From Candidatus Poseidoniaceae archaeon (lineage in GTDB: Archaea > Thermoplasmatota > Poseidoniia > Poseidoniales > Poseidoniaceae), in assembly GCA_028822845.1 (NCBI GenBank), contig JAPKCS010000006.1, positions 1 through 64,000 of the forward strand: a DNA stretch of 64,000 nucleotides. Direction: 5' to 3'. Shown here piece after piece: positions 1 to 64,000 of this stretch. The position numbers were made by a program, and so were the translations under genes. Position 1 is the first letter of the stretch. Each line of letters starts with the position of its first letter. The notes under the pieces are model-generated. The model had not been told where the DNA came from and searched no databases. It saw only the letters and a list, made by a program, of their open reading frames with translations.

Positions 1-35
1 GTCCTATTGGACTGCAAGGGGCCCTTTTAAAATAC

Positions 36-284
36 TCATTTCTTAGTGTCCAACGCATCTAATCTTCGTTCGATATCTTTCCTAGAGGCGTCTACCTTCT
101 TCCGCTCCATCTCGGCATACTCCTCACTTGTGAGTTGTTTTGAACCGATTAGAAGTTGCATGAGATTGTCTATAAAATAGCCCAAAAGAAAGCAGCCAAG
201 CATCAAGAATAGAGTTACAGCATCAAATACCATAGAGTTTCCAAAGTATGAGGCCTTTTCAAATGATGGCCCAGAAGGAAACAA
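36..284 (-). CDS. small single-pass membrane protein, unknown
   Basis: Not recognised. The 82-residue reading has one hydrophobic segment (about residues 19-45) followed by a charged, helix-forming C-terminus rich in Glu, Lys and Arg that would lie in the cytoplasm. The long form begins with TTG at 284. An ATG at 233 would give 65 residues that still hold the whole hydrophobic segment, so the start is uncertain. It lies 12 nt downstream of the glutamate dehydrogenase stop on the same strand, so co-transcription is plausible. No catalytic motif is visible. Confidence 0.5.
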   Translation of the reverse strand: MFPSGPSFEKASYFGNSMVFDAVTLFLMLGCFLLGYFIDNLMQLLIGSKQLTSEEYAEMERKKVDASRKDIERRLDALDTKK

Positions 285-296
285 CAGTGGTGATGA

Positions 297-1652
<1,356 letters not shown>

Positions 1653-1670
1653 TCAATCACCGGTATACGC

Positions 1671-1680
1671 AATGTATTGA
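1671..1680 (-). promoter_or_regulatory. TATA-like element upstream of gdhA
   Basis: On the minus strand this reads TCAATACATT and is centred about 24 nt before the gdhA ATG at 1652. That spacing would put transcription start at or next to the start codon (leaderless). The match to an archaeal TATA box is weak, so this is positional inference. Confidence 0.35.
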
Positions 1681-1696
1681 TTCGGTCCAAATGCAG

Positions 1697-1711
1697 ACCC
1701 TTTCTAAGGGT
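1697..1711. repeat. inverted repeat upstream of gdhA
   Basis: ACCCTT, a 3-nt spacer TCT, then AAGGGT: a perfect 6-bp dyad about 45 nt upstream of the gdhA start and just beyond the putative TATA element. It could be an operator half-site pair or the terminator hairpin of the upstream gene at 1769-2215. Nothing in the sequence decides between these. Confidence 0.4.
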
Positions 1712-1768
1712 TACCTCGGCTCGCGCACTCTTGACGGCCTTTTCCTAGCCAAAAACAGAAGGCTGGAA

Positions 1769-2215
1769 TCAGTATGGGCAAACGGTGTTGAATCGATTCA
1801 ATTGTTCAATGCGGCGTGTGCCGTTCTCGTCAATTTCGGCCATCGAGCGGATGGATTCTTCAATCATTGTGTGTTGATCTTCCTGGATACCAATAATTGT
1901 TCGAAGGGAATTGAGCATAGACCACTCATCTTCGGAGATGACTTCATCATCCAATGCCGCTATGAGGGTGGTTTGGTAGGTCGCTGCATCCCCCATTCGG
2001 TGGCCTGCGTAATCTTCTTCCAATTCATCGAAGGGATCGGTTGTTTCCCCACGGGCAACCGACAAACACTCGGCTGTATCGCTTGGACGTACACCAAGCG
2101 CTTCTGCCAAAACCTTGAGGATTTGAGCTTCATCACTGGTGATGATGTCATCACCCAATGCTTCTTTCAGAGTTCGGAGGTACAAGTACAATCCACGAGA
2201 TGGTTTGAGGGCCAT
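1769..2215 (-). CDS. conserved acidic helical protein, unknown (TerB-like repeats?)
   Basis: Not firmly recognised. The 148-residue protein is acidic and mostly helical with no membrane segment. It contains two similar stretches, DDIITSDEAQILKVLAEALG near 20-40 and DEVISEDEWSMLNSLRTIIG near 90-110. Each follows the pattern acidic-x-hydrophobic-S-x-D-E plus an amphipathic helix, as seen in TerB/DnaJ-associated helical domains. This is a resemblance only. The ATG at 2215 is the natural start. The gene lies upstream of gdhA on the same strand, separated by 116 nt holding a dyad and a gdhA promoter candidate, so it probably has its own transcript. Confidence 0.6.
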   Translation of the reverse strand: MALKPSRGLYLYLRTLKEALGDDIITSDEAQILKVLAEALGVRPSDTAECLSVARGETTDPFDELEEDYAGHRMGDAATYQTTLIAALDDEVISEDEWSMLNSLRTIIGIQEDQHTMIEESIRSMAEIDENGTRRIEQLNRFNTVCPY

Positions 2216-2451
2216 GGCTCGGTGAAACAGTTGCGGTATTTAGAATCATATCGAGCAAAGGCGGTGACTTGCAACCTGGTGGCAGAAGTGACTCAGTGCG
2301 CCCCCTTCGAACGTGATTGAGGATCTGTTCGGACCACTGAGGGGCTAGAAAAACCCAATCGCCACTGTAATCACCTGTAAGTCAATCTGTCATCAAAAAG
2401 AATACTACTATAAGCCCATGGACCTAGGCAAGGATACAAGAGGAACCAGAA

Positions 2452-2826
2452 ATGACCGCACCAAGCAACCTCGTCTCGCTCAGAATCACTGAGGAAGACA
2501 TGGCCATGCTTGACGCACGTGTTGGCATGGACGGTGCTCGAAACCGCTCCGACGTCATTCGTCAAGCGATTCAGCAATTCCTCAACGGACAACCTTTGGT
2601 CCAAGGCATGGATTCGGTACGAATTCCTCTCGGTCATGGCGACAAGCGATCGCTTGGCCTCCTTTACGAACTCCAGGGTACGACCCCTGAGATTGCTGCC
2701 CAAGAAGGGCTTTCACTTTACATCGCAAACGCCGTGAAGGCGCATGCTGAAATGAACACACAACTCGAAGGTTTGCTGGTTACGGCCAAAGAATCAACGA
2801 TGCGACGCGAAGAATACCACGAATGA
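2452..2826 (+). CDS. ribbon-helix-helix (CopG/NikR-type) DNA-binding protein
   Basis: Residues 5-46 have the ribbon-helix-helix pattern: a short beta strand (LVSLRIT), helix A with acidic and Met/Leu positions, then NRSDVIRQAIQQFL as helix B. This fold binds DNA as a dimer through the paired strand. The remaining 75 residues are of unknown type and could be a ligand-binding or oligomerisation part. The start is supported by a GAGG about 9 nt upstream of the ATG and an ACTATAAG TATA-like element near 2407. Its target is unknown. The hairpin-rich stretch immediately downstream contains palindromes that could be operators, which is speculation. Confidence 0.75.
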   Translation: MTAPSNLVSLRITEEDMAMLDARVGMDGARNRSDVIRQAIQQFLNGQPLVQGMDSVRIPLGHGDKRSLGLLYELQGTTPEIAAQEGLSLYIANAVKAHAEMNTQLEGLLVTAKESTMRREEYHE

Positions 2827-2853
2827 GTGGGTGAGAGTGCTGGAGGGGATGGA

Positions 2854-3042
2854 ATGAATTGGCAAAACGAAACGGATGAAACTCGTGGAGCCACCTTCAA
2901 TGCTGTACAGGAAATGTCTAGCCTGTATGGATTAGCCTCTTTGCGTCTGCGTGCCCGTCTTGCACGCACTGGACAGAACAACCCAACACACCTCCCCCCG
3001 AAAGACGGGCGGGGGGACTTTGATTCCACCCCAGCTTGCTGA
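2854..3042 (+). CDS. possible 62-residue ORF inside the hairpin-rich region
   Basis: An ATG at 2854 is preceded by GGAGGGG with good Shine-Dalgarno spacing and opens a 62-codon frame ending in TGA at 3040-3042. The product would be Arg-rich in the middle with no recognised domain. Codons such as CGG, GGG and CCC cluster in its second half, unlike neighbouring genes, because they lie in the stems of strong hairpins. The frame stays open for another 43 codons after the TGA. The coding status is doubtful, and RNA structure explains the base composition better. Confidence 0.25.
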   Translation: MNWQNETDETRGATFNAVQEMSSLYGLASLRLRARLARTGQNNPTHLPPKDGRGDFDSTPAC

Positions 3043-3120
3043 GTTGGTGGTTCCCACGTGCCCAGGTCCCCCACGATCCTGGGCACAATCATTCACTGCA
3101 GTGTAAACGCTGCATCACTT
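2854..3120 (+). ncRNA. candidate structured RNA: string of six perfect or near-perfect hairpins
   Basis: The 337-bp gap between the RHH gene and the helicase holds consecutive inverted repeats. They are 2906-2911/2922-2927 (6 bp), 2948-2954/2962-2968 (7 bp), 2993-2999/3011-3017 (7 bp), 3026-3030/3046-3050 enclosing 3032-3035/3038-3041, 3058-3066/3078-3086 (9 bp, perfect) and 3098-3103/3108-3113 (6 bp with one G-T). Helices occur about every 30 nt with short loops, which is typical of a folded RNA. I could not match it to RNase P RNA, SRP RNA or a known riboswitch. The strand is assumed from the neighbouring genes. It may be a separate transcript, a long 5' leader of the helicase, or a set of DNA-level operators. 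Confidence 0.35.
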
Positions 3121-3163
3121 CCAGCCCCCAATCCTTTAGAGGTGTCGGCAGCGAACCTAAACT

Positions 3164-5227
3164 ATGGGTCGTGAAGGGAATCAAGCGACCTCCGAGGAAT
3201 TTCCTTTCCTTGCCCACAAAAAACCACGCCCTGGGCAAATCGAAATGATTCATGAGTCACGAGAGGCGCTACGTAACCAAGGCCATCATCTCGCAGCAGC
3301 ACCAACTGGTATTGGGAAAACAGCTGCTGCCCTTGCAGCAGCGATTGAAATCTCTCGAGCGAGCAGCCATCCATCACCAATCCTTTTCCTCACTGGTCGC
3401 CAATCACAACACACCATCGTTGTCAACACCGTTCGCAGCATCAATGAACGCCTGCCCGAGGGTGAACGACCGGTCAGTGTCGCAGACATCATTGGTCGAA
3501 ATGACATGTGCAAAGACGTCGATGTGTTGTCAGGGAAATGTTTCTGTGAACAAGGCACCTCTGACGACTCGAAACAATCCGGAAGAGAAGAAGTGAGAAA
3601 CTTCATCCTTCAATTCCCACGGCACGTCGATGAAATCATTGACAAAAGTAGGGTCTGGGGCGTTTGCCCGTGGGCTATTTGTCGATCTGCCGTCAAGGAT
3701 TCTGATGTCCTCATCTGCGATTATAATCACGTATTTGCCGAAGCCGTGCGGGAAAAATCACTCGGACCGATGAGCGTTGACTTGGAAAAATGTATTCTTA
3801 TTGTGGACGAAGCCCACAACCTGCCAGACCGAATTCGGATGAGTATGGAGCGGATCATCACGCCAACCATCGTCCGAAGCGCTGAGGTTGACCTCAATGA
3901 GTATGTTGAAACCTTGGCGGAAACATACCGTAAAAATGCCTCAAACTCAACTCTAAAGGAGTTGGATATGGCCACATGGGCTTGGGAAATTATCAAAATT
4001 GCCCGAGTAAAGACGGCTGACTTGTTTCGTCAATTGCATACAGACCTTCTCATGGACAAAGAGGAATCCCATGTGGAAGTGAAACGCTTGCTCGATGTCA
4101 TTCATCGTTCGTGTGACGAGTATGAAGGCGTCACTGGACAGAAAACCCTGTCTGAACAACCTCCTGCTGGCAAGGCAGAAGTGCAGCGGAAACACCGCTT
4201 AATTGGCTTATCTGAAATTTTACTCAAGGTCCAAATTGACCAAGAAGCCGGTGATGATGAAGAGGACAGTGAGATCCATGCCCACCGCCTGGGACACATC
4301 TTGAAGATCATTGAATCCTATGGTGACACCCCGGCTTTGAGTTTGGTGTTTAGCACCAAAGGCAAGGAAGGGAAAATCACATCCCATCTGCTCGATCCAG
4401 GACTTGTTTCTGGACCTTTGTTCGCTTCAACAAAAGGCTCCATCCTCATGTCTGGAACCTTATATCCTCCGCAAATGTATGCAGACATACTCGATTTGCC
4501 CAAAGAAAAAACCACGAAAACCGCTTATGATTCACCGTTTGCAGGAGAGCGAAGACCGGTGTTGGTTGCAGGTGACGTCACCACGAGGTACGCTCAACGT
4601 TCAGCAGACATGTGGGCGAAAATACGTGCTCACCTCCAAGCTCTGATCGATGAAACACCAGGTCATCTTGCAGTGTTCTTCCCTTCATACAAAATAATGG
4701 AAGACGTCCTTGGTGACAGGGCGTTCAAGGGAGTGACAAAAACAACCGAGAGCCGTGATTGGAGCAAACAGGACATTGATTTAATTGTCCCGACTCTGAA
4801 GGAAAAGAAGGAAAAGAAGCAGCGGGTTATGCTGTGTGGCGTCTATGGTGCCCGTTTGTCAGAAGGTATCGATTACAACGGTGGTATCCTCGATGCAGTG
4901 GTGTGCATCGGTATCCCAAATGCACCACCATCGGTTCTTTCCGAATCGTTGAAGGCGTACGCTGGAGAACGGTTTGGCAAAAACAATGCGTGGCGATACA
5001 CCGTCACTCAACCAGCCATCAATGCGGTTCTTCAGGCCATGGGCCGACCAATCCGTTCAATCGGTGACCGAGCATTGGTCCTCCTGCTCGATCAGCGTCA
5101 TACAGATCGCACCTATGCCACATGCTATCCAAAAGACCTCAGAATGAACGCAACCAACACCCCAATGACCACAGCGAGTTTCGCCCGTCGGTTCTTTTCA
5201 CGGGTCCACACCCTTGATGAAGTGTGA
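3164..5227 (+). CDS. XPD/DinG-family superfamily 2 DNA helicase with Fe-S cluster motif
   Basis: An ATP-dependent 5'-3' DNA helicase of the Rad3/XPD/DinG group, acting in repair or in resolving replication and transcription blocks. The 687-residue sequence shows Walker A PTGIGKT (47-53), a Cys set fitting the 4Fe-4S domain (C116, C126, C128, C168, with C173 extra), the DEAH box VDEAHNL (214-220), the GTL segment MSGTLYPP in the second motor domain, and motif VI QAMGRPIRS near the C-terminus. The ATG at 3164 is preceded by a weak TATA-like CTTTAGA about 30 nt upstream. Whether it is the XPD orthologue or a separate DinG-like paralogue cannot be settled here. The following small gene begins after 31 nt and is probably co-transcribed. 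Confidence 0.88.
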   Translation: MGREGNQATSEEFPFLAHKKPRPGQIEMIHESREALRNQGHHLAAAPTGIGKTAAALAAAIEISRASSHPSPILFLTGRQSQHTIVVNTVRSINERLPEGERPVSVADIIGRNDMCKDVDVLSGKCFCEQGTSDDSKQSGREEVRNFILQFPRHVDEIIDKSRVWGVCPWAICRSAVKDSDVLICDYNHVFAEAVREKSLGPMSVDLEKCILIVDEAHNLPDRIRMSMERIITPTIVRSAEVDLNEYVETLAETYRKNASNSTLKELDMATWAWEIIKIARVKTADLFRQLHTDLLMDKEESHVEVKRLLDVIHRSCDEYEGVTGQKTLSEQPPAGKAEVQRKHRLIGLSEILLKVQIDQEAGDDEEDSEIHAHRLGHILKIIESYGDTPALSLVFSTKGKEGKITSHLLDPGLVSGPLFASTKGSILMSGTLYPPQMYADILDLPKEKTTKTAYDSPFAGERRPVLVAGDVTTRYAQRSADMWAKIRAHLQALIDETPGHLAVFFPSYKIMEDVLGDRAFKGVTKTTESRDWSKQDIDLIVPTLKEKKEKKQRVMLCGVYGARLSEGIDYNGGILDAVVCIGIPNAPPSVLSESLKAYAGERFGKNNAWRYTVTQPAINAVLQAMGRPIRSIGDRALVLLLDQRHTDRTYATCYPKDLRMNATNTPMTTASFARRFFSRVHTLDEV

Positions 5228-5258
5228 ACAACAATCATCCAATGGAGGACGAAGGTTC

Positions 5259-5759
5259 ATGGAGGCGGCACATAACCCACATGGCATGGCAACATGGAAA
5301 CACCTCCCGGTTGGAACTGATTTGGTCCCTTCTCTTTCGGGTGAGGAAGTGGAGGCAAACATCCAGGGATTAACCGCCCAAGTGGAAGACCTCCATGCCT
5401 CATTCCACAGCGATGCAGATCATCTCAATCAGGTTCAAGCCATGCATGAACACGTCCTTGTCTCTGCTGGCATGTTGCCTGAAACCCACTTGGCAGATGT
5501 TCAACCTGAACGTCAATTGAAGTGGATGGTTGAATCACTCCACGGAAAAATGAATCCTGACGGTCTCACCATTCCCCTGCTCGGTGTGACCGCTGAAGAC
5601 TTCGACCTGCACACGAAGCAACAAGGTGAGATTACCCTTGTTCGCCTTGTTGTCAAAGACGGTGAAAACGATCCGCTGGAACGCGAAATGCCAGTGCCTT
5701 CACTTTCTGAGGAAATCAGTGCTCACTACCTCAATGGGCGACTGTACCTTCGCTGGTGA
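5259..5759 (+). CDS. hypothetical protein downstream of the helicase
   Basis: Not recognised. From the ATG at 5259 the product is 166 residues, soluble, with a helical middle part (about 30-60) and a beta-rich, mixed-charge C-terminal half. The start is chosen because GGAGG lies 10 nt upstream. A longer frame from 5214 would overlap the helicase stop and lacks such a site. The arrangement suggests translation from the helicase transcript. The downstream neighbour is convergent, ending 46 nt away. Confidence 0.6.
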   Translation: MEAAHNPHGMATWKHLPVGTDLVPSLSGEEVEANIQGLTAQVEDLHASFHSDADHLNQVQAMHEHVLVSAGMLPETHLADVQPERQLKWMVESLHGKMNPDGLTIPLLGVTAEDFDLHTKQQGEITLVRLVVKDGENDPLEREMPVPSLSEEISAHYLNGRLYLRW

Positions 5760-5804
5760 TCTGAACCACCGGCTCGTTTACACTCAAACTTGAGTGGACT
5801 CCCT

Positions 5805-8800
5805 TCAACGGGGAGGTACCTTGGTTAATCCAGAGATTTCAGTCCCCATTCGCTCCAAAGCCTGTTGGGCAGTGGCTTGGTGTTGTGGTCCAAGTTCCTC
5901 TCGACTGTACCTTGCTTGCTCGAACATACCGTCCAGTGCAACCAATGCGTCGTCTGAGATATGGGGCAATGCTTGACGAATTGCCATCTCAAACTCACGA
6001 ACTGTTTCGAAGTCACGTCGCAAGAATCCATGTTCTTGGAAAGCGCCACAGAGGTTTTGGTAGCAGGTGAAGATGGCTTCACGGACCGAATCACCTGCTG
6101 CAAGGAGTTCAGCGGTGTATGCGAAAATTTCAGCAGCTTCCTCAATCAATTCCTGAGACTTCTTACGACGGTACAGCACCGTTCCGGCTGCAGCACCTGC
6201 AACAATCATCAGTGCAATGATGTACACCCACATTGGAACAGGTTCCGAAATTTCGGTGTATTGGTAGTTCGGTGACCAAGGTGATTCAGAAGCAAGGAGG
6301 TCAAACGCAGTACGGCTCTCATCGGAGAGACGAGGATCATCGATGATGATTTCCAAGTAGACTTCGCCCCAAGTGCTCGCATCCCCATAAGGTGGGTCCG
6401 AATTGAACTCGAACGTAGCAAAACCATTCTCATCGGTCAGAGGTTGAATTGGTGTTGATAGCTGGGAACCATTTTGATTGTACAGGTAAACAGTGACCTT
6501 GATGCCACCAATGCCTTGGTTGGTGTCTTGAGCAATGACGGTCACATCGCCGCCAATATCCTCGTTCTTATCTTCAACAACACTGTTGATGGAGACTTCG
6601 ATATCAGCGTTCACCTTGACATAAATCAGGTGACTCTCTGACGCCCCGTTAAGGTACAGAACATCGTTTCGAGGCGCATCGATGTGGAGGTATTGCCCAC
6701 CTGTTTGCAACCACGAAGGGGCTTGGCCATTCATCGAGAAGTTCCCGTTATTCCAAGCGATTTGGATGTTTTCTAAGCAACGAGCACCCTCACGGCTGGA
6801 AACGCAATCTGAACCGTTTCCTAAGAAGAGGGTGAGGTTGTTGAACACCTCGCCCAGGCCGCCGATTTCAGCGATTGAACCTGTGAGCACAATTGGAGCA
6901 AAGACATCGTCGCTGCGCACCACAATGTTCGATGAGGTACCATCGATGGTGATCATGGTGTTTGACCAAACCAGTGCCGTTGCACTCGAGGAAGCCTCAA
7001 GGTGGGCGCTGGTTCCTGCAAAGGCCACAGTCAAGGTATGTTCTCCTCGAGTGAGTTCCATTGTTGCAGGAATGATGGCCGTCCAAGATCCATCGCCAAG
7101 CGTTGTAACCGTAGCCATTTCGACATCATCGAGTCGCACACTTAGCATCATGGAAGCAAGACCGTCGTTGTTGACGGTGTCCACATCGAACAGGCGGCCC
7201 GAAAGGGTCCATGTGTCGCCACGAGTCGCGTCACGGCCGTCATCAAAGACAAGGGTCACATCTGAACGGTGAGCCAAGAAGAAGGTGGTGTTTCCAGCGT
7301 TGGAGCGGTAGTAGCCTTGGGCTTCTGCGCGTGCTTCGAGGGTATGGTTGCCAAACGAAAAGAGGTCAGGAACAGACCAATCAAAGGTGAATGCCCCGTT
7401 GGCATCTGTCAGAACACTTGCCAACAGAACACCCTCAACGGTGAGTTCAACGCTGTGGTTGGCGATCCCGAGCAGTTGATTGTCAACAACGGCACCGAAG
7501 ATTGTGATGTTCTCAGCAACGGCCACCGGGCTTTCCATACTCACAGTCACTTGGATTTGGCTGTAAATATTCCATGTCCCCATGGCTTCACTTGGCAGAT
7601 AGAAGGTTGTACCACTGAACCTTGTTTCAAGCGAAACAGGACCGAGGTCTGCATCTGCAGGCACTGGATAGATGGCGGTGAATGTACCGTTCGCATCGGT
7701 GGTGACGTTGGTCATCCACTCGCCGCCAAGCCAGACTTCAATCGTTAGGTTCGGCAAAGGAGCATCGACCAAGTCCAACAGACGACCCTGAATGGTCATG
7801 GTTGCTTCTCGGTTGACATCGCCACCGGGCGTGAGCAAGAGAATCTTCGTAGGCACACTCACATTGAATTCGACCTGATCGCTGCTTGGCAGATAATACT
7901 CAGGGTTGATTTGGTCGCCAACGCCAATTGGTTCGACCCAATCACGGCCGCCAAGGAAGCGGACTTCGATGATGTGGGCCCCTGCGCTTGTGTCTTCTGG
8001 CAACGTCCATCCGATGGTGAACGCTCCTGTCTGGGCATTGGTCTCAATGCTCGACACGGGTACGCCATCAACGAGAAGGTGGACAACAGCCATCGACGGT
8101 ACGCCGTTGATCATCAGTGGGAGGCCTAAATCATCCATCAAGGTCCCATTCACATTGAATGCGTCACCTGCGACGAGAGTCGATGGTGCTTCGGTGATGC
8201 TGAGGTTCGTCTGGCCAAGAACGACAAACTGAGTCGTGGTATTGGAACCAATAAGACCGGTTGTACCGGCGGTTCCAGCGAACTCAACAAACAAATCAGC
8301 TGGTCCAACGCTCAAGTTGGCTGGCACATTGATGGTTCCGAAAGCAGTTCCATTCTCGAAGGTGGTGAAGGTCGACAGAGCGAAACCTGGCAAACCAACC
8401 AACACTTGTTGATTCGGGACTGCAGCGTCGGTGTTGTCCCTTAGCAAAACTTGGAAGAACACAGTGTTCCCTCGTTCAGTTCGATCATTGAGCGATGGGG
8501 CGCCAATACCGTCCAGGCTTGGTTTGATGAACATAAGCGTGGTAAATCCACGGCTGTCAAACGAATCGTTATCGGTCGAGCCAACATAGTAATTGATGTT
8601 CGGGATGAAGGTCGCTTCGATGGTGTTGTTCCCTGCTGGGAAACTGGCACCGAGGGTGATTGTAGCGTTCCAGATACCACCGACTGCAACGGTACCGCCG
8701 CTTACGGTGAAGCCAACGGGTTGGTCGTTGATTGAAAACAAGATATTCGCGGGTAAAAGCGCTCCATCACGTCGTTCAAGACCAGATCCATTGTCACTGA

Positions 8801-11800
8801 CAATTGTACCTGTGATGTCAAACGAAGTACCAGCGACAGGGTTTGCCGCGATTGGGTCGATGATCAGAATGGTCGTGGAACGGATGGTAATCGAAGACAA
8901 GTTGACGGTTGTGGCAAGCAGATCAGAAGAGCCATTGAACACCAAAGAAACCGTGATCAGGCCCAATGGGTGACTGGTTGGAATGAGGTAACTGAAATTA
9001 GCGAAACCTTCGCCATCCGTTTGCGTACCTGGCAACCAAGTCTCATGGAAGTTAATATCGACATCAAACGCACCAAGCGGTAAGAAGAGGTTTGAGGATT
9101 CGACCAAACGAGCCGTAATGTTGACTTCCTCGCCTCGATTTACAATGATTGGGTTCAGCGGTTGTAGGTTTTCAAACCTCGACACACCCATGACAAGTAT
9201 ACCATTTTGTACGCTTGCTGTCAGATAGAACGGTGAAGAACCATTGATCAATGAAATCACGAGGACCTTATTGCCACGGAGTGTCCCATTGCCTGCTGAA
9301 TCGGTTGGTATGCTCATGTTGAAGGTACCATTTCTTGAGGTCTGATACTTAGGAACGAGGAGCTCTTCGGGGTTGCTCAGCCAAAAGGCGTTCAGTTCCA
9401 CTGGAGCAATCAAGGGCCGTGTTGCATCGTCGCCGTCCAAGACTTGACCGAGAACATTGAAATTGAGTCCCGCTGTCACGGTGCTTGGAATGCTGTCAAT
9501 TCTGAAATTACTTTGGACCTGAACCGTCACATTGACCAGGGAAGAGTTCCCAGTACGTCGACTGTTACCGGATGCTAACGGGTCCGAAAGGTCATCATAG
9601 ACAATCATCAAGACATTGTAGTACCCTGGTGCAATACCAGAGGCAGTCCAACCCACAGAGGCAAAGCCTGAAGGATCTGAAATTCCAGTTCCGATGGACA
9701 CATTGGTGTTTCCATAATCAAAGATGAATTCCACAGACGCATCGCTGATGTTCGAATCATCCGCTACGTCGGTCACTGTCGCATTGAAATTAAGTGTACC
9801 ATTGACTTCAACGATTAGGTTTGGTTGCTGAGCCACCACGACAAACTCTGATTCAATACCAACCAAAGTGGAAGGAACCGTCGGGGTTGCAGGGGGAAGT
9901 GTGGTGTCGAAAAAGCGGTAATAAGGGCCGCCAACTGGGGCTTGGGTGTCAAAATCCATGCTGAGTATGAACTCGTATGTATTGGACGGGCTGGTCACTG
10001 GAACGGTGAAACTCAGGTTGTATTCACTGGTGGTGTTGTTCAGGAGTCCCTGGGACAAATCGATTGGTTGACCTTCGATGGTGGTCATGATCAATGAAAG
10101 CATTGTGATGTTATCACCGAGCACCTTTCTGTTGGTGTGGACGGCATCAAAGATGTCGCCAAAGATGTAGGTTGAGTTTCCGATGTGTGTCCAATCCTGT
10201 GCAAGCGTGATGTTCCAACCAACTTCGGCAGCAACTCGAACGGATTCTTGACCGGTTGATGGTTGGTAAAGATCTGAACCATTGAAGGAGATGTCCAAGG
10301 GGTAATCACCCGCATACATGCTCGCATCAAGCAACCAATTTAGAGTGATTGTTTCACTTTCTGGGTCGACGGTTGTGTTCACCCATGTCCCATTGAATGT
10401 GAAATCAAAGTTTCCAGAGGCAAGCAAATCGGTGGCGACGCCACGGTGGTCGGTCATCGAGACCAACACAACAGCGTCTGTGTTGCGCATTTGAGAAACG
10501 GAGAGTGAACTGAATTGAAGCCAACCTCGCAGAAGGTATGGGTTTCCTGTCGACATGTTTGCGTCATCGGTTGCTTCGATGCTATCGGGGAAGAATCGAA
10601 CCTGTAATTCGACTTCACCAGCAGCAATTTGTGCATCAGCGGCTGTGAGCAAATGTTGGACCGAGAAGACCCCATTGACGCTTTGATTGAACATTTCAAT
10701 CCAATCAGAGCCGCTGCCGTTCGAGCGCATTGAGAGCGAAAGGTTACCCGTCATGGCTACCGGACTGGCGCCTGAAGTGACGGCTGAACCGTTCAGCCAG
10801 ATGTTGTCATCGATGAGGAGAATGCTTCCATTGGCCAAGGGTCCTTCGAGGGTTGCGGTTAAGGTCGGTGCATCCCGAACATCGAGGAGGATGGATTTGG
10901 TGGAAGGTTGAAAGTGGAACTGCGGCGGTGTGATGCTTGGTTCGGAACTGTCTTGCCAACCGGAAAAGCCCAAGGTAGCCGAGAGGTTGGTTTTGGTTTC
11001 CAGCGGATCCAACTCCACTTCGATGCTCCATGAACCATCAAAGCCAATAGGTGATGTCAAATTCACGACGCCAGTCACGGAGGAGGTGAAACTCAACCAA
11101 ACTTCAGGGACAGTCGCAGCTTCGGCGAGGGTCGAAATGACGCGTACAGGAGCACTCTCGAGAGAAAGCATGCCCGTGATGATGGTCGTTGCGCCAGCGC
11201 CGACAATCGGTGCATTGATCGCGTTTGGTCCAGTATGATTGATCACCGAATCATCAGTGACGTTGATGAAGCCATCAAAGATGATCCCATCCTCTGAGAC
11301 ATAGCCCGATTGGAGGTGCTTGATGACAATGCGATGAATACCTGGTGCCCCTGATTCCAGAGGGCTACCAAAAATTTCGAACGTTCCGTTTGCATCGGTG
11401 ATGACGGCACCAAGTTCGTAATTGGCGATGGCTGCAGGACCTGGGACACCTGCTGCTTCCGCGAGAGGTACAAGGTAGCCGACCATCGGAAGCTCAGGGA
11501 TTGGCGTTCCATTTTCTGAGAACCGAAGTTGTCCAGTGACGTTCAAGGTCGATGTACCATCCCGGTCCCATACAAGGGAGGAGATGGTTTGATTGACGAT
11601 TTCAATTTCTTCAGCAGGTGGGCACGCATCGAATGCAATCCATCCGAGTTCGGTGTCCCCGTTCGCACTGTTTTGCTGCAAACGTACTTCGCCCCAGGTC
11701 GTTCGATCTTGAGGGAAGACGGCGTATCCGTCTCCGTTCCATGTGCCTCCAGCAAAGCCACTGACATAGCGAGCAGGAAGTCCAGCTAAGCGTGCCATTG

Positions 11801-14729
11801 TGACGAACGCCGTGTTGAATTCATTGCATGTACCTTCCTTGGTTGCTTCAACCAAGACCACACTGAGGTCTTCCGAGGATGGAATGCCAGAGCCGTTGTA
11901 ATTGCGCTTGAATTCAGTGGATGAATTGCCTTCTGCAAGGAAGGTTTGCAGGGCTAATGCAGTATCGTAGGCGTTTGTGGCGCCAGAATCACTGATCACA
12001 CCATTGGTGGTGTTGAACAGCGAAGAGCGTGTGTTGTTGAGGTCGGTTAATTCTGCAGGCGTGTTAAGTTCGTAAGCAAAACCTGCTCCTGGAACAGTCG
12101 TTGATGCTAGCGAGGTCCAATCAAAGTAGAATTCAGGTTGTTGAATGAACACCTCTTGAATCGGACCTTCGATAATGTTGACATTGTGAGTGTCGTTTGA
12201 CCGTTCCAACTGGGCAGCAGTATCCACGTAGAAGGATATGTTTGACCAAGAGGCCGGGAGGACTAAGCCACCGGAAATGGATGGATTGTTGTAGGTAATC
12301 AGCCATTCGACCGTGTCGTTGGCAAACGCCATATCAGAAAGGTGAGTGAAATTGGAGGAAGGCAGAACCACTGGTTCGCTTGGATGGACTTCTGCGATGT
12401 GAGCATAAGCGGTTCCAGTGTAGAAGTCGCTTGTGTACTGGCGCCAACGTTGGGTGCCATCCACGTCAACAACACCACTGCTGTTGTTGGCCCAGAAAAC
12501 GACTTCAGAAGCGATCAGGTCATCGGTTGGGTCGAAGGGGTCGAAAGGAGAACCGAGGCAATTGATGATCCAAAATTCTTGACTGCATTCCAAGCCGTCG
12601 ATCATACCGCCACCATCGGTGTCAGGGTTGGTCCAATCCGTACCGGTTTGGTTTTCAACGGCATCGGGTATCAGGTCGCCATCGAAATCTGATGGCAACA
12701 AATCGTCAGAAGGATCGTTTTCGGGGTTGGTGCCATCGAAATATTCCTCTCGATCGGCAACACCACCAGAGTCAGTGTCGATTGAAGCATCATCGGTCAC
12801 CCAGGCATCAAGGGAGCCGTTGGTGATGCCAATGTACACCAGATCGCAACCCGTGCTCGTCTCGAAGTAGTTGTTCAGTCCGTCTTGATCATCGTCAAGG
12901 AGGTTCGTGCACGGTTCGTTCGGATCGGTGTTGCCAAAGACTTCTTCGAAATCATTCGCCCCGTCACCGTCGCTGTCGACAAGGGTCGGGTTGGAAAACC
13001 ATCCGAACGTACCCAGCAACTCTTGCCAGTCTGCAAGACCATCGCCGTCTGAATCGGCATAATCGTCGTCACAGTATGTGCGTGAGGAACCGATGGTTCC
13101 ATCGGCGGTTGCATCGGTGTGACAGAAGGAACCGTTGCGGTTGGCAACTTGAGTTGCCGTTCCAGGAGCCGTTGACACACCTTGGATGAGGTCATTGACC
13201 ACCGTTGCATACGCAAAGGGCGTCCACGTGCCTGAAATGTTGAACCAACCGACACCACCACCTGGATTGAATCCACTGCCATCTGCAACTTCTAATTGGC
13301 CATTACCGTTGTTCCATGCCACGACTGTGGTTTCGAAGTTGACAAGGGAATCACAAGGATCGGTTCCGTGAGAAACGTTCTGTTCATCGCCATCGGCAAT
13401 GCCACCAAAATCAGTATCAGCAATGTCCCAAAGGGTGCATGAAAGGTTTTCTTCCCAGTTTTGGATACCATCGTTGTCTTCATCGCCAGAATCTTCACGA
13501 CGGGTTGGATCGGTTTCACCAGGATCCACGATTCCGTTCGAATTCAGGTCTTCGTCACCATCATCAAACGCATCACCGTCAGTGTTGTTGTTTCGAGGAT
13601 CGGTTGCTTGAGGAGGGTTGCCGTATTGACCAGCAACTTCGACACCGTCATTGATGCCGTCGTTGTCTGTATCTGAAGAGGTTGGGTCGGTGAGCAAAGT
13701 CAAGGCTTCCAATGAATCGTTTAATCCATCACCATCGGTGTCAGCCCGTTGTGGGTTGGTTGAGGTGATACCATCGACTTCTGCAGTGAAAGTGGCGCAC
13801 CCACCAGGCCCGATACCGTTCACAGGGTCACAAGGCGATGTGGTTTCAGTGACGAGCCCATCTGGACCGTTTCTGAAACAAGGAGAGGTACCGCACATGG
13901 TCGTCCATGTCGGATTGATGTATTCCATCAGGTTGCTGAGGCCGTCACCATCGGGATCTCCGTTTGGTCCGTCCGCGTTGGTTGGGTTTGTGGCATTGAG
14001 GCCGTTTGCAGCCTCCCATCCATCATCCATACCATCGCCATCTGTGTCCCAGCCAGCAACGTCTTCGTCTTCGATACCGTCACCGTCATCGTCGTTGGAT
14101 GAACAATCTGCATCCCCATCGTTGTCGGGGTCTGCTGAGTCGACAAAGCCGTCTTTGTCATCGTCAAAACCATTGGTGCAAATGTTGCCCATTGGATCTT
14201 CATCGCATAGGATCACTGAACCGGTACCATCGCTGCCGATGTCGCCGCAACCTGGTCGGTTGTACTGAAGAGCGCCTTCTTCATTCCAATCGTTGACTGG
14301 AACCGTTCCGTTCCACCAAACGCCGTTGTCGAGCACGCCAGTGGTGCTGGCAACGTCCCAGCTTGTGGGTTGGAGGTAGGAATATTCCTGCAAGTTCGAC
14401 ATACCGTCACCGTCTGGATCACCGACTGCGCCATCCCCACCACTGCTGGAGAGAGGATCCAGTCCATACCGCCATTCCCAACCATCTGGAAGTCCATCGT
14501 TATCGGAATCAGGATCATTGGGTTGGGTGTTCATGAGGTATTCAAGTCCGTAAGTCAAACCGTCGCCATCTTGGTCTGATGCCGCAAGAGCATCGAATGA
14601 AATCCATGGGATTGAAGCAAAGGTCGAGAGCACCATGAGCGCAACCAAAGCGATCGATTTGGCGGTGTCGCGGTGCTCCAGAATCTGCCATTGAGAGCGC
14701 GGCTTCGACGGGGTTGAAGGCGTACGCAT
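5805..14729 (-). CDS. giant surface protein: calcium repeats, transglutaminase-like domain, Ig-like repeats, DUF4129-like tail
   Basis: About 2974 residues from the ATG at 14729; a TTG at 14792 would add 21. Order: basic N-terminus and signal/anchor segment (about 25-50); many thrombospondin type-3-like acidic repeats of the DSDGDGxxD kind to about residue 750, expected to bind calcium; a transglutaminase-like core with Cys968 in GTCNEF and Asp1034 in AFDACP; then a long run of Asn/Thr/Ser-rich beta domains (carboxypeptidase-regulatory or Big-like) to about 2800; one transmembrane helix (about 2831-2853); and a 120-residue cytoplasmic tail resembling DUF4129, a usual partner of transglutaminase-like proteins. 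The conserved His of the HAW motif is Thr (TTWGEV, Thr1010), so peptide crosslinking or hydrolysis activity is doubtful. A role in cell-surface adhesion or structure is inferred. A 976-residue surface protein lies just upstream on the same strand. Confidence 0.85.
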   Translation of the reverse strand: MRTPSTPSKPRSQWQILEHRDTAKSIALVALMVLSTFASIPWISFDALAASDQDGDGLTYGLEYLMNTQPNDPDSDNDGLPDGWEWRYGLDPLSSSGGDGAVGDPDGDGMSNLQEYSYLQPTSWDVASTTGVLDNGVWWNGTVPVNDWNEEGALQYNRPGCGDIGSDGTGSVILCDEDPMGNICTNGFDDDKDGFVDSADPDNDGDADCSSNDDDGDGIEDEDVAGWDTDGDGMDDGWEAANGLNATNPTNADGPNGDPDGDGLSNLMEYINPTWTTMCGTSPCFRNGPDGLVTETTSPCDPVNGIGPGGCATFTAEVDGITSTNPQRADTDGDGLNDSLEALTLLTDPTSSDTDNDGINDGVEVAGQYGNPPQATDPRNNNTDGDAFDDGDEDLNSNGIVDPGETDPTRREDSGDEDNDGIQNWEENLSCTLWDIADTDFGGIADGDEQNVSHGTDPCDSLVNFETTVVAWNNGNGQLEVADGSGFNPGGGVGWFNISGTWTPFAYATVVNDLIQGVSTAPGTATQVANRNGSFCHTDATADGTIGSSRTYCDDDYADSDGDGLADWQELLGTFGWFSNPTLVDSDGDGANDFEEVFGNTDPNEPCTNLLDDDQDGLNNYFETSTGCDLVYIGITNGSLDAWVTDDASIDTDSGGVADREEYFDGTNPENDPSDDLLPSDFDGDLIPDAVENQTGTDWTNPDTDGGGMIDGLECSQEFWIINCLGSPFDPFDPTDDLIASEVVFWANNSSGVVDVDGTQRWRQYTSDFYTGTAYAHIAEVHPSEPVVLPSSNFTHLSDMAFANDTVEWLITYNNPSISGGLVLPASWSNISFYVDTAAQLERSNDTHNVNIIEGPIQEVFIQQPEFYFDWTSLASTTVPGAGFAYELNTPAELTDLNNTRSSLFNTTNGVISDSGATNAYDTALALQTFLAEGNSSTEFKRNYNGSGIPSSEDLSVVLVEATKEGTCNEFNTAFVTMARLAGLPARYVSGFAGGTWNGDGYAVFPQDRTTWGEVRLQQNSANGDTELGWIAFDACPPAEEIEIVNQTISSLVWDRDGTSTLNVTGQLRFSENGTPIPELPMVGYLVPLAEAAGVPGPAAIANYELGAVITDANGTFEIFGSPLESGAPGIHRIVIKHLQSGYVSEDGIIFDGFINVTDDSVINHTGPNAINAPIVGAGATTIITGMLSLESAPVRVISTLAEAATVPEVWLSFTSSVTGVVNLTSPIGFDGSWSIEVELDPLETKTNLSATLGFSGWQDSSEPSITPPQFHFQPSTKSILLDVRDAPTLTATLEGPLANGSILLIDDNIWLNGSAVTSGASPVAMTGNLSLSMRSNGSGSDWIEMFNQSVNGVFSVQHLLTAADAQIAAGEVELQVRFFPDSIEATDDANMSTGNPYLLRGWLQFSSLSVSQMRNTDAVVLVSMTDHRGVATDLLASGNFDFTFNGTWVNTTVDPESETITLNWLLDASMYAGDYPLDISFNGSDLYQPSTGQESVRVAAEVGWNITLAQDWTHIGNSTYIFGDIFDAVHTNRKVLGDNITMLSLIMTTIEGQPIDLSQGLLNNTTSEYNLSFTVPVTSPSNTYEFILSMDFDTQAPVGGPYYRFFDTTLPPATPTVPSTLVGIESEFVVVAQQPNLIVEVNGTLNFNATVTDVADDSNISDASVEFIFDYGNTNVSIGTGISDPSGFASVGWTASGIAPGYYNVLMIVYDDLSDPLASGNSRRTGNSSLVNVTVQVQSNFRIDSIPSTVTAGLNFNVLGQVLDGDDATRPLIAPVELNAFWLSNPEELLVPKYQTSRNGTFNMSIPTDSAGNGTLRGNKVLVISLINGSSPFYLTASVQNGILVMGVSRFENLQPLNPIIVNRGEEVNITARLVESSNLFLPLGAFDVDINFHETWLPGTQTDGEGFANFSYLIPTSHPLGLITVSLVFNGSSDLLATTVNLSSITIRSTTILIIDPIAANPVAGTSFDITGTIVSDNGSGLERRDGALLPANILFSINDQPVGFTVSGGTVAVGGIWNATITLGASFPAGNNTIEATFIPNINYYVGSTDNDSFDSRGFTTLMFIKPSLDGIGAPSLNDRTERGNTVFFQVLLRDNTDAAVPNQQVLVGLPGFALSTFTTFENGTAFGTINVPANLSVGPADLFVEFAGTAGTTGLIGSNTTTQFVVLGQTNLSITEAPSTLVAGDAFNVNGTLMDDLGLPLMINGVPSMAVVHLLVDGVPVSSIETNAQTGAFTIGWTLPEDTSAGAHIIEVRFLGGRDWVEPIGVGDQINPEYYLPSSDQVEFNVSVPTKILLLTPGGDVNREATMTIQGRLLDLVDAPLPNLTIEVWLGGEWMTNVTTDANGTFTAIYPVPADADLGPVSLETRFSGTTFYLPSEAMGTWNIYSQIQVTVSMESPVAVAENITIFGAVVDNQLLGIANHSVELTVEGVLLASVLTDANGAFTFDWSVPDLFSFGNHTLEARAEAQGYYRSNAGNTTFFLAHRSDVTLVFDDGRDATRGDTWTLSGRLFDVDTVNNDGLASMMLSVRLDDVEMATVTTLGDGSWTAIIPATMELTRGEHTLTVAFAGTSAHLEASSSATALVWSNTMITIDGTSSNIVVRSDDVFAPIVLTGSIAEIGGLGEVFNNLTLFLGNGSDCVSSREGARCLENIQIAWNNGNFSMNGQAPSWLQTGGQYLHIDAPRNDVLYLNGASESHLIYVKVNADIEVSINSVVEDKNEDIGGDVTVIAQDTNQGIGGIKVTVYLYNQNGSQLSTPIQPLTDENGFATFEFNSDPPYGDASTWGEVYLEIIIDDPRLSDESRTAFDLLASESPWSPNYQYTEISEPVPMWVYIIALMIVAGAAAGTVLYRRKKSQELIEEAAEIFAYTAELLAAGDSVREAIFTCYQNLCGAFQEHGFLRRDFETVREFEMAIRQALPHISDDALVALDGMFEQARYSREELGPQHQATAQQALERMGTEISGLTKVPPR

Positions 14730-14884
14730 GGTTGTCACAGCGGTTGGGCTGTTTTGATGACTGATAAGGGAAATGGTACGATGTTCATACAATGCTCACC
14801 AGCAAAAAGAAACACTGTCCATCAAGAAATGAAATTTTACCAGCGCAGCACCACGAATAGACCGGTTGAACGGACCCCTTTTCT

Positions 14885-17815
14885 TCAAAGGGAGTCAAGT
14901 TCGTCCAAAAGTTCGAGATCATCGTCGTCATCCTCTTCCAAAACAGGCGCAGGGATGTCATCTTCGAGTGGTTCCATTTTCATCTCTTCTTCGAATTCAA
15001 AGTCTTCATCATCGAAGATGTTAGCTGAGCGTTGGCCTCGACGGTAAACGGCGAACACAAACGCTGCACAAAGACCAGCACCCAAAGCAAGGGTTTGTGG
15101 CTCAGGGTTGACAAGTTCATTGATGAAACACGAAGCACCATCACAGGCAGTGCTGAAAATATGCTTGCTTGTTTGAGTGTATTCACTGTCATAGGGAACT
15201 TCCTCATCCATCGGCGTCACCTTCAGTTCAAACTCTACGGTTTCCCCGTTTTTGAGGTTGTCAGGTGGTGTGATGGCCAACGAGAAGTCCTTGCTCGAAT
15301 AGGCAGGCAGGGTCAAAAGAAGGAAGTTGCCGCCGACTTGGTCGGATGAGGCACGGATTAAAGCAGTCCATCCTTGTGGTTCTTCAAGCGTGATCACAAC
15401 ATCGAGTGGGACGTTGTTTTGATTGTCGATGATGAACTCAACGGTTTGGAACTCATCAGAGGAGAACCGGACCAATGAGCTGCTGGAGTCGGTGATAACC
15501 AGGCGTCCTGGCTGAACATCTTCCTTCACTTGAACCGTGACAGGGAGGTCGAAATACCTGGCATCTTGAGCGTCAACGCCTTCTTCGACCACACGAACAT
15601 ACACCGTGTGATTTCCAGCTTCAACCGTGGTACCAAGTTCGAGATCCAACTTCAGGTCTGCGTATTGGTCGGATTGAAGATAGACCACAACGATGTCTGA
15701 TTCTGAACCATTCGACAATGTGTAATCCCAAGATGCGTAATTCGAGTTGTCTTCTGTGTTTCGATCTAAGTCAGCAGGGTTGATGATTCGCCAAGTGGTT
15801 TGACCAACCGTATCGCTTGAGTCAGTGATGCGAAGGTTGTACCATATCGATGAACCAGGGGTAACTGGACCAACGTTGCCAAGCGTTCCACTGTCAGAGT
15901 CTGCAATCACTTCCACCAGAACACCAAAGGTACGATGAACGGTAAAGGCAACTTGAGTGGATAACTCTGAGTCGCCTTGACTGGCGATGGTGACAGCCAC
16001 AAGACCGATGTCTTGTGCTTCACGTTCCGATGGTGGGAACACTTCCATTCGAACGGTGAGAATTTGATGCGAGCCAATGTCTGGTGTCAAAGAGTGGATC
16101 CCTTCTTCGGTGAGTTCCATTCCCGTATCGTTGTCAAAGAATTTGTACTGCCAAGCGTCAGGCAAATCTGTCACTCGCAAACGGAATGCATCGGTAATGA
16201 AACCAGAGTTGAACACATCGATGAAGAAATCGCCACTGACATCGCCAGAGTCCACGTAATGCGAGAGGGTCTCATCATAGGCTTCAGGGCGGGTCGAATC
16301 TGCAATTTGCTTCTGATGTTCGTCGTCTTCAAACACAGCGATACGAGGCGGGGAAAGGACATCGGATTCTTCGATATCCAACACAATCGTCTCAACAGCG
16401 ACTTCGACGGTTTGACCCTCGGTGTTTTCAGCATACGCACGGGCTTCGATTTCAATGGTGTTCGGAGCAGAAGTTAGATCGTCGTTAGGAACATCAATGC
16501 TCAGAATAGGCCGAGCGAATGTACCGCCACCAGAGAGTGTGTATCCACCAGGCTGATCCCATACTGGGTCAGACCATGTCGATGGCAGCGAGCGAGAAAG
16601 TTCGAACACAACCTCGATTTGTGAGGCGCTCGCACCGGTGTGCTCAATCATGAATTCTATGCTTGAGGTCTGTCCGGGTGCAATCAAGACGATGTCTGGT
16701 TGATTCTGCGGGAGCGAAAGGTAAACATCGTGTTCAATAAATTCAATGCCGCTGTGCTCAAACACGAGGGTGTGACCTTGAACGTCACTGATTTCAAGTT
16801 GGACAGGGTATTCACCAGCAGCCATACCGACGTCATAAGAATAGGTGTAGTTCCCTACCAAACCATTGTTGTCGAGTTTCAAATCGTCATCATCGAATGA
16901 CTTTTCAAAAACTGTACTTGCTCCATTTGGAGTGGTCATGACCAAATCCACACCTTGGATGTCATCGCGACCAAAAGCATCTCGGACATCGACAGAAAAC
17001 TGCATTGTTCGGAAATCAGGACGGTGGTTAGGCGACCATTCGGTCACTTCGGGGTCAAGGAAGCCGCCGCCAGGACGGTGCACCTTGACAACGGAGTTTG
17101 CAAGCGCATTGGCTTTCATTTCCAGTTTGGAGTATCCATTGGTCTGTTCGACATCGCCAAAGGCTACGTTGACTTCACAACCGCCGCCAAATCCGCCACC
17201 ACCGCTGCTTTCACAGGTGGCTTGAGCATCGACGCTCAATCGAAGTTGCTTCCCATTGGCAACGATGAAACCGTCTGATGGGACGTCAAAATCAACAATG
17301 GTTGATGTCCATGCGCACGAGGCTGTACCAAGGGTACCTCCTGTGCACGGGTCGTCAAGGGTCTCTGAAACGGAGTCGATTTCGGAATCACCCGATTTCA
17401 ACGAATAGGTCACGTCGGCAGTGGAACCGGAAGTTCCTTCGAATTGCAAAAAGAGCGTGAGTGTCACTTTGTCAGTGTTGTCTCGCCCATAGACCAACAG
17501 GTCAGAGATCATTTCAGCGCTGCGGAATTCCACGCCACCGAGTGCACTTTCTTCTTGATGAGCCCCCGATGGTTCAAGCGTGGTGATCGAACCATCGCCA
17601 CCGGTTTCGCTGTCCATTTCATCAAGGTACAGGTCATAGGATTGGCACGTCGAACATGACGAGGCGGAATTCATCGATTGGGCAGGTTCAGCGAGCTCAT
17701 CTGAGGCACCGATATCGGCTATAGGGTTGGAAGAGAGAGGTGCTAAACCACCCAACATAAGGGTGGCAAGCAGGACCGCCAAGAATCGACCGCTGGAGCA
17801 TGAAAGAGAGGTCAT
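14885..17815 (-). CDS. secreted, C-terminally anchored surface protein with Ig-like/NEW3-type repeats
   Basis: About 976 residues from the ATG at 17815 (a GTG at 17827 adds four). It has an N-terminal signal peptide rich in Leu/Ala, then Ser- and acid-rich sequence and a series of beta-sandwich-like domains resembling the NPCBM-associated/NEW3 and CARDB-like modules of archaeal S-layer-associated proteins. Near the C-terminus lie one transmembrane segment (ALGAGLCAAFVFAVY) and a basic stop-transfer stretch. The cytoplasmic tail is extremely acidic, with runs of Asp and Glu. It lies 155 nt upstream of the giant surface protein on the same strand, which suggests a shared cell-envelope role. No enzymatic motif was found. 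Confidence 0.78.
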   Translation of the reverse strand: MTSLSCSSGRFLAVLLATLMLGGLAPLSSNPIADIGASDELAEPAQSMNSASSCSTCQSYDLYLDEMDSETGGDGSITTLEPSGAHQEESALGGVEFRSAEMISDLLVYGRDNTDKVTLTLFLQFEGTSGSTADVTYSLKSGDSEIDSVSETLDDPCTGGTLGTASCAWTSTIVDFDVPSDGFIVANGKQLRLSVDAQATCESSGGGGFGGGCEVNVAFGDVEQTNGYSKLEMKANALANSVVKVHRPGGGFLDPEVTEWSPNHRPDFRTMQFSVDVRDAFGRDDIQGVDLVMTTPNGASTVFEKSFDDDDLKLDNNGLVGNYTYSYDVGMAAGEYPVQLEISDVQGHTLVFEHSGIEFIEHDVYLSLPQNQPDIVLIAPGQTSSIEFMIEHTGASASQIEVVFELSRSLPSTWSDPVWDQPGGYTLSGGGTFARPILSIDVPNDDLTSAPNTIEIEARAYAENTEGQTVEVAVETIVLDIEESDVLSPPRIAVFEDDEHQKQIADSTRPEAYDETLSHYVDSGDVSGDFFIDVFNSGFITDAFRLRVTDLPDAWQYKFFDNDTGMELTEEGIHSLTPDIGSHQILTVRMEVFPPSEREAQDIGLVAVTIASQGDSELSTQVAFTVHRTFGVLVEVIADSDSGTLGNVGPVTPGSSIWYNLRITDSSDTVGQTTWRIINPADLDRNTEDNSNYASWDYTLSNGSESDIVVVYLQSDQYADLKLDLELGTTVEAGNHTVYVRVVEEGVDAQDARYFDLPVTVQVKEDVQPGRLVITDSSSSLVRFSSDEFQTVEFIIDNQNNVPLDVVITLEEPQGWTALIRASSDQVGGNFLLLTLPAYSSKDFSLAITPPDNLKNGETVEFELKVTPMDEEVPYDSEYTQTSKHIFSTACDGASCFINELVNPEPQTLALGAGLCAAFVFAVYRRGQRSANIFDDEDFEFEEEMKMEPLEDDIPAPVLEEDDDDDLELLDELDSL

Positions 17816-17883
17816 GGAGGTGTTCACCGTACCGCCCTGCTCGACCGAGTGTTAAACGGTTTTGCATTGTTTGTGCGCCCAAA

Positions 17884-17900
17884 CCCCCTCTACGAGGGGG
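17884..17900. terminator. GC-rich hairpin between tRNA-Leu and the surface-protein gene
   Basis: CCCCCTC, loop TAC, GAGGGGG: a perfect 7-bp stem 30 nt beyond the 3' end of tRNA-Leu on the minus strand. It could end or stabilise the tRNA transcript, but archaeal termination relies mainly on T-tracts and none is adjacent, so the role is uncertain. Confidence 0.35.
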
Positions 17901-17930
17901 GAGGAAAGCGTGCACAATGTGGAAAGAAAA

Positions 17931-18014
17931 TGCAGGGAGTGGGATACGAACCCACGAACCCATACGGGACCGGATCTTAAGCCCGGCGCCTTTGACCACC
18001 TCAGCCATCCCTGC
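17931..18014 (-). tRNA. tRNA-Leu, anticodon UAA
   Basis: 84 nt including the discriminator A. The acceptor stem GCAGGGA pairs with TCCCTGC. The anticodon loop CTTAAGA carries TAA (17977-17979 on the complementary strand). The variable region forms a class II long arm (CCC-GTAT-GGG), and the T-arm is GTGGG-TTCGTAT-CCCAC. No intron and no encoded CCA. It lies 52 nt downstream of the SDR gene on the same strand. Confidence 0.97.
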
Positions 18015-18066
18015 AGTTCAGGCGACGCGAGCACATGCTTTGAAGAAAACCCCTGCAATCCTTTGC

Positions 18067-18813
18067 TTAGGGAGCGACGGTCCATCCGCCATCAACATTC
18101 AACACTTGACCTGAAAGGTAGTCTGATTGGATCAAGAAGAGGACTGCTTTGGCCACGTCGATTGGAGAGCCACCACGGCCAAGAGGGACCTTTTCAATCA
18201 CTGAAGCAAAATGTTCGGCTTCCCAAGGCGCAGCCATGATCGCACCGGGAGCAACACAATTGACACGGACATCGGGTGCCAAATCCCCTGCAAGGTTCAT
18301 CATTAATTGGCGAAGACCAGCCTTTGTAGCGGTGTAATGTGACAACCCTTTCCAAGCTCGTCCGAGCGAGGTATCGACCATCCCAATCACGCATCCTGAA
18401 GCAGCCTTGAGCGACGCCGCAAACGCTTGTGTCAGCATGAAGGGTACTTCGATGTGAATGCGGGTATTCATTCGCAGTTCTTCGAGACTTACTGCTTCAT
18501 AGTCATTTGATTTATAGATTGAAGCATTGTGGACGAGGGCACCGAGGCCATCTGCATTTTGTGTCAAAATAGCGGCGTTTGTTTGTTCGATCAGCGAAGC
18601 CAATCCTTCATCTGTTGAGAGGTCGGCAATCACCACAGAACCACATTCAATTCCACCGTTTTCGTTGGACTTTTGGGACAACAAGATGTTGGCTTCATCA
18701 AACGATTGTCGGACATGGACGACAACGTACCATCCATCATCGATGAGTTCAGAGGTAATCTCTGCACCAATGCGTCGGCCGCCACCGGTCACCAGAGCCA
18801 CACCTTTCGCCAT
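18067..18813 (-). CDS. short-chain dehydrogenase, pteridine-reductase-like
   Basis: 248 residues, an NADPH-dependent SDR. The N-terminal TGGGRRIG is the nucleotide-binding motif in the RR form typical of pteridine reductases and FolM. NAS at about residues 96-98, Tyr-x3-Lys in SHYTATKAG and the VNCVAPGAI segment complete the fold. Pteridine reductases reduce dihydropterins or dihydrofolate, which would fit the FolB, PCD and FolP genes elsewhere in the window. The substrate is inferred from motif resemblance only. Pteridine reductases usually have Asp two residues after the third beta strand; MVDTSLG matches that. It is divergent from lipA across a 150-bp gap. Confidence 0.8.
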   Translation of the reverse strand: MAKGVALVTGGGRRIGAEITSELIDDGWYVVVHVRQSFDEANILLSQKSNENGGIECGSVVIADLSTDEGLASLIEQTNAAILTQNADGLGALVHNASIYKSNDYEAVSLEELRMNTRIHIEVPFMLTQAFAASLKAASGCVIGMVDTSLGRAWKGLSHYTATKAGLRQLMMNLAGDLAPDVRVNCVAPGAIMAAPWEAEHFASVIEKVPLGRGGSPIDVAKAVLFLIQSDYLSGQVLNVDGGWTVAP

Positions 18814-18963
18814 GATGTGCGCTGGTGCTCATGGGTCATCAATGCTCGTTCAAAGCCAAATCACCACACAACAACGCGACCGAGAGGCTGAATTCGTGAT
18901 AGTCACCTCACGGCGCACCTTTTTGATGGGCAAGCCATAGGAAGGAGCGAGAGGGGTGATGCA

Positions 18964-19992
18964 TTGTCAGGTAAACCGCTCCCGATGGCCCAGACCTTAC
19001 CACCTGCGTCTCGGCCCAAACCAAAGCGAGAACGCCTGCCTCCGTGGTTCAAAACCGCTCTTCCATCTGGAAAACAACAAGCCATCTTCAACAGCACCAA
19101 AGCCGCTGTGAAAGACAACACACTCCACACCGTTTGTCAAGAAGCACGGTGTCCAAACATCCACGATTGTTGGGCAAGCGGCGATGCTACGTTCATGATC
19201 GCAGGTCAAGAATGCACCCGTGGGTGTCGTTTCTGTGCCGTTGGTACAATCAAAACCCCTCCACCCCTCGATGTCGATGAACCTGAGAACCTGGCAAACG
19301 CCGTCGAATCGATGGATTTGCGCCATGCCGTCATCACCGTTGTCAACCGCGATGATTTAGCGGACAGCGGTGCCGACCACTACAAACAATGCATCCAAGC
19401 CGTCCATGAACGCCAACCTCATGTCACCCTCGAATTGCTGTGTTCGGATCTTGCTGGAGATCACGAAGCATTGGCGCACTTATTGGATGCTAGCCCACTC
19501 AAAGTCTTCGCTCACAACGTCGAATGTGTTCCACGCTTAGATCGAACGGTACGGGATCATCGAGCTTCATTCTCCCAGTCGGTTGAGATCTTGCGCGCTG
19601 CGAAACAACTGCGCCCAGACATCTTGACCAAATCCTCCGTCATGGTTGGCGTTGGTGAAACTGACGAAGAAATTACAGAAACGCTTGGCCTCTTACGGGA
19701 TGCTGGCGTTGATTTGGTGACCATCGGGCAGTACCTCGCCCCTTCCACGCGCCACCTTACCGTCGACCGATTCCCTGAACCGGACATGTACGATCAATGG
19801 GCGCAGCATGCCATCCAAATCGGATTTTCAGGCATTGCCAGCGGTCCGCTTGTTCGCTCCTCATTCAAAGCAGGCCTCTTGCTAAGGAAAACGCTTGACC
19901 CAACAAACACGGAATCAATGCCCGGTGCATATGTCTATGTTGCCAACGAAGGAAACGACGCGCCGGCACCACTTAAGAGCAGGATGGAATGA
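18964..19992 (+). CDS. lipA: lipoyl synthase (radical SAM)
   Basis: Inserts two sulfurs into octanoyl-E2 to make the lipoyl cofactor. Visible: the auxiliary 4Fe-4S cluster cysteines C58, C63, C69 (CX4CX5C); the radical-SAM cluster C84, C88, C91 in CTRGCRFC; the substrate-site GTIKTPPP; and the C-terminal RSSFKAG containing the serine ligand. The 342-residue form starts at TTG 18964 with GAGGGGTG just upstream. An ATG at 18985 would shorten it by seven residues without losing any motif. The gene directly precedes the 2-oxoacid dehydrogenase operon, with only 9 nt to E1alpha, so cofactor synthase and target enzyme are probably co-expressed. LipB lies at 36876. Confidence 0.95.
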   Translation: MSGKPLPMAQTLPPASRPKPKRERLPPWFKTALPSGKQQAIFNSTKAAVKDNTLHTVCQEARCPNIHDCWASGDATFMIAGQECTRGCRFCAVGTIKTPPPLDVDEPENLANAVESMDLRHAVITVVNRDDLADSGADHYKQCIQAVHERQPHVTLELLCSDLAGDHEALAHLLDASPLKVFAHNVECVPRLDRTVRDHRASFSQSVEILRAAKQLRPDILTKSSVMVGVGETDEEITETLGLLRDAGVDLVTIGQYLAPSTRHLTVDRFPEPDMYDQWAQHAIQIGFSGIASGPLVRSSFKAGLLLRKTLDPTNTESMPGAYVYVANEGNDAPAPLKSRME

Positions 19993-20001
19993 GGTGAACC
20001 A

Positions 20002-21243
20002 ATGACCGAGAGAGTGACAGCCACCACAGCGCCGTACACCATCGGGCGACCTCCGTTTCGCCCGGGTGAAGAGGCTGATTTTGGTGGTAAATTCAAGGAA
20101 CAGCCCGGTGACTTAAACCGGCCTGACCCTCTTTCATGCAGTGCTCAAGACACCGTGCCCCATGCAGTGGGTTTGGTCCGTGTCCTCAACGATGAAGGTG
20201 AAGCTCTCGGCGAGTGGGATCCAAAACTCGATGCTGAAACCTTGATTCAGGGCCTCGAATACATGATGCGTCTGCGTATTTTTGATGACAGAATGATCAA
20301 AATGCAGCGGACTGGGAAACTCTCATTCTACATGCGATCCTTGGGCGAAGAAGCAATTGCAATCGCTCAAACAATGGCGCTTGAAACACAGGATTGGATT
20401 TTCCCGTCCTACCGCCAACCTGGCGCTCAATTCGTTCGTGGTCGTGACATGGTCAGCATGATTTGCCATTGCATTGGAAACACTGAAGACAACGTCAAAG
20501 GGCGTCAAATGCCGGTCCATTACACATGGAAGGAAGGCCGCTTTATCTCGATTTCATCCCCTGTTGGAACTCAGTTTTCCCAGGCGGTTGGTGTGGCAAT
20601 GGCAAGCGCCTACAAAGGCGATGATGAAGTCTGCATTTCGTGGTTGGGCGACGGTACCTCTGCCCAAGGCGATTACCATTACGCTCTCAACTTCGCTTCC
20701 ACCTTCAAGCCCCCTGTGATCCTCAATGTGGTCAACAACCAATGGGCCATCTCCACCCACGCCAACCTAGCAACGGGTGGACGAACCTTTGCAGAGCGTG
20801 GCCTGGCCTATGACATCCCTTCGTTCCGAGTGGATGGCAACGATTTCTTGGCACTCTACAGCGTCACCAAATGGGCTCGCCAACGCGGTGCTGCGGGCTT
20901 AGGAGCCACACACATCGAAGTGTACACCTACCGAACAGGCGCTCACTCGTCTTCTGATGACCCCTCTGCCTACCGACCAAGCGAGGAATACAAAAGCTGG
21001 CCTGGTGGCGATCCGATTGAACGCCTCAAGAACCACTTGATCAAGAGCGACATGTGGGATGAAAAGCGCGACGCAGCGCTTGCCCAGAAAATCGATGACG
21101 AAGTGATGACTTCCTACAAAGCAGCATGTGAGTTTGGGGATTTAGCAAGCGGCCCCTACCCACCAGCATCAACAATCTTTACCGAAGTTTACGAAACCGT
21201 TCCTTGGCACGTTCAAGAACAACGCGAGGAACTCGGCAAGTGA
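20002..21243 (+). CDS. bkdA1: branched-chain 2-oxoacid dehydrogenase E1 alpha subunit
   Basis: Thiamine-diphosphate-dependent decarboxylase subunit, 413 residues. The TPP motif begins at GDGTSAQGD (about 217) and ends with NNQWAIS (about 245). GKGRQMPVHY, ISSPVGTQ and the phosphorylation-loop-like YRTGAHSSSDDPSAYR match branched-chain E1alpha better than pyruvate E1alpha, as does the C-terminal YETVPWHVQEQREEL. Substrate choice is inferred; pyruvate cannot be excluded. A GAGGTGA site lies upstream of the ATG. First E subunit of a lipA-E1alpha-E1beta-E2-E3 operon; E1beta starts 1 nt after its stop. Confidence 0.9.
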   Translation: MTERVTATTAPYTIGRPPFRPGEEADFGGKFKEQPGDLNRPDPLSCSAQDTVPHAVGLVRVLNDEGEALGEWDPKLDAETLIQGLEYMMRLRIFDDRMIKMQRTGKLSFYMRSLGEEAIAIAQTMALETQDWIFPSYRQPGAQFVRGRDMVSMICHCIGNTEDNVKGRQMPVHYTWKEGRFISISSPVGTQFSQAVGVAMASAYKGDDEVCISWLGDGTSAQGDYHYALNFASTFKPPVILNVVNNQWAISTHANLATGGRTFAERGLAYDIPSFRVDGNDFLALYSVTKWARQRGAAGLGATHIEVYTYRTGAHSSSDDPSAYRPSEEYKSWPGGDPIERLKNHLIKSDMWDEKRDAALAQKIDDEVMTSYKAACEFGDLASGPYPPASTIFTEVYETVPWHVQEQREELGK

Positions 21244-21244
21244 G

Positions 21245-22264
21245 GTGACCATGATGACACAAATGAACATGATCAAAGCACTCAACTCAGCCCTTGAGGT
21301 TCAACTCGAGAAGGACCCGAACATCGTGATCTTCGGTGAAGACGTCGGTTTCTTCGGCGGAGTCTTCCGCGTCACTGACGGCTTGCAAGCCAAGTTTGGA
21401 GAGCACCGGGTGTTCGATTCGCCTTTGGCCGAAGGTGGCATTGCCGCCATCGCTATGGGTATGGGCCTGAATGGGCTTCGACCGGTCGCTGAAATCCAAT
21501 TTGCAGACTACATTTTCCCAGCCTATGACCAAATTGTCAATGAAATCGCAAAAGTGCGCCACCGATCCGGTGGAGAGTTCACCGCACCGCTCACCTTCCG
21601 AACACCTGCTGGAGGCGGCATCAAGGGAGGCCACCATCATTCACAATCTCCAGAAGCACAATTCACCCACACGCCTGGACTGAAGGTTGTGTACTGTTCG
21701 ACACCATACAACGCCAAGGGCTTGTTGACCGCTGCAATCGAATGCAACGACCCAGTCATTTTCTTTGAACCAAAGCGTTGCTACCGTGGTCCGTTTTACG
21801 GCGACCCACACAACGTGCCTACATGGAACGACCATCCGGATGCAGAAGTACCAGAAGGCCACTACATCGTGCCGATGGAAGAAGCACGAATCGTTCGTGA
21901 AGGTGAAGCATGCACCGTCATCGCATGGGGCACCATGGTCCACGTCTGTGAACAAGCCATCAAGGATTCAGGCATCGATTGTGAATTGATCGACCTCCAA
22001 ACGTTGGTTCCTTGGGACCGAGACACTGTTGTCAACTCAATCAAGAAGACAGGTCGCTGTGTCATCGTTCATGAAGCACCAAAAACCAGCGGATTTGGTG
22101 CAGAGATGAGTGCATCAATACAGGAACGCTGTTTCTACCACCTCGAAGCACCAATCACTCGCGTGACCGGTTGGGACACCCCCTTCCCTCACACCACGGA
22201 ATGGGACTACATGCCCAGTCCAGAACGAATTGCCGCAGCAATAAAGAAAACACAGGAGGACTAA
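21245..22264 (+). CDS. bkdA2: branched-chain 2-oxoacid dehydrogenase E1 beta subunit
   Basis: Partner of E1alpha in the alpha2-beta2 decarboxylase; 339 residues. Characteristic stretches are IFGEDVGFFGGVFR, PLAEGGIAAIAMGMG, AEIQFADYIFPAYDQIVNE, HHHSQSPEA with the active-site His region, and the C-terminal transketolase domain (IAWGTMVHVCEQA, HEAPKTSGFGAEM). The similarity is to branched-chain E1beta. GTGAGGTGACC before the ATG provides the ribosome-binding site and overlaps the upstream stop, indicating coupled translation. Confidence 0.92.
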   Translation: MTMMTQMNMIKALNSALEVQLEKDPNIVIFGEDVGFFGGVFRVTDGLQAKFGEHRVFDSPLAEGGIAAIAMGMGLNGLRPVAEIQFADYIFPAYDQIVNEIAKVRHRSGGEFTAPLTFRTPAGGGIKGGHHHSQSPEAQFTHTPGLKVVYCSTPYNAKGLLTAAIECNDPVIFFEPKRCYRGPFYGDPHNVPTWNDHPDAEVPEGHYIVPMEEARIVREGEACTVIAWGTMVHVCEQAIKDSGIDCELIDLQTLVPWDRDTVVNSIKKTGRCVIVHEAPKTSGFGAEMSASIQERCFYHLEAPITRVTGWDTPFPHTTEWDYMPSPERIAAAIKKTQED

Positions 22265-22266
22265 AA

Positions 22267-23544
22267 ATGGGAACATTTGCATTTAAAATGCCAGATATTG
22301 GAGAAGGTGTCGTCGAAGGCGAAGTTGTTGAATGGATGGTTGCCGTTGGTGACACCGTCAAAGAAGACGATCCTATTCTCTCGGTCATGACTGACAAAGC
22401 AACCGTCGAAATCCCTTCACCTGTTGACGGGAAAGTAACCAGAGTCGTCGGTGAAGCCGGTGACATCCTCCCAGTAGGCGTTGTCTGCATTGAATTCGAA
22501 GTTGATGGCGCTGGAAACGCATCAGCATCCGAGGCTGTTCCGGCAAAGGAAGAAGCTCCTGCCGTGAAAGAAGAAGTCGCAAAGGCTCCTGCTGCTCCCG
22601 CACCAGCACCTGCTCCTGCTCCTGCGCCAGCACCCGCTGCTGCAGTCGCTCGAGCCCCCGGCACCAAAGCACTTGCAAGCCCCGCTGTTCGTCAACGAGC
22701 ACGTGAGGCAAACATCAGCCTCGACCATGTGGCAGGAAGCGGTCCCGCAGGACGAATCAGCCATGCTGATTTGGATGCACACATCGCTGGAGGCGCATCC
22801 GGTGCAAGCCGATCCGCACCTGTTGGAGCCCGTGCACGGGTTGAACTCAACGGAACCGAGGCCATCAAGGTCATTGGCCTGCGCAGAAAGATTGCAGATT
22901 CAATGATTGCATCATACTCGACCATCCCTCACTTCTCTTACTTTGAGGAAGTTGATGTCACCGCTTTGGAAGACCTTCGTCAGCACCTCAACGCAACACG
23001 ACCCGAGGGCGCTCCGAAGCTCACCTACCTGCCCTTCATCATGCAATCACTGGTCAAGGCACTCGCTAAGAGCCCAGAATGCAACGCCCTTTACGATGAT
23101 GAGGCCAACGTCGTCACCCGACATGAAGCCATCAACCTTGGAATTGCAACTCAGACCGATCGAGGACTGTTTGTCCCAGTGGTCAAACACGTCGAAGCCA
23201 TGGACATCTGGCAATCTGCCTCAGAGATGGTTCGTGTCACCAGCGCAACTCGCGATGGCAAAGCCGGTGTGGATGACCTCAGTGGCTCCACATTCACCAT
23301 CACCAGCCTAGGTCGCCTCGGCGGCCTCGGTGCAACACCAATCATCAACAAGCCTGAAGTCGGTATTCTTGGCGTTCACAATGCAACTGACCGTGCCGTT
23401 GTCCGCAACGGTGCTGTTGTGATTCGTCGAATGATGAACCTCTCGTCGTCGTGGGACCACCGAGTGGTCGATGGACATGACGGAGCAACCTTGGTTCAAC
23501 TGGTGAAGACCTACCTCGAGAATCCTGCGACCATCTTTATGTGA
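22267..23544 (+). CDS. bkdB: dihydrolipoamide acyltransferase E2 of the 2-oxoacid dehydrogenase
   Basis: 425 residues from the ATG at 22267, placed by GGAGG 5 nt upstream; longer frames run into E1beta. Order: one lipoyl domain (1-80) with the lipoylated Lys44 in MTDKATVEI, an Ala-Pro-rich flexible linker (about 95-125), a peripheral-subunit-binding domain (about 130-170, SPAVRQRAREANIS) and the catalytic domain ending with DHRVVDG, which supplies the active-site His and Asp. Transfers acyl groups from E1 to CoA and forms the core of the complex. Lipoylation would depend on LipA and LipB in this window. Confidence 0.94.
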   Translation: MGTFAFKMPDIGEGVVEGEVVEWMVAVGDTVKEDDPILSVMTDKATVEIPSPVDGKVTRVVGEAGDILPVGVVCIEFEVDGAGNASASEAVPAKEEAPAVKEEVAKAPAAPAPAPAPAPAPAPAAAVARAPGTKALASPAVRQRAREANISLDHVAGSGPAGRISHADLDAHIAGGASGASRSAPVGARARVELNGTEAIKVIGLRRKIADSMIASYSTIPHFSYFEEVDVTALEDLRQHLNATRPEGAPKLTYLPFIMQSLVKALAKSPECNALYDDEANVVTRHEAINLGIATQTDRGLFVPVVKHVEAMDIWQSASEMVRVTSATRDGKAGVDDLSGSTFTITSLGRLGGLGATPIINKPEVGILGVHNATDRAVVRNGAVVIRRMMNLSSSWDHRVVDGHDGATLVQLVKTYLENPATIFM

Positions 23545-23556
23545 GGTTTGATTCAA

Positions 23557-24987
23557 ATGGAGACAAAAAAGTGTCAAGTTCTCGTCATCGGTGCTGGCCC
23601 AGGTGGTTACGTCGCTGCAATTCGTGCCGGTCAACTCGGCCTCTCAACGATCATTGTTGAAGGTGAAAAGGTTGGAGGCACCTGCCTCATCCGTGGTTGC
23701 ATCCCCTCGAAAGCACTGATTCACGCTGCCCACAAGTTCCACAGTTTGGCTAAGCATGCCTCAAACGACGGCCACATGGGGATTTCAATCCCTGGACCGG
23801 CCGAGCTCAACATGGCGAACCTCGTCAACTGGAAAGAGAACATTGTAACTCGACTCAACAAAGGTGTTCAACACCTGCTCAAGAACGCTGGTGCAGAACT
23901 CATCATCGGATGGGCCGAATTCCAAGATGCAAAGACCGTCAAAATCGGTGAAGGAAAAGACGCCATCATCGTCCAGGCAGACCATGTCATCTTGGCAAAT
24001 GGTTCAGTCCCGATTGAACTTCCGTTCATGCCTTATGCTGAACATGTCATCTCTTCAAGAGAAGCACTTTCACTCGAAACACTTCCAAAGCACGTCGCCA
24101 TTGTTGGTGGCGGCTACATCGGATTGGAATTGGGCATCACCTTCAGAATGCTTGGTTCTGAAGTCACCGTTGTCGAAGCGATGGACAGCGTGCTGCCAAT
24201 CTTCGACAAGGAACTGCGACGACCGTTGGAGATCTCCATCAAGAAGCAGAAAATCAAGACCCATCTCGGCGTGTTTGCGAAGGGAACAGAAGCGACCAAG
24301 GATGGACGAATCCAACTCAACTTCATCGACAAGAACGAGAAAGATGAGAAAAAGATGCAAAACGTGGTCGTCGACAAGGTGCTTGTCACCGTCGGTCGCA
24401 AACCAAATTCAGCATCCTTGTCCCCAACCGGTGTGGCGCTCGATGAACGAGGTTTTGTCAAGGTCAACGACCGATGTGAAACCAACATGAAGGGCGTCTA
24501 TGCCATTGGCGATGTATGTGATTCTGGTGAAATGCTGGCTCACGTCGCCTCCTTCCAAGGGGAAATGGTTGCAGAAATTATTGCTGGAAAGAAGCGAGCC
24601 TACGATCCCGTGGCTGTCCCAGCCATCGTGTTCACTGAACCTGAGATCGTCTCTGTTGGTCTTTCTCCAGAAGAAGCTGAAGCCGCTGGACATCCCGTCA
24701 TCATCGGTAAATTCCCACTTGGTGCAAACGGTCGCGCACTGACACAGGAAGCAGAGAAATCTGCTGGATTCATCCGAATCTGTGCCCGTGAAGACGATCA
24801 CCGAATTCTGGGCATCCAAGGTGTTGGAACGCACATCAGTGAACTGGTTGGCGAATGGACCCTTGCGCTTGAGATGGGCGCACTGCTCGAAGATGTAGCA
24901 GGTACGATTCATGCTCACCCCACCATGACCGAGATGACCCACGAGGGTGTCTTGGCTACGTTGGGCCATGCCATCCATTCCGCTTGA
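23557..24987 (+). CDS. lpdA: dihydrolipoamide dehydrogenase E3
   Basis: FAD/NAD flavoprotein that reoxidises E2 dihydrolipoamide; 476 residues from the ATG at 23557. The start is chosen because GAGG lies 10 nt upstream (a TTG at 23548 would add three residues). Features: FAD-binding GAGPGGYVAA near 12-21, redox-active pair C43 and C48 in GGTCLIRGC, NAD-binding GGGYIGLELG near 180, and the C-terminal HAHPTMTEM with the catalytic His of the partner subunit. Fourth enzyme gene of the operon. Confidence 0.95.
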   Translation: METKKCQVLVIGAGPGGYVAAIRAGQLGLSTIIVEGEKVGGTCLIRGCIPSKALIHAAHKFHSLAKHASNDGHMGISIPGPAELNMANLVNWKENIVTRLNKGVQHLLKNAGAELIIGWAEFQDAKTVKIGEGKDAIIVQADHVILANGSVPIELPFMPYAEHVISSREALSLETLPKHVAIVGGGYIGLELGITFRMLGSEVTVVEAMDSVLPIFDKELRRPLEISIKKQKIKTHLGVFAKGTEATKDGRIQLNFIDKNEKDEKKMQNVVVDKVLVTVGRKPNSASLSPTGVALDERGFVKVNDRCETNMKGVYAIGDVCDSGEMLAHVASFQGEMVAEIIAGKKRAYDPVAVPAIVFTEPEIVSVGLSPEEAEAAGHPVIIGKFPLGANGRALTQEAEKSAGFIRICAREDDHRILGIQGVGTHISELVGEWTLALEMGALLEDVAGTIHAHPTMTEMTHEGVLATLGHAIHSA

Positions 24988-24998
24988 GAGGCTAAAAG

Positions 24999-25364
24999 AT
25001 GACCAACACAAACCTCCTCATCATTGGGAGTGTCACGTTTGTTCTTGGAATTCTAACAATCCCAATTCTGATTGGGGTCCTTTGCGCCCCGATGGGTTGC
25101 TTCATGATGTTTCTCAGTTTGTTCCTCTCAGGCCCGAGCCAAAGCCCGGTCTACATGCAACAACAATACCCTGGACAGATGAACCCTCAACAGCAACAAT
25201 ATGCTGCTCAAATGCAACAACAACAGCATGCCAATCAAATGCAACAGCAACAGCATGCCAATCAAATGCAACAGCAACAGTATGCCGCTCAAATGCAACA
25301 GCAACAGTATGTTCAACCCAGTGAAAACCCACAGGGTCAACCAGATTTCTGGAACGAAGATTGA
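24999..25364 (+). CDS. small two-helix membrane protein with Gln-rich tandem repeats
   Basis: Not recognised. 121 residues: two hydrophobic segments (about 5-27 and 30-45), then a hydrophilic C-terminal half made of near-identical nonapeptides QMQQQQ(H/Y)A(N/A), and an acidic end. GAGAGGCTAAAAG before the ATG gives a ribosome-binding site 11 nt after the E3 stop, so it is likely the last gene of the dehydrogenase operon. The Gln-rich tail could be disordered and self-associating. A link to the complex is positional only. Confidence 0.65.
   Translation: MTNTNLLIIGSVTFVLGILTIPILIGVLCAPMGCFMMFLSLFLSGPSQSPVYMQQQYPGQMNPQQQQYAAQMQQQQHANQMQQQQHANQMQQQQYAAQMQQQQYVQPSENPQGQPDFWNED
25209..25310 (+). 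repeat. 27-bp coding tandem repeat, about 3.8 copies
   Basis: Units start at 25209, 25236, 25263 and 25290 (the last partial), each coding Gln-Met-Gln-Gln-Gln-Gln-(His/Tyr)-Ala-(Asn/Ala). Copies 1 and 2 differ by one synonymous CAA/CAG change, which suggests recent expansion by slippage or unequal exchange. A shorter degenerate copy precedes the array. Confidence 0.9.
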
Positions 25365-25386
25365 ACTCAGCCCAACGGGTTGAGGA

Positions 25387-27780
25387 TCACGAACCGCAAC
25401 TCATGCAATCATCAGGAGTATCAAGCGAGCAAGCAATCGCCTCGAGGCTGGAGATTTCTTCAGCTCGGTCGGCTAAGCCACCAACGGTTTGATCCTCTGT
25501 CTTCTTGGCTTCAACAGTAAACTGAATTGCATCTGCCGCTGCCTTTGTTCGCAGATAGTACATGCCGGTCTTCAGGCCCTGTTTCCATCCGTAGAAGTGC
25601 ATCGAAGTGACCTTTGCAGGGTTTGCGTCCACCATGTGAATGTTCATCGATTGACTTTGGTCGACGTAAGCACCACGGTCAGCAGCCATGTCCAAGACGT
25701 GACGTTGCTTGATTTCCCAGGTGGTTTTGTAGAGTTCCTTGATCCATGCAGGGATGCCTTCAATCTCTTGAATGGAGCCCTTGTGGCGAAGGATTTCGTC
25801 CTTCATTCCAATGCTCCAGAGATCCAGTTCAATCAGGTCTCGAACCAAGTGCTTGTTGAGAACAATGAATTCACCAGAGAGGGTTCGGCGCACATAGAGG
25901 TTGGAAGTGAAGGCTTCAAAGCACTCATTGTTTCCAAGGATTTGCGAGGTCGATGCAGTTGGCATTGGGGCCAAGAGCAGCGAGTTGCGCATTCCATGTT
26001 CTACGATTTCGCTCTTCAGTGCAGTCCAATCCCAACGACCGCTGTGGTCGTTCATGCCCCAAAGGTCGAATTGTAATTGACCTTGGCTGGCAGGTGAGCC
26101 TTGGAACGTCGAATACGGGCCTTCTGCAACCGCTCCGTCCTTCGAGGCGGTGCACGCTGCGAAGTACAGAGTTTCAAAAATTTCCTTGTTGAGTTTTCGA
26201 GCTTCCGGACTCTCGAACGGCAACTTCAGCAAAGCAAAGGTGTCGGCGAGGCCTTGAACACCAAGACCGATTGGTCGGTGGCGCATGTTGGAGTTTCGTG
26301 CTTCTGGGACCGGGTAGTAGTTGACATCGATCACACGGTTGAGGTTTCCAGTTGCGTGGTAGGTAACATCATACAACAACTGATGGTTGAAGGTCTTCGT
26401 TTCGAGATCAACGTACTTGTTGAGAGCGATTGAGGCAAGGTTGCAAACAGCCACTTCGTCCTTTGCAGTGTATTCCATAATCTCGGTGCACAGGTTCGAC
26501 GAGCGAATGGTTCCGAGGTTCTTCTGATTGGATTTTTCGTTTGCTGCATCCTTGTAGAGCATGTAAGGGGTTCCAGTCTCAATTTGAGATTCGACGACTT
26601 TGTCCCAAACAGTTCGTGCCGGAACGGTCTCACGTGCAAGGCCTTGTGCCTCATAAGATTCGTACAATTCCTTGAATTCGGCACCGTATGCGTCCTGAAG
26701 ACCAGGGCATTCATTGGGGCAGAAGAAGGACCAGTCGGCGGCTTGCTCGACGCGTTCCATGAACAAATCGGGCGTCCACAGAGCGTAGAACAAATCACGT
26801 GCACGGAGTTCTTCCTTACCGTGGTTCTTTCGTAGGTCGAGGAAAGCGAGGATGTCTGGGTGCCATGGTTCGAGGTAGATTGCGATCGAACCCTTTCGCT
26901 TGCCGCCACCTTGGTCGACGTAGCGAGCGGTGTCGTTGAAGACGCGGAGCATAGGGACGATACCGTTGCTTTGGCCGTTGGTGCCCTTGATGTAGGAACC
27001 CTTCGAACGGACGTGGTGGATTGAGAGTCCAATACCACCTGCAGACTTGGAAATCAAAGCACACTGCTTGAGTGTATCATAAATCCCATCCAGAGAATCA
27101 TCTTGCATGGTCAGGAGGAAACAGGACGACATCTGTGGCGTTGGTGTACCAGAGTTGAACAGGGTTGGGGTGGCGTGAGTAAAGTATCCTTGACTCATCA
27201 GATCATAGGTCTCAAGGGCCTTGGCGATGTTTTCGTGGTGAATACCAACGGCAACGCGCATCAACATGTGCTGTGGTCGTTCTGCAATTTCGCCTAACAA
27301 ACGCAAAAGGTAAGAACGCTCAAGGGTCTTGAATCCAAAGTAATCGTAATTGTGGTCACGGGTGTAGTCGATGTGATTGTCGAGGACCTCGGCGTTGTCC
27401 ATGATGATCTTGAACACTTCTTCAGAGATCAAGGGCGCATGCTTGCCGGATTCTGGATCGATGTATTCTCTCAAATCGGTGATGACTTCACTGAAGGTTT
27501 CCTTGGTTGAACGGTGGAGGTCGTCAACACAGATGCGTGCTGCAAGTCGACTGTAATCTGGGTGTTGAGACGCAAGGGAGGCGGCCGTCTCAGCAGCAAG
27601 TTGGTCGAGTTCGCGAGTGGTGACACCATCGTACAAACCTTCGATGGTCAGCTTAGTAACGTGACCTGGGTCGATCCAAACTGGGTCGAGTCCGTAGGTC
27701 AAGGTACGCAGCTTGTCGTGGATGGCATCGAAACGCACATCCTCTCGCTCTCCTTTTCTGTTTACTACTTGCATGGTCAT
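25387..27780 (-). CDS. nrdA: ribonucleoside-diphosphate reductase large subunit, class Ia
   Basis: 797 residues. Reduces ribonucleotides to deoxyribonucleotides with the NrdB radical subunit. An ATP-cone regulatory domain occupies about 1-95 ([18 protein letters not shown]). The barrel contains Cys in MSSCFLL, the thiyl-radical segment SNLCTEI (Cys431), the substrate-site run [17 protein letters not shown] and the [10 protein letters not shown] loop. It ends with the redox-relay tail CMSCGS. The sequence pattern resembles eukaryotic/viral-type class Ia enzymes. GGAGG lies 7 nt before the ATG. Encoded 61 nt downstream of nrdB on the same strand, so one transcript is likely. Confidence 0.96.
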
Positions 27781-27841
27781 ATTTTTTCCTCCATTTCTAA
27801 ATTGTGTGATTGCGCAGTATCTTCATATCGTCGCGTACGGC

Positions 27842-28888
27842 TCAAAAGTCTTCGTCAACTGAGAAGCGTTGTTGGACGCTTCCGAGTGATGCAGTGTCCA
27901 TGACGCCGGCCTTTTGGTATTCAGCGACACGCTTCTCGAAGAAGTTTGTCTTGCCTTGCATGGAAATCATTTCCATCCAAGGGAAGGGGTTGACGACGTT
28001 GTAAATCTTGCTTGCTCCAAGAGCGACCAAGAGTCTGTCTGCTACAAATTGAATGTACTGTTCCATGAGAATGGAGTTCATTCCGATGAGGGAGACAGGA
28101 AGGGCATTGGTGACGAATTCAATCTCAATCTCGACCGCTTCTGCGATGATGCGGGTGATCATGTTGTTTCCAGCACCACGGAGGAGTTTGTTGTGAAGCA
28201 AGCAAGCAAAGTCGCAATGCAGACCTTCATCTCGGGAAATCAATTCATTGGAAAAGGTGAGTCCGGGCATAAGGCCACGCTTCTTCAACCAGAAAATGGC
28301 ACAGAAGGAGCCAGAGAAGAAGATACCTTCAACGGCAGCAAAAGCGACCAGACGCTCAGCAAAGGAGCCTCGCTTGCGGGACAACCAACGCATGGCCCAT
28401 TCGCCCTTCCTCTTGACTGAAGGTACGGTTTCAAGAGCCTTGAACAAGTGATCTTTTTCCTTGTCGTCCTTGATGTAGGTGTCAATCAAAAGGGAATAGG
28501 TTTCTGCATGTATGTTTTCCATCATGATTTGGAAACCATAGAAAGCGCGGGCTTCAGGCCAGCAGACTTCGTTCGAGAAATTGATACCTAAGTTCTCATT
28601 GACAATGCCATCGCTTGCGGCAAAGAAAGCAAGAATATGCTTGAGGAAATGCTGCTCATCGGAATTGAGGGCTTTCCAGTCTTTGAGATCTTCAGCCAAA
28701 TCAATCTCTTCTGCGGTCCAGAAGCAGGCCATCTGTTGCTTGTACATCTCCCAAATGTCGGAGTGCTGAATCGGGAACAGAACGAATCGGTCGAGGTTTG
28801 CCTGGAGCATGGGTTCAAGGTGTTCTTGAGTCAGGTCGACGTCAAATCCTTCTGAGGGTGTGGCTGTATTGCTATGTTCGATTACCAT
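27842..28888 (-). CDS. nrdB: ribonucleoside-diphosphate reductase small subunit, class Ia
   Basis: 348 residues. Houses the di-iron centre and tyrosyl radical. Ligands seen: Asp63 (AEEIDLAED), Glu124 and His127 in MENIHAETY, and the EGIFFSGSF and [11 protein letters not shown] stretches with the remaining Glu/His ligands. The radical Tyr is Tyr131. The C-terminal FSVDEDF is the peptide that docks to NrdA. Several stretches, such as [20 protein letters not shown], are almost those of animal R2, so this gene may have come by transfer with a eukaryote-type lineage. Oxygen is needed to form the radical, which points to aerobic life. A TATA box about 60 nt upstream indicates its own promoter. Confidence 0.96.
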
Positions 28889-28946
28889 TTGTGTATCCCC
28901 CTTGTTTCTTTCACGCGCTGGAATTTATTGGCCTTCCGATAGAGTG

Positions 28947-28956
28947 TATAATATAT
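28947..28956 (-). promoter_or_regulatory. TATA box of nrdB-nrdA
   Basis: Minus strand ATATATTATA, the strongest TATA-like element in the window, about 60 nt before the nrdB ATG. A start about 26 nt downstream leaves a leader of roughly 30 nt carrying GGGGGAT as a possible Shine-Dalgarno. Confidence 0.6.
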
Positions 28957-29127
28957 CCCCTTGTTGAGCGTGGCTCGAGGTCGTTTTGCCGAGTCATTCG
29001 TGCGGTCTCATAAGTAGCGCAGTGCATCATTAAAGCGTGTTTTCCGCCACATACTATAAAGGCCGGTTTCCCAATGTAAATTCCACACCTTCGCAAGGCT
29101 CGTTTCCACTCCATGACTGAGAATGTT

Positions 29128-29466
29128 TCAGGAATGTTTCTCAACTCCGGTAAAAGCGGAAGAAACCCATTCCCCATATTCCTGATTGGAATCGACGCTC
29201 CAAGAAAGAACTTCAGGCACATCATAGGGGTGCTGCTGGCGAAGGCGGGTGGTGACCGCCTCAAGTGCGGGTGAACTCAATTTGATCAAAAGGCGCCATT
29301 CCGATTCTGAGTGGACATCACCCTCCCAACGGTACATCGACTGAACCTTGTGATGTTGAACACACGCAGCCCCCGCATCGAGAAGGTTGAGTTCGAATTC
29401 ACCAACAAGGGCCTCCATCCAATCCCCCGGCAATGTGGTTTGAATCAGAAGAACATCGCAAGACAC
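29128..29466 (-). CDS. cutA: CutA1-like divalent-ion tolerance protein
   Basis: 112 residues from a GTG at 29466. The family pattern is clear: an initial beta strand LLIQTT, the AACVQHHKVQSMYRWEGDV core (family ACV...S.Y.W.G), EWRLLIKL and HPYDVPEVLSW. CutA1 forms ferredoxin-fold trimers; it is linked to metal tolerance but its biochemical role is unsettled. No ATG gives a complete first strand, so GTG is preferred. Located upstream of nrdB on the same strand, separated by 239 nt carrying the nrdB promoter. Confidence 0.85.
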   Translation of the reverse strand: MSCDVLLIQTTLPGDWMEALVGEFELNLLDAGAACVQHHKVQSMYRWEGDVHSESEWRLLIKLSSPALEAVTTRLRQQHPYDVPEVLSWSVDSNQEYGEWVSSAFTGVEKHS

Positions 29467-29614
29467 AAAACAATGACAGAGGACCCAGCCTAAGAATTCA
29501 ATGGCAGTTTGCCATCATCAAAGAGCAGATGAATGGGAACCGGTAGGTCTCACTTTCCAGGTCGATTGTGGTCCTATATTCAACAGAAGCACTTAGACCT
29601 CAAAAAAAGAGGCC

Positions 29615-29896
29615 ATGGGCATGGCTGATGGAATTCTCTTGGAAAACGGTATTGAGTGGTGGCTCAGTGATGACAACACTACGTGATACACACGGAAGTT
29701 AGGTGCCGACGAATGGAATGTCGATACCAGTGGAAAAGGACCAAATTCCTCGAGCGTGGCCACACAGATCACTGAACTTGAAGACCGCTTCAACATTATT
29801 GAATCAGTAACGACCGCTGATGGAACCAAGGTCGATGGGCACCAAAATCAAATCTGGACTGAGGAAGCGAAGCTGAAGAAAACAGCAAAGTCATAA
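29615..29896 (+). pseudogene. small ORF interrupted by one in-frame TGA
   Basis: From ATG 29615 (or 29621) the frame reads about 22 residues including ENGIEWWLSDD, meets TGA at 29684-29686, then continues open in the same frame for 69 codons to TAA at 29894. The downstream part is hydrophilic and helix-forming (QITELEDRF, EEAKLKKTAKS). Both parts have ordinary coding composition. A single nonsense change, for example from TGG or CGA, explains it. A sequencing error or readthrough are alternatives. The family is not recognised. Confidence 0.55.
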
Positions 29897-29915
29897 CAAC
29901 CGATGAGGCCTAGCC

Positions 29916-32654
29916 TTGTCCGTGCGGGTACGAATTCTAGCGGTGTTGTCCCTTTTGCTGCTGCAAAGCATTGCAGGCGTACATGCTACATCTGCAAGGG
30001 CAACCACAGTGGACATCTCGACGGAAACCTATGAATGGATGTCCAATCAAACGGTTGAAATCAATGCTGCAGTTTCAAACGCTCCATTTGGAAGCATCCT
30101 GTCCTATGAATGGGAACTTAAAGACGAATCCAATGCTGTGATCCTCGAAGGAAACGAAGTGTTCCAAGCCACAGGCACCGTCACAGATGTGACCATTGAG
30201 TTGAAGCATTTTTACAACAGCGATACATTCTATCGATTTTATTTCACCGTGCTCGATCAGAGCAATTCAACCCTCACTCAAGGTACACATGCCTTTGCAG
30301 TCTTTCACAACAGCGTTATGCCTCAAATTGGGAATGTATTGGCCTTTGGCGATTCATTAAGCGACATGGGAAATGCGAAAAATTCCATTCTCAATGTTCC
30401 CGATGTCCCCCCTTATTGGCAGGGTCGGTTCTCAAACGGCCAGGTGTGGATCGAATACGTGAGTGAAGCATACGGCCATACGACCACAATTGGCTCTGGG
30501 GCTGCTGCTGGCGACAATCGAGCTTTTGGTGGTTCACAAACAGGTGCGGGATACTCGTACCTTCTGTTGCCGAACGTCGGCACACAAATCACCAATTATT
30601 TCGCCAATGTTCAAACCAGTATTCCAAGCAATGAGATCGTTTCATTGTGGGCAGGTGGAAACGATTTCCTTTATGGTACGGCGAATGCAGACACGGTTGC
30701 CGGTAATATGGAATCGCACATCCGCCAACTGACGAACGGCGGAGCTACGGAATTCATGATTCCAAACCTGCCACCCTTGGAGAAAACTCCTGAAATCCTG
30801 AGCCGAACACAAAGTCAACAATCGGCCATCGGCCAGGAAGTGGTTCGGTACAATCAGATCTTGAGTGGGCTGACAATGAACCTCTCGACTGAACTTGGCA
30901 TCACCATCCACACCATTGATGCATGGAGCATCTTCAATAAAATCCTCCAGAATAAAGAGGCCCTTGGCCTTACCAACACCCAAGATGCTGCATGCAGTGG
31001 AGGCATCACATTGCTTCCATTGCCGATTTGCAGCAGCGGTGATACCGTCGCATCAAACGTTGATGAGTATCTCTTTTTCGACAAAGCCCACCCCACACGG
31101 GTGATGCACCGGTTCATCGCTCGTTTCGCTGTCGAATCCCTCGGTGAAGGCGACATGGACGGCGATGGCATCTTGGATGCCTACGATGCTTGCCCGTGGA
31201 CAGAAGACGTCATCAATCGTGATTTAACCGGATGTGATTGGGCTCAGCAAGACGATGATGAAGATGGTGTAGCCAACGGTCATGATGCTTGTCAATCAAC
31301 TCTGATTGGCGCTCAAGTCGACGCAGAAGGGTGCTCTGCAGAACAACGGGACACCGATGAAGATGGCCTCAATGATGCGTTGGACCCTTGCCCGTTCAGC
31401 GAGCCAAAACCTGATCATGATTCAGATGGATGCACGGATGACGTCGATGATGATGATGACAACGATGGGTACGCTGACCTTGATGATGAATGCCCCCAAG
31501 GCCTTCTTGGAATGCATGACTTCGATTTGGATCAAGATGGATGCCGTGATGTTGAAGATCAAGACATCGACGGTGACGACTTCTCAAATCAAGACGAGCA
31601 AGAGGCGGGCTCTGACCCGAGGGACCCCGACTCAGATGATGATTCAGTGGTCGACGGCCACGATGCTTTCCCAACCGATGCCAGTGAATGGTCGGACAGC
31701 GATGGCGATGGATGTGGAGACAATTCAGACACCTTCCCCAACAATCCAGATGAATGCTCAGACACCGACGAAGATGGTGTTGGTGACAATCAGGATGCTT
31801 TTCCCGCAGATGAATCAGAATGGGCCGATCAAGACAATGATGGGTTTGGTGACAACAGTGATGCCTGCTTCCTCGAATTTGGTACGTCAATCATACCCCT
31901 TGGTTGCCCTGACCTCGACGCTGACGGCTACGCTGATGGCAACGATGCGTTCCCTGAAAACATCAACGAATGGAACGACAGCGATGGTGATGGCTACGGA
32001 GACAATGAAGACCTGTTCCCCACCGATGCGAGGGACTGGAGCGACAAAGACAACGACACATACGGTGACAACACCGATCTGTTTCCTTCAGACGCCAGTG
32101 AATGGAACGATACGGACATGGATTCGGTCGGCGACAACAGCGATGCCTTCCCCCTTGACCCACTCGAATGGAGCGACATGGACGGCGACGGATGCGGTGA
32201 CAACGCTGATGTTTGGCCACAAGATCCCAACGAGTGCGATGACTCGGATTTTGATGGCGTCGGCGATCGTGCTGATGCATTCCCTGAAAGCGCATACGAA
32301 TGGCTTGACAGCGATGGGGATGGTCTCGGCGATAACGCTGACCTGTTCCCCTTTGACTCAAAAGGAAAATACGATTCCGACAACGATGGTACTGCGAATG
32401 CCCTTGATGCATTCCCGAACTCCTCTGGTCTTGACTCATGGTTTGACATCATCTTCCGTTTAATGCTCCTCATCGGTGTGATCGTTGGGGCTGCAGCGTT
32501 CATGCGGAGCAGGTCCAGCGCCCATGCAGAAGCAACATGGGACGATTTGGAAACAATGACTGCGATGCAGATGAATGAAGAGATGCATGAATCACCTGCA
32601 CGGCCTGCTGGTCCACCGCCAGCAGAAGCGTTCTCGCCTCACAAGCCAGATTGA
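29916..32654 (+). CDS. secreted GDSL/SGNH-family hydrolase with calcium-binding repeats and C-terminal anchor
   Basis: 912 residues from TTG 29916 (GTG 29922 is equally possible). Order: signal peptide (1-28); a beta-rich domain (30-130); an SGNH esterase/lipase domain (140-405) with nucleophile Ser147 in FGDSLSD, the Gly block near 198, Asn249 in GGNDF and the Asp389/His392 pair in DKAHPT; about a dozen thrombospondin type-3-like acidic repeats (about 412-830), which should bind calcium; a transmembrane helix (about 843-862); and a 50-residue cytoplasmic tail. All catalytic residues are present, so an active esterase, lipase or deacylase on the cell surface is likely. The substrate is unknown. 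Confidence 0.9.
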   Translation: MSVRVRILAVLSLLLLQSIAGVHATSARATTVDISTETYEWMSNQTVEINAAVSNAPFGSILSYEWELKDESNAVILEGNEVFQATGTVTDVTIELKHFYNSDTFYRFYFTVLDQSNSTLTQGTHAFAVFHNSVMPQIGNVLAFGDSLSDMGNAKNSILNVPDVPPYWQGRFSNGQVWIEYVSEAYGHTTTIGSGAAAGDNRAFGGSQTGAGYSYLLLPNVGTQITNYFANVQTSIPSNEIVSLWAGGNDFLYGTANADTVAGNMESHIRQLTNGGATEFMIPNLPPLEKTPEILSRTQSQQSAIGQEVVRYNQILSGLTMNLSTELGITIHTIDAWSIFNKILQNKEALGLTNTQDAACSGGITLLPLPICSSGDTVASNVDEYLFFDKAHPTRVMHRFIARFAVESLGEGDMDGDGILDAYDACPWTEDVINRDLTGCDWAQQDDDEDGVANGHDACQSTLIGAQVDAEGCSAEQRDTDEDGLNDALDPCPFSEPKPDHDSDGCTDDVDDDDDNDGYADLDDECPQGLLGMHDFDLDQDGCRDVEDQDIDGDDFSNQDEQEAGSDPRDPDSDDDSVVDGHDAFPTDASEWSDSDGDGCGDNSDTFPNNPDECSDTDEDGVGDNQDAFPADESEWADQDNDGFGDNSDACFLEFGTSIIPLGCPDLDADGYADGNDAFPENINEWNDSDGDGYGDNEDLFPTDARDWSDKDNDTYGDNTDLFPSDASEWNDTDMDSVGDNSDAFPLDPLEWSDMDGDGCGDNADVWPQDPNECDDSDFDGVGDRADAFPESAYEWLDSDGDGLGDNADLFPFDSKGKYDSDNDGTANALDAFPNSSGLDSWFDIIFRLMLLIGVIVGAAAFMRSRSSAHAEATWDDLETMTAMQMNEEMHESPARPAGPPPAEAFSPHKPD

Positions 32655-32714
32655 TCACCATCTTCCTCGGCAACCGCTAAGAGGGCACCACCACAGCCTT
32701 TGACGAGGGGAGTC

Positions 32715-33485
32715 ATGAAACTACGTCTGCATCAATTCCTTTCGAAGACGGGTGTCTTCTCCTCAAAGGCTGACGCAAAGCAAGCCATTTGGGACGGTGA
32801 GATCACCGTCAACGGATCGGTGGTCAAGAACATGACCTTCCAATTCAACGTCAAAACCAAGGAAGTCACCTACCGAGGCAAGGTGCTTGAACTCCATGAC
32901 GAAGAAGTCCACTTCCTCCTCCACAAGCCGCTTGGCTGCATCTGCTCTCGACTTAATTCGCATGAATCTGCACTTGGAAAAGACTCGGTGTATGAGGTGT
33001 TTCGCGAGCACATGGCACCAACCACCTATGAACGCCTGATCACCGTTGGCCGTTTGGATGAAAACACCACTGGATTCCTCTTGGTGACCACTGACGGAAA
33101 AATAGTTCACAGAATCACCTCACCAGACCACACGGTCAACAAGACCTACCGGGTCCACACAACAACACCAATTTCAGAAGATCACATGGACGCCATCCGA
33201 ACGGGGGTGCGAATCGTCGTCGAAGACGGTGAAGCCAGCGATGAGTATTGGAGCAAGCCTGCAGTGATCGAGCACGAATCAACAGGCGTGGTTCTGTTGA
33301 CCATCGGTGAGGGAAAGAAGCGACAGATACGTCGGATGTTCGGAGCCTTAGGAAACCCGGTCACTCTACTTCACCGAACCTCAACCGAAGAAATGCAGTT
33401 GGATGCTTATGATCTCAAACCTGGGGAATTCGTTCCCATCGAACGCAAGGATATCGAGCGATTGATCATTCAACCGAGCATCTGA
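32715..33485 (+). CDS. RsuA/RluB-family pseudouridine synthase
   Basis: 256 residues from the ATG at 32715, supported by GAGGGGAG upstream (TTG 32700 would add five). An S4 RNA-binding domain (1-60, LHQFLSKTGVFSSKADAKQAI) precedes the catalytic domain with HKPLGCIC and VGRLDENTTG, where the Asp is the nucleophile, and KKRQIRRMFGALG near the C-terminus. It isomerises uridine in rRNA. RsuA/RluB/E/F enzymes are bacterial; archaea normally rely on Cbf5/H/ACA, Pus10 and TruD types, so this gene suggests bacterial ancestry. Confidence 0.9.
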   Translation: MKLRLHQFLSKTGVFSSKADAKQAIWDGEITVNGSVVKNMTFQFNVKTKEVTYRGKVLELHDEEVHFLLHKPLGCICSRLNSHESALGKDSVYEVFREHMAPTTYERLITVGRLDENTTGFLLVTTDGKIVHRITSPDHTVNKTYRVHTTTPISEDHMDAIRTGVRIVVEDGEASDEYWSKPAVIEHESTGVVLLTIGEGKKRQIRRMFGALGNPVTLLHRTSTEEMQLDAYDLKPGEFVPIERKDIERLIIQPSI

Positions 33486-33745
33486 TCAGCGTCGTCGTTC
33501 TGTTGGCTCTTCCCAGTCTTTTTGAGGAAGCGAAACAACACCCTTGAAAAGACCATTGAACACAGTAAAAAGAGGATTGAAGCCCAAAGAGGGGCCTCTG
33601 CTTCGCTGGCGAGAAACCAAGTCACAATGAGGATACCAACGCCATAGACGGCACGGAACAGTGAGAAAAGAAGGAAAGAGCGGAACAGTGGGTTCGTCGT
33701 GATTCGTTGGTACAGACCACCCGCCTCGCCTTCGGAATCGCTCAT
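33470..33745 (-). CDS. small two-helix membrane protein, unknown
   Basis: Not recognised. From the ATG at 33745 the product is 91 residues: an acidic N-terminus, hydrophobic segments at about 22-45 and 49-67, then a basic tail and an acidic end. A longer frame to 33832 would add an unlikely Cys-rich extension. The 3' end overlaps the last 16 nt of the convergent pseudouridine synthase gene. Confidence 0.55.
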   Translation of the reverse strand: MSDSEGEAGGLYQRITTNPLFRSFLLFSLFRAVYGVGILIVTWFLASEAEAPLWASILFLLCSMVFSRVLFRFLKKTGKSQQNDDADQMLG

Positions 33746-33844
33746 GGGCCATCCTCGAGCGAGGGGTTCTAAGTTCTGTGCCTCAAAGAAGGTGCCAACG
33801 CACCCTGCACAACCGTCAAGAACCGTGGTCAATGACCGATTCCT

Positions 33845-34297
33845 ATGGCTCGAGTCGAACTTACTGTGGAATTTGCTAAATTAGACGCTGAGGCTCGTAT
33901 GCCGACTCAAGGATCTGCAGAAGCTGCCGGATGGGATCTTTACGCTTTAGAGGAAACCATTGTCGTCCGTCACAAGAGTTCACTCATCAGAACAGGGCTT
34001 GCTACCGCCATTCCCTCTGGATGGGAAGGCCAACTCCGTTGTCGCTCATCGTTGGGTAAGAAAGGCATGATCATGCCAAACGGCCTTGGCACCATCGATT
34101 CAGACTACCGAGGCGAATTGATGGTCCTCGCCACGTGGATCGGCGAAGGAGATTCCTTCACCGTCGCAAAGGGTGAGCGTGTTGCTCAGATGCTCTTCGC
34201 ACCCGTACCGAAGGTCACCCTGGTTGAAACAAGCGTCGAAGACCTTGGAACAACCTCTCGCGGCGAAGGTGGGTTTGGCTCAACAGGTCAATTCTAA
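33845..34297 (+). CDS. dut: dUTP diphosphatase, trimeric
   Basis: 150 residues. Hydrolyses dUTP to dUMP and pyrophosphate, keeping uracil out of DNA. All five family motifs can be followed: AAGWDLYA (I), RCRSSLGKKG (II), GTIDSDYRGEL with the catalytic Asp (III), GERVAQMLF (IV) and GEGGFGSTG (V, C-terminal lid). The start ATG at 33845 gives the standard length. Convergent with the membrane protein at 34351. Confidence 0.95.
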   Translation: MARVELTVEFAKLDAEARMPTQGSAEAAGWDLYALEETIVVRHKSSLIRTGLATAIPSGWEGQLRCRSSLGKKGMIMPNGLGTIDSDYRGELMVLATWIGEGDSFTVAKGERVAQMLFAPVPKVTLVETSVEDLGTTSRGEGGFGSTGQF

Positions 34298-34350
34298 TTT
34301 GGACCTTTGCTAACTGATGGAAATGAGTCACGACAGCGTGAGTTCGCCTT

Positions 34351-35241
34351 CTAGGATTGCTGGCTAGCAATCTCTCTTTTTTCGTCATCACCCTCGACTT
34401 GGAAGAATTGGCTGATCAACAAGACCGACATTCCAAGGCCTCCTCCAAGAATAAACAACGTGGCACCTGAAAATCCAGTGGTGCCGATGGCCACTCGTAG
34501 AACGACGGTTGACAGAATAAATCCGGTGTTTCTTGCGAGGTTGGGAAAATCTGTCGTGGAACGATACGATACGAGCAAGATCAGAATGTCGGCCATAATC
34601 AGGCAAGTAAAGAAGTCCAAGAAGAACACGGTTCTGCTCACGCTTCCATCTCCTTCAACAACTCCCCAAGTCCACGAACTTAGTGAATAGAGTGCCACGC
34701 AAACATAGACGACGAACAAAACCATTGCGAGGTTTTTCTTTTGCTGAACGAATGTTTTCAAATTGAGAACTGGGTCTTGGTTGTTGTTCGTTTTCGAACC
34801 GAAAGACCTGAAGAGGAGCGCAGTGAAAAACAAAACCAAGAACGCCACGCATTCAACCGCCAAGAAGGCGATGCTTGAGTCAACCGACAAACTGCCTGCC
34901 GAGTCAATTTCGGACAAGTTTTTGAAGATATCACGCACGATAAGGAGGCAGACGACCTCAAATTGCTTGCCAACAGAATTCGAGAATGAATCAGGGATTG
35001 CTCGTATGAGTTCGTAGACCTCATAGGCTAAAATCACGGAGAAAGGTGTGTACAATGAATCAAGGAATGAATCAAAAAAAGTGTTCAGGTTTGAGTCAAT
35101 CTCAAGAATGTTCAATTGATAGAGAATGCACAACAAAAGATGGGTGAGAAATCCATAGATTGCTAAGTTTAAACTCGCTCGTCGCAGAAAATCATCGGCG
35201 TCCTCACCGAGGAGCCGTTCGTACATAGAAGAGGAATCCAT
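34351..35241 (-). CDS. multi-pass membrane protein, unknown
   Basis: Not recognised. 296 residues from ATG 35241 (a GTG at 35265 adds eight). About six or seven hydrophobic helices, with longer hydrophilic loops near 70-120 and 150-165. No transporter signature or P-loop is visible. The sequence is richer in AT and in Phe/Leu/Ser codons than its neighbours. The ATG is preferred because CTATATGTG lies about 26 nt upstream, fitting a leaderless transcript. Confidence 0.65.
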   Translation of the reverse strand: MDSSSMYERLLGEDADDFLRRASLNLAIYGFLTHLLLCILYQLNILEIDSNLNTFFDSFLDSLYTPFSVILAYEVYELIRAIPDSFSNSVGKQFEVVCLLIVRDIFKNLSEIDSAGSLSVDSSIAFLAVECVAFLVLFFTALLFRSFGSKTNNNQDPVLNLKTFVQQKKNLAMVLFVVYVCVALYSLSSWTWGVVEGDGSVSRTVFFLDFFTCLIMADILILLVSYRSTTDFPNLARNTGFILSTVVLRVAIGTTGFSGATLFILGGGLGMSVLLISQFFQVEGDDEKREIASQQS

Positions 35242-35262
35242 GCTTTTTGATTCGAGGGTTTG

Positions 35263-35271
35263 CACATATAG
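35263..35271 (-). promoter_or_regulatory. TATA-like element of the 296-residue membrane protein gene
   Basis: Minus strand CTATATGTG, centred about 26 nt before the ATG at 35241. This is the spacing expected for a leaderless archaeal transcript and helps place the start. Confidence 0.45.
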
Positions 35272-35407
35272 GTGCGTTCATGTCCTAAGAATCAATCCAG
35301 CGGAAATAGCTGCCTTCACGGTACCAAAGAATGACGCCTTGCTACCTTCTGAGGTACAATTTGGTTGAAATAAACCAAGGACAAACCGTGCCCTCTGTAA
35401 TGGAACT

Positions 35408-36754
35408 TTATCGCTTGCGTACAACAGCACCCAAAAGCACAATCACCATCAATAAAGAATCGATACCAGTGAGCCCGAGTATGTTTGCATCTTCTGAGTC
35501 ACCGATGACAGTTGAATCTGTGATTGTGAATTGATCCCCAATGGTTCCATCGATTCGATAATGCGTCAATGAGAGTTGACTGTCATTTCCATCGTACACC
35601 AATCTCGTCCAGCCATACGAATTGTTTTCTCGGTACGCACTCCATTCTGGTTGTGGTTCGTCTAATTCTTCGTATGCAGAGCGTCCAGCCATTCCAATAA
35701 CCAAGTGAATCGGTCCTTGTCCGCGATAAAAGAGATTGTCCTTACCAGTATCCATGACCGTTTCCCCTGAAACTGGCCAGGTTCTTTCATAGAAGTGGTC
35801 GTGTCCCGCGATCACTAAATCAACGCCTTGGGCAACATAGAGTTCTTCCAATGCCGTACGCAATTCAACTTCAGACCCATGGTAGCTGTTACTGGAATAC
35901 ATCGGTTTGTGTCCGTACACAATCACGAAAGGGGTGACATCGCGATTCACTGAAGAAAGATCTTGCTCAAGCCATGAAAATTGTGTGCTTCCCACTGAAT
36001 AATCATGCTCTGTCGACATGAAGGTCATGTGCACGCCCGGAACATTTCGACTGTACCAGAACGTTTCAGTTTCAATTTGTTGATCCGAATCGAAGCGATG
36101 TTCGTACGGTGCAAATTCGTATCCAGGTTCGTTCTCATGGTTTCCTACAGCCGTCACCCAAGGGATTTGGGTCATACTCGCTTGTTGCTCTTGAAACCAA
36201 GAATCCCAAGCCGATTGTTCACCATCCGCATAAGCGATATCACCGGAAACGGTAACCATCTGAGCGGATTCATCTGCGATTATGGCTTCTGAGACATCAA
36301 GTGCTTCGCTCGAATCACCATGGTCCGCAATCGAAATCCACTCGAAATGATTTTCTGACGGGTCAATTGTGGTAAAAGTGTAGAATTCAGACATTTGAGC
36401 GTTTTGAGTACCAACTCGATATTCAATTTCCTCACCGAGTGGAAGTCCCGTCATTGTTGCCATATGGAAGGCCATGTTATGATTCCCATAACAGTAGGAT
36501 TCTGCATTGACTTCAAGCAAATCAGGACCCCGTTGATATTCCACAATTTGGTTCATACTTCGACCACCTGTAGCCCAGATGACAGACATTTCTGTTGGGT
36601 CGTCGGTCATTTGAAGATGAATTTGCTGACTTGCACTGTTGGACACAACCACGATACCTGGGCAATCCTGCAGTGCTTCAGCTAGACCCTGAGCCCCAGC
36701 AAATGGTGCGAGAAGTAAAATCGCCACCAAAGAAAATAGAATCCTCACAATCAA
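35408..36754 (-). CDS. secreted purple-acid-phosphatase-like metallophosphoesterase
   Basis: 448 residues (TTG 36754, or GTG 36748). Signal peptide (1-21), an N-terminal fibronectin-like domain (about 35-130), then a metallophosphoesterase domain: SIADHGD (about 141-147, in place of the usual GDxG block), GDIAYADG (171-178) with the metal-bridging Asp and the PAP-type Tyr, GNHEN (204-208), VYGHKPMYS and GHDHFYERTW. A C-terminal hydrophobic segment followed by RKR looks like a membrane anchor or sorting helix. Probably releases phosphate from organic phosphoesters outside the cell. The altered first metal motif is worth noting, but the second Asp could still serve. Confidence 0.88.
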   Translation of the reverse strand: MIVRILFSLVAILLLAPFAGAQGLAEALQDCPGIVVVSNSASQQIHLQMTDDPTEMSVIWATGGRSMNQIVEYQRGPDLLEVNAESYCYGNHNMAFHMATMTGLPLGEEIEYRVGTQNAQMSEFYTFTTIDPSENHFEWISIADHGDSSEALDVSEAIIADESAQMVTVSGDIAYADGEQSAWDSWFQEQQASMTQIPWVTAVGNHENEPGYEFAPYEHRFDSDQQIETETFWYSRNVPGVHMTFMSTEHDYSVGSTQFSWLEQDLSSVNRDVTPFVIVYGHKPMYSSNSYHGSEVELRTALEELYVAQGVDLVIAGHDHFYERTWPVSGETVMDTGKDNLFYRGQGPIHLVIGMAGRSAYEELDEPQPEWSAYRENNSYGWTRLVYDGNDSQLSLTHYRIDGTIGDQFTITDSTVIGDSEDANILGLTGIDSLLMVIVLLGAVVRKR

Positions 36755-36875
36755 CTCTCAGACTCCATACGCCTTAGAATTAGTGCAAGAGATTCGGATG
36801 AGCAAGAAGGCAGGATTGAGATAGGCTGCTTCCCTTTCATCAAAACTTCATTGAGTTGGTCCCGCACGCCCAAGC

Positions 36876-37511
36876 ATGGTCGAATCAAGGCGAGTCGAGG
36901 TTCATCGCCTCGGCATTGTGCCCTATGAAGCGGCCATCGACCAGATGAAAGCCCTTCAGTTGCAGAGGATCGAGGATGAGATCCCCGACACATTGCTGAT
37001 CTTAGAGCACCCCGAAATGGTGACCGTCGGCCCACGAGCTCGCAACGATGGAATCGCACCACCGCCTGGCTATCCAACCCATTCAGTCGACCGAGGAGGT
37101 GGACTCACGTGGCATGGACCAGGCCAACTCGTCGCCTATCCAATCTTCAAGTGGGACCAAACAGGTGAAACATCAGTCGCTGCAATCATTGAGATGATTG
37201 AATCGTGGGTCATCGCCGCCCTCGCCAAATGTGGAATCAAAGGAGCAAGGGATGAGCGCATGCAAGGTGTTTGGGTTGATGGGAAAAAAGTCAGCAGCAT
37301 TGGCCTTTCCTTCTTGCGATGGACGTCAAGGCACGGGTTCACCATCAACTTCGACACACCAGTTGGCCGGGTTGAAGGATTGGCAGGATGTGGCCTTGAG
37401 GAACACACCACCACCAGTTTGCAACGTTTAGGCCATGCCACCACGCTTGAAGCACTTGTCTCAGCATTGAAAGCCACCATGGAAGAAAGTGTCCACCGTG
37501 GCCCACTATAA
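36876..37511 (+). CDS. lipB: octanoyl-[carrier protein]:protein octanoyltransferase
   Basis: 211 residues. Transfers octanoyl groups to lipoyl domains such as that of E2 at 22267, ahead of LipA. Motifs: RGGGLTWHGPGQLV (73-86), KKVSSIG with the catalytic Lys at 138, and GLAGCG with nucleophile Cys172. Length and order match bacterial LipB. It needs an octanoyl carrier donor, which is notable in an archaeon; the acyl donor is not apparent here. Divergent from the phosphatase gene. Confidence 0.94.
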   Translation: MVESRRVEVHRLGIVPYEAAIDQMKALQLQRIEDEIPDTLLILEHPEMVTVGPRARNDGIAPPPGYPTHSVDRGGGLTWHGPGQLVAYPIFKWDQTGETSVAAIIEMIESWVIAALAKCGIKGARDERMQGVWVDGKKVSSIGLSFLRWTSRHGFTINFDTPVGRVEGLAGCGLEEHTTTSLQRLGHATTLEALVSALKATMEESVHRGPL

Positions 37512-37565
37512 TTCGTTCTATAGCCAATTAGAGGCCAACGCACCCCTCCATTTGTAAACAAGTCC

Positions 37566-37572
37566 ATAAAAG
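37566..37572 (+). promoter_or_regulatory. TATA-like element of ubiX
   Basis: ATAAAAG, 25 nt before the ubiX ATG at 37594 with no Shine-Dalgarno in between, fitting a leaderless transcript. Confidence 0.45.
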
Positions 37573-37593
37573 GCAGAACCTCAACCAAGCATC

Positions 37594-38166
37594 ATGGGCG
37601 AAATCGTTGTTGGTATCTCTGGTGCATCCGGCGCCGTGTATGGAAAGCGATTGGTTGAAATCCTCCGCTCCCGGGACATTCCTGTCCGCCTCGTGGTGAC
37701 AAACGCTGGCGAAATCACCCTCAAGCACGAATGCAACACCACCAAAGAAGAGATCGCAGAAGCCACAGGAGCGTTGCTTGAAGACGATGCAAACATCGGT
37801 GCAAAATCTGCCTCCGGCTCGGCAAACATCGACGCAGTGGTCCTCTGCCCTTGCTCTGGAACCACCCTCGGTAAACTCGGCGCAGGCATCGGTGACAACC
37901 TCATCACCCGGTCCGCCATCGTCGCCTTGAAAGAGCGCAGGAAGCTGATCATCGTACCTCGTGAGGCACCATACGCAACCGTTCACCTCGAAAACATGAC
38001 AAAGCTCTCCCAATGGGGTGCTGTGGTCATACCAGCATCGCCTGGATTTTACAATCATCCGAAAACAATCGACGACATGGTCGACTTCGTCGTGGCACGT
38101 ATTCTTGACCACATTGGCCTCGACCACGATGTTGGAAGCCGTTGGACCGGTGAAGAAATACCCTGA
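37594..38166 (+). CDS. ubiX: flavin prenyltransferase
   Basis: 190 residues. Makes prenylated FMN, the cofactor of UbiD-type decarboxylases. Family marks: GISGASGAVYG (8-18) phosphate/flavin loop, PCSGTTLGKLGAGIGDNLITR and PREAPYATVHLENM near 128-141, with the conserved Glu/Arg around the flavin, and PASPGFYNHP near the C-terminus. No UbiD partner is in the window. Start placed by the TATA element 25 nt upstream. Confidence 0.94.
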   Translation: MGEIVVGISGASGAVYGKRLVEILRSRDIPVRLVVTNAGEITLKHECNTTKEEIAEATGALLEDDANIGAKSASGSANIDAVVLCPCSGTTLGKLGAGIGDNLITRSAIVALKERRKLIIVPREAPYATVHLENMTKLSQWGAVVIPASPGFYNHPKTIDDMVDFVVARILDHIGLDHDVGSRWTGEEIP

Positions 38167-38212
38167 ACTGACCACCGCCGAGTTCTTCAATGAGCGACGG
38201 TAACCCTCACCC

Positions 38213-39973
38213 ATGGACGAAGCCAGTCTGTCTGCTCACACCGTTGCTGAACTCAAGGTCATGCTCGTTGAGCAAGGCCTTCCAGTCAGTGGAAAGAAGT
38301 CTGAGTTGATTGAACGCTTGGAATCAACGCCAAAGGAAGACATTTGGCAACAAACCAACCCTCTTCCAACAACCATGGAACTTGAAGAGAGCCTCACGGC
38401 CTTCGATGAACCAACCACCCTCATGATGCGCATGCAACAACCGGTCTACGGACCGATCAACATGGCAATGGCCATTGCCATCGGTCTTGCTGCATTGATG
38501 GTCTCTGCTGTCTTGGTGGTCCAACCTGCGTGGCTTGGATTTGAAACAGACTATGAATATGAATTGATTGACTTCGATCAAAATCAAGCACAAACCTTCG
38601 CTCAAAACCTTGTCGACCTTGGCCATCCAGATTGGGAAGGACGAATGAGTGGCACCGATGAAGAAGCAAACGCTGCCCAGTACATCATGTCTGAATTTGC
38701 AGAGATGGGCATGGAGACTCAATTGAATGCCTACCAAGTCCCAATGCATCATGTCAATGCCGAACCTTCGTTGCAAGTATGCGCCCCAGGATTGTTTAAT
38801 TCCGGTTGTGGACAATTTGGGCTGGGTGAACTCATCGAGTTCCAACACCGCATCGACTATGTGATTCAAGGATTCTCTGGTGCTGGTTTGTTCCAATTCA
38901 ATGATGGAGTAACGGTCACAGACCTCGGCAACGGCAGCGATGATGCTCTGTGGCAAGATGCAGCTAACACGATTGGTTATGTTCGAAGCGGTGGCTCAAA
39001 AATCGGTAACACCGCCATGTACGTCAAAGCGGTTGAAAATGACCTTGCAGCGTTGATTCGTGTCAACAAGGATTACAATTGCGGCAAGATCGAAGGCAAT
39101 GACTGCGTACCAATTTTCAAAGGCTCAAGCGTTGATTCAATCACTGAAGCAAATGGAGGAAGTGTCCCGAACGACATCGCCTTCATTGCCATGTCCAAGG
39201 ATGCTGGTGAAATTCTCGAATCCGTGGTCATCAATGCCTCTGGCCAAATCGCCATGGACATCGATGTCACCAATGATGGTGAACGCACCATCTATGTCCC
39301 ATGCGGAACCATCGAAGGAAAATCCTCTGATGTGGTGATGGTTGGTGGCCATCATGACACCGTCTATCACGGCCAGGGAGCCATCGACGATACATCTGGC
39401 ACTTCCAGTGTCATGGAAATGGCGCGACAGTTCGCCATGATCACCAACGAAAGCGGAACCCCAGAACGAACACTCCGCTTCTGCACCTGGGGTGGTGAAG
39501 AAGAGGGGTTGTACGGAAGCCGTGCCTACGTCGCAGAAAATCAAGCGTTCTTGCGCGATCACTTGCGACTTTATGTCAACCTCGACATGAACCACGTTGA
39601 TGCTGATGCCATCCGGGGCAATTCAGTCTCGTTGTTCACCAACAATGCTGATGATTTCGGTCATATGGAACGAATCACTGAGATGTACAAGAAAGCCAAT
39701 CCGGACATGGACGAGCGCTACGACATCGTCTTATCCCTTCTCACAGGTGCACAAGGCGAAGATGATGGCATGCCCTATAATTCAGACCACGGGCCATTTG
39801 TTTACGATTTAGAAGGCAAGCGAGGCCGAGCTGTTGTGTGCTACGGAAGCGGAAGTTGGGAATACCACACCTACCTCGACACAATGGACCGTTTCAATGC
39901 AGAATCCCTTGGGATCTCAGTCGTCATCTACGGCACCTATGTTCGAATGCTGGCTTACAACGCCGATGCTTAA
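38213..39973 (+). CDS. membrane-anchored M28-family zinc peptidase with N-terminal SAP domain
   Basis: 586 residues. A SAP-like helix-hairpin motif lies at about 7-38 (HTVAELKVMLVEQGLPVSGK), a transmembrane helix at about 83-105, then an extracellular M28 aminopeptidase domain. Zinc ligands and catalytic residues appear in GGHHDTV (near 381), AIDDTSGTSSV, GGEEEGLYGS (near 427), NLDMNHVD and YNSDHGPF. Likely a cell-surface aminopeptidase or carboxypeptidase that trims peptides. A SAP domain normally binds nucleic acid; here it would face the cytoplasm, an unusual combination. Confidence 0.88.
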   Translation: MDEASLSAHTVAELKVMLVEQGLPVSGKKSELIERLESTPKEDIWQQTNPLPTTMELEESLTAFDEPTTLMMRMQQPVYGPINMAMAIAIGLAALMVSAVLVVQPAWLGFETDYEYELIDFDQNQAQTFAQNLVDLGHPDWEGRMSGTDEEANAAQYIMSEFAEMGMETQLNAYQVPMHHVNAEPSLQVCAPGLFNSGCGQFGLGELIEFQHRIDYVIQGFSGAGLFQFNDGVTVTDLGNGSDDALWQDAANTIGYVRSGGSKIGNTAMYVKAVENDLAALIRVNKDYNCGKIEGNDCVPIFKGSSVDSITEANGGSVPNDIAFIAMSKDAGEILESVVINASGQIAMDIDVTNDGERTIYVPCGTIEGKSSDVVMVGGHHDTVYHGQGAIDDTSGTSSVMEMARQFAMITNESGTPERTLRFCTWGGEEEGLYGSRAYVAENQAFLRDHLRLYVNLDMNHVDADAIRGNSVSLFTNNADDFGHMERITEMYKKANPDMDERYDIVLSLLTGAQGEDDGMPYNSDHGPFVYDLEGKRGRAVVCYGSGSWEYHTYLDTMDRFNAESLGISVVIYGTYVRMLAYNADA

Positions 39974-40001
39974 GTGAAACCTCAAGCGACGGTTTGAAAG
40001 C

Positions 40002-40313
40002 GTGGTGTTCAGCCCTTGGGCCATGGTCGCACCAAGCGCTTGGGCATCACACATTCTCGTACCCTCTAAATCTGAGGCTGTGCAAATGCGAGAGAAAATT
40101 GTCAAACTCAAAGATTTTCAAAAGATGGCTCGCAAAAAGAGCACATGCCCATCAAGTCAGAAAGGAGGCGATTTAGGATGGTTCCGCAAGGGTCAGATGG
40201 TTCCGCCGTTCGAAGAAGCTGTTTGGAAGAACGAATTGTCAACCGTGTCTGCGCCGGTGAAAACTCAATTCGGCTATCACCTTATTTGGGTGCATGAGCG
40301 CGACGAAGCGTGA
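40002..40313 (+). CDS. stand-alone parvulin-type peptidyl-prolyl isomerase
   Basis: 103 residues from GTG 40002, or 96 from ATG 40023. Single rotamase domain: ASHILV, the DFQKMARKKSTCPSS segment, GGDLGWFRKGQMVPPFEEAVW and VKTQFGYHLIWV are diagnostic. It has no signal peptide or anchor, so it is cytoplasmic, like bacterial PpiC (Par10). Speeds cis-trans prolyl isomerisation. FolB follows 8 nt later, suggesting one transcript. Confidence 0.88.
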   Translation: MVFSPWAMVAPSAWASHILVPSKSEAVQMREKIVKLKDFQKMARKKSTCPSSQKGGDLGWFRKGQMVPPFEEAVWKNELSTVSAPVKTQFGYHLIWVHERDEA

Positions 40314-40321
40314 GGGATTCG

Positions 40322-40684
40322 ATGACCGTTCGTGTTGGATTGGAAAACTACACCGTGATGGCCAAGCATGGCTATTACGAGTTTGAACATGAGCAAGACC
40401 AGCCTTTTGTGTTCACCGTCATGGCGACATTGGTTCACGAAAAAGTCGACAATGACCTCGCTTTGACGCTCAATTATGCCGATTTACAAATCGCAATTGA
40501 CCATGTTATGTTCGAAAGTGAAAAGCCAATTGCTCTGATGGAAGAAATGGCAAGTCGCGTCATTGACCTCATCAGCACCAACGAACGAGTGGCGATTATT
40601 CATGTCCGAATCGAAAAGCCAAACGCTCCACTTCCGCACCCCGGTGGCCTCCCTGTCATCGAGGTCGAATGGACTCGCCGTTGA
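40322..40684 (+). CDS. folB: dihydroneopterin aldolase
   Basis: 120 residues from the ATG at 40322 with GTGAGGG upstream. Cleaves dihydroneopterin to 6-hydroxymethyl-dihydropterin. Family features: HGYYEFE (16-22) with the substrate Glu, a LNYADLQ segment, LMEEMASRVIDLI, and the closing VRIEKPNAPL with the catalytic Lys. This is the bacterial FolB type, not the archaeal MptD family. Together with FolP at 59550 it suggests a real folate-type pathway. Confidence 0.88.
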   Translation: MTVRVGLENYTVMAKHGYYEFEHEQDQPFVFTVMATLVHEKVDNDLALTLNYADLQIAIDHVMFESEKPIALMEEMASRVIDLISTNERVAIIHVRIEKPNAPLPHPGGLPVIEVEWTRR

Positions 40685-40720
40685 GCGAGCCTTCAAGCAC
40701 CCTCCGACCAAGGCCATTCT

Positions 40721-41233
40721 ATGGCGGAGCAAATCCAGCGGGTCTATGTCCCCTCTGCAATCGAGGACAGCGGCAATGCCCTCTCCTTGGGATGCTTCAG
40801 TTCAGAAGCAACAGCTTGGAATGTGCTCCGGAGTTTTCTAAAAAAGAGCGATCAAATGCTGCTGGTCTCAGCCTCTGTTGTGGTCTGGGACATCGATGTG
40901 ATCGGTGCGCATGGACTGACGGTGCTCGCCTCGCTTGAATGCAAGGACTGCCCCGTATGCAGCCGTCAAACCTTCTGGGTCGACCTCGAGAACTTTTCGG
41001 CACTCTGTCACGGCGATGCATGCGCTGCTTGGGTGGAAGAAAGCACCCATGAACCGGGTGTCATCGATTGTGGATGGCCTGCTCTTCGGTTCTTGAAACA
41101 AACAAAATCCATCGAAGAGGCATTCAAAGAATTATTTGCACTTGGCGATCAAATCAAAGCGGCAGGCATAACCGACACCGTCTCAATCCAAGCATCAGAA
41201 GCGATGTTGGATGAGTTTGAAAACCTCACCTGA
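40721..41233 (+). CDS. Cys-containing hypothetical protein
   Basis: Not recognised. 170 residues, soluble. Five cysteines cluster as C74-x2-C77-x2-C80 and C96-x4-C101, a possible zinc or metal site. The C-terminal third is helical. Starts 36 nt after folB; no Shine-Dalgarno is obvious before the ATG. The 3' end overlaps by 8 nt the convergent gene at 41226. Confidence 0.6.
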   Translation: MAEQIQRVYVPSAIEDSGNALSLGCFSSEATAWNVLRSFLKKSDQMLLVSASVVVWDIDVIGAHGLTVLASLECKDCPVCSRQTFWVDLENFSALCHGDACAAWVEESTHEPGVIDCGWPALRFLKQTKSIEEAFKELFALGDQIKAAGITDTVSIQASEAMLDEFENLT

Positions 41234-41495
41234 GCAAAAGTGGTCCGATGAAACTGAAGGCAAAGATGCCCAAAAAGACGAACATCCAAATCCGCATTTG
41301 TTTCTGATTTTTCTCATCCCTCACGTTGCGATCCATGCAGGCTTGATCCGTACAAACCCGTGGTTCGCAAGAGAGTTTGATTGGGCGAAAGCAGACCCGG
41401 CAATGCTTGTGGGGTTGGACTTTTCCAGAAGCAGTAGCGGAGACCCTGTTGGTCATTCGTTGAAGGTTTTCTTTGACTTTCTTTGTATCTACCAT
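41226..41495 (-). CDS. small zinc-ribbon membrane protein (DUF2116-like)
   Basis: 89 residues. Basic N-terminus, then HKHCRVCFRP with a second CTDQAC pair forming a probable zinc ribbon (about 29-53), a charged helix and one C-terminal transmembrane segment. The layout matches the archaeal DUF2116 family of unknown function. Lies 10 nt downstream of the UMP kinase gene on the same strand, so probably in the same transcript. Confidence 0.65.
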   Translation of the reverse strand: MVDTKKVKENLQRMTNRVSATASGKVQPHKHCRVCFRPIKLSCEPRVCTDQACMDRNVRDEKNQKQMRIWMFVFLGIFAFSFIGPLLLR

Positions 41496-41505
41496 CGTTC
41501 ATCAC

Positions 41506-42213
41506 CTAGGGTACAATCAATGTTCCATCGAAGGGTTGGCCGTCCAGGGCCTTTTCCAGTAAATTAAGATCCCGACCATCAAGCACGGCGAGTCGCAAAT
41601 CACATGCCTTGGCCCAGCCAACTGCAACAGGATCAATCACAGCAGATGCTCCAGGAGCGAGTGGTTCATCGATGCCGGTGATCTCTGCCAGTTCATCGAT
41701 GGTCATTGTGGTAAAAGAGACGGCGTCTTCGTGGTGTCGAGGATCTTTATCGAAGACATGGCTGACGTTGGTGGCAATGACGCAATGGCTTGCTCCTGTG
41801 TCGCGGGCGAGGGCAACTGCCACTGCATCCGTGGTGTGACCAGGCGTTGTGCCTCCCATGATGACAATGTGGTGAACATCCATCAATGCTGCGGCTTCGC
41901 TGGTGGTGGTGGCTATGATCGGTGCTACATCGCAACCGATGTCCAATAAGATCTGTTGAATCACTGTGGCATTTAATCGGGTCGCTGCGATGCCAATTTC
42001 ATCGAGGCGGTGGGTGTCACTCACCAAGACTTGAGCGAGCGTTATGCCCTCTCTTGCGGGAAGTCCTCCGCCGACAACGAGTGCTAAGCGCCGACCATTT
42101 CCCTCCATGTGGACGGCTAATTGGCGCAAACGTCCGAACCATTCGATGCGTTGTTCAGCTTCTTCAGGACGAAGCAGGCTTCCGCCCAAAGCAACAACAT
42201 GACGAGTGGTCAT
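41506..42213 (-). CDS. pyrH: UMP kinase, archaeal type
   Basis: 235 residues of the amino-acid-kinase fold. Phosphorylates UMP to UDP. Visible: the ATP-site start LGGSLLRP, LVVGGGLPARE, GGTTPGHTTDAVAVALARD with the UMP and nucleotide contacts, and ATNVSHVFDKDPR, typical of archaeal UMPK. Fits with CarA/CarB at 53.5-58 kb in pyrimidine supply. Divergent from aRF1. Confidence 0.92.
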   Translation of the reverse strand: MTTRHVVALGGSLLRPEEAEQRIEWFGRLRQLAVHMEGNGRRLALVVGGGLPAREGITLAQVLVSDTHRLDEIGIAATRLNATVIQQILLDIGCDVAPIIATTTSEAAALMDVHHIVIMGGTTPGHTTDAVAVALARDTGASHCVIATNVSHVFDKDPRHHEDAVSFTTMTIDELAEITGIDEPLAPGASAVIDPVAVGWAKACDLRLAVLDGRDLNLLEKALDGQPFDGTLIVP

Positions 42214-42352
42214 CGCTCCTTCCTTGCGCGCTCATGCTTTGAGCATATCCCCGCAGAAGGCTTTGGAACAGCCATCCCTCTGCCTGTCACCTCTCGACAC
42301 CACACGAGAGTTGAAGACCCCTCAACCACGCCCTTGAATTGGAGGCCAAGCG

Positions 42353-43600
42353 ATGTCTGATGATGCAACTCTCGCCACGCGCCGTCTTCGATTGAAACTC
42401 GCCCTTGAAGACTTGAGGGAAATGAAAGGGTTCGGTACAGAGTTGGTCACGCTCATCATCCCACCCGACCGGCACATCTCAGATGCTCGTTCTCTGCTGC
42501 AAAACGAACACGGGCAAGCGGCCAACATCAAATCCAAAGGCACCCGTAAAAATGTCCAGGGCGCTATTGAATCGGCACTCTCCACCCTCTCTAGGTACAA
42601 ACGACCTGGCGAACACGGGCTTGCTATTTTTGTTGGCTCGATCATTATTGGGAACAATAAAAACCGCATGGTCAACGTTGTTGTTGAAGAACCACCTCAG
42701 CCCCTTATGTCCTTCCGATATCGATGCGATTCGGTGTTCGAACTGGGACAACTCGAAGACATGTTGGTCGATAAGAAATCATACGGGTTGTTTGTTATCG
42801 ACCGTTCAGAAGCTGCGTATGGAATCGCTTCAGGAAAGCGCATCCACGTACAGGAACACCTTGTCTCCAACATCATGGGTAAGCACCGACAAGGAGGTCA
42901 ATCCGCTCAGCGTTTCGAACGGCTCATCGAAGAGGCTGCTCATAACTTCTTCAAGCGCGCTGCAGAACACGCATCTTCCTACTGGTTGCCAAACATTGAG
43001 AACATCCAAGCAATCATCATTGGTGGCCCCGGTCACACCAAAGATTTCGTGGTTAAGAATGAATATTTCCATCACGAAGTAACAAAGAGGATTGCAAAAA
43101 CCCATTTCGATGTTGGCTATTCAAACGAGAGCGGCGTACGAGAATTGGTTGAAAACGCTGGATCACTGATGGGTGAAATTGAACTCGATGCAGAACGCCA
43201 GGTCATGACGGCTTTCTTATCAGAACTGATCAAACCTGCACCAAGAGCAACCTATGGCGAGAAGATGATTCGCAGTGCTCTTGAACAAGGTGCTGTTGAC
43301 CGGTTGCTTGTTTCGGAAGGTTTGCGAAAGAACACGCTCGGACTTCGATGCGGCTCATGCCAGCATGAATGGAGCGCTACAGTCGGTCGAATGGAACCAC
43401 TCCCCGAATGCCCCTCATGCAGTGCATCAGGCGATAACGCCAAGGAATTGAGCAACATTTCCCTGATCGATGAACTTTGTAAAATGGGTGAAAGGAGCAA
43501 CACTGAAATAATCTATATTTCCGTTGATACCGAAGAAGGTTCACAGTTACTCCACGGCTTTGGTGGCCTTGCTGCCCTTTGCCGATACCCAATGATGTGA
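42353..43600 (+). CDS. prf1: peptide chain release factor aRF1
   Basis: 415 residues. Recognises all three stop codons and triggers peptide release. NIKS at 58-61 and YRCDSVF at 123-129 form the stop-codon reader. GGQ at 181-183 is the hydrolysis motif. The C-terminal domain carries a zinc-ribbon-like CGSCQHEW...CPSC, as in many archaeal aRF1. GGAGG lies 7 nt before the ATG. ArgRS follows 10 nt later. Confidence 0.97.
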   Translation: MSDDATLATRRLRLKLALEDLREMKGFGTELVTLIIPPDRHISDARSLLQNEHGQAANIKSKGTRKNVQGAIESALSTLSRYKRPGEHGLAIFVGSIIIGNNKNRMVNVVVEEPPQPLMSFRYRCDSVFELGQLEDMLVDKKSYGLFVIDRSEAAYGIASGKRIHVQEHLVSNIMGKHRQGGQSAQRFERLIEEAAHNFFKRAAEHASSYWLPNIENIQAIIIGGPGHTKDFVVKNEYFHHEVTKRIAKTHFDVGYSNESGVRELVENAGSLMGEIELDAERQVMTAFLSELIKPAPRATYGEKMIRSALEQGAVDRLLVSEGLRKNTLGLRCGSCQHEWSATVGRMEPLPECPSCSASGDNAKELSNISLIDELCKMGERSNTEIIYISVDTEEGSQLLHGFGGLAALCRYPMM

Positions 43601-43610
43601 GGTGAGAAAA

Positions 43611-45392
43611 ATGCAGATGCTCAAAGCTGAGATTGAACCCTTGATTGAGGCTGCCCTCCTGCACGTAGGCATCACCAACGATCACTGGAGAAGCATGCTT
43701 GCACCCTCGCGTGAATTGGATCAGGGCGACCTTTCGCTCCCATGTTTCCCATTCGCAAAGCAACTTGGCCAAGCACCACCAGCAATCGCTGAAGCCCTTG
43801 CTGAAGCAATGCCTGAACACGAAGCCATTGGAGAAGTCAACGCCGTTGCTGGCTACCTCAACATCAAAGCAGACCCTTCGTGGTTGGCAAAGACAATTTT
43901 ATCCTCACCCGAAACCCACGGCCATCCTTTTGGCCAACGGCAACCAACGGGTCGCAAAATATTGATTGAACACACCTCGGCAAATCCAAACGGACCGTTC
44001 CATGTCGGACGGGCACGAAACGCCATCCTCGGCGACTCGTTGGTTCGTTTGCACCGCCTTTATGGCAATGAAGTTCGAGCAGAGTATTACGTTGATGACA
44101 TGGGGAAGCAGGTCGGTGTTCTTGCTTGGGCCCTAGCAAACCTCAGTTCAGAAGAAGTGGAAGCCACGTTAGAAGGCAGAGACCCTTTGAATCCAAAGTG
44201 GAAAGGCAAAGCCGACCACGAACGTGTCCGCTGGTATCAAGCCGCTCAAGTGATTCGTCAAGAGCGTGAAGACAAGGACGACATTGAGAAGGAAATTGGT
44301 CGCATGGTTCACGCAAGTGAGCACGGCGATCAACAGGTACTGGATGACTTCCAAGCCGCTTATACACCCGTGCTTGAAGGCATGCTGACAACCCTCGCCC
44401 GCCTTGGCATCAACTTTGACACCTTCACAAAGGAATCAATTTTTGTCACCAACGGCGATGTGGGCCGGTTGATGCAGCGCTTCAAAACATTCGATATCCA
44501 CGGTACGGCTGACAACGGTGCAGAATTCCTCGACCTCGGAGCACGTGGTCTCAAAGGGAAGACAGAATTCTTTTTCCGACGTGGCGATGGTTCGTCGTTG
44601 TATGCAACGCGTGACATCGCCTATCACATGTGGAAATGGCAACAATGTGACGACCTCATCAATGTCCTTGGTGAGGATCACAAACTCCAGGCAAAGCAAG
44701 TCGGTATGACCTTAACCGAACTTGGGCAAAAAGTCCCTGATGTCTTGTTTTATTCATTCATCAAGTTGCCAGAAGGAAAAATGTCGACCCGAAAGGGCAA
44801 TGTTGTGTTCATGGATGATTTGTTGGAAGAAGCACAAGCACAAGCAGCGGCTGTTGTTGGCGCATTGCGACCCGATTACGAACATCAACAGATCAAGGAG
44901 ATTGCCGATGCTGCAGGTACCTCTGCTGTCCGATTCAACATCATCAAAGTGAGTCCAGAAAAAGGATTCACCTTCCGATGGGAAGAGGCGTTGGCTTTCG
45001 AGGGCGGTTCTGCACCGTTCATCATGTACTCACATGTTCGAGCTTGCTCAATTGTTCGTCGATGCCACAAGGAAGGCATTGATGTGACTGCGGAACTGGA
45101 GAACACCAACATCGACCATCCAAAAGAGATGTCAAAAGGCATGGTTGGTTTGCTTCGGGCCCTTTCTGTTCACAATGATGTGTTGGCAAAAGCAGTCAAC
45201 GATCGACGCCCTCACCTCTTTGCGAACCACTTGTTGCATTTGGCGAACTGCTTCAATGCCTTTTATCGCGATTGTATGATTGTCGTTGAGGGTGAAGTGA
45301 ACACATTCAACTTACAAATCTCTGAAGTTGCCCGTCGTATGATGCGAACAGGCATGGAAGGTTTGGGCATTGCGCCCATCGAACACATGTGA
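43611..45392 (+). CDS. argS: arginyl-tRNA synthetase
   Basis: 593 residues from the ATG at 43611, chosen because TGAGGTGAG precedes it. Class I synthetase. It has an N-terminal Add-1 tRNA-binding domain, the HIGH-type motif in SANPNGPFHVGRARNAI, the KMSTRKGNVVFMDDLL loop replacing KMSKS, and the C-terminal DALR anticodon-binding domain (SIVRRCHKEG onward). Co-transcribed with aRF1. Ends 2 nt from the convergent GTPase gene. Confidence 0.97.
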   Translation: MQMLKAEIEPLIEAALLHVGITNDHWRSMLAPSRELDQGDLSLPCFPFAKQLGQAPPAIAEALAEAMPEHEAIGEVNAVAGYLNIKADPSWLAKTILSSPETHGHPFGQRQPTGRKILIEHTSANPNGPFHVGRARNAILGDSLVRLHRLYGNEVRAEYYVDDMGKQVGVLAWALANLSSEEVEATLEGRDPLNPKWKGKADHERVRWYQAAQVIRQEREDKDDIEKEIGRMVHASEHGDQQVLDDFQAAYTPVLEGMLTTLARLGINFDTFTKESIFVTNGDVGRLMQRFKTFDIHGTADNGAEFLDLGARGLKGKTEFFFRRGDGSSLYATRDIAYHMWKWQQCDDLINVLGEDHKLQAKQVGMTLTELGQKVPDVLFYSFIKLPEGKMSTRKGNVVFMDDLLEEAQAQAAAVVGALRPDYEHQQIKEIADAAGTSAVRFNIIKVSPEKGFTFRWEEALAFEGGSAPFIMYSHVRACSIVRRCHKEGIDVTAELENTNIDHPKEMSKGMVGLLRALSVHNDVLAKAVNDRRPHLFANHLLHLANCFNAFYRDCMIVVEGEVNTFNLQISEVARRMMRTGMEGLGIAPIEHM

Positions 45393-45394
45393 GT

Positions 45395-46513
45395 TCACTC
45401 TTGATCTCGCCTGTACCAGCCTTCTGGCAAAGCCATTGGATCGACGTTTCGTCCGGCCTTGATGCGTCGAATGATTTCCATACGCATGGCGTCCATCCCA
45501 ATGAATTCAGTTGCAGACATGGTGATCCGGTCCTTGTGGTCGATCAACAGGGGTAAGTCCGGTGTGCCTTCGGAACCATCTTCGCGCCATTCAGCTTCGG
45601 CAGCAGTGACTTCAGCCCACATATCTGGAAGAGGATCCAACAGGTCCGCCTTTGAGGTGACAACAATCAAATCGGTGCCAGGAAGCATGGCCGTCACGTC
45701 TTCCAAAAGATGCGTTTGCTCTTCTAAAGAAGTCCCGCATGCTTCGCTTTCATCCATAAGGAACAACACAAGAGAACCAATGTGTTCCAACGCCGCAATC
45801 GCTTGCAGTTCAATCGTGTTGCGTGCAAGCATTGGACGGTCAAGAAGACCAGGAGTGTCGACCATCTGGTATGGCAAACGGCGATGAGTGAAGTGACCAA
45901 CGTGAATTTGTTTGGTCGTGAACGGATAGTGGTTCACTTCCATGTTTCCAGAACTCAGCGCCGAGATAAAGGCCGACTTACCAACGTTTGGCGCTCCACA
46001 AACAACGATGCAGGGGAGCAGTTGGTCGATGGTAGGCAACCGCTTGAGGGTTTCACGTGCTTGACTGAGCCATGCAAGCGATGGTCCAACACGGCGCATG
46101 ATGGAAGAAATACGCCCGTAGGCTTCTTTCCGAGCGTCATGCATCAACTCTGTCCGACCCGTTCGAATGATTTTCTTGGCGTTTTGGCCTCCGATGCTGA
46201 GCACCTGCCTGGAGCCCCATTGCAGCATTGAGAGGTGGTGACGGTAATCATCGCACCCAACACATGCGTCGATCATGGCCACGTCGAATGTAGGAGACTG
46301 GTCAAGCGATGGCCACACGTTGACCGTATCGGTTAACGTTGTTGCAATAACATCCGCAGCGGTTTGAGTCATTCGACTCATCTGTTTACGGACGCGATAA
46401 ACACGGTCAGAATCGTCGACTCTATCGGCGGCTTTTCGGGCCCGAGAGAATGCTTTGTCAAGCACTTCATCCTCAAGGAGGACCGTTGGAAGTGTGCGCC
46501 ATGAGACTTTCAT
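45395..46513 (-). CDS. Nog1-like GTPase, ribosome assembly
   Basis: 372 residues from the ATG at 46513; longer frames would overlap the divergent gene at 46643. An N-terminal helical domain (1-160, beginning LPTVLLEDEVLDKAFSRARK as in Nog1) precedes a GTPase domain. That domain has G1 GAPNVGKS (173-180), switch region NHYPFTTKQ, G3 DTPGLLD and G4 TSKAD. Nog1 proteins act in large-subunit biogenesis. No Obg-fold or TGS domain is present. Confidence 0.87.
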   Translation of the reverse strand: MKVSWRTLPTVLLEDEVLDKAFSRARKAADRVDDSDRVYRVRKQMSRMTQTAADVIATTLTDTVNVWPSLDQSPTFDVAMIDACVGCDDYRHHLSMLQWGSRQVLSIGGQNAKKIIRTGRTELMHDARKEAYGRISSIMRRVGPSLAWLSQARETLKRLPTIDQLLPCIVVCGAPNVGKSAFISALSSGNMEVNHYPFTTKQIHVGHFTHRRLPYQMVDTPGLLDRPMLARNTIELQAIAALEHIGSLVLFLMDESEACGTSLEEQTHLLEDVTAMLPGTDLIVVTSKADLLDPLPDMWAEVTAAEAEWREDGSEGTPDLPLLIDHKDRITMSATEFIGMDAMRMEIIRRIKAGRNVDPMALPEGWYRRDQE

Positions 46514-46642
46514 AATGTTCTCCCGCTTCACGCCGGTCGCCCACCCTTCAAGAAGCCATACCCCCAAAACCAGCATTTTACGACATTGGAGCAATCTCAA
46601 GCAAGAGCGAGGTTCAAGTAGCCTCGCCATGTACGTTTGCGC

Positions 46643-47086
46643 ATGGCGAAGTCTGAGAAGAAGATTGAACTCCCAGATTGGGCTAAACCGATTTGGAAAT
46701 CGATGGGTTCCCCAAAGCTCGATAAAGTCGCCGATATCATCCATGGTGATTTACTCAAGCGAAGGCACGGCCTACGACGCGATGACATCATTGAAATTTT
46801 GATGGATGCCCGTTCACTCGTTGGAGATGCAAGTCCATGGATCAGAGGACGTCTGCTCTCATCAGGAAAATCAAGCATTGAATTGCTTTGTGAAGATGGC
46901 CGCACCCATTACGTGGCACGTGACATCATTGCACGCATTGTGTTGGTTGCTCACACCCGGCCAGCCTACATCGATGACAAGGACCTCCTTGCCTTTGAGC
47001 GCAACGATATGAAGCGCCGATCGAACCTCCATGAAAAGGTCGAGAAGGAAAGCAAGGGCAGCGATGATTCCCATCTTTGGGGTTGA
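46643..47086 (+). CDS. conserved hypothetical protein
   Basis: Not recognised. 147 residues from the ATG at 46643. It has a basic N-terminus, a helical part with RRHGLRRDDIIEILMDAR, a beta-rich middle GRLLSSGKSSIELLCEDGRTHYV that could be an OB- or SH3-like barrel, and a charged Lys/Glu C-terminus. It may bind RNA or a ribosomal component given its neighbours, but there is no diagnostic motif. PCD follows 5 nt later. Confidence 0.6.
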   Translation: MAKSEKKIELPDWAKPIWKSMGSPKLDKVADIIHGDLLKRRHGLRRDDIIEILMDARSLVGDASPWIRGRLLSSGKSSIELLCEDGRTHYVARDIIARIVLVAHTRPAYIDDKDLLAFERNDMKRRSNLHEKVEKESKGSDDSHLWG

Positions 47087-47091
47087 ACTGA

Positions 47092-47343
47092 ATGAACATC
47101 CCAGAGGGATGGGTTGTCGTTGAAGAGCGTTTGATGCGTGAATTCGAGTTTCCGAACTTTGCGGATGCAAAATCATTCATTGATGCCCTCTCTTTGCACG
47201 CTGATTCCGTAAATCATCACCCCGAGTTTCACTTTGGCTGGGGTTATGCCGTTGTCGAATTGTTCACCCATGATGAAGAGAAAATCACAACGAAAGACAT
47301 CGATTTTGCTCGCCACATCAACGCCATGAACGTGGAGGCGTGA
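47092..47343 (+). CDS. phhB: pterin-4a-carbinolamine dehydratase
   Basis: 83 residues, a single PCD/DCoH domain. Dehydrates 4a-hydroxytetrahydropterin. The signature HHP (42-44), Trp50, His60 in ELFTHD and the trailing ITTKDIDFA are present. A phenylalanine hydroxylase partner is absent from the window, so it may act in another pterin step, perhaps with the FolM-like SDR and FolB. Confidence 0.9.
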   Translation: MNIPEGWVVVEERLMREFEFPNFADAKSFIDALSLHADSVNHHPEFHFGWGYAVVELFTHDEEKITTKDIDFARHINAMNVEA

Positions 47344-47346
47344 GGC

Positions 47347-47697
47347 ATGCCAACCGATCCAAAGGGACGCTTGGAACCAGGCTATGAACGTCATATGTTC
47401 GTCTGTGGCCATGAACGACCCGAGGGTGCTGTTCGACCTTCATGCGCAAGGCGAGGGAGTTTGGAACTCATGCAGGCCATCAAGCGAACCGCAAGGGAAG
47501 CGGGAATGGTGAACATCCGTGTTCAAAAATCAGGCTGCTTGGATTTCTGCGAGTTTGGTACAACCGCTGTCATCTATCCCGAAGGCGTGTGGTACACGCT
47601 TGAAGGCGAAGACGCCGTTGCTGCAATGGTGCATCACCTACAAACCGGTGAACGCTCTGAAAACCATCAAATGAGCATCGATCCAGATGAGCCCTAA
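47347..47697 (+). CDS. thioredoxin-like [2Fe-2S] ferredoxin
   Basis: 116 residues. The fold follows the thioredoxin-like ferredoxin family: MFVCGHERPEG near the start, SCARRGSLELM, then KSGCLDFCEFG with the second Cys pair, VIYPEGVWYTL and a closing helix. Four Cys (C20, C33, C64, C68) are placed to bind a 2Fe-2S cluster; numbering is approximate to a residue. An electron carrier whose partner is unknown. Starts 3 nt after PCD with GGAGG upstream, so the three genes 46643-47697 look like one operon. Confidence 0.85.
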   Translation: MPTDPKGRLEPGYERHMFVCGHERPEGAVRPSCARRGSLELMQAIKRTAREAGMVNIRVQKSGCLDFCEFGTTAVIYPEGVWYTLEGEDAVAAMVHHLQTGERSENHQMSIDPDEP

Positions 47698-47700
47698 GGT

Positions 47701-49260
47701 TCACTCTTCGACGGATTCTTCATCACGCTCTGCAGCCATGCATGGATCTGCTAAGCACATTTCTGACCCTTGCAGCTCCATTTCATCAGCGTCACCGAGC
47801 CCAGAGAGAAGGCCCTTCTCAACATACAAACTTGGACCGTTCGAGAGGAAGTAGACTGAGCCACGACCTGTTCGTGAATCTTCAGGTTGGGAGTTGTTTC
47901 CTGTTGCACAGGCGTCAATGCAACCATCAGCGAAAGCGATGTAGACACGACCGTCCAAGTCGATGGTGAGGTCGTTGAAATCAAGCAGGTTCCGATTGGA
48001 GCCACCAATGTCACGGCAATCGCCGCTGTTCAAACAGATGCTCCCAATTTGCACCGGATCATCAGACAAACGGTAGGTGTGGAAGGTTGGGTCTTCATCC
48101 AGAGCGTTCAGGCTGTAGGTGACGTACAAGTGATAGGAGATGTTTGAACTTGCAGTGTGTGGGTTGCCGTTCCAACTGCCACCATCGATGTCTGACTGGC
48201 CCAGTTCTTCAGCGTTTTCGCTTCCAAGATAGGTGATTGCGATGCGACCAGGGTCGCCAGCGTCGACTTGTGGGAAGGTTGAGGAAACCACTTCAACAGG
48301 GCTGATTCGGGTGCTGCTCTGTTCCCATGTGTCACCAGAATCGACGCTGCGAGACATGTAAATTCCGAAATCTGCTCCAGTCCAAATGTGGTAGGCATTG
48401 GAGTCTGTGTCCGTGGCCACTTCTGTGTTCTTTCTTGGATCAGGTGTACCGGCGTCGCCGCCCATGGTTCGTTCATCCCAAGTCAATCCGTTGTCCTTTG
48501 AGAAGATAAGAGTTGGAGTCGCCACACGAGGTGTGAGGTACACTGTGCCGTCGAGAGCTGTTGTGATTGCACCGTGAAGCCCACCATTGGTTGAGGCCAA
48601 GCCGACAATGTTGCCGCCAACTTCGAAGCTCGCGCCCCCATCGAAACTCGTGAAGCAAGAAATCCCAACAAGTTTGTTGAAACAGAAGTAAACCGCTGTC
48701 TCGTAGGTTGGATTGAATTGACCAATGACACCGAAGCCGCTGTTGACCCAAGGCCCTGTTGCAAGTTTGATGTGATCGTTCAATGGCGTGGTTCCTGAGT
48801 CATGGGGATTGCCAAGCCACGATTCGCCATCGTTGTCGGACCATCCAATCCAAGTGGATTCGAGACCCATCATGTGTATGTTGAAAATACGGTCTGTTAC
48901 AGGATCGACCCATCCATATGGATCGCTTGTGAACGGAGCCTGTGTGATGTCTTTTGAATCAACCCAGGACTCACCATGGTCGCATGAGCGCATTGGCTTT
49001 TCCATTGCGATGAAGAACATACAACCGCTTGAAGTGATGCCAATGCTTGGTTCCTTTCCGGTTTCGCCGACGTCGCTGAATACGAAATCCATTGGAATTG
49101 GATCAATGTCGACCGATTCCCCAGAACCGTTTGTGACGAAGATCCTTTCATTGACTGCGGCTTCCATTTCTTCGACCATTGGTTGCTCATCCGCACCAAA
49201 GCAACCAGACATCGAAAGTGTGGTCACAAGAAAACAAAGCAAAAGGGCAGTAACTCGCAT
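47701..49260 (-). CDS. secreted lipoprotein with sialidase-like (BNR/Asp-box) repeats
   Basis: 519 residues. Signal peptide ending in the lipobox LSMSGC (Cys20). The mature part shows at least four Asp-boxes of the form S-x-D-x-G-x-x-W/F: SDNDGESW, SFDGGASF, SKDNGLTW and SVDSGDTW. This is a six-bladed beta-propeller pattern found in sialidases and related glycan-binding proteins. Catalytic Arg triad residues cannot be assigned, so binding and hydrolysis are both possible. The acidic C-terminus ends in a Glu/Asp run. TATA-like CATAAATG 25 nt before the ATG suggests a leaderless transcript. Confidence 0.82.
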   Translation of the reverse strand: MRVTALLLCFLVTTLSMSGCFGADEQPMVEEMEAAVNERIFVTNGSGESVDIDPIPMDFVFSDVGETGKEPSIGITSSGCMFFIAMEKPMRSCDHGESWVDSKDITQAPFTSDPYGWVDPVTDRIFNIHMMGLESTWIGWSDNDGESWLGNPHDSGTTPLNDHIKLATGPWVNSGFGVIGQFNPTYETAVYFCFNKLVGISCFTSFDGGASFEVGGNIVGLASTNGGLHGAITTALDGTVYLTPRVATPTLIFSKDNGLTWDERTMGGDAGTPDPRKNTEVATDTDSNAYHIWTGADFGIYMSRSVDSGDTWEQSSTRISPVEVVSSTFPQVDAGDPGRIAITYLGSENAEELGQSDIDGGSWNGNPHTASSNISYHLYVTYSLNALDEDPTFHTYRLSDDPVQIGSICLNSGDCRDIGGSNRNLLDFNDLTIDLDGRVYIAFADGCIDACATGNNSQPEDSRTGRGSVYFLSNGPSLYVEKGLLSGLGDADEMELQGSEMCLADPCMAAERDEESVEE

Positions 49261-49282
49261 GGTTTAGCGTGATAGCCATTCG

Positions 49283-49290
49283 CATTTATG
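49283..49290 (-). promoter_or_regulatory. TATA-like element of the BNR lipoprotein gene
   Basis: Minus strand CATAAATG, centred about 26 nt before the ATG at 49260, consistent with a leaderless mRNA. Confidence 0.4.
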
Positions 49291-49386
49291 TTCTGCGTAT
49301 GGTCCATGCAGGGCACAACATCAGAAACCGCCACAGAAAGCAAAGACTATGATTCTAAATCCTCTATAGAAAGGACTTCAGCGAAT

Positions 49387-49797
49387 TCAAAGTTTGACCG
49401 GACGGGTTGCACCACAGGCTTGGCACTTGAGCAAGGTGGTCCGATCTTGTTTCACGAAGTTCGTATCCGGGGCTTGGCACTGGCTGCACTTGATGTAGGC
49501 ATTGACGTAATTGGCGATTGTCTTTTTGATCCTCTTTGGTGGGATACGCCCCTTGAAACGAGCCCGTGGCCCGTCACGAGAACCCGAAGTTCCCAATTCA
49601 TTGAGGAGGTACTGATAGACGTGATTATCGTCTCTGTCCATCATCGAGACCACTTCATTGAAGTTGCGGAAAATTGTATTTTGACCTTCGATAAGAATCT
49701 GTGGAGGAGGCAATCGCCATCGTGAACGCGAAGAGATTTCTTCAGGGATGTTCTCTCGTGCTCTATCGAGCAAGGACTCGTAATCAAAGTCGCTCAT
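49387..49797 (-). CDS. translation initiation factor aIF2 beta
   Basis: 136 residues. Subunit of the GTPase complex that delivers initiator tRNA. The core contains PPPQILIEGQNTIFRNF, LLNELGTSGSRDG and RFKGRIPPKRI. The C-terminal zinc ribbon is CSQC...CQAC. Length matches archaeal aIF2-beta. The gene is divergent from GfcR. Confidence 0.96.
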   Translation of the reverse strand: MSDFDYESLLDRARENIPEEISSRSRWRLPPPQILIEGQNTIFRNFNEVVSMMDRDDNHVYQYLLNELGTSGSRDGPRARFKGRIPPKRIKKTIANYVNAYIKCSQCQAPDTNFVKQDRTTLLKCQACGATRPVKL

Positions 49798-49880
49798 GCG
49801 TCAAGGCCTGTGCCGCTCTTTCTTGAAGCCATCGGAACCGAACGGGCAAAGGATTGATGTGGTTGAGTCCCTACCGCTGA

Positions 49881-50474
49881 ATGAGAACCATGGTTTTGAG
49901 CATCGAAGAACTGAGAGCCCAAGCCTTTGGCATGCGTAAAGAAGGATTGAATTCACAGCAAATTGCTGATGAATTATCCCTTTCCCAAGATACGATTTCT
50001 TGGCTGCTCGCTGAAGGGAGCACAGAAGAACATCCATCCGATGTTCGAATCGGATGGCGCAGCATTGGCGTCCGACCAGAACGAATCGCTGCAATTGGGA
50101 CCATTATGGCCGATGTAGCAGATGAAGAACTTGGCGTGGAAGACATCGACACGGTGGTCGGTATTTCGATCAACGGCATCACCTTCGCACATGAAGTTGC
50201 ACGCAACCTCGGGGCCGAGTTCACAATCTTCAGAAATGTTGAGGGTGAGGGGGGCCAAGGTGTTCTTTCCAACAAATATGGCAAAGTCTCTGGAAAGAAG
50301 GTCGTCATCGTTGATGATGTTCTTTCATCTGGCGTGACCATGGGCAAAACAATCGCAGCCATCAAAGCCGTCGGTGGCGAAGTTGGCCTAGCCGTGGTCC
50401 TGGTCAACAAAACCACTCGCAATGAAATCGATGGCGTCCCTCTACGTGGCATCATTCGAGCCGTACCTGTTTGA
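49881..50474 (+). CDS. gfcR: GfcR-like transcription regulator with phosphoribosyltransferase fold
   Basis: 197 residues from ATG 49881 (ATG 49890 also possible). The N-terminal helix-turn-helix (about 5-45, MRKEGLNSQQIADELSLSQD) is followed by a PRTase domain with the PRPP motif VVIVDDVLSSGVTM. In haloarchaea GfcR activates glycolytic and gluconeogenic genes and binds a sugar phosphate. The family is often misannotated as orotate phosphoribosyltransferase, and true PyrE activity is not expected. LysRS follows 10 nt later. Confidence 0.88.
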   Translation: MRTMVLSIEELRAQAFGMRKEGLNSQQIADELSLSQDTISWLLAEGSTEEHPSDVRIGWRSIGVRPERIAAIGTIMADVADEELGVEDIDTVVGISINGITFAHEVARNLGAEFTIFRNVEGEGGQGVLSNKYGKVSGKKVVIVDDVLSSGVTMGKTIAAIKAVGGEVGLAVVLVNKTTRNEIDGVPLRGIIRAVPV

Positions 50475-50484
50475 GGTTGAAAGC

Positions 50485-52089
50485 ATGCATTGGGCGGATG
50501 TCGCAGCCAAGGCGTTGAGCCACAAGGGTGACAAGCACATTGTCTCCACTGGTATCACACCAAGCGGTGAGTTCCACATTGGTCATCTGCGTGAGATCCT
50601 CACTGGCGATATGATTGCTCGAGCGGCAAGGAAAGCAGGATTGGATGTTGAGTTCGTATTTATTGTTGATACTGCAGATCCACTTCGTAAGGTGTATGAC
50701 TTCCTTGGGCCGGAGTTTGAACAGTTCATCGGCCATCAACTTGGCTCGATTCCAGCCCCCGACAAGAATGGGAATCCCGATTGGGCCCGATTTGAGCAAG
50801 AAGGGTGGACCTACGGCGACCACTTCTTGAAACCATTTTTACAAGCACTCGAACAGATAGGCGTCCGCCCTCGAATCATTGATAACCTTGAATCCTACAA
50901 AGCAGGGCGCTTTGATCAACTCACCAAAATAGCATGCGACCGAGCCGATGAGATACGTGAAGCAATTGAACGAATTTCCAGCCGTGAACTTGCAGATGAT
51001 TGGTTTCCTTGGAGCCCATTGGACTCAAAGGGGTCCCTCGACGGCGTCAAGGTGACTGGCTACGATTACCCTCATGTCCATTGGCTTGACAGCCACGGCG
51101 TTGAAGGCTCTTCTGACATCTCAAAGGGTGAAGGGAAATTACCCTGGCGGATCGACTGGCCCGCTAAATGGGGTTGGATTGGTGTCACCTGCGAACCGTT
51201 TGGCAAAGACCACGGCGCTGCTGGAGGATCCTATGCAACCGGAAGAGAAATCGTTCAAATTCTTGGCCATGAAGCACCGCATCCACTTACTTACGAATGG
51301 ATCAGTCTCAAGGGCCAAGGTGCAATGTCCTCTTCTGCAGGCAATACAATCGGTCCAATCGAAGCCCTCGAATTGGTGCCTCCAGAAATTCTTCGCTTAC
51401 TCGTTGCTAAATCAAAGCCGAACAAGGCGATTGAATTTGACACTGGAATGAGCCTCGTCACGCTGGCGGACGAATATGAGCGGTTGGCAGCACGTGATTT
51501 CGAATCTGAATTGGCTGATGAAGACCTCACTCGCCGGCAACGCGTCCAAATTGAAGATGCTGCTGGCGCAATGCGCATGGCAGTCATCGAAGAGGGCACC
51601 ATTGCTGAAGCCACAGCAGTCACGTTCCGCCACTTGGCTTTGCTCGCCCAGACAAAATCAACGGACCAAGATGTATGGGCCAGCCTACGGAAAGCTGGAG
51701 CCATCAACGAACCAAACCAATCCCTTGTCGACCGCTTAAACCGGATGAGGGCTTGGATCGCCTCCAAGCATTTCCCTGAAGAAATGAAAATTAGCATCCT
51801 CAATCTTCCGAATGATGCAGCACTTCAACTCTTAGACCAAGACGATCGCACAGTCGTCGCTGCTTTAGCCCGTTCATTAGCGGCCTGTTCCTGGGACGCA
51901 GAAAGCATTGGTAGCAGCATCCCACAAGCAGCAAAAGACCTCGGACTCACGCCTAAATCGGGCTACAGGGCAGCCTATGCAGCACTTATGGGCAAAGAAC
52001 GGGGTCCACGACTCGCACCCATCTTAGCAGAAATGAATCAACATGAGATCGTTTCATTGCTCAACCAATGTGCGAAGTCATTGGAATAG
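50485..52089 (+). CDS. lysS: lysyl-tRNA synthetase, class I
   Basis: 534 residues from ATG 50485, preceded by TGAGGTTGAAAGC. The longer frame overlaps gfcR. HIGH appears as PSGEFHIGHLREI (27-37) and the KMSKS equivalent as GAMSSSAGN. Class I LysRS is the archaeal form, replacing the class II enzyme of most bacteria and eukaryotes. The C-terminal helical domain is the anticodon-binding part. Confidence 0.96.
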   Translation: MHWADVAAKALSHKGDKHIVSTGITPSGEFHIGHLREILTGDMIARAARKAGLDVEFVFIVDTADPLRKVYDFLGPEFEQFIGHQLGSIPAPDKNGNPDWARFEQEGWTYGDHFLKPFLQALEQIGVRPRIIDNLESYKAGRFDQLTKIACDRADEIREAIERISSRELADDWFPWSPLDSKGSLDGVKVTGYDYPHVHWLDSHGVEGSSDISKGEGKLPWRIDWPAKWGWIGVTCEPFGKDHGAAGGSYATGREIVQILGHEAPHPLTYEWISLKGQGAMSSSAGNTIGPIEALELVPPEILRLLVAKSKPNKAIEFDTGMSLVTLADEYERLAARDFESELADEDLTRRQRVQIEDAAGAMRMAVIEEGTIAEATAVTFRHLALLAQTKSTDQDVWASLRKAGAINEPNQSLVDRLNRMRAWIASKHFPEEMKISILNLPNDAALQLLDQDDRTVVAALARSLAACSWDAESIGSSIPQAAKDLGLTPKSGYRAAYAALMGKERGPRLAPILAEMNQHEIVSLLNQCAKSLE

Positions 52090-52132
52090 AATCCGAAACG
52101 GTGCACGCCTTTCATCGAAGCCTCCGATAAAT

Positions 52133-52140
52133 GGGGGGGG
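52133..52140 (+). repeat. G8 homopolymer tract
   Basis: Eight consecutive G in the 121-bp gap between lysS and the zinc-ribbon gene, about 70 nt before the latter's ATG. The tract is slippage-prone. No promoter element is recognised around it. Confidence 0.6.
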
Positions 52141-52210
52141 TCAATGTTCGGACCAAAATAGGGGCAATTGACCATCACCCTTCAAAAGAGGTAAGCATCC
52201 ATAACGCAGT

Positions 52211-53476
52211 ATGGCCGGCGTGTACTGTCCAACCTGTGAAGCAGGTGTTGAAGCAGGGGCAAAGTTTTGCCTCGCGTGCGGCCACGACCTCACAGGACAG
52301 GGTCCAATCACGGCAACAGGCCACGACCTCAACCAAATCAAGGAAGTTATCCGGCACCGCGATGACCTTTCGATGGCTGAAAAATTCGACATGATTGCCA
52401 AAGTCGAAGAAGGGGCAAATCCGATTCTTCTTGGCATTGCAGCACCAGCAGAAGGCGAGGACGTTGACCTTTCATCTGCCTTTGGGACTGAGGTTGAAGA
52501 AACGCTTTTGCTCTCCGATCACGAATGGGGCCAATCACCTGCAGCAAACGCTGCTGTCCGGGCTGTCGTACGTGGCACCAATGGTTGGGATTTGATCCAA
52601 TCAGGTAAACTCGATCTGAGTGAAGGCTTGTTCCGAGAAGCAATGGACAATGGAATGGAAGCATCAACTCACATTCACGATGTTGCAAGCGGTGAGCACG
52701 AAGGAATTGACCCTGAGGCTATGCGTGCAATTCCAGTCTTGAAACCACCAAAGCGAAGTTTCTGCCCAAAGTGCGGCTCTGATATTCACGCAAACACCAT
52801 GCTCCAATGGCGAAAGTGGCGCGATTCATCCGGTGCTGTCGTATCGATGCAACTGGAAGCATCCATGGAAACATCCCTCATTCAAGTTGCAGCTCACTAC
52901 CTCAATGTCATGCAGGCCATGAAAGACGAGCGAGATGACGCTATTGCTAAGGCTGCGAAGGGAGACCCAACGGTCATCGAATCAAAACTACGAGCGCAAT
53001 TAGAAAAGAGCATCCGAACAGAATTGGAATCTGAAATCCGTTCTGAACTTGAAGAGGAGTTCAAAGGACGATCCGTCGCCAGTTCAGATAAACCAAAAGC
53101 AGGGAAGCCAAAGAAGGAAGCATCCAAAGCAAAACCAAGCACCACAAAGGCTGCAGCATCAAAGGCTGCAGCAGGCACAACCAAGAAGAAAGCAGGTGGC
53201 ATGTTTGGACCTAAGAAGGTCAAGAAGACCTACGAAGGCGAAGCAGGTGGAAAAGCAGATTGGTTCTTGACTAAGGCACTTGACACTGTTTACGATCCTC
53301 ATGGCACCGGTAAGGCTGTCAAAGCCGCTACAATCGTTGCTCGTTCGAGTGAAGGCAACGTTCGGGTTCGTGACGTCGTTCGTATTTACGACCTCGAAGG
53401 CGAAGCAGGCATCAGTGAATTGGCATGGACCAGTCCGCTGACAAAATACATCATCGATGCTTACGATGCCTGTTGA
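52211..53476 (+). CDS. zinc-ribbon and coiled-coil protein, unknown
   Basis: 421 residues. N-terminal double-Cys zinc ribbon (C6, C9, C20, C23), an acidic helical part, a second Cys pair FCPKCG near 185, a long Glu/Lys/Arg-rich coiled coil (about 235-285), a disordered Lys-Ala-Ser linker resembling histone-tail-like sequence (about 290-335) and a compact C-terminal domain (340-421) with alternating hydrophobics. It has no enzyme motif. The basic linker suggests contact with nucleic acid, by inference. It is convergent with carB, 3 nt away. Confidence 0.65.
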   Translation: MAGVYCPTCEAGVEAGAKFCLACGHDLTGQGPITATGHDLNQIKEVIRHRDDLSMAEKFDMIAKVEEGANPILLGIAAPAEGEDVDLSSAFGTEVEETLLLSDHEWGQSPAANAAVRAVVRGTNGWDLIQSGKLDLSEGLFREAMDNGMEASTHIHDVASGEHEGIDPEAMRAIPVLKPPKRSFCPKCGSDIHANTMLQWRKWRDSSGAVVSMQLEASMETSLIQVAAHYLNVMQAMKDERDDAIAKAAKGDPTVIESKLRAQLEKSIRTELESEIRSELEEEFKGRSVASSDKPKAGKPKKEASKAKPSTTKAAASKAAAGTTKKKAGGMFGPKKVKKTYEGEAGGKADWFLTKALDTVYDPHGTGKAVKAATIVARSSEGNVRVRDVVRIYDLEGEAGISELAWTSPLTKYIIDAYDAC

Positions 53477-53479
53477 GCA

Positions 53480-56400
53480 TCAGTAGTGCACGGTCAGTCG
53501 ACGTGGTTCGAGAGGTCCAGCCTTTGCTGCTTTCATTGCAGCGACTTCCATTGCAGCACCGCGCAAGGTCGTAACGAATGGAATGTTCAATTCGACAGCT
53601 AACCGCCTCATCATGTTGCCATCACGAACAGCACCACCTGAGATTGTTGGAACATTGACGATGAAGGAAACCTTTCCTTCACGCATCAAATCTAAGGCAT
53701 CAGGGTGGTTTTTGTCGGCAATTCGATAAGCCACAGATGTAGGTATGCCGTGCTCTCGAAGCACGTCACAGGTACCTGGCGTTGCATAGAGATTGAACCC
53801 AAGTTCCACCAGCTGCTTAGCGATCGGGACCAGACGAACCTTGTCGTCGTTTCGAACGGTGAGGTAAACGCCGCCTTCACTGGCAACAGGAACTTCAGTT
53901 GCGATCCTGGCTTTGAGGTAAGCGACATCAGCGGAAACATCAGAACCGTACACTTCGCCGGTTGATTTCATTTCAGGACCAGGAGCAGGGTCGAGCCCAC
54001 GGAGTTTGATGAACGGGAACACAGGAGCCTTCACGCAGACCTGACCTGAGGTGCGACGGGGAATGACCTGTTCTGAAAGTGGAATACCAATCGTGATGTT
54101 GGCAGCGATCCGAGCCATTGGTAGGCCGGTTGCTTTGGCAACGAAAGGAACGGTTCGAGAGGAACGTGGGTTCACTTCGAGCGTGTAGAGTTTATCGCCT
54201 TGAATCGCAAATTGAATGTTATAGCATCCTTTAATTTTCAAACCGATCCCAATGGCTTTGGTTTGTTCTTCGATGCGCTTTAGCATTGAATCTGGAATGT
54301 TTTGAGAGGGTATGAAACATGTGGAATCACCAGAGTGGATGCCTGCTTCTTCGAGGTGTTCCATGATTGCACCGATCAAGACCTCTTCACCGTCTGAGGC
54401 TGCATCGACATCGATTTCAGTGGCGTGACCGAGGTATTCATCAACCAACAAGGGCTTGTCCGGGGCAAGGTAAGCCTCTGACAAGTAAGCATCAACTTGT
54501 TCTTGACTCGCAAGGATTTCCATACCTCGCCCACCCAACACGTACGAAGGGCGAATCAAAACAGGGAATCCAATCTTTTCAACAGCAGCTCGGACATCGT
54601 CTGATGTGGTTCCTGTAGCACCGCGGGGCATAAGCAGACCAATCCTCTTGGCAAAGGCCTCGAACCGCTTGCGGTCGCTTGCTTCGTCCACAGCATCACA
54701 TGAAGTGCCCATGATCGACAGATCAAGGCCTTTTGAAGCGAGCAGAGGCAAACGTTCGGTCAATGGCAATGCCAAGTTAATCGCCGTTTGACCACCGAAT
54801 TGAAGCAAGATGCCGTGGGCTTGTTCTCGTAGCAGCACTTCGGAAACACACTCGAGGGTGAGCGGTTCGAAATACAACCGATCAGAGGTGTCGAAATCGG
54901 TCGACACGGTTTCAGGGTTGTTGTTGATCAAGATTGCATCTTTACCTGCTGCTCGAATTGCTTTCACTGCGTGAACACAGCCATAATCGAATTCGATGCC
55001 TTGACCGATCCGAATCGGCCCACTCCCAACAGTCACGAGTCGCTCTTTGGTGCGCTCGCTCATGTTTGGCAGTCCATCGATTCCGGACTCGTCGTCAATT
55101 TCGTAAGTGGAATAGTAGTACGGTGTTTTGGCAGCAAACTCAGCAGCGCAAGAATCAACCATTCGGTACCTTGGATGCAAGCCAAGGGCATGCCTTCGCT
55201 TCATCACGGCTTCTTCATTGAGGCCGGATGGAAGGAACTTCGGACCTGTTGCAGGGAAACCAGCCAGTGCATCTGCGATGTGTCCATCACTAAAGCCAAG
55301 GCTTTTCCAAGATTTCAATTGGTCACGAGTCAACTCAGCTGGTGTGGCATGAGTGTCGGTGATAGCGCGCTCAGTTTTGGCGATGTTCTCGAATCTATAG
55401 AGGAACCATCGAGTGATCCGAGTGATTTCATGAACCCGTTCGACCGACCATCCCCGACGGAACGCCTCAATCAAAGCACCCATTCGACGATCGGTGGCAA
55501 CCCTGCACCATTCGACCAAGGTGCTGTCTGGAAGTTGAGTGAGAGCCCGTTCTGCCATACCGTCTCCTTCCGACTCATCAGCACGTGTCAGCGGGCGTGG
55601 GTGAGCATACCCTTGTTCCAGCGATGCCCATGCCTTGAGGAAGGCTTCCTCGAAATTCCGACCAATCGCCATTACTTCACCTGTTGATTTCATTGAGGTA
55701 CCAAGCGTTCGGTCTGCTGTTCTGAACTTATCGAATGGCCAGCGTGGAATCTTCACAACGCAGTAATCGAGGGTCGGTTCAAAGGCTGCTGTTGTCCCCT
55801 CCCCGGTGATCGGATTTGGAAGTTCATCCAAGGTGTAACCAACGGCGATTTTAGCGGCCATCCGAGCGATTGGATAGCCTGTGGCTTTGCTCGCTAAAGC
55901 CGAGGAACGAGAGACACGCGGGTTGACTTCAATCACTCGGATTTCTCCCGTGAATTGGTTAAAGGCAAATTGCACATTGCAACCACCTTTGATGTTGAGT
56001 TCGCGAATGAGTTTGAGAGCTTGATCCCTCAACACTTGATGATCCGCATCAGAGAAGGACTGGAGTGGAGCAACAACCGTTGATTCACCAGTGTGAACAC
56101 CCATCGGATCGATGTTTTCCATCGTGCAAACAATCGTTGCATTGTCAGCACCGTCTCGCATCACTTCGTATTCCAGTTCTTGCCATCCAAGGATTGATTC
56201 TTCGATCAGGACTTGGCTAATGCGGGAGTTACGAAGACCAAGGGTTGCAATTTCAACCAACTGCCCTGTGTCCCAAGCCGTGCCTCCTCCGAGGCCGCCC
56301 AAAGTGAATGCTGGTCGAATCAAAATAGGCCAACTGCCTATTTCGTCGGCTGCAGCAAGAACTTGATCCATGGTGTTGCAGGCAATTGCTTCCGAAATTG

Positions 56401-56824
56401 GAAGGCCAATCGATTCACACACTTGGTTGAACAATTCTCTGTCTTCCGCTTTGTCAATGGCATCCAAGTCCGAACCAATCAGTTCGACCCCTAAGCGTTC
56501 AAGGGTTCCATCATGAGCAAGTTCACTGGCGATGTTGAGGGCGGTTTGACCCCCCATGCCTGCCAAAAGGGCGCATGGACGTTCAATCTCCAAAATACGG
56601 CGGATGGTGCTTGGAATCAATGGTTCGATGTAGATAATATCTGCCATTTCAGGGTCGTTTTGGATTGTTGCTGGGTTTGAATTGACCAGGATGACTTCGT
56701 AACCATCTTCTCGTAATGCTCGAACTGCTTGGCTGCCAGAGAAGTCAAACTCCGCTGCTTGTCCGATTTTAATCGGACCGCTTCCCAAGACCATGATGGT
56801 TTTGATGTCGTCTCGGCGAGGCAT
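53480..56824 (-). CDS. carB: carbamoyl-phosphate synthase large subunit
   Basis: 1114 residues from the ATG at 56824. It has two homologous ATP-grasp halves (each with GSGPIxIGQxxEFD, near residues 15 and 590), an oligomerisation domain and a C-terminal MGS-like allosteric domain (about 960-1114). Makes carbamoyl phosphate for pyrimidine and arginine synthesis from ammonia released by CarA. The carA stop and carB start overlap as ATGA, showing translational coupling. The ORF can be read one TTG codon longer, but the ATG is preferred. Confidence 0.97.
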   Translation of the reverse strand: MPRRDDIKTIMVLGSGPIKIGQAAEFDFSGSQAVRALREDGYEVILVNSNPATIQNDPEMADIIYIEPLIPSTIRRILEIERPCALLAGMGGQTALNIASELAHDGTLERLGVELIGSDLDAIDKAEDRELFNQVCESIGLPISEAIACNTMDQVLAAADEIGSWPILIRPAFTLGGLGGGTAWDTGQLVEIATLGLRNSRISQVLIEESILGWQELEYEVMRDGADNATIVCTMENIDPMGVHTGESTVVAPLQSFSDADHQVLRDQALKLIRELNIKGGCNVQFAFNQFTGEIRVIEVNPRVSRSSALASKATGYPIARMAAKIAVGYTLDELPNPITGEGTTAAFEPTLDYCVVKIPRWPFDKFRTADRTLGTSMKSTGEVMAIGRNFEEAFLKAWASLEQGYAHPRPLTRADESEGDGMAERALTQLPDSTLVEWCRVATDRRMGALIEAFRRGWSVERVHEITRITRWFLYRFENIAKTERAITDTHATPAELTRDQLKSWKSLGFSDGHIADALAGFPATGPKFLPSGLNEEAVMKRRHALGLHPRYRMVDSCAAEFAAKTPYYYSTYEIDDESGIDGLPNMSERTKERLVTVGSGPIRIGQGIEFDYGCVHAVKAIRAAGKDAILINNNPETVSTDFDTSDRLYFEPLTLECVSEVLLREQAHGILLQFGGQTAINLALPLTERLPLLASKGLDLSIMGTSCDAVDEASDRKRFEAFAKRIGLLMPRGATGTTSDDVRAAVEKIGFPVLIRPSYVLGGRGMEILASQEQVDAYLSEAYLAPDKPLLVDEYLGHATEIDVDAASDGEEVLIGAIMEHLEEAGIHSGDSTCFIPSQNIPDSMLKRIEEQTKAIGIGLKIKGCYNIQFAIQGDKLYTLEVNPRSSRTVPFVAKATGLPMARIAANITIGIPLSEQVIPRRTSGQVCVKAPVFPFIKLRGLDPAPGPEMKSTGEVYGSDVSADVAYLKARIATEVPVASEGGVYLTVRNDDKVRLVPIAKQLVELGFNLYATPGTCDVLREHGIPTSVAYRIADKNHPDALDLMREGKVSFIVNVPTISGGAVRDGNMMRRLAVELNIPFVTTLRGAAMEVAAMKAAKAGPLEPRRLTVHY

Positions 56825-58158
56825 CAAACCCCACCTCCAAGATGGTCATCGACGATGTCTCTAAACCGTCCGAAAAGGGGTGCTGCATCATGTGGACCCG
56901 GGCAAGCCTCAGGATGGAATTGGACGGTAAACGAGGGTTGACCAACAAGATCGAGACCCTCGACGGTCCGATCATTGGCGTTGACATAACGGACACGTAC
57001 CTCTGCTCCATGCATGTTTTCACCAGGAGGCGAACAGGCGCCGCTTGGATGTGCGGCAAGCATACCGGCATCTGGGTCTGCGACTGCAAACCCATGGTTT
57101 TGACTGGTGATGGAAACTGAACCAGTGATGAGATCAACAACTGGTTGATTGGCACCTCGATGTCCATACCGCATCTTGTAGGTTTGCAAACCGGAAGCGA
57201 GCCCCATCAATTGATGCCCGAGGCAGATGCCCATCACGGGCATGTTGGCACGAACTGCGGCCGCAAGTGTCTCACGGGCGATGGCTGCTTTCCCCGGGTG
57301 AGCGGGGTCCCCAGGGCCGTTGGAACAAAACAATGCATCGATGTCATACTCTTGGCTTAGAACTGAAAACGATGTGTTTGGCGGGCACCAAACGACTTCG
57401 AAATGACGGCAGAGGTTCCTTAGAATGTTGTACTTGATGCCACAATCCAAGGCCCCGAGGCGGGGGAGTGGGCGGTCGAGGTCATCAAGCGCACCTGGAT
57501 TCAAGAGAACAGGTTCGTCGATGGAGACCTCGTCCACTAAATCTTCTAAATCGGGAGATGTGAGGCTCTGCAGCCGTGTTTTGAGAAGCTGCTCGTCTTC
57601 TTCTGGCCCAAAGACGCAAAGGACGGTCCCTAATTCTCGGACCCTGCGGGTGATGGCCCGGGTATCGATGTTCTCAATCCCTGGAACACCGTGGGATCGT
57701 AGCAATTCTCCAACCGTCCCAATGGAGTAGCGGTGATCAGGTTGAGTCATAGCGTGACGCACAACGACACCACGTGGCCAAACAGATCCTGATTCGGATG
57801 CTCCTTGGTGGACCCCGTAATTTCCGATCAAAGGGTAGGTGAAGGTGAGAACTTGTCCGGCAAAGGAGGGATCGGTAAGGGATTCCTGATATCCCATCAT
57901 ACCGGTGGTGAACACCAATTCGCCTTCGCCATGGGTTTTGGCACCAAACAGCGTCCCCGTGTAGCGGCCGCCGTCGGCTGTGAGAAGCACACCTGGACCT
58001 TGAGCACCATCGGGTAATTCTTGGCCATTCACGAGCCCATCTGCCGCATCAAAGAAGGAGGGTGGGTGAGCGACACCTCGACGGTTTGCCCCCGGAGAAA
58101 AGGAGCCGGAACCAAAATTGAATTCCGTCATCAGTTTTGGTCGAAAACGAACACCCAT
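56824..58158 (-). CDS. carA: carbamoyl-phosphate synthase small subunit (glutaminase)
   Basis: 444 residues from ATG 58158; ATG 58131 would give 435. The N-terminal CPSase-small domain begins near residue 55 (GVLLTADGGRYTGTLFGA), so about 50 residues precede the usual start, mostly Gly, Ser and Pro. The glutamine amidotransferase domain carries the nucleophile in MGICLGHQ and the His-x-Glu of FHPEACPGPHD. Hydrolyses glutamine and channels ammonia to CarB. Confidence 0.96.
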   Translation of the reverse strand: MGVRFRPKLMTEFNFGSGSFSPGANRRGVAHPPSFFDAADGLVNGQELPDGAQGPGVLLTADGGRYTGTLFGAKTHGEGELVFTTGMMGYQESLTDPSFAGQVLTFTYPLIGNYGVHQGASESGSVWPRGVVVRHAMTQPDHRYSIGTVGELLRSHGVPGIENIDTRAITRRVRELGTVLCVFGPEEDEQLLKTRLQSLTSPDLEDLVDEVSIDEPVLLNPGALDDLDRPLPRLGALDCGIKYNILRNLCRHFEVVWCPPNTSFSVLSQEYDIDALFCSNGPGDPAHPGKAAIARETLAAAVRANMPVMGICLGHQLMGLASGLQTYKMRYGHRGANQPVVDLITGSVSITSQNHGFAVADPDAGMLAAHPSGACSPPGENMHGAEVRVRYVNANDRTVEGLDLVGQPSFTVQFHPEACPGPHDAAPLFGRFRDIVDDHLGGGV

Positions 58159-58210
58159 AATGATTGGGTTTGAAACCGAAGGGACACCTCAGGTAAATTT
58201 GGCCTCTTAC

Positions 58211-58227
58211 ACCCCCTGAAAAGGGGT
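58211..58227. repeat. hairpin in the carA upstream region
   Basis: ACCCC, 7-nt loop CTGAAAA, GGGGT, between trm56 and carA. With the dyad at 58232-58251 it could end the trm56 transcript or regulate carA; the function is unproven. Confidence 0.35.
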
Positions 58228-58231
58228 TGCT

Positions 58232-58251
58232 GCAGTCAAGTAAGCGACTGC
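58232..58251. repeat. inverted repeat after the trm56 stop
   Basis: GCAGTC, 8-nt loop, GACTGC, immediately following the trm56 stop codon on the minus strand: a perfect 6-bp dyad that could end its transcript. Confidence 0.4.
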
Positions 58252-58818
58252 CTACTCCTCTTCCCGTTCCAAATCACGAACTCGCTTGCCGTTGGCCGTC
58301 GGCTGGATGATTAATCGCGCATCATCGAAGGAGCGTTCGCTCCCAGATTCTCCGTGCCAGGCGTCCAAAAAGAGAGCAAGTGCTGCAACTTCAGAATGGG
58401 GCTGATTGCCGACTGCCAAATTGTATTGGCTGTACTTGTACACATCCCCTGGCACCTTCGCTCCACCAACGATCACAACCAGTGGACGGTCCCTTCGAAT
58501 ACGTGGGATAGCTTGTCGGAACGGTTCACCGTACATGGTGAGGTGAACTGCGACTCCGGGCTCTCCATCACCTGCATCTTCTTCGACGAAACGACGAAGC
58601 CAGCCCATGGGTGCTTTGACGTGTTCGCAGGACATTCCAGAGCCAAACCGATCAGCAACCGATTCAAGGTTCTCGAACATTTTTTTATCTTCATCCCCTG
58701 CAAGAAGGAAACGATTTGCTCCCAATGCACGACTCACAAGCGCAAGGTGAGTGGTGATCCGGGGGTCACGCCCAAGACGGTAACCAAGGCGTAGAACATC
58801 CAATCGCTCTCCTGCCAT
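58252..58818 (-). CDS. trm56: tRNA (cytidine-56-2'-O)-methyltransferase
   Basis: 188 residues of the SPOUT class. Methylates C56 in the T loop of archaeal tRNAs without a guide RNA. The opening LDVLRLGYRLGRDPRITTHLALVSRALGA is close to the family start. VVIVGGAKVPGDVYKYSQYNLAVGNQPHSEVAALALFLD contains the knotted AdoMet site (described in short pieces: GGAKVP, NLAVGNQPHSEV). This enzyme is specific to archaea, which supports the taxonomic inference. Confidence 0.93.
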   Translation of the reverse strand: MAGERLDVLRLGYRLGRDPRITTHLALVSRALGANRFLLAGDEDKKMFENLESVADRFGSGMSCEHVKAPMGWLRRFVEEDAGDGEPGVAVHLTMYGEPFRQAIPRIRRDRPLVVIVGGAKVPGDVYKYSQYNLAVGNQPHSEVAALALFLDAWHGESGSERSFDDARLIIQPTANGKRVRDLEREEE

Positions 58819-58859
58819 GCTTGAGCCACCCGTTCATGATTCAAGAAAGCGACCCGTCG

Positions 58860-59498
58860 TTATTCGACAACTGGGCTGTCATTGATGCTGATTGCCTCAC
58901 CGTGTTCGATGATGTTGATGCCTTCTGATTCGCAAAAGGTTTTGAGCCAGAACAAGAGGTAGGCTTCAACCAAGAATGTGGAGCAGAGTGTCACTCCCGA
59001 AAAGAGAATCATTAGGCGACCGGTTCTCCAAAGGCCCGTTGATTGGGCAAGTTCGTTGGTGAAAAAGCCGTAGACGAGAGGCTCGAAGATGAAGAAGACA
59101 CAAACGATGATCATGGCACCTGAAATCAGGGAAGGCAGCAACTGACCTTTCTCTCGGCTCAAGGATTTGAAGGCAGAAGAAAGCAAGCCAAAAGCGCCAA
59201 CCGTAATGGCGACATGGGAAAAGTTGAGAGCGAATAAGAAGGACGGTGCGAGGGCGATGTTATCGTTCCCCTCTGTGATCAGCACCCACCAGAATAAGAT
59301 CAAACCAGCAATCAGAATGCCTCCAATGTAGGCTTTCTTGTTGATTAAATCAAAGATTTCCTGTTGACCATTCTTGATCCCAAAACGGTGGGTAATGCGG
59401 GTGGCCAAATCCGCTCTTCGTTCATCTTCTGCGCCTCTGAGAGCAGAGCGAGGTTCGCTATGAGAACCCAAGGATTCAACCGTAGGCTCCTGCGACAT
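58860..59498 (-). CDS. membrane protein with four predicted helices, unknown
   Basis: Not recognised. 212 residues. A hydrophilic N-terminus of about 55 residues, then four or five hydrophobic helices (about 58-75, 85-107, 120-140, 155-180) and a short acidic tail. No transporter motif. ATG at 59498. An A/T-rich 51-bp gap to the divergent folP may hold overlapping promoters (TTATCAAT near 59520). Confidence 0.6.
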   Translation of the reverse strand: MSQEPTVESLGSHSEPRSALRGAEDERRADLATRITHRFGIKNGQQEIFDLINKKAYIGGILIAGLILFWWVLITEGNDNIALAPSFLFALNFSHVAITVGAFGLLSSAFKSLSREKGQLLPSLISGAMIIVCVFFIFEPLVYGFFTNELAQSTGLWRTGRLMILFSGVTLCSTFLVEAYLLFWLKTFCESEGINIIEHGEAISINDSPVVE

Positions 59499-59549
59499 AG
59501 AAAGGCTTCACAGTCACAACTTATCAATTCTGCCACCCTCGCATCAATC

Positions 59550-60416
59550 ATGGAGGGCACCTTCGGACCTAATTCAGAACGCCGAAAGCAGATTGCTTTG
59601 GCTTTGCAGCGCCAAGAAGGCGCCAGTTGCCATCTGATGGGCGTGCTCAACGTAACGCCAGACTCCTTCCATGAAGCAAGCCGTGCTTCAAGTCCAGAAG
59701 ACGCGATTGAAACAGGCCTTGCAATGTGGCGAGCAGGAGCAACATGGTTGGACGTTGGCGGTGAATCAACCCGGCCTGGTGCTGACGCCGTCAGTGCCAC
59801 CGAAGAAGAGCATCGTGTGGTCCCTGTCATCAAGGGGTTGCGAAAAGCGAATCTGGACGGATTTATTTCGATTGATACCCGTCGACCAAGCGTAGCAAAA
59901 GCAGCGCTCAAGGCTGGCGCTGATTTGATCAATGATGTCTCAGGACTTCGGGACCCTGCAATGCTTTCACTCGTTCTTGAATCAAAATGTGGCGTCTGCA
60001 TCATGCACATGCAGGGCACACCAGGCACCATGCAAGCCAAACCAAGTTACACCCACTGCGCTGAAGAGGTCAGTGAACAGTTGCTCGAAACCGCTCGTGC
60101 ACTTACAGCAGCAGGCCACCCTCCGAATTTGATTGCCCTCGACCCTGGCATTGGTTTTGGCAAAACATTACCACATAACATCGAACTCTTGCAACAACAC
60201 CACCTCTTCCGAGGCATCGAAGGCTATGCGTTGTTATGGGGCGTATCACGAAAATCGATGATTGGATTGCTGACCAACCGCAGTGAGCCAAGTCAACGCC
60301 TGGCGGGAACACTCGGTGCAGCGGCAGTTGCGCATTATGAGGGAATTGACATTCTCCGAGTTCATGATGTCGATGAACATGCTGACTTGCTCAAAGTCAT
60401 GGATGCCCTTGCTTAA
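59550..60416 (+). CDS. folP: dihydropteroate synthase
   Basis: 288 residues from ATG 59550; earlier frames would overlap the divergent gene. A TIM barrel with NVTPDSF, GGESTRPGA, SIDTRR, INDVSGL, CIMHMQGTPGTMQ, ALDPGIGFGKT and GVSRKSMIG, the full set of pterin, Mg and pABA-site loops. Joins a pterin diphosphate to p-aminobenzoate. In archaea, folate-type FolP is sporadic (methanopterin users have different enzymes), so its presence with FolB supports tetrahydrofolate use. TATA-like sequence about 27 nt upstream of the ATG. Confidence 0.93.
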   Translation: MEGTFGPNSERRKQIALALQRQEGASCHLMGVLNVTPDSFHEASRASSPEDAIETGLAMWRAGATWLDVGGESTRPGADAVSATEEEHRVVPVIKGLRKANLDGFISIDTRRPSVAKAALKAGADLINDVSGLRDPAMLSLVLESKCGVCIMHMQGTPGTMQAKPSYTHCAEEVSEQLLETARALTAAGHPPNLIALDPGIGFGKTLPHNIELLQQHHLFRGIEGYALLWGVSRKSMIGLLTNRSEPSQRLAGTLGAAAVAHYEGIDILRVHDVDEHADLLKVMDALA

Positions 60417-61582
60417 GACCCAAGGCCGCCAAGAAGTCCTGCCGCAGCAACCCAAGCCCCAGCCATGCTGCCAAGGTTGGATAATGCTGTCACCATCAGG
60501 ACCCGACCAGCTTTGTTGGACCAGAACATACCCAAACTGTCCATCTTGAGGAAGTTCTGAAGATCCTCTGCTGTTGGTTCTCGAAGTTTCAACTGCACAT
60601 AGCCTGCAAACCACCCTGCTGCGAGGGTCGGGTTGAGCGAGGTGATTGGAGAGGCACATGCCGCGGTCAGTATGGCCAGTGGGTGGCCACGAGCCAATAA
60701 GCAACCTAAAGCGGCGAAAACGGCGTTGGCAGCCGTCCAAACGGTGAACAATTCAACCAGATCGACCGTGTCACCTTGCGAGACAAAGTAAGCGACAAGG
60801 GCCATCATGAACAGTGGAATCATCCAAGGAATCGAGCGTGAAAAACGACCTCTGACCGGTAGAAACTCGAGTTCTTTCAGTGCTTCTTCATCAGGTTGGG
60901 TGGATTGATTCAGATGAGCTTCAATGCCTCGAAGGTGACCTGCGCCAACAACAGCGAGGATGCGCTTATCGCTGCTGGATTCTAATGCTGCGATTTTACC
61001 GGCAAGATAGGCATCTCGCTCGTCGATTAAAACCGAACCTGCACCAGGTGAGAACGTGCGTAACTCTTCCATCAGGGAAGAGAGCAAATCCTGATCTTCA
61101 AGCAATTGAGACACTTCAGGTGCATCTTCGGAGTCTTCCTCACCGAGAAGGGACCACATGATTTTGCCTTTTTCAAGGAACTTCATTCGTTTCCAAGCCC
61201 TACGCAAAGTGGTTTGAATGTCCCGATCGATCAAAGCAACCTCGAGGTTGGCTTCTTCGGCCAATTGGACAGCAGCTAACAGTTCTGCACCGGGTTGTTC
61301 ACCTTCATCCAGACCCATTTTTCGCTGTTCAGCAGCAAGAAGGGATTGCAACATCACAAGGGGAGCCTTGCCTTCTTTGACCACTTTGAGCAAGCCTTCC
61401 TTGTCGAGACGGCGGTTGGAAGTGAGGGCGCCGTGACGTGAAGCGCACAATTCCACAGCCACAATATCGGGTTTGAAAGCCTCGATCTGAGCCTTGACGG
61501 CAGCAACACTGGAACTCGAAACGTGAGCGGTGCCAAGAACGCGCAAGCGCTCTGAGCGGTCGTATATTGGAGCATCACTCAT
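60413..61582 (-). CDS. TraB/PrgY-family membrane protein
   Basis: 389 residues from ATG 61582. The N-terminal TraB domain has GTAHVSSSSV (17-26) and the conserved Glu in VAVELC (44), with GAGHLRGIE near 210, patterns shared with the TIKI/ChaN-like fold. Several transmembrane helices fill the last 130 residues. Related bacterial plasmid proteins affect pheromone signalling, and eukaryotic Tiki proteins are metalloproteases; the archaeal role is unknown. It overlaps the upstream DHH gene by 8 nt, suggesting coupled expression, and ends 4 nt into folP. Confidence 0.85.
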   Translation of the reverse strand: MSDAPIYDRSERLRVLGTAHVSSSSVAAVKAQIEAFKPDIVAVELCASRHGALTSNRRLDKEGLLKVVKEGKAPLVMLQSLLAAEQRKMGLDEGEQPGAELLAAVQLAEEANLEVALIDRDIQTTLRRAWKRMKFLEKGKIMWSLLGEEDSEDAPEVSQLLEDQDLLSSLMEELRTFSPGAGSVLIDERDAYLAGKIAALESSSDKRILAVVGAGHLRGIEAHLNQSTQPDEEALKELEFLPVRGRFSRSIPWMIPLFMMALVAYFVSQGDTVDLVELFTVWTAANAVFAALGCLLARGHPLAILTAACASPITSLNPTLAAGWFAGYVQLKLREPTAEDLQNFLKMDSLGMFWSNKAGRVLMVTALSNLGSMAGAWVAAAGLLGGLGS

Positions 61583-62981
61583 CGGAGGACTCCTCCGTTG
61601 CGAACAAATCTTTGAGGGCGATGGACATAGCAGCGAGGGCTTCGGATGAAGCCTGTTCGGGATCATCCGGGACTGCGTCCAACAACGATTCAAAGAGAAT
61701 TTGACCCCCTGCAAGCGCTTTATGACCACCCGATTGGCCATTGCCCCAACGTTCTGAAAAGACCTTTCCAAGGTGCAGTTGTTCATCAGTGGTGCGCGCT
61801 GATAAGATCACTTTACCTCTGCGGGTTCCAAACACCACCACAGAATTGACACCCTCGGTCGGCAAAAGGAAATCAGCAATTTGAGCAAGCGCATCCCGAT
61901 TCGGCAAGGTCGCTAATGGAGCGAGGAGCGTTGTTCCAATTTGTTGACGAGCGTTCAGGGCTTCAGAAAAAGCTTCAAGTGTAGCCATGGACCGTGGTGG
62001 CTCTTCTATAGAGCGCATCATGTCGGAATCGACCCACGCATTAAGCCACGAAAGTGCACGGATGTCAACTGGATTGAATTGTCGAGTGAACCCAAGAGTG
62101 TCGGTACGAATCCCAAAGGCCAGACCCGTGGCGATGCGAGGTGTCATCTCGAAATCAAGTTGCATCAAGAGGCTTGCAACAAGTGAAGATGTGGCGGAAA
62201 ACTCTGGGTGCACCATCGCTAAATCTGCAGCAACGCCTTCTGAAGCATGGTGATCGATGACAATGTGAGGCACACAATCGTCCGGCAAGATGTTGTTTGC
62301 ACCTGGGCGGTGGAAATCAACCGTTACGACCACAGCAGCGTCAGTGAGCACATCGTTCACCTCCCAATCGAGAATCAAACGTCGAGCTGGAATTTCTAAA
62401 ACACTGACCATGGCTCGGTTTTGTTGGTGTTCGACAAGCCCTCCATAGAGCAACTTAGGTGTAAGACCCATCGATTTAACGAGTTCAAACATGGCCAAAC
62501 CAGCACCAAGAGCATCTGGATCAGGATTGTCGTGACAAAAGATTGCAACAACTGAACCGGCAGGAACTGAGGAAAGGTAGTGATGGAGCACCGAGGCTCC
62601 ATCCTTTCGCTCCCAAGAACGAATGCGATCTTGCATGGCTGTGAAAGAAACATCGTCAACGCTGATCAAATCAACACCGTCGCCTTCCAGCGGCAAGGTC
62701 GTTAGGATTGGTACGTCACCCCAATGGTTTCGTATCGCCTCGATGGGCGCCTCTCCTAAGAGAGCGTTTGGATCGATCAACAAAATTGCAGTCGGTTTTC
62801 GTGCATCAAGTGGAAGGGAGGAGAGCATCATGGGTTCAGGCAGCGCGATAATGTCACATTGTTCAATCGGTTCGGTATCTGGAAGAGTTTCAGCCAAGCC
62901 GATGAGGACACAGCGTTGGCGTTGAGCACACCAACGGCTGAGACGAACAGCGAGAGGATTTGAACCAAAAACCAGAAACAT
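61575..62981 (-). CDS. DHH-family phosphoesterase with N-terminal TrkA-like domain
   Basis: 468 residues. An N-terminal Rossmann-like domain (1-115, start FLVFGSNPLAVRLSRW) is followed by the DHH domain with HDNPDPDALGAG (150-161), Asp222 in VTVDFH and the DHH motif at 243-245. A DHHA1 domain ends near GGHKALAGGQI. DHH proteins hydrolyse short oligoribonucleotides or cyclic dinucleotides with Mn. The Rossmann-DHH fusion resembles archaeal proteins suggested to degrade signalling nucleotides; the substrate is not fixed. First gene of a two-gene unit with TraB. Confidence 0.87.
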   Translation of the reverse strand: MFLVFGSNPLAVRLSRWCAQRQRCVLIGLAETLPDTEPIEQCDIIALPEPMMLSSLPLDARKPTAILLIDPNALLGEAPIEAIRNHWGDVPILTTLPLEGDGVDLISVDDVSFTAMQDRIRSWERKDGASVLHHYLSSVPAGSVVAIFCHDNPDPDALGAGLAMFELVKSMGLTPKLLYGGLVEHQQNRAMVSVLEIPARRLILDWEVNDVLTDAAVVVTVDFHRPGANNILPDDCVPHIVIDHHASEGVAADLAMVHPEFSATSSLVASLLMQLDFEMTPRIATGLAFGIRTDTLGFTRQFNPVDIRALSWLNAWVDSDMMRSIEEPPRSMATLEAFSEALNARQQIGTTLLAPLATLPNRDALAQIADFLLPTEGVNSVVVFGTRRGKVILSARTTDEQLHLGKVFSERWGNGQSGGHKALAGGQILFESLLDAVPDDPEQASSEALAAMSIALKDLFATEESSDE

Positions 62982-63020
62982 CGGCCCACCAGATTATTGA
63001 ATTGTTGTTCGGGATTGAAA

Positions 63021-63593
63021 TCAAAATGTGATCACATAGTTCTCATGCATTGCATCAGGTACATCGATGAGCAATCGTGTCTTACATCCTTTGATTCCAG
63101 CCACAATGTTTGTTGGGATCATTTGAATGGCCTTGTTGTATGAAGTTGCAACAGAGTTGTAAAATTCACGGCGTTCACCCAATCCTTGCTCAAGAACGAC
63201 TAATCTTTGACTTAGGTCAAGAAACATACGATCTGCTTTTACCTCAGGATAGGCTTCAGAGAGTGCATTGAAACTTGGCGTCAACTGAGCCAACGCCCCT
63301 TGTGCTTGATTCAATTGTCCGATGTTTTGAGCCAATAAGGCACCCGATGCTGCCTGACGAGCAACAAAGAGTTGTTCGAAGAACTGGAGTTCGTGAGCAG
63401 CATAACCCTTTACGATGTTATGCAGGCTTGGGAGCATTTCGTACTTTTTTTGGACCTCACTTTCATAATCTGCCCATGCATCAAGAACATTTAATTCCAA
63501 ACTGACCAAACGGTTCCAAGAACTCCAGAGAAAAAGCATCCCCAGTGTGCCCACGAGGAGCCCGAAGAAACCAACGAACAACAGGACAACCAT
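63021..63593 (-). CDS. LemA-family protein
   Basis: 190 residues from ATG 63593 (TTG 63614 would add seven). One N-terminal transmembrane helix, then a long alpha-helical domain including NRLVSLELNVLDAWADYESEV, the LemA hallmark of a helical bundle with conserved Asn, Leu and Trp, and YNSVATSYNKAIQMIP near the end. Function unknown; LemA proteins are often membrane-attached near proteases or stress genes. Divergent from the TauE gene across 98 bp. Confidence 0.85.
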   Translation of the reverse strand: MVVLLFVGFFGLLVGTLGMLFLWSSWNRLVSLELNVLDAWADYESEVQKKYEMLPSLHNIVKGYAAHELQFFEQLFVARQAASGALLAQNIGQLNQAQGALAQLTPSFNALSEAYPEVKADRMFLDLSQRLVVLEQGLGERREFYNSVATSYNKAIQMIPTNIVAGIKGCKTRLLIDVPDAMHENYVITF

Positions 63594-63691
63594 GGCCTTA
63601 GGAGGGCCCCCCAACCTATCAATTCTGCGGTTGAAGGTCGCCTAGACAACATCATCAAGCATGCGGCTATGGCGGGCATAGGTGCGCCAGA

Positions 63692-64000
63692 ATGTCGATT
63701 GAAGTCATGCTCATAATCGGCCTCGGTGTGTTCCTGATTGCATTTGCATTTGCCCCACTGGGCATGGGCGGCGGAATGCTCTTTGTCCCGATTTTGCATT
63801 ACGGAGCCGGATGGGCCATTGATGGGCGAATCATTGCCGTATCACTCACACTCACAGCTGTTGTCAGTTATGGCAGCGGACTTGCTCACCGACGGAAAGG
63901 ATTTGTCGACGATGCAGTTGTTAAAACTGGCTTGGTTGGTGCCATACCTGGAGCTCTCATCGGTGTCATGATCGTCACACTGCTTGGTTCTCATTTGGAC
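63692..64000 (+). CDS. TauE/SafE-family permease, partial (cut by window end)
   Basis: 103 residues seen, open at the right edge. Three hydrophobic helices. APLGMGGGMLFVPIL near the start and GAIPGALIGVMIVT later are typical of the TauE/SafE (DUF81) transporters that move sulfonates, sulfite or other anions. Substrate cannot be judged from the fragment. ATG at 63692; no Shine-Dalgarno seen. Confidence 0.82.
   Translation, partial: MSIEVMLIIGLGVFLIAFAFAPLGMGGGMLFVPILHYGAGWAIDGRIIAVSLTLTAVVSYGSGLAHRRKGFVDDAVVKTGLVGAIPGALIGVMIVTLLGSHLD

Follow-up and report, generated by a model that had tools for sequence, protein, structure and literature searches.

The window analysed here is a stretch of 64,000 nucleotides of DNA from a Candidatus Poseidoniaceae archaeon, whose genome is referred to as G000. 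In one part of the window, a gene encoding a ribbon-helix-helix (RHH) protein is followed on the same strand by a short leader, a small open reading frame (ORF), a series of hairpins, and a gene encoding a helicase (Table 1). The stop codon of the RHH gene directly abuts the structured element. In comparison with NCBIfam models, the RHH protein has weak similarity to aCcr1 (E 3.5e-4, below the cutoff) and scores far below the cutoff of the CdrS model (13.2 versus 100 bits). The proteins aCcr1 and CdrS, which the RHH protein weakly resembles, are archaeal cell-cycle regulators, and the RHH protein is conserved throughout the order. The helicase matches the NCBIfam model rad3 with an E-value of 2.6e-52, but its score does not reach the cutoff. 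A DNA search identified the stretch between the RHH and helicase genes in 35 of 36 genomes of the same genus, including that of the window itself, and in no other genus. The order of RHH gene, element, and helicase gene is preserved in all 34 same-genus genomes that contain the RHH gene; in genome G027, the contig begins within the element. The genomes compared are mostly metagenome-assembled.

Table 1. Features of the locus, with positions in the window.
Feature	Position	Strand	Description
RHH_1 (ribbon-helix-helix) gene	2452-2826	+	124 aa; Pfam RHH_1, E 3.9e-7
Leader	2830-2852	+	Near-invariant SD-like blocks GGTGAGAG and GGAGGGGATGG; just 5' of the small-ORF ATG
Small ORF	2854-3042	+	62 aa; ATG start, TGA stop; arginine-rich core GLA(S/A)LRLRARLAR.G
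Hairpin 1	2905-2928	+	GUACAGG / CCUGUAU; inside the ORF; 7 of 7 pairs changed on both sides; 90.4% of cells paired
Hairpin 2	2948-2968	+	UGCGUGC / GCACGCA; covers the RARLAR codons within the ORF; 91% of cells paired
Hairpin 3	2993-3017	+	C-tract / G-tract; inside the ORF; double changes in 5 of 8 pairs; 89-90% of cells paired
Hairpin 4	3026-3050	+	Spans the small-ORF stop codon; double changes in 3 of 6 pairs
Hairpin 5	3058-3086	+	3' UTR; loop contains CCCCAC; 97.3% of cells paired; double changes in 8 of 8 pairs
Sixth hairpin	3098-3113	+	Present in G000; retained by only part of the genus
Promoter-like element CCAATCCTTTAGAGGTGTCG	3128-3147	+	Outside the hairpin array; near-constant distance of ~30 nt before the helicase ATG
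XPD/DinG-type helicase gene (Rad3-like)	3164-5227	+	687 aa; Helicase_C_2, E 2.7e-27; DEAD_2, E 2.3e-13

The preliminary description of this DNA reported six hairpins beyond chance expectation between the RHH and helicase genes. This region of the window contains four perfect hairpins with stems of at least 6 bp (2906-2927, 2948-2968, 2993-3017, and 3058-3086), compared to a mean of 0.71 in shuffled sequences (P = 0.005), and three with stems of at least 7 bp, compared to 0.18 in the shuffles (P = 0.0025). Folding against shuffled controls also came out in favour of structure: the minimum free energy of positions 2854-3113 on the plus strand is -95.1 kcal/mol (z = -3.24), and only one of 200 shuffled sequences is equally stable. 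The minus strand, with a z of -1.39, is not outstanding. The excess over chance holds for five hairpins (2906-3086), whereas the conservation of the sixth is limited as given in Table 1. The placement of the hairpins between the two genes has to be amended, since three of them are inside, and a fourth extends over the stop codon of, a conserved small ORF that was missed in the preliminary description. The perfect run of hairpin 4 is only 5 bp long, yet the hairpin is kept in relatives: 75% of the cells are paired in a gappy alignment, and clear individual hairpins can be distinguished in other genera.

The pairing of the stems is preserved among related genomes. In alignment A2, which contains 50 sequences, 90.2% of the cells of hairpins 1-3 are paired, compared to 33-57% when the partners are slid, and in alignment A3 the corresponding values for hairpins 3-5 are 88.5% and 34-55%; the scored structures were derived from the window sequence and the alignment consensus, which biases these percentages in their favour relative to the slid versions. 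The covariation is 0.405 for hairpins 1-3 and 0.288 for hairpins 3-5, whereas the controls reach at most 0.124 and 0.156, respectively, so that the signal exceeds both shuffled and slid controls. The slid control, which is the safer of the two, keeps the relatedness of the sequences that shuffling removes, and kinship inflates pair counts. Hairpin 2 has double changes in two of its six pairs; because it is nearly invariant, it is less informative and represents the weakest statistical case. Three C in the loop of hairpin 5 are invariant, and both sides of a candidate pairing between a GGGG in the leader and this C-rich loop are nearly invariant. With a covariance model of hairpins 3-5, 65 of 146 genomes of the order each gave a single strong locus; all 65 belong to the same family, and one genome contains a second, weak match (E 0.0013). 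The stems in the aligned relatives keep their pairing by compensatory changes, the absence of which had been named in the preliminary description as a refuting outcome. In the aligned sequences, these changes show that the five hairpins are maintained as plus-strand RNA across Poseidoniaceae (Marine Group IIa).

The assignment to the plus strand is based on the kinds of mismatches and on folding. Non-Watson-Crick positions in hairpin 3 comprise 13 G-U versus 2 A-C, and those in hairpin 5 comprise 11 G-U versus 6 A-C, with several of these located at the ends of the helix. A start-proximal G/C hairpin from the sister family described below contains 248 Watson-Crick, 23 G-U, and 0 A-C pairs, counted over distinct sequences. 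The preponderance of G-U over A-C points to plus-strand RNA and not to DNA. In each of 16 representatives, the plus strand is more stable than its shuffled versions, with a mean z of -3.27, compared to -1.31 for the minus strand. The preliminary description had also considered a palindromic array of DNA operators for the RHH regulator, an idea to which the inverted repeats and the adjacency of the RHH gene lend themselves. However, the stems differ in sequence between genera while their pairing is kept, with mostly G-U and not A-C deviations; the arms do not repeat a single common site; and repeated conserved half-sites symmetric on both strands were not found. An operator array is thus extremely unlikely.

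The proposal of an undescribed structured RNA agrees with the covariation, with the strand asymmetry of the wobble pairs, and with the Rfam searches. In Rfam 15, the only match of the whole window at the gathering threshold is a tRNA, a lax search of positions 2700-3250 returned a single chance match (mir-5890, E 4.1), and the elements of eight relatives have no match. Archaeal RNase P RNA (RF00373) was rejected as a candidate, and the genome's own copy is located elsewhere (G000:C39:1-271). A long-range helix of GAGGGGAUGG with CCAAUCCUUU that would close the structure was likewise discarded after inspection by eye, without scoring: genus g13 swaps the 3' element while the 5' element is unchanged, and several genomes have CC replaced by CG without a change of the partner.

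The small ORF is shown by comparison of reading frames to be maintained across species. Its frame is open in all 73 usable genomes, which represent eight genera, and it contains no stops in 4681 codons, compared to 114 and 231 stops in the other forward frames. The spacing from the ATG to the conserved motif RATTCCA has seven values, each of them a multiple of three, and nearly all internal length changes of the ORF are multiples of three. The stop codon is TGA in 47 genomes, TAA in 21, and TAG in 5. The frame, start, stop, and insertions and deletions thus behave as in a conserved coding gene, with G008 as the one exception. In this apparently single-cell assembly, the G-run of hairpin 3 is longer by one G, which shifts the frame; the additional base may reflect an assembly or sequencing error or a real loss. 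Substitution patterns provide moderate support for coding: among the six frames, the mean BLOSUM score is best for frame 1, corresponding to the mildest amino-acid changes, and one reverse frame has a synonymous fraction slightly above that of frame 1. The protein constraint is weak outside the core LRxRARxAR, as judged from a pN/pS of ~0.6-0.7. A profile of the small ORF matches 100 of 244 genomes of the order. On the opposite strand, a reverse ORF of 124 aa (2718-3092, minus strand) overlaps the element, and one reverse frame over the small ORF is open in 51 of the 73 genomes, probably by composition.

Constraint on the protein and constraint on the RNA coincide. In four genome pairs, the synonymous divergence of the small ORF is 0.032, 0.114, 0.254, and 0.477, compared to 0.194, 0.434, 0.579, and 0.779 for the RHH gene and 0.281, 0.671, 0.747, and 0.781 for the start of the helicase gene in the same pairs. 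Synonymous change in the small ORF is 1.6- to 6-fold below that of the RHH gene, as would be expected if silent sites were restricted by RNA structure. The ORF is also more stable than synonymous-codon shuffles in 16 of 16 representatives (mean z -2.23, 40 shuffles each). Conservation of codons instead of stems had been named in the preliminary description as an outcome that would speak against a structured RNA; codons and stems are both conserved. Conserved structure and ORF almost certainly exist in the same stretch. A structured RNA without any coding function, its ORF being accidental, would be compatible with the low synonymous divergence, the weak protein constraint, and the frameshift in G008, but it is very unlikely in view of the frame being open in every usable genome, the spacing in threes, the variation of the stop only among stop codons, and the presence of a small ORF with a matching motif at the same place in the sister family.

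The hairpins had alternatively been put forward as a long regulatory leader of the helicase mRNA, and the helicase gene is indeed directly downstream in same-genus genomes. However, the hairpins belong to the separate small ORF, and the promoter-like element CCAATCCTTTAGAGGTGTCG is positioned 3' of them. The element is nearly invariant within the genus and present as a single copy in G000. It looks like the promoter of a possibly leaderless helicase mRNA. It is not a general promoter motif of the window, as no common motif was found upstream of 42 ORFs. Because of this conserved element before the helicase ATG, and because another ORF is located downstream in some members of the sister family, a function as the 5' UTR of the helicase mRNA is highly improbable.

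A related arrangement is present in a sister family, which is probably Thalassarchaeaceae. Directly after the stop of the RHH gene, its members have similar leader blocks and a small ORF, which usually starts with MH and contains the motif GF.GLR.RA[RK]. A profile built from nine sister-family proteins matches 78 of 238 genomes searched. Comparison of the profiles of the two families aligned 17 columns around GF.GLR.RARL with an E-value of 2e-4 and a probability of 46%; the small ORFs of the two families are probably homologous, though the link between them consists of a short core and the shared place. The hairpins differ between the two Poseidoniales families, whereas a small ORF and hairpins after the RHH gene occur in both, and the adjacency to the RHH gene is kept. 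Within the genomes compared, the arrangement of RHH gene, small ORF, and hairpins is order-wide. Several sister-family genomes have a different ORF after the element, and the stretch retrieved from them contains no match to the helicase. In many members, the stop codon is also followed by a hairpin. In the sister-family elements, a 3' hairpin is preceded by CACACACACC and often followed by ACCCC; this hairpin is apparently absent from members with ORFs of ~35 aa. In genus g4 (G038, G057, G121, and others), the sister-family profile crosses an in-frame TAG, and the ORFs are probably shorter. A sample of the phylum outside the order contains no match except for one doubtful one (E 0.009). The locus is probably important, because it is present in single copy and conserved across two families.

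The small protein matches no family of Pfam or NCBIfam above the curated cutoffs; of 18 members compared with Pfam, 17 have no match and one has an E-value of 0.067. AlphaFold predicts one long helix with low confidence (pLDDT 58). HU proteins are on top of the profile searches of the PDB, with non-significant E-values of 0.065 to 0.8. The segment iGlaaLrlRARlArdG..np aligns with the nucleic-acid-binding arm of HU (PF00216), IGFGNFEVRERAARKGRNP. However, only ~30 residues align, and the small protein lacks the rest of the HU fold, so that it does not contain the full HU domain. No members of the HU family were found in the window's own genome. The sequence similarity to the HU arm is weak and serves as a lead only. 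The small protein and the structured RNA are candidates for a new small-protein family and a new Rfam entry, respectively.

The reading that we prefer, although tentatively, is that the element is a structured mRNA of a small arginine-rich protein, the translation or stability of which would be controlled by the RNA structure. A single transcript, presumably shared with the preceding RHH gene, would contain the SD-like leader with GGTGAGAG and GGAGGGGATGG, in which the columns GTGAG and GAGGGGATGG are invariant in alignment A2, followed by an ORF of ~60-67 codons. The hairpins would run through the ORF, over the stop codon, and into the 3' UTR of the same mRNA. The control would most likely be autogenous: the basic protein, whose core has a weak resemblance to the HU arm, would bind the hairpins of its own mRNA and, when bound, may limit the loading or passage of ribosomes. 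Several points speak against this reading. The protein constraint is weak, and the RNA might be the main product; a single, strictly conserved binding site is hard to reconcile with the unlike hairpins of the two families; and the frameshift in G008, the low confidence of the AlphaFold model, and the lack of significance of the HU resemblance also count against it. A broader formulation, possible but doubtful, is that of an order-wide archaeal RNA with joint selection on a small basic protein and on a hairpin array spanning its ORF. The peptide would bind its own transcript or a trans-acting form of it, and together they would make up a self-contained regulatory unit of protein and RNA attached to an RHH regulator.

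The main rival to control of the small protein's own mRNA is a dual-function RNA, which would encode the small protein and also act in trans, for instance by means of the C-rich hairpin 5 loop. The strong constraint at the nucleotide level combined with the weak constraint on the protein is consistent with such an RNA, as is hairpin 5 itself, which is outside the ORF and has a conserved loop and a covarying stem. However, the element always adjoins the RHH gene, no promoter of its own was identified, and the hairpins of the sister family differ; a trans-acting RNA appears rather unlikely. It is less probable still that the structure serves the processing or stability of the RHH operon mRNA, whose folded 3' end would keep it apart from the helicase unit, the ORF being a passenger. 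The position of hairpin 5 between the small ORF and the helicase promoter-like element would fit such a role, and so would the hairpin after the stop in many sister-family members, but this leaves unexplained the hairpins 1-3 inside the ORF and the kept frame, and sister-family members with short ORFs have no clear 3' hairpin.

The element resembles mRNAs under autogenous control, for example ribosomal protein mRNAs, in that structured mRNA adjoins or overlaps the sequence that encodes a small basic protein. It differs in that its hairpins cross the ORF and the stop codon and have no match in Rfam, and the binding of the protein is predicted. Dual-function small RNAs that also encode a small protein, for which the archaeal literature was searched (PMC11456600, PMC12482152), resemble it as short RNAs that are at once structured and coding, whereas the present element is part of a conserved context after an RHH gene and its action in trans is hypothetical. 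A small RHH regulator is also part of the CdrS-ftsZ2 locus of Euryarchaeota, a conserved group of archaeal genes (PMC7439475), whereas the present RHH gene has the small ORF and then the helicase gene downstream of it. Literature searches of partial coverage found no earlier report of the element. At this locus, selection clearly acts on one sequence stretch at two levels, as code for a previously unnamed tiny protein and as a folded RNA, and the locus is therefore well suited for studying structured coding RNAs in archaea. The Marine Group II archaea, which are abundant in surface oceans, have not been cultivated, and to our knowledge little is known about their regulation at the RNA level.

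Elsewhere in the window, the minus strand contains a very large ORF of 2995 aa (5805-14792) with repeated Asp-rich sequence, which likely encodes a cell-surface protein.
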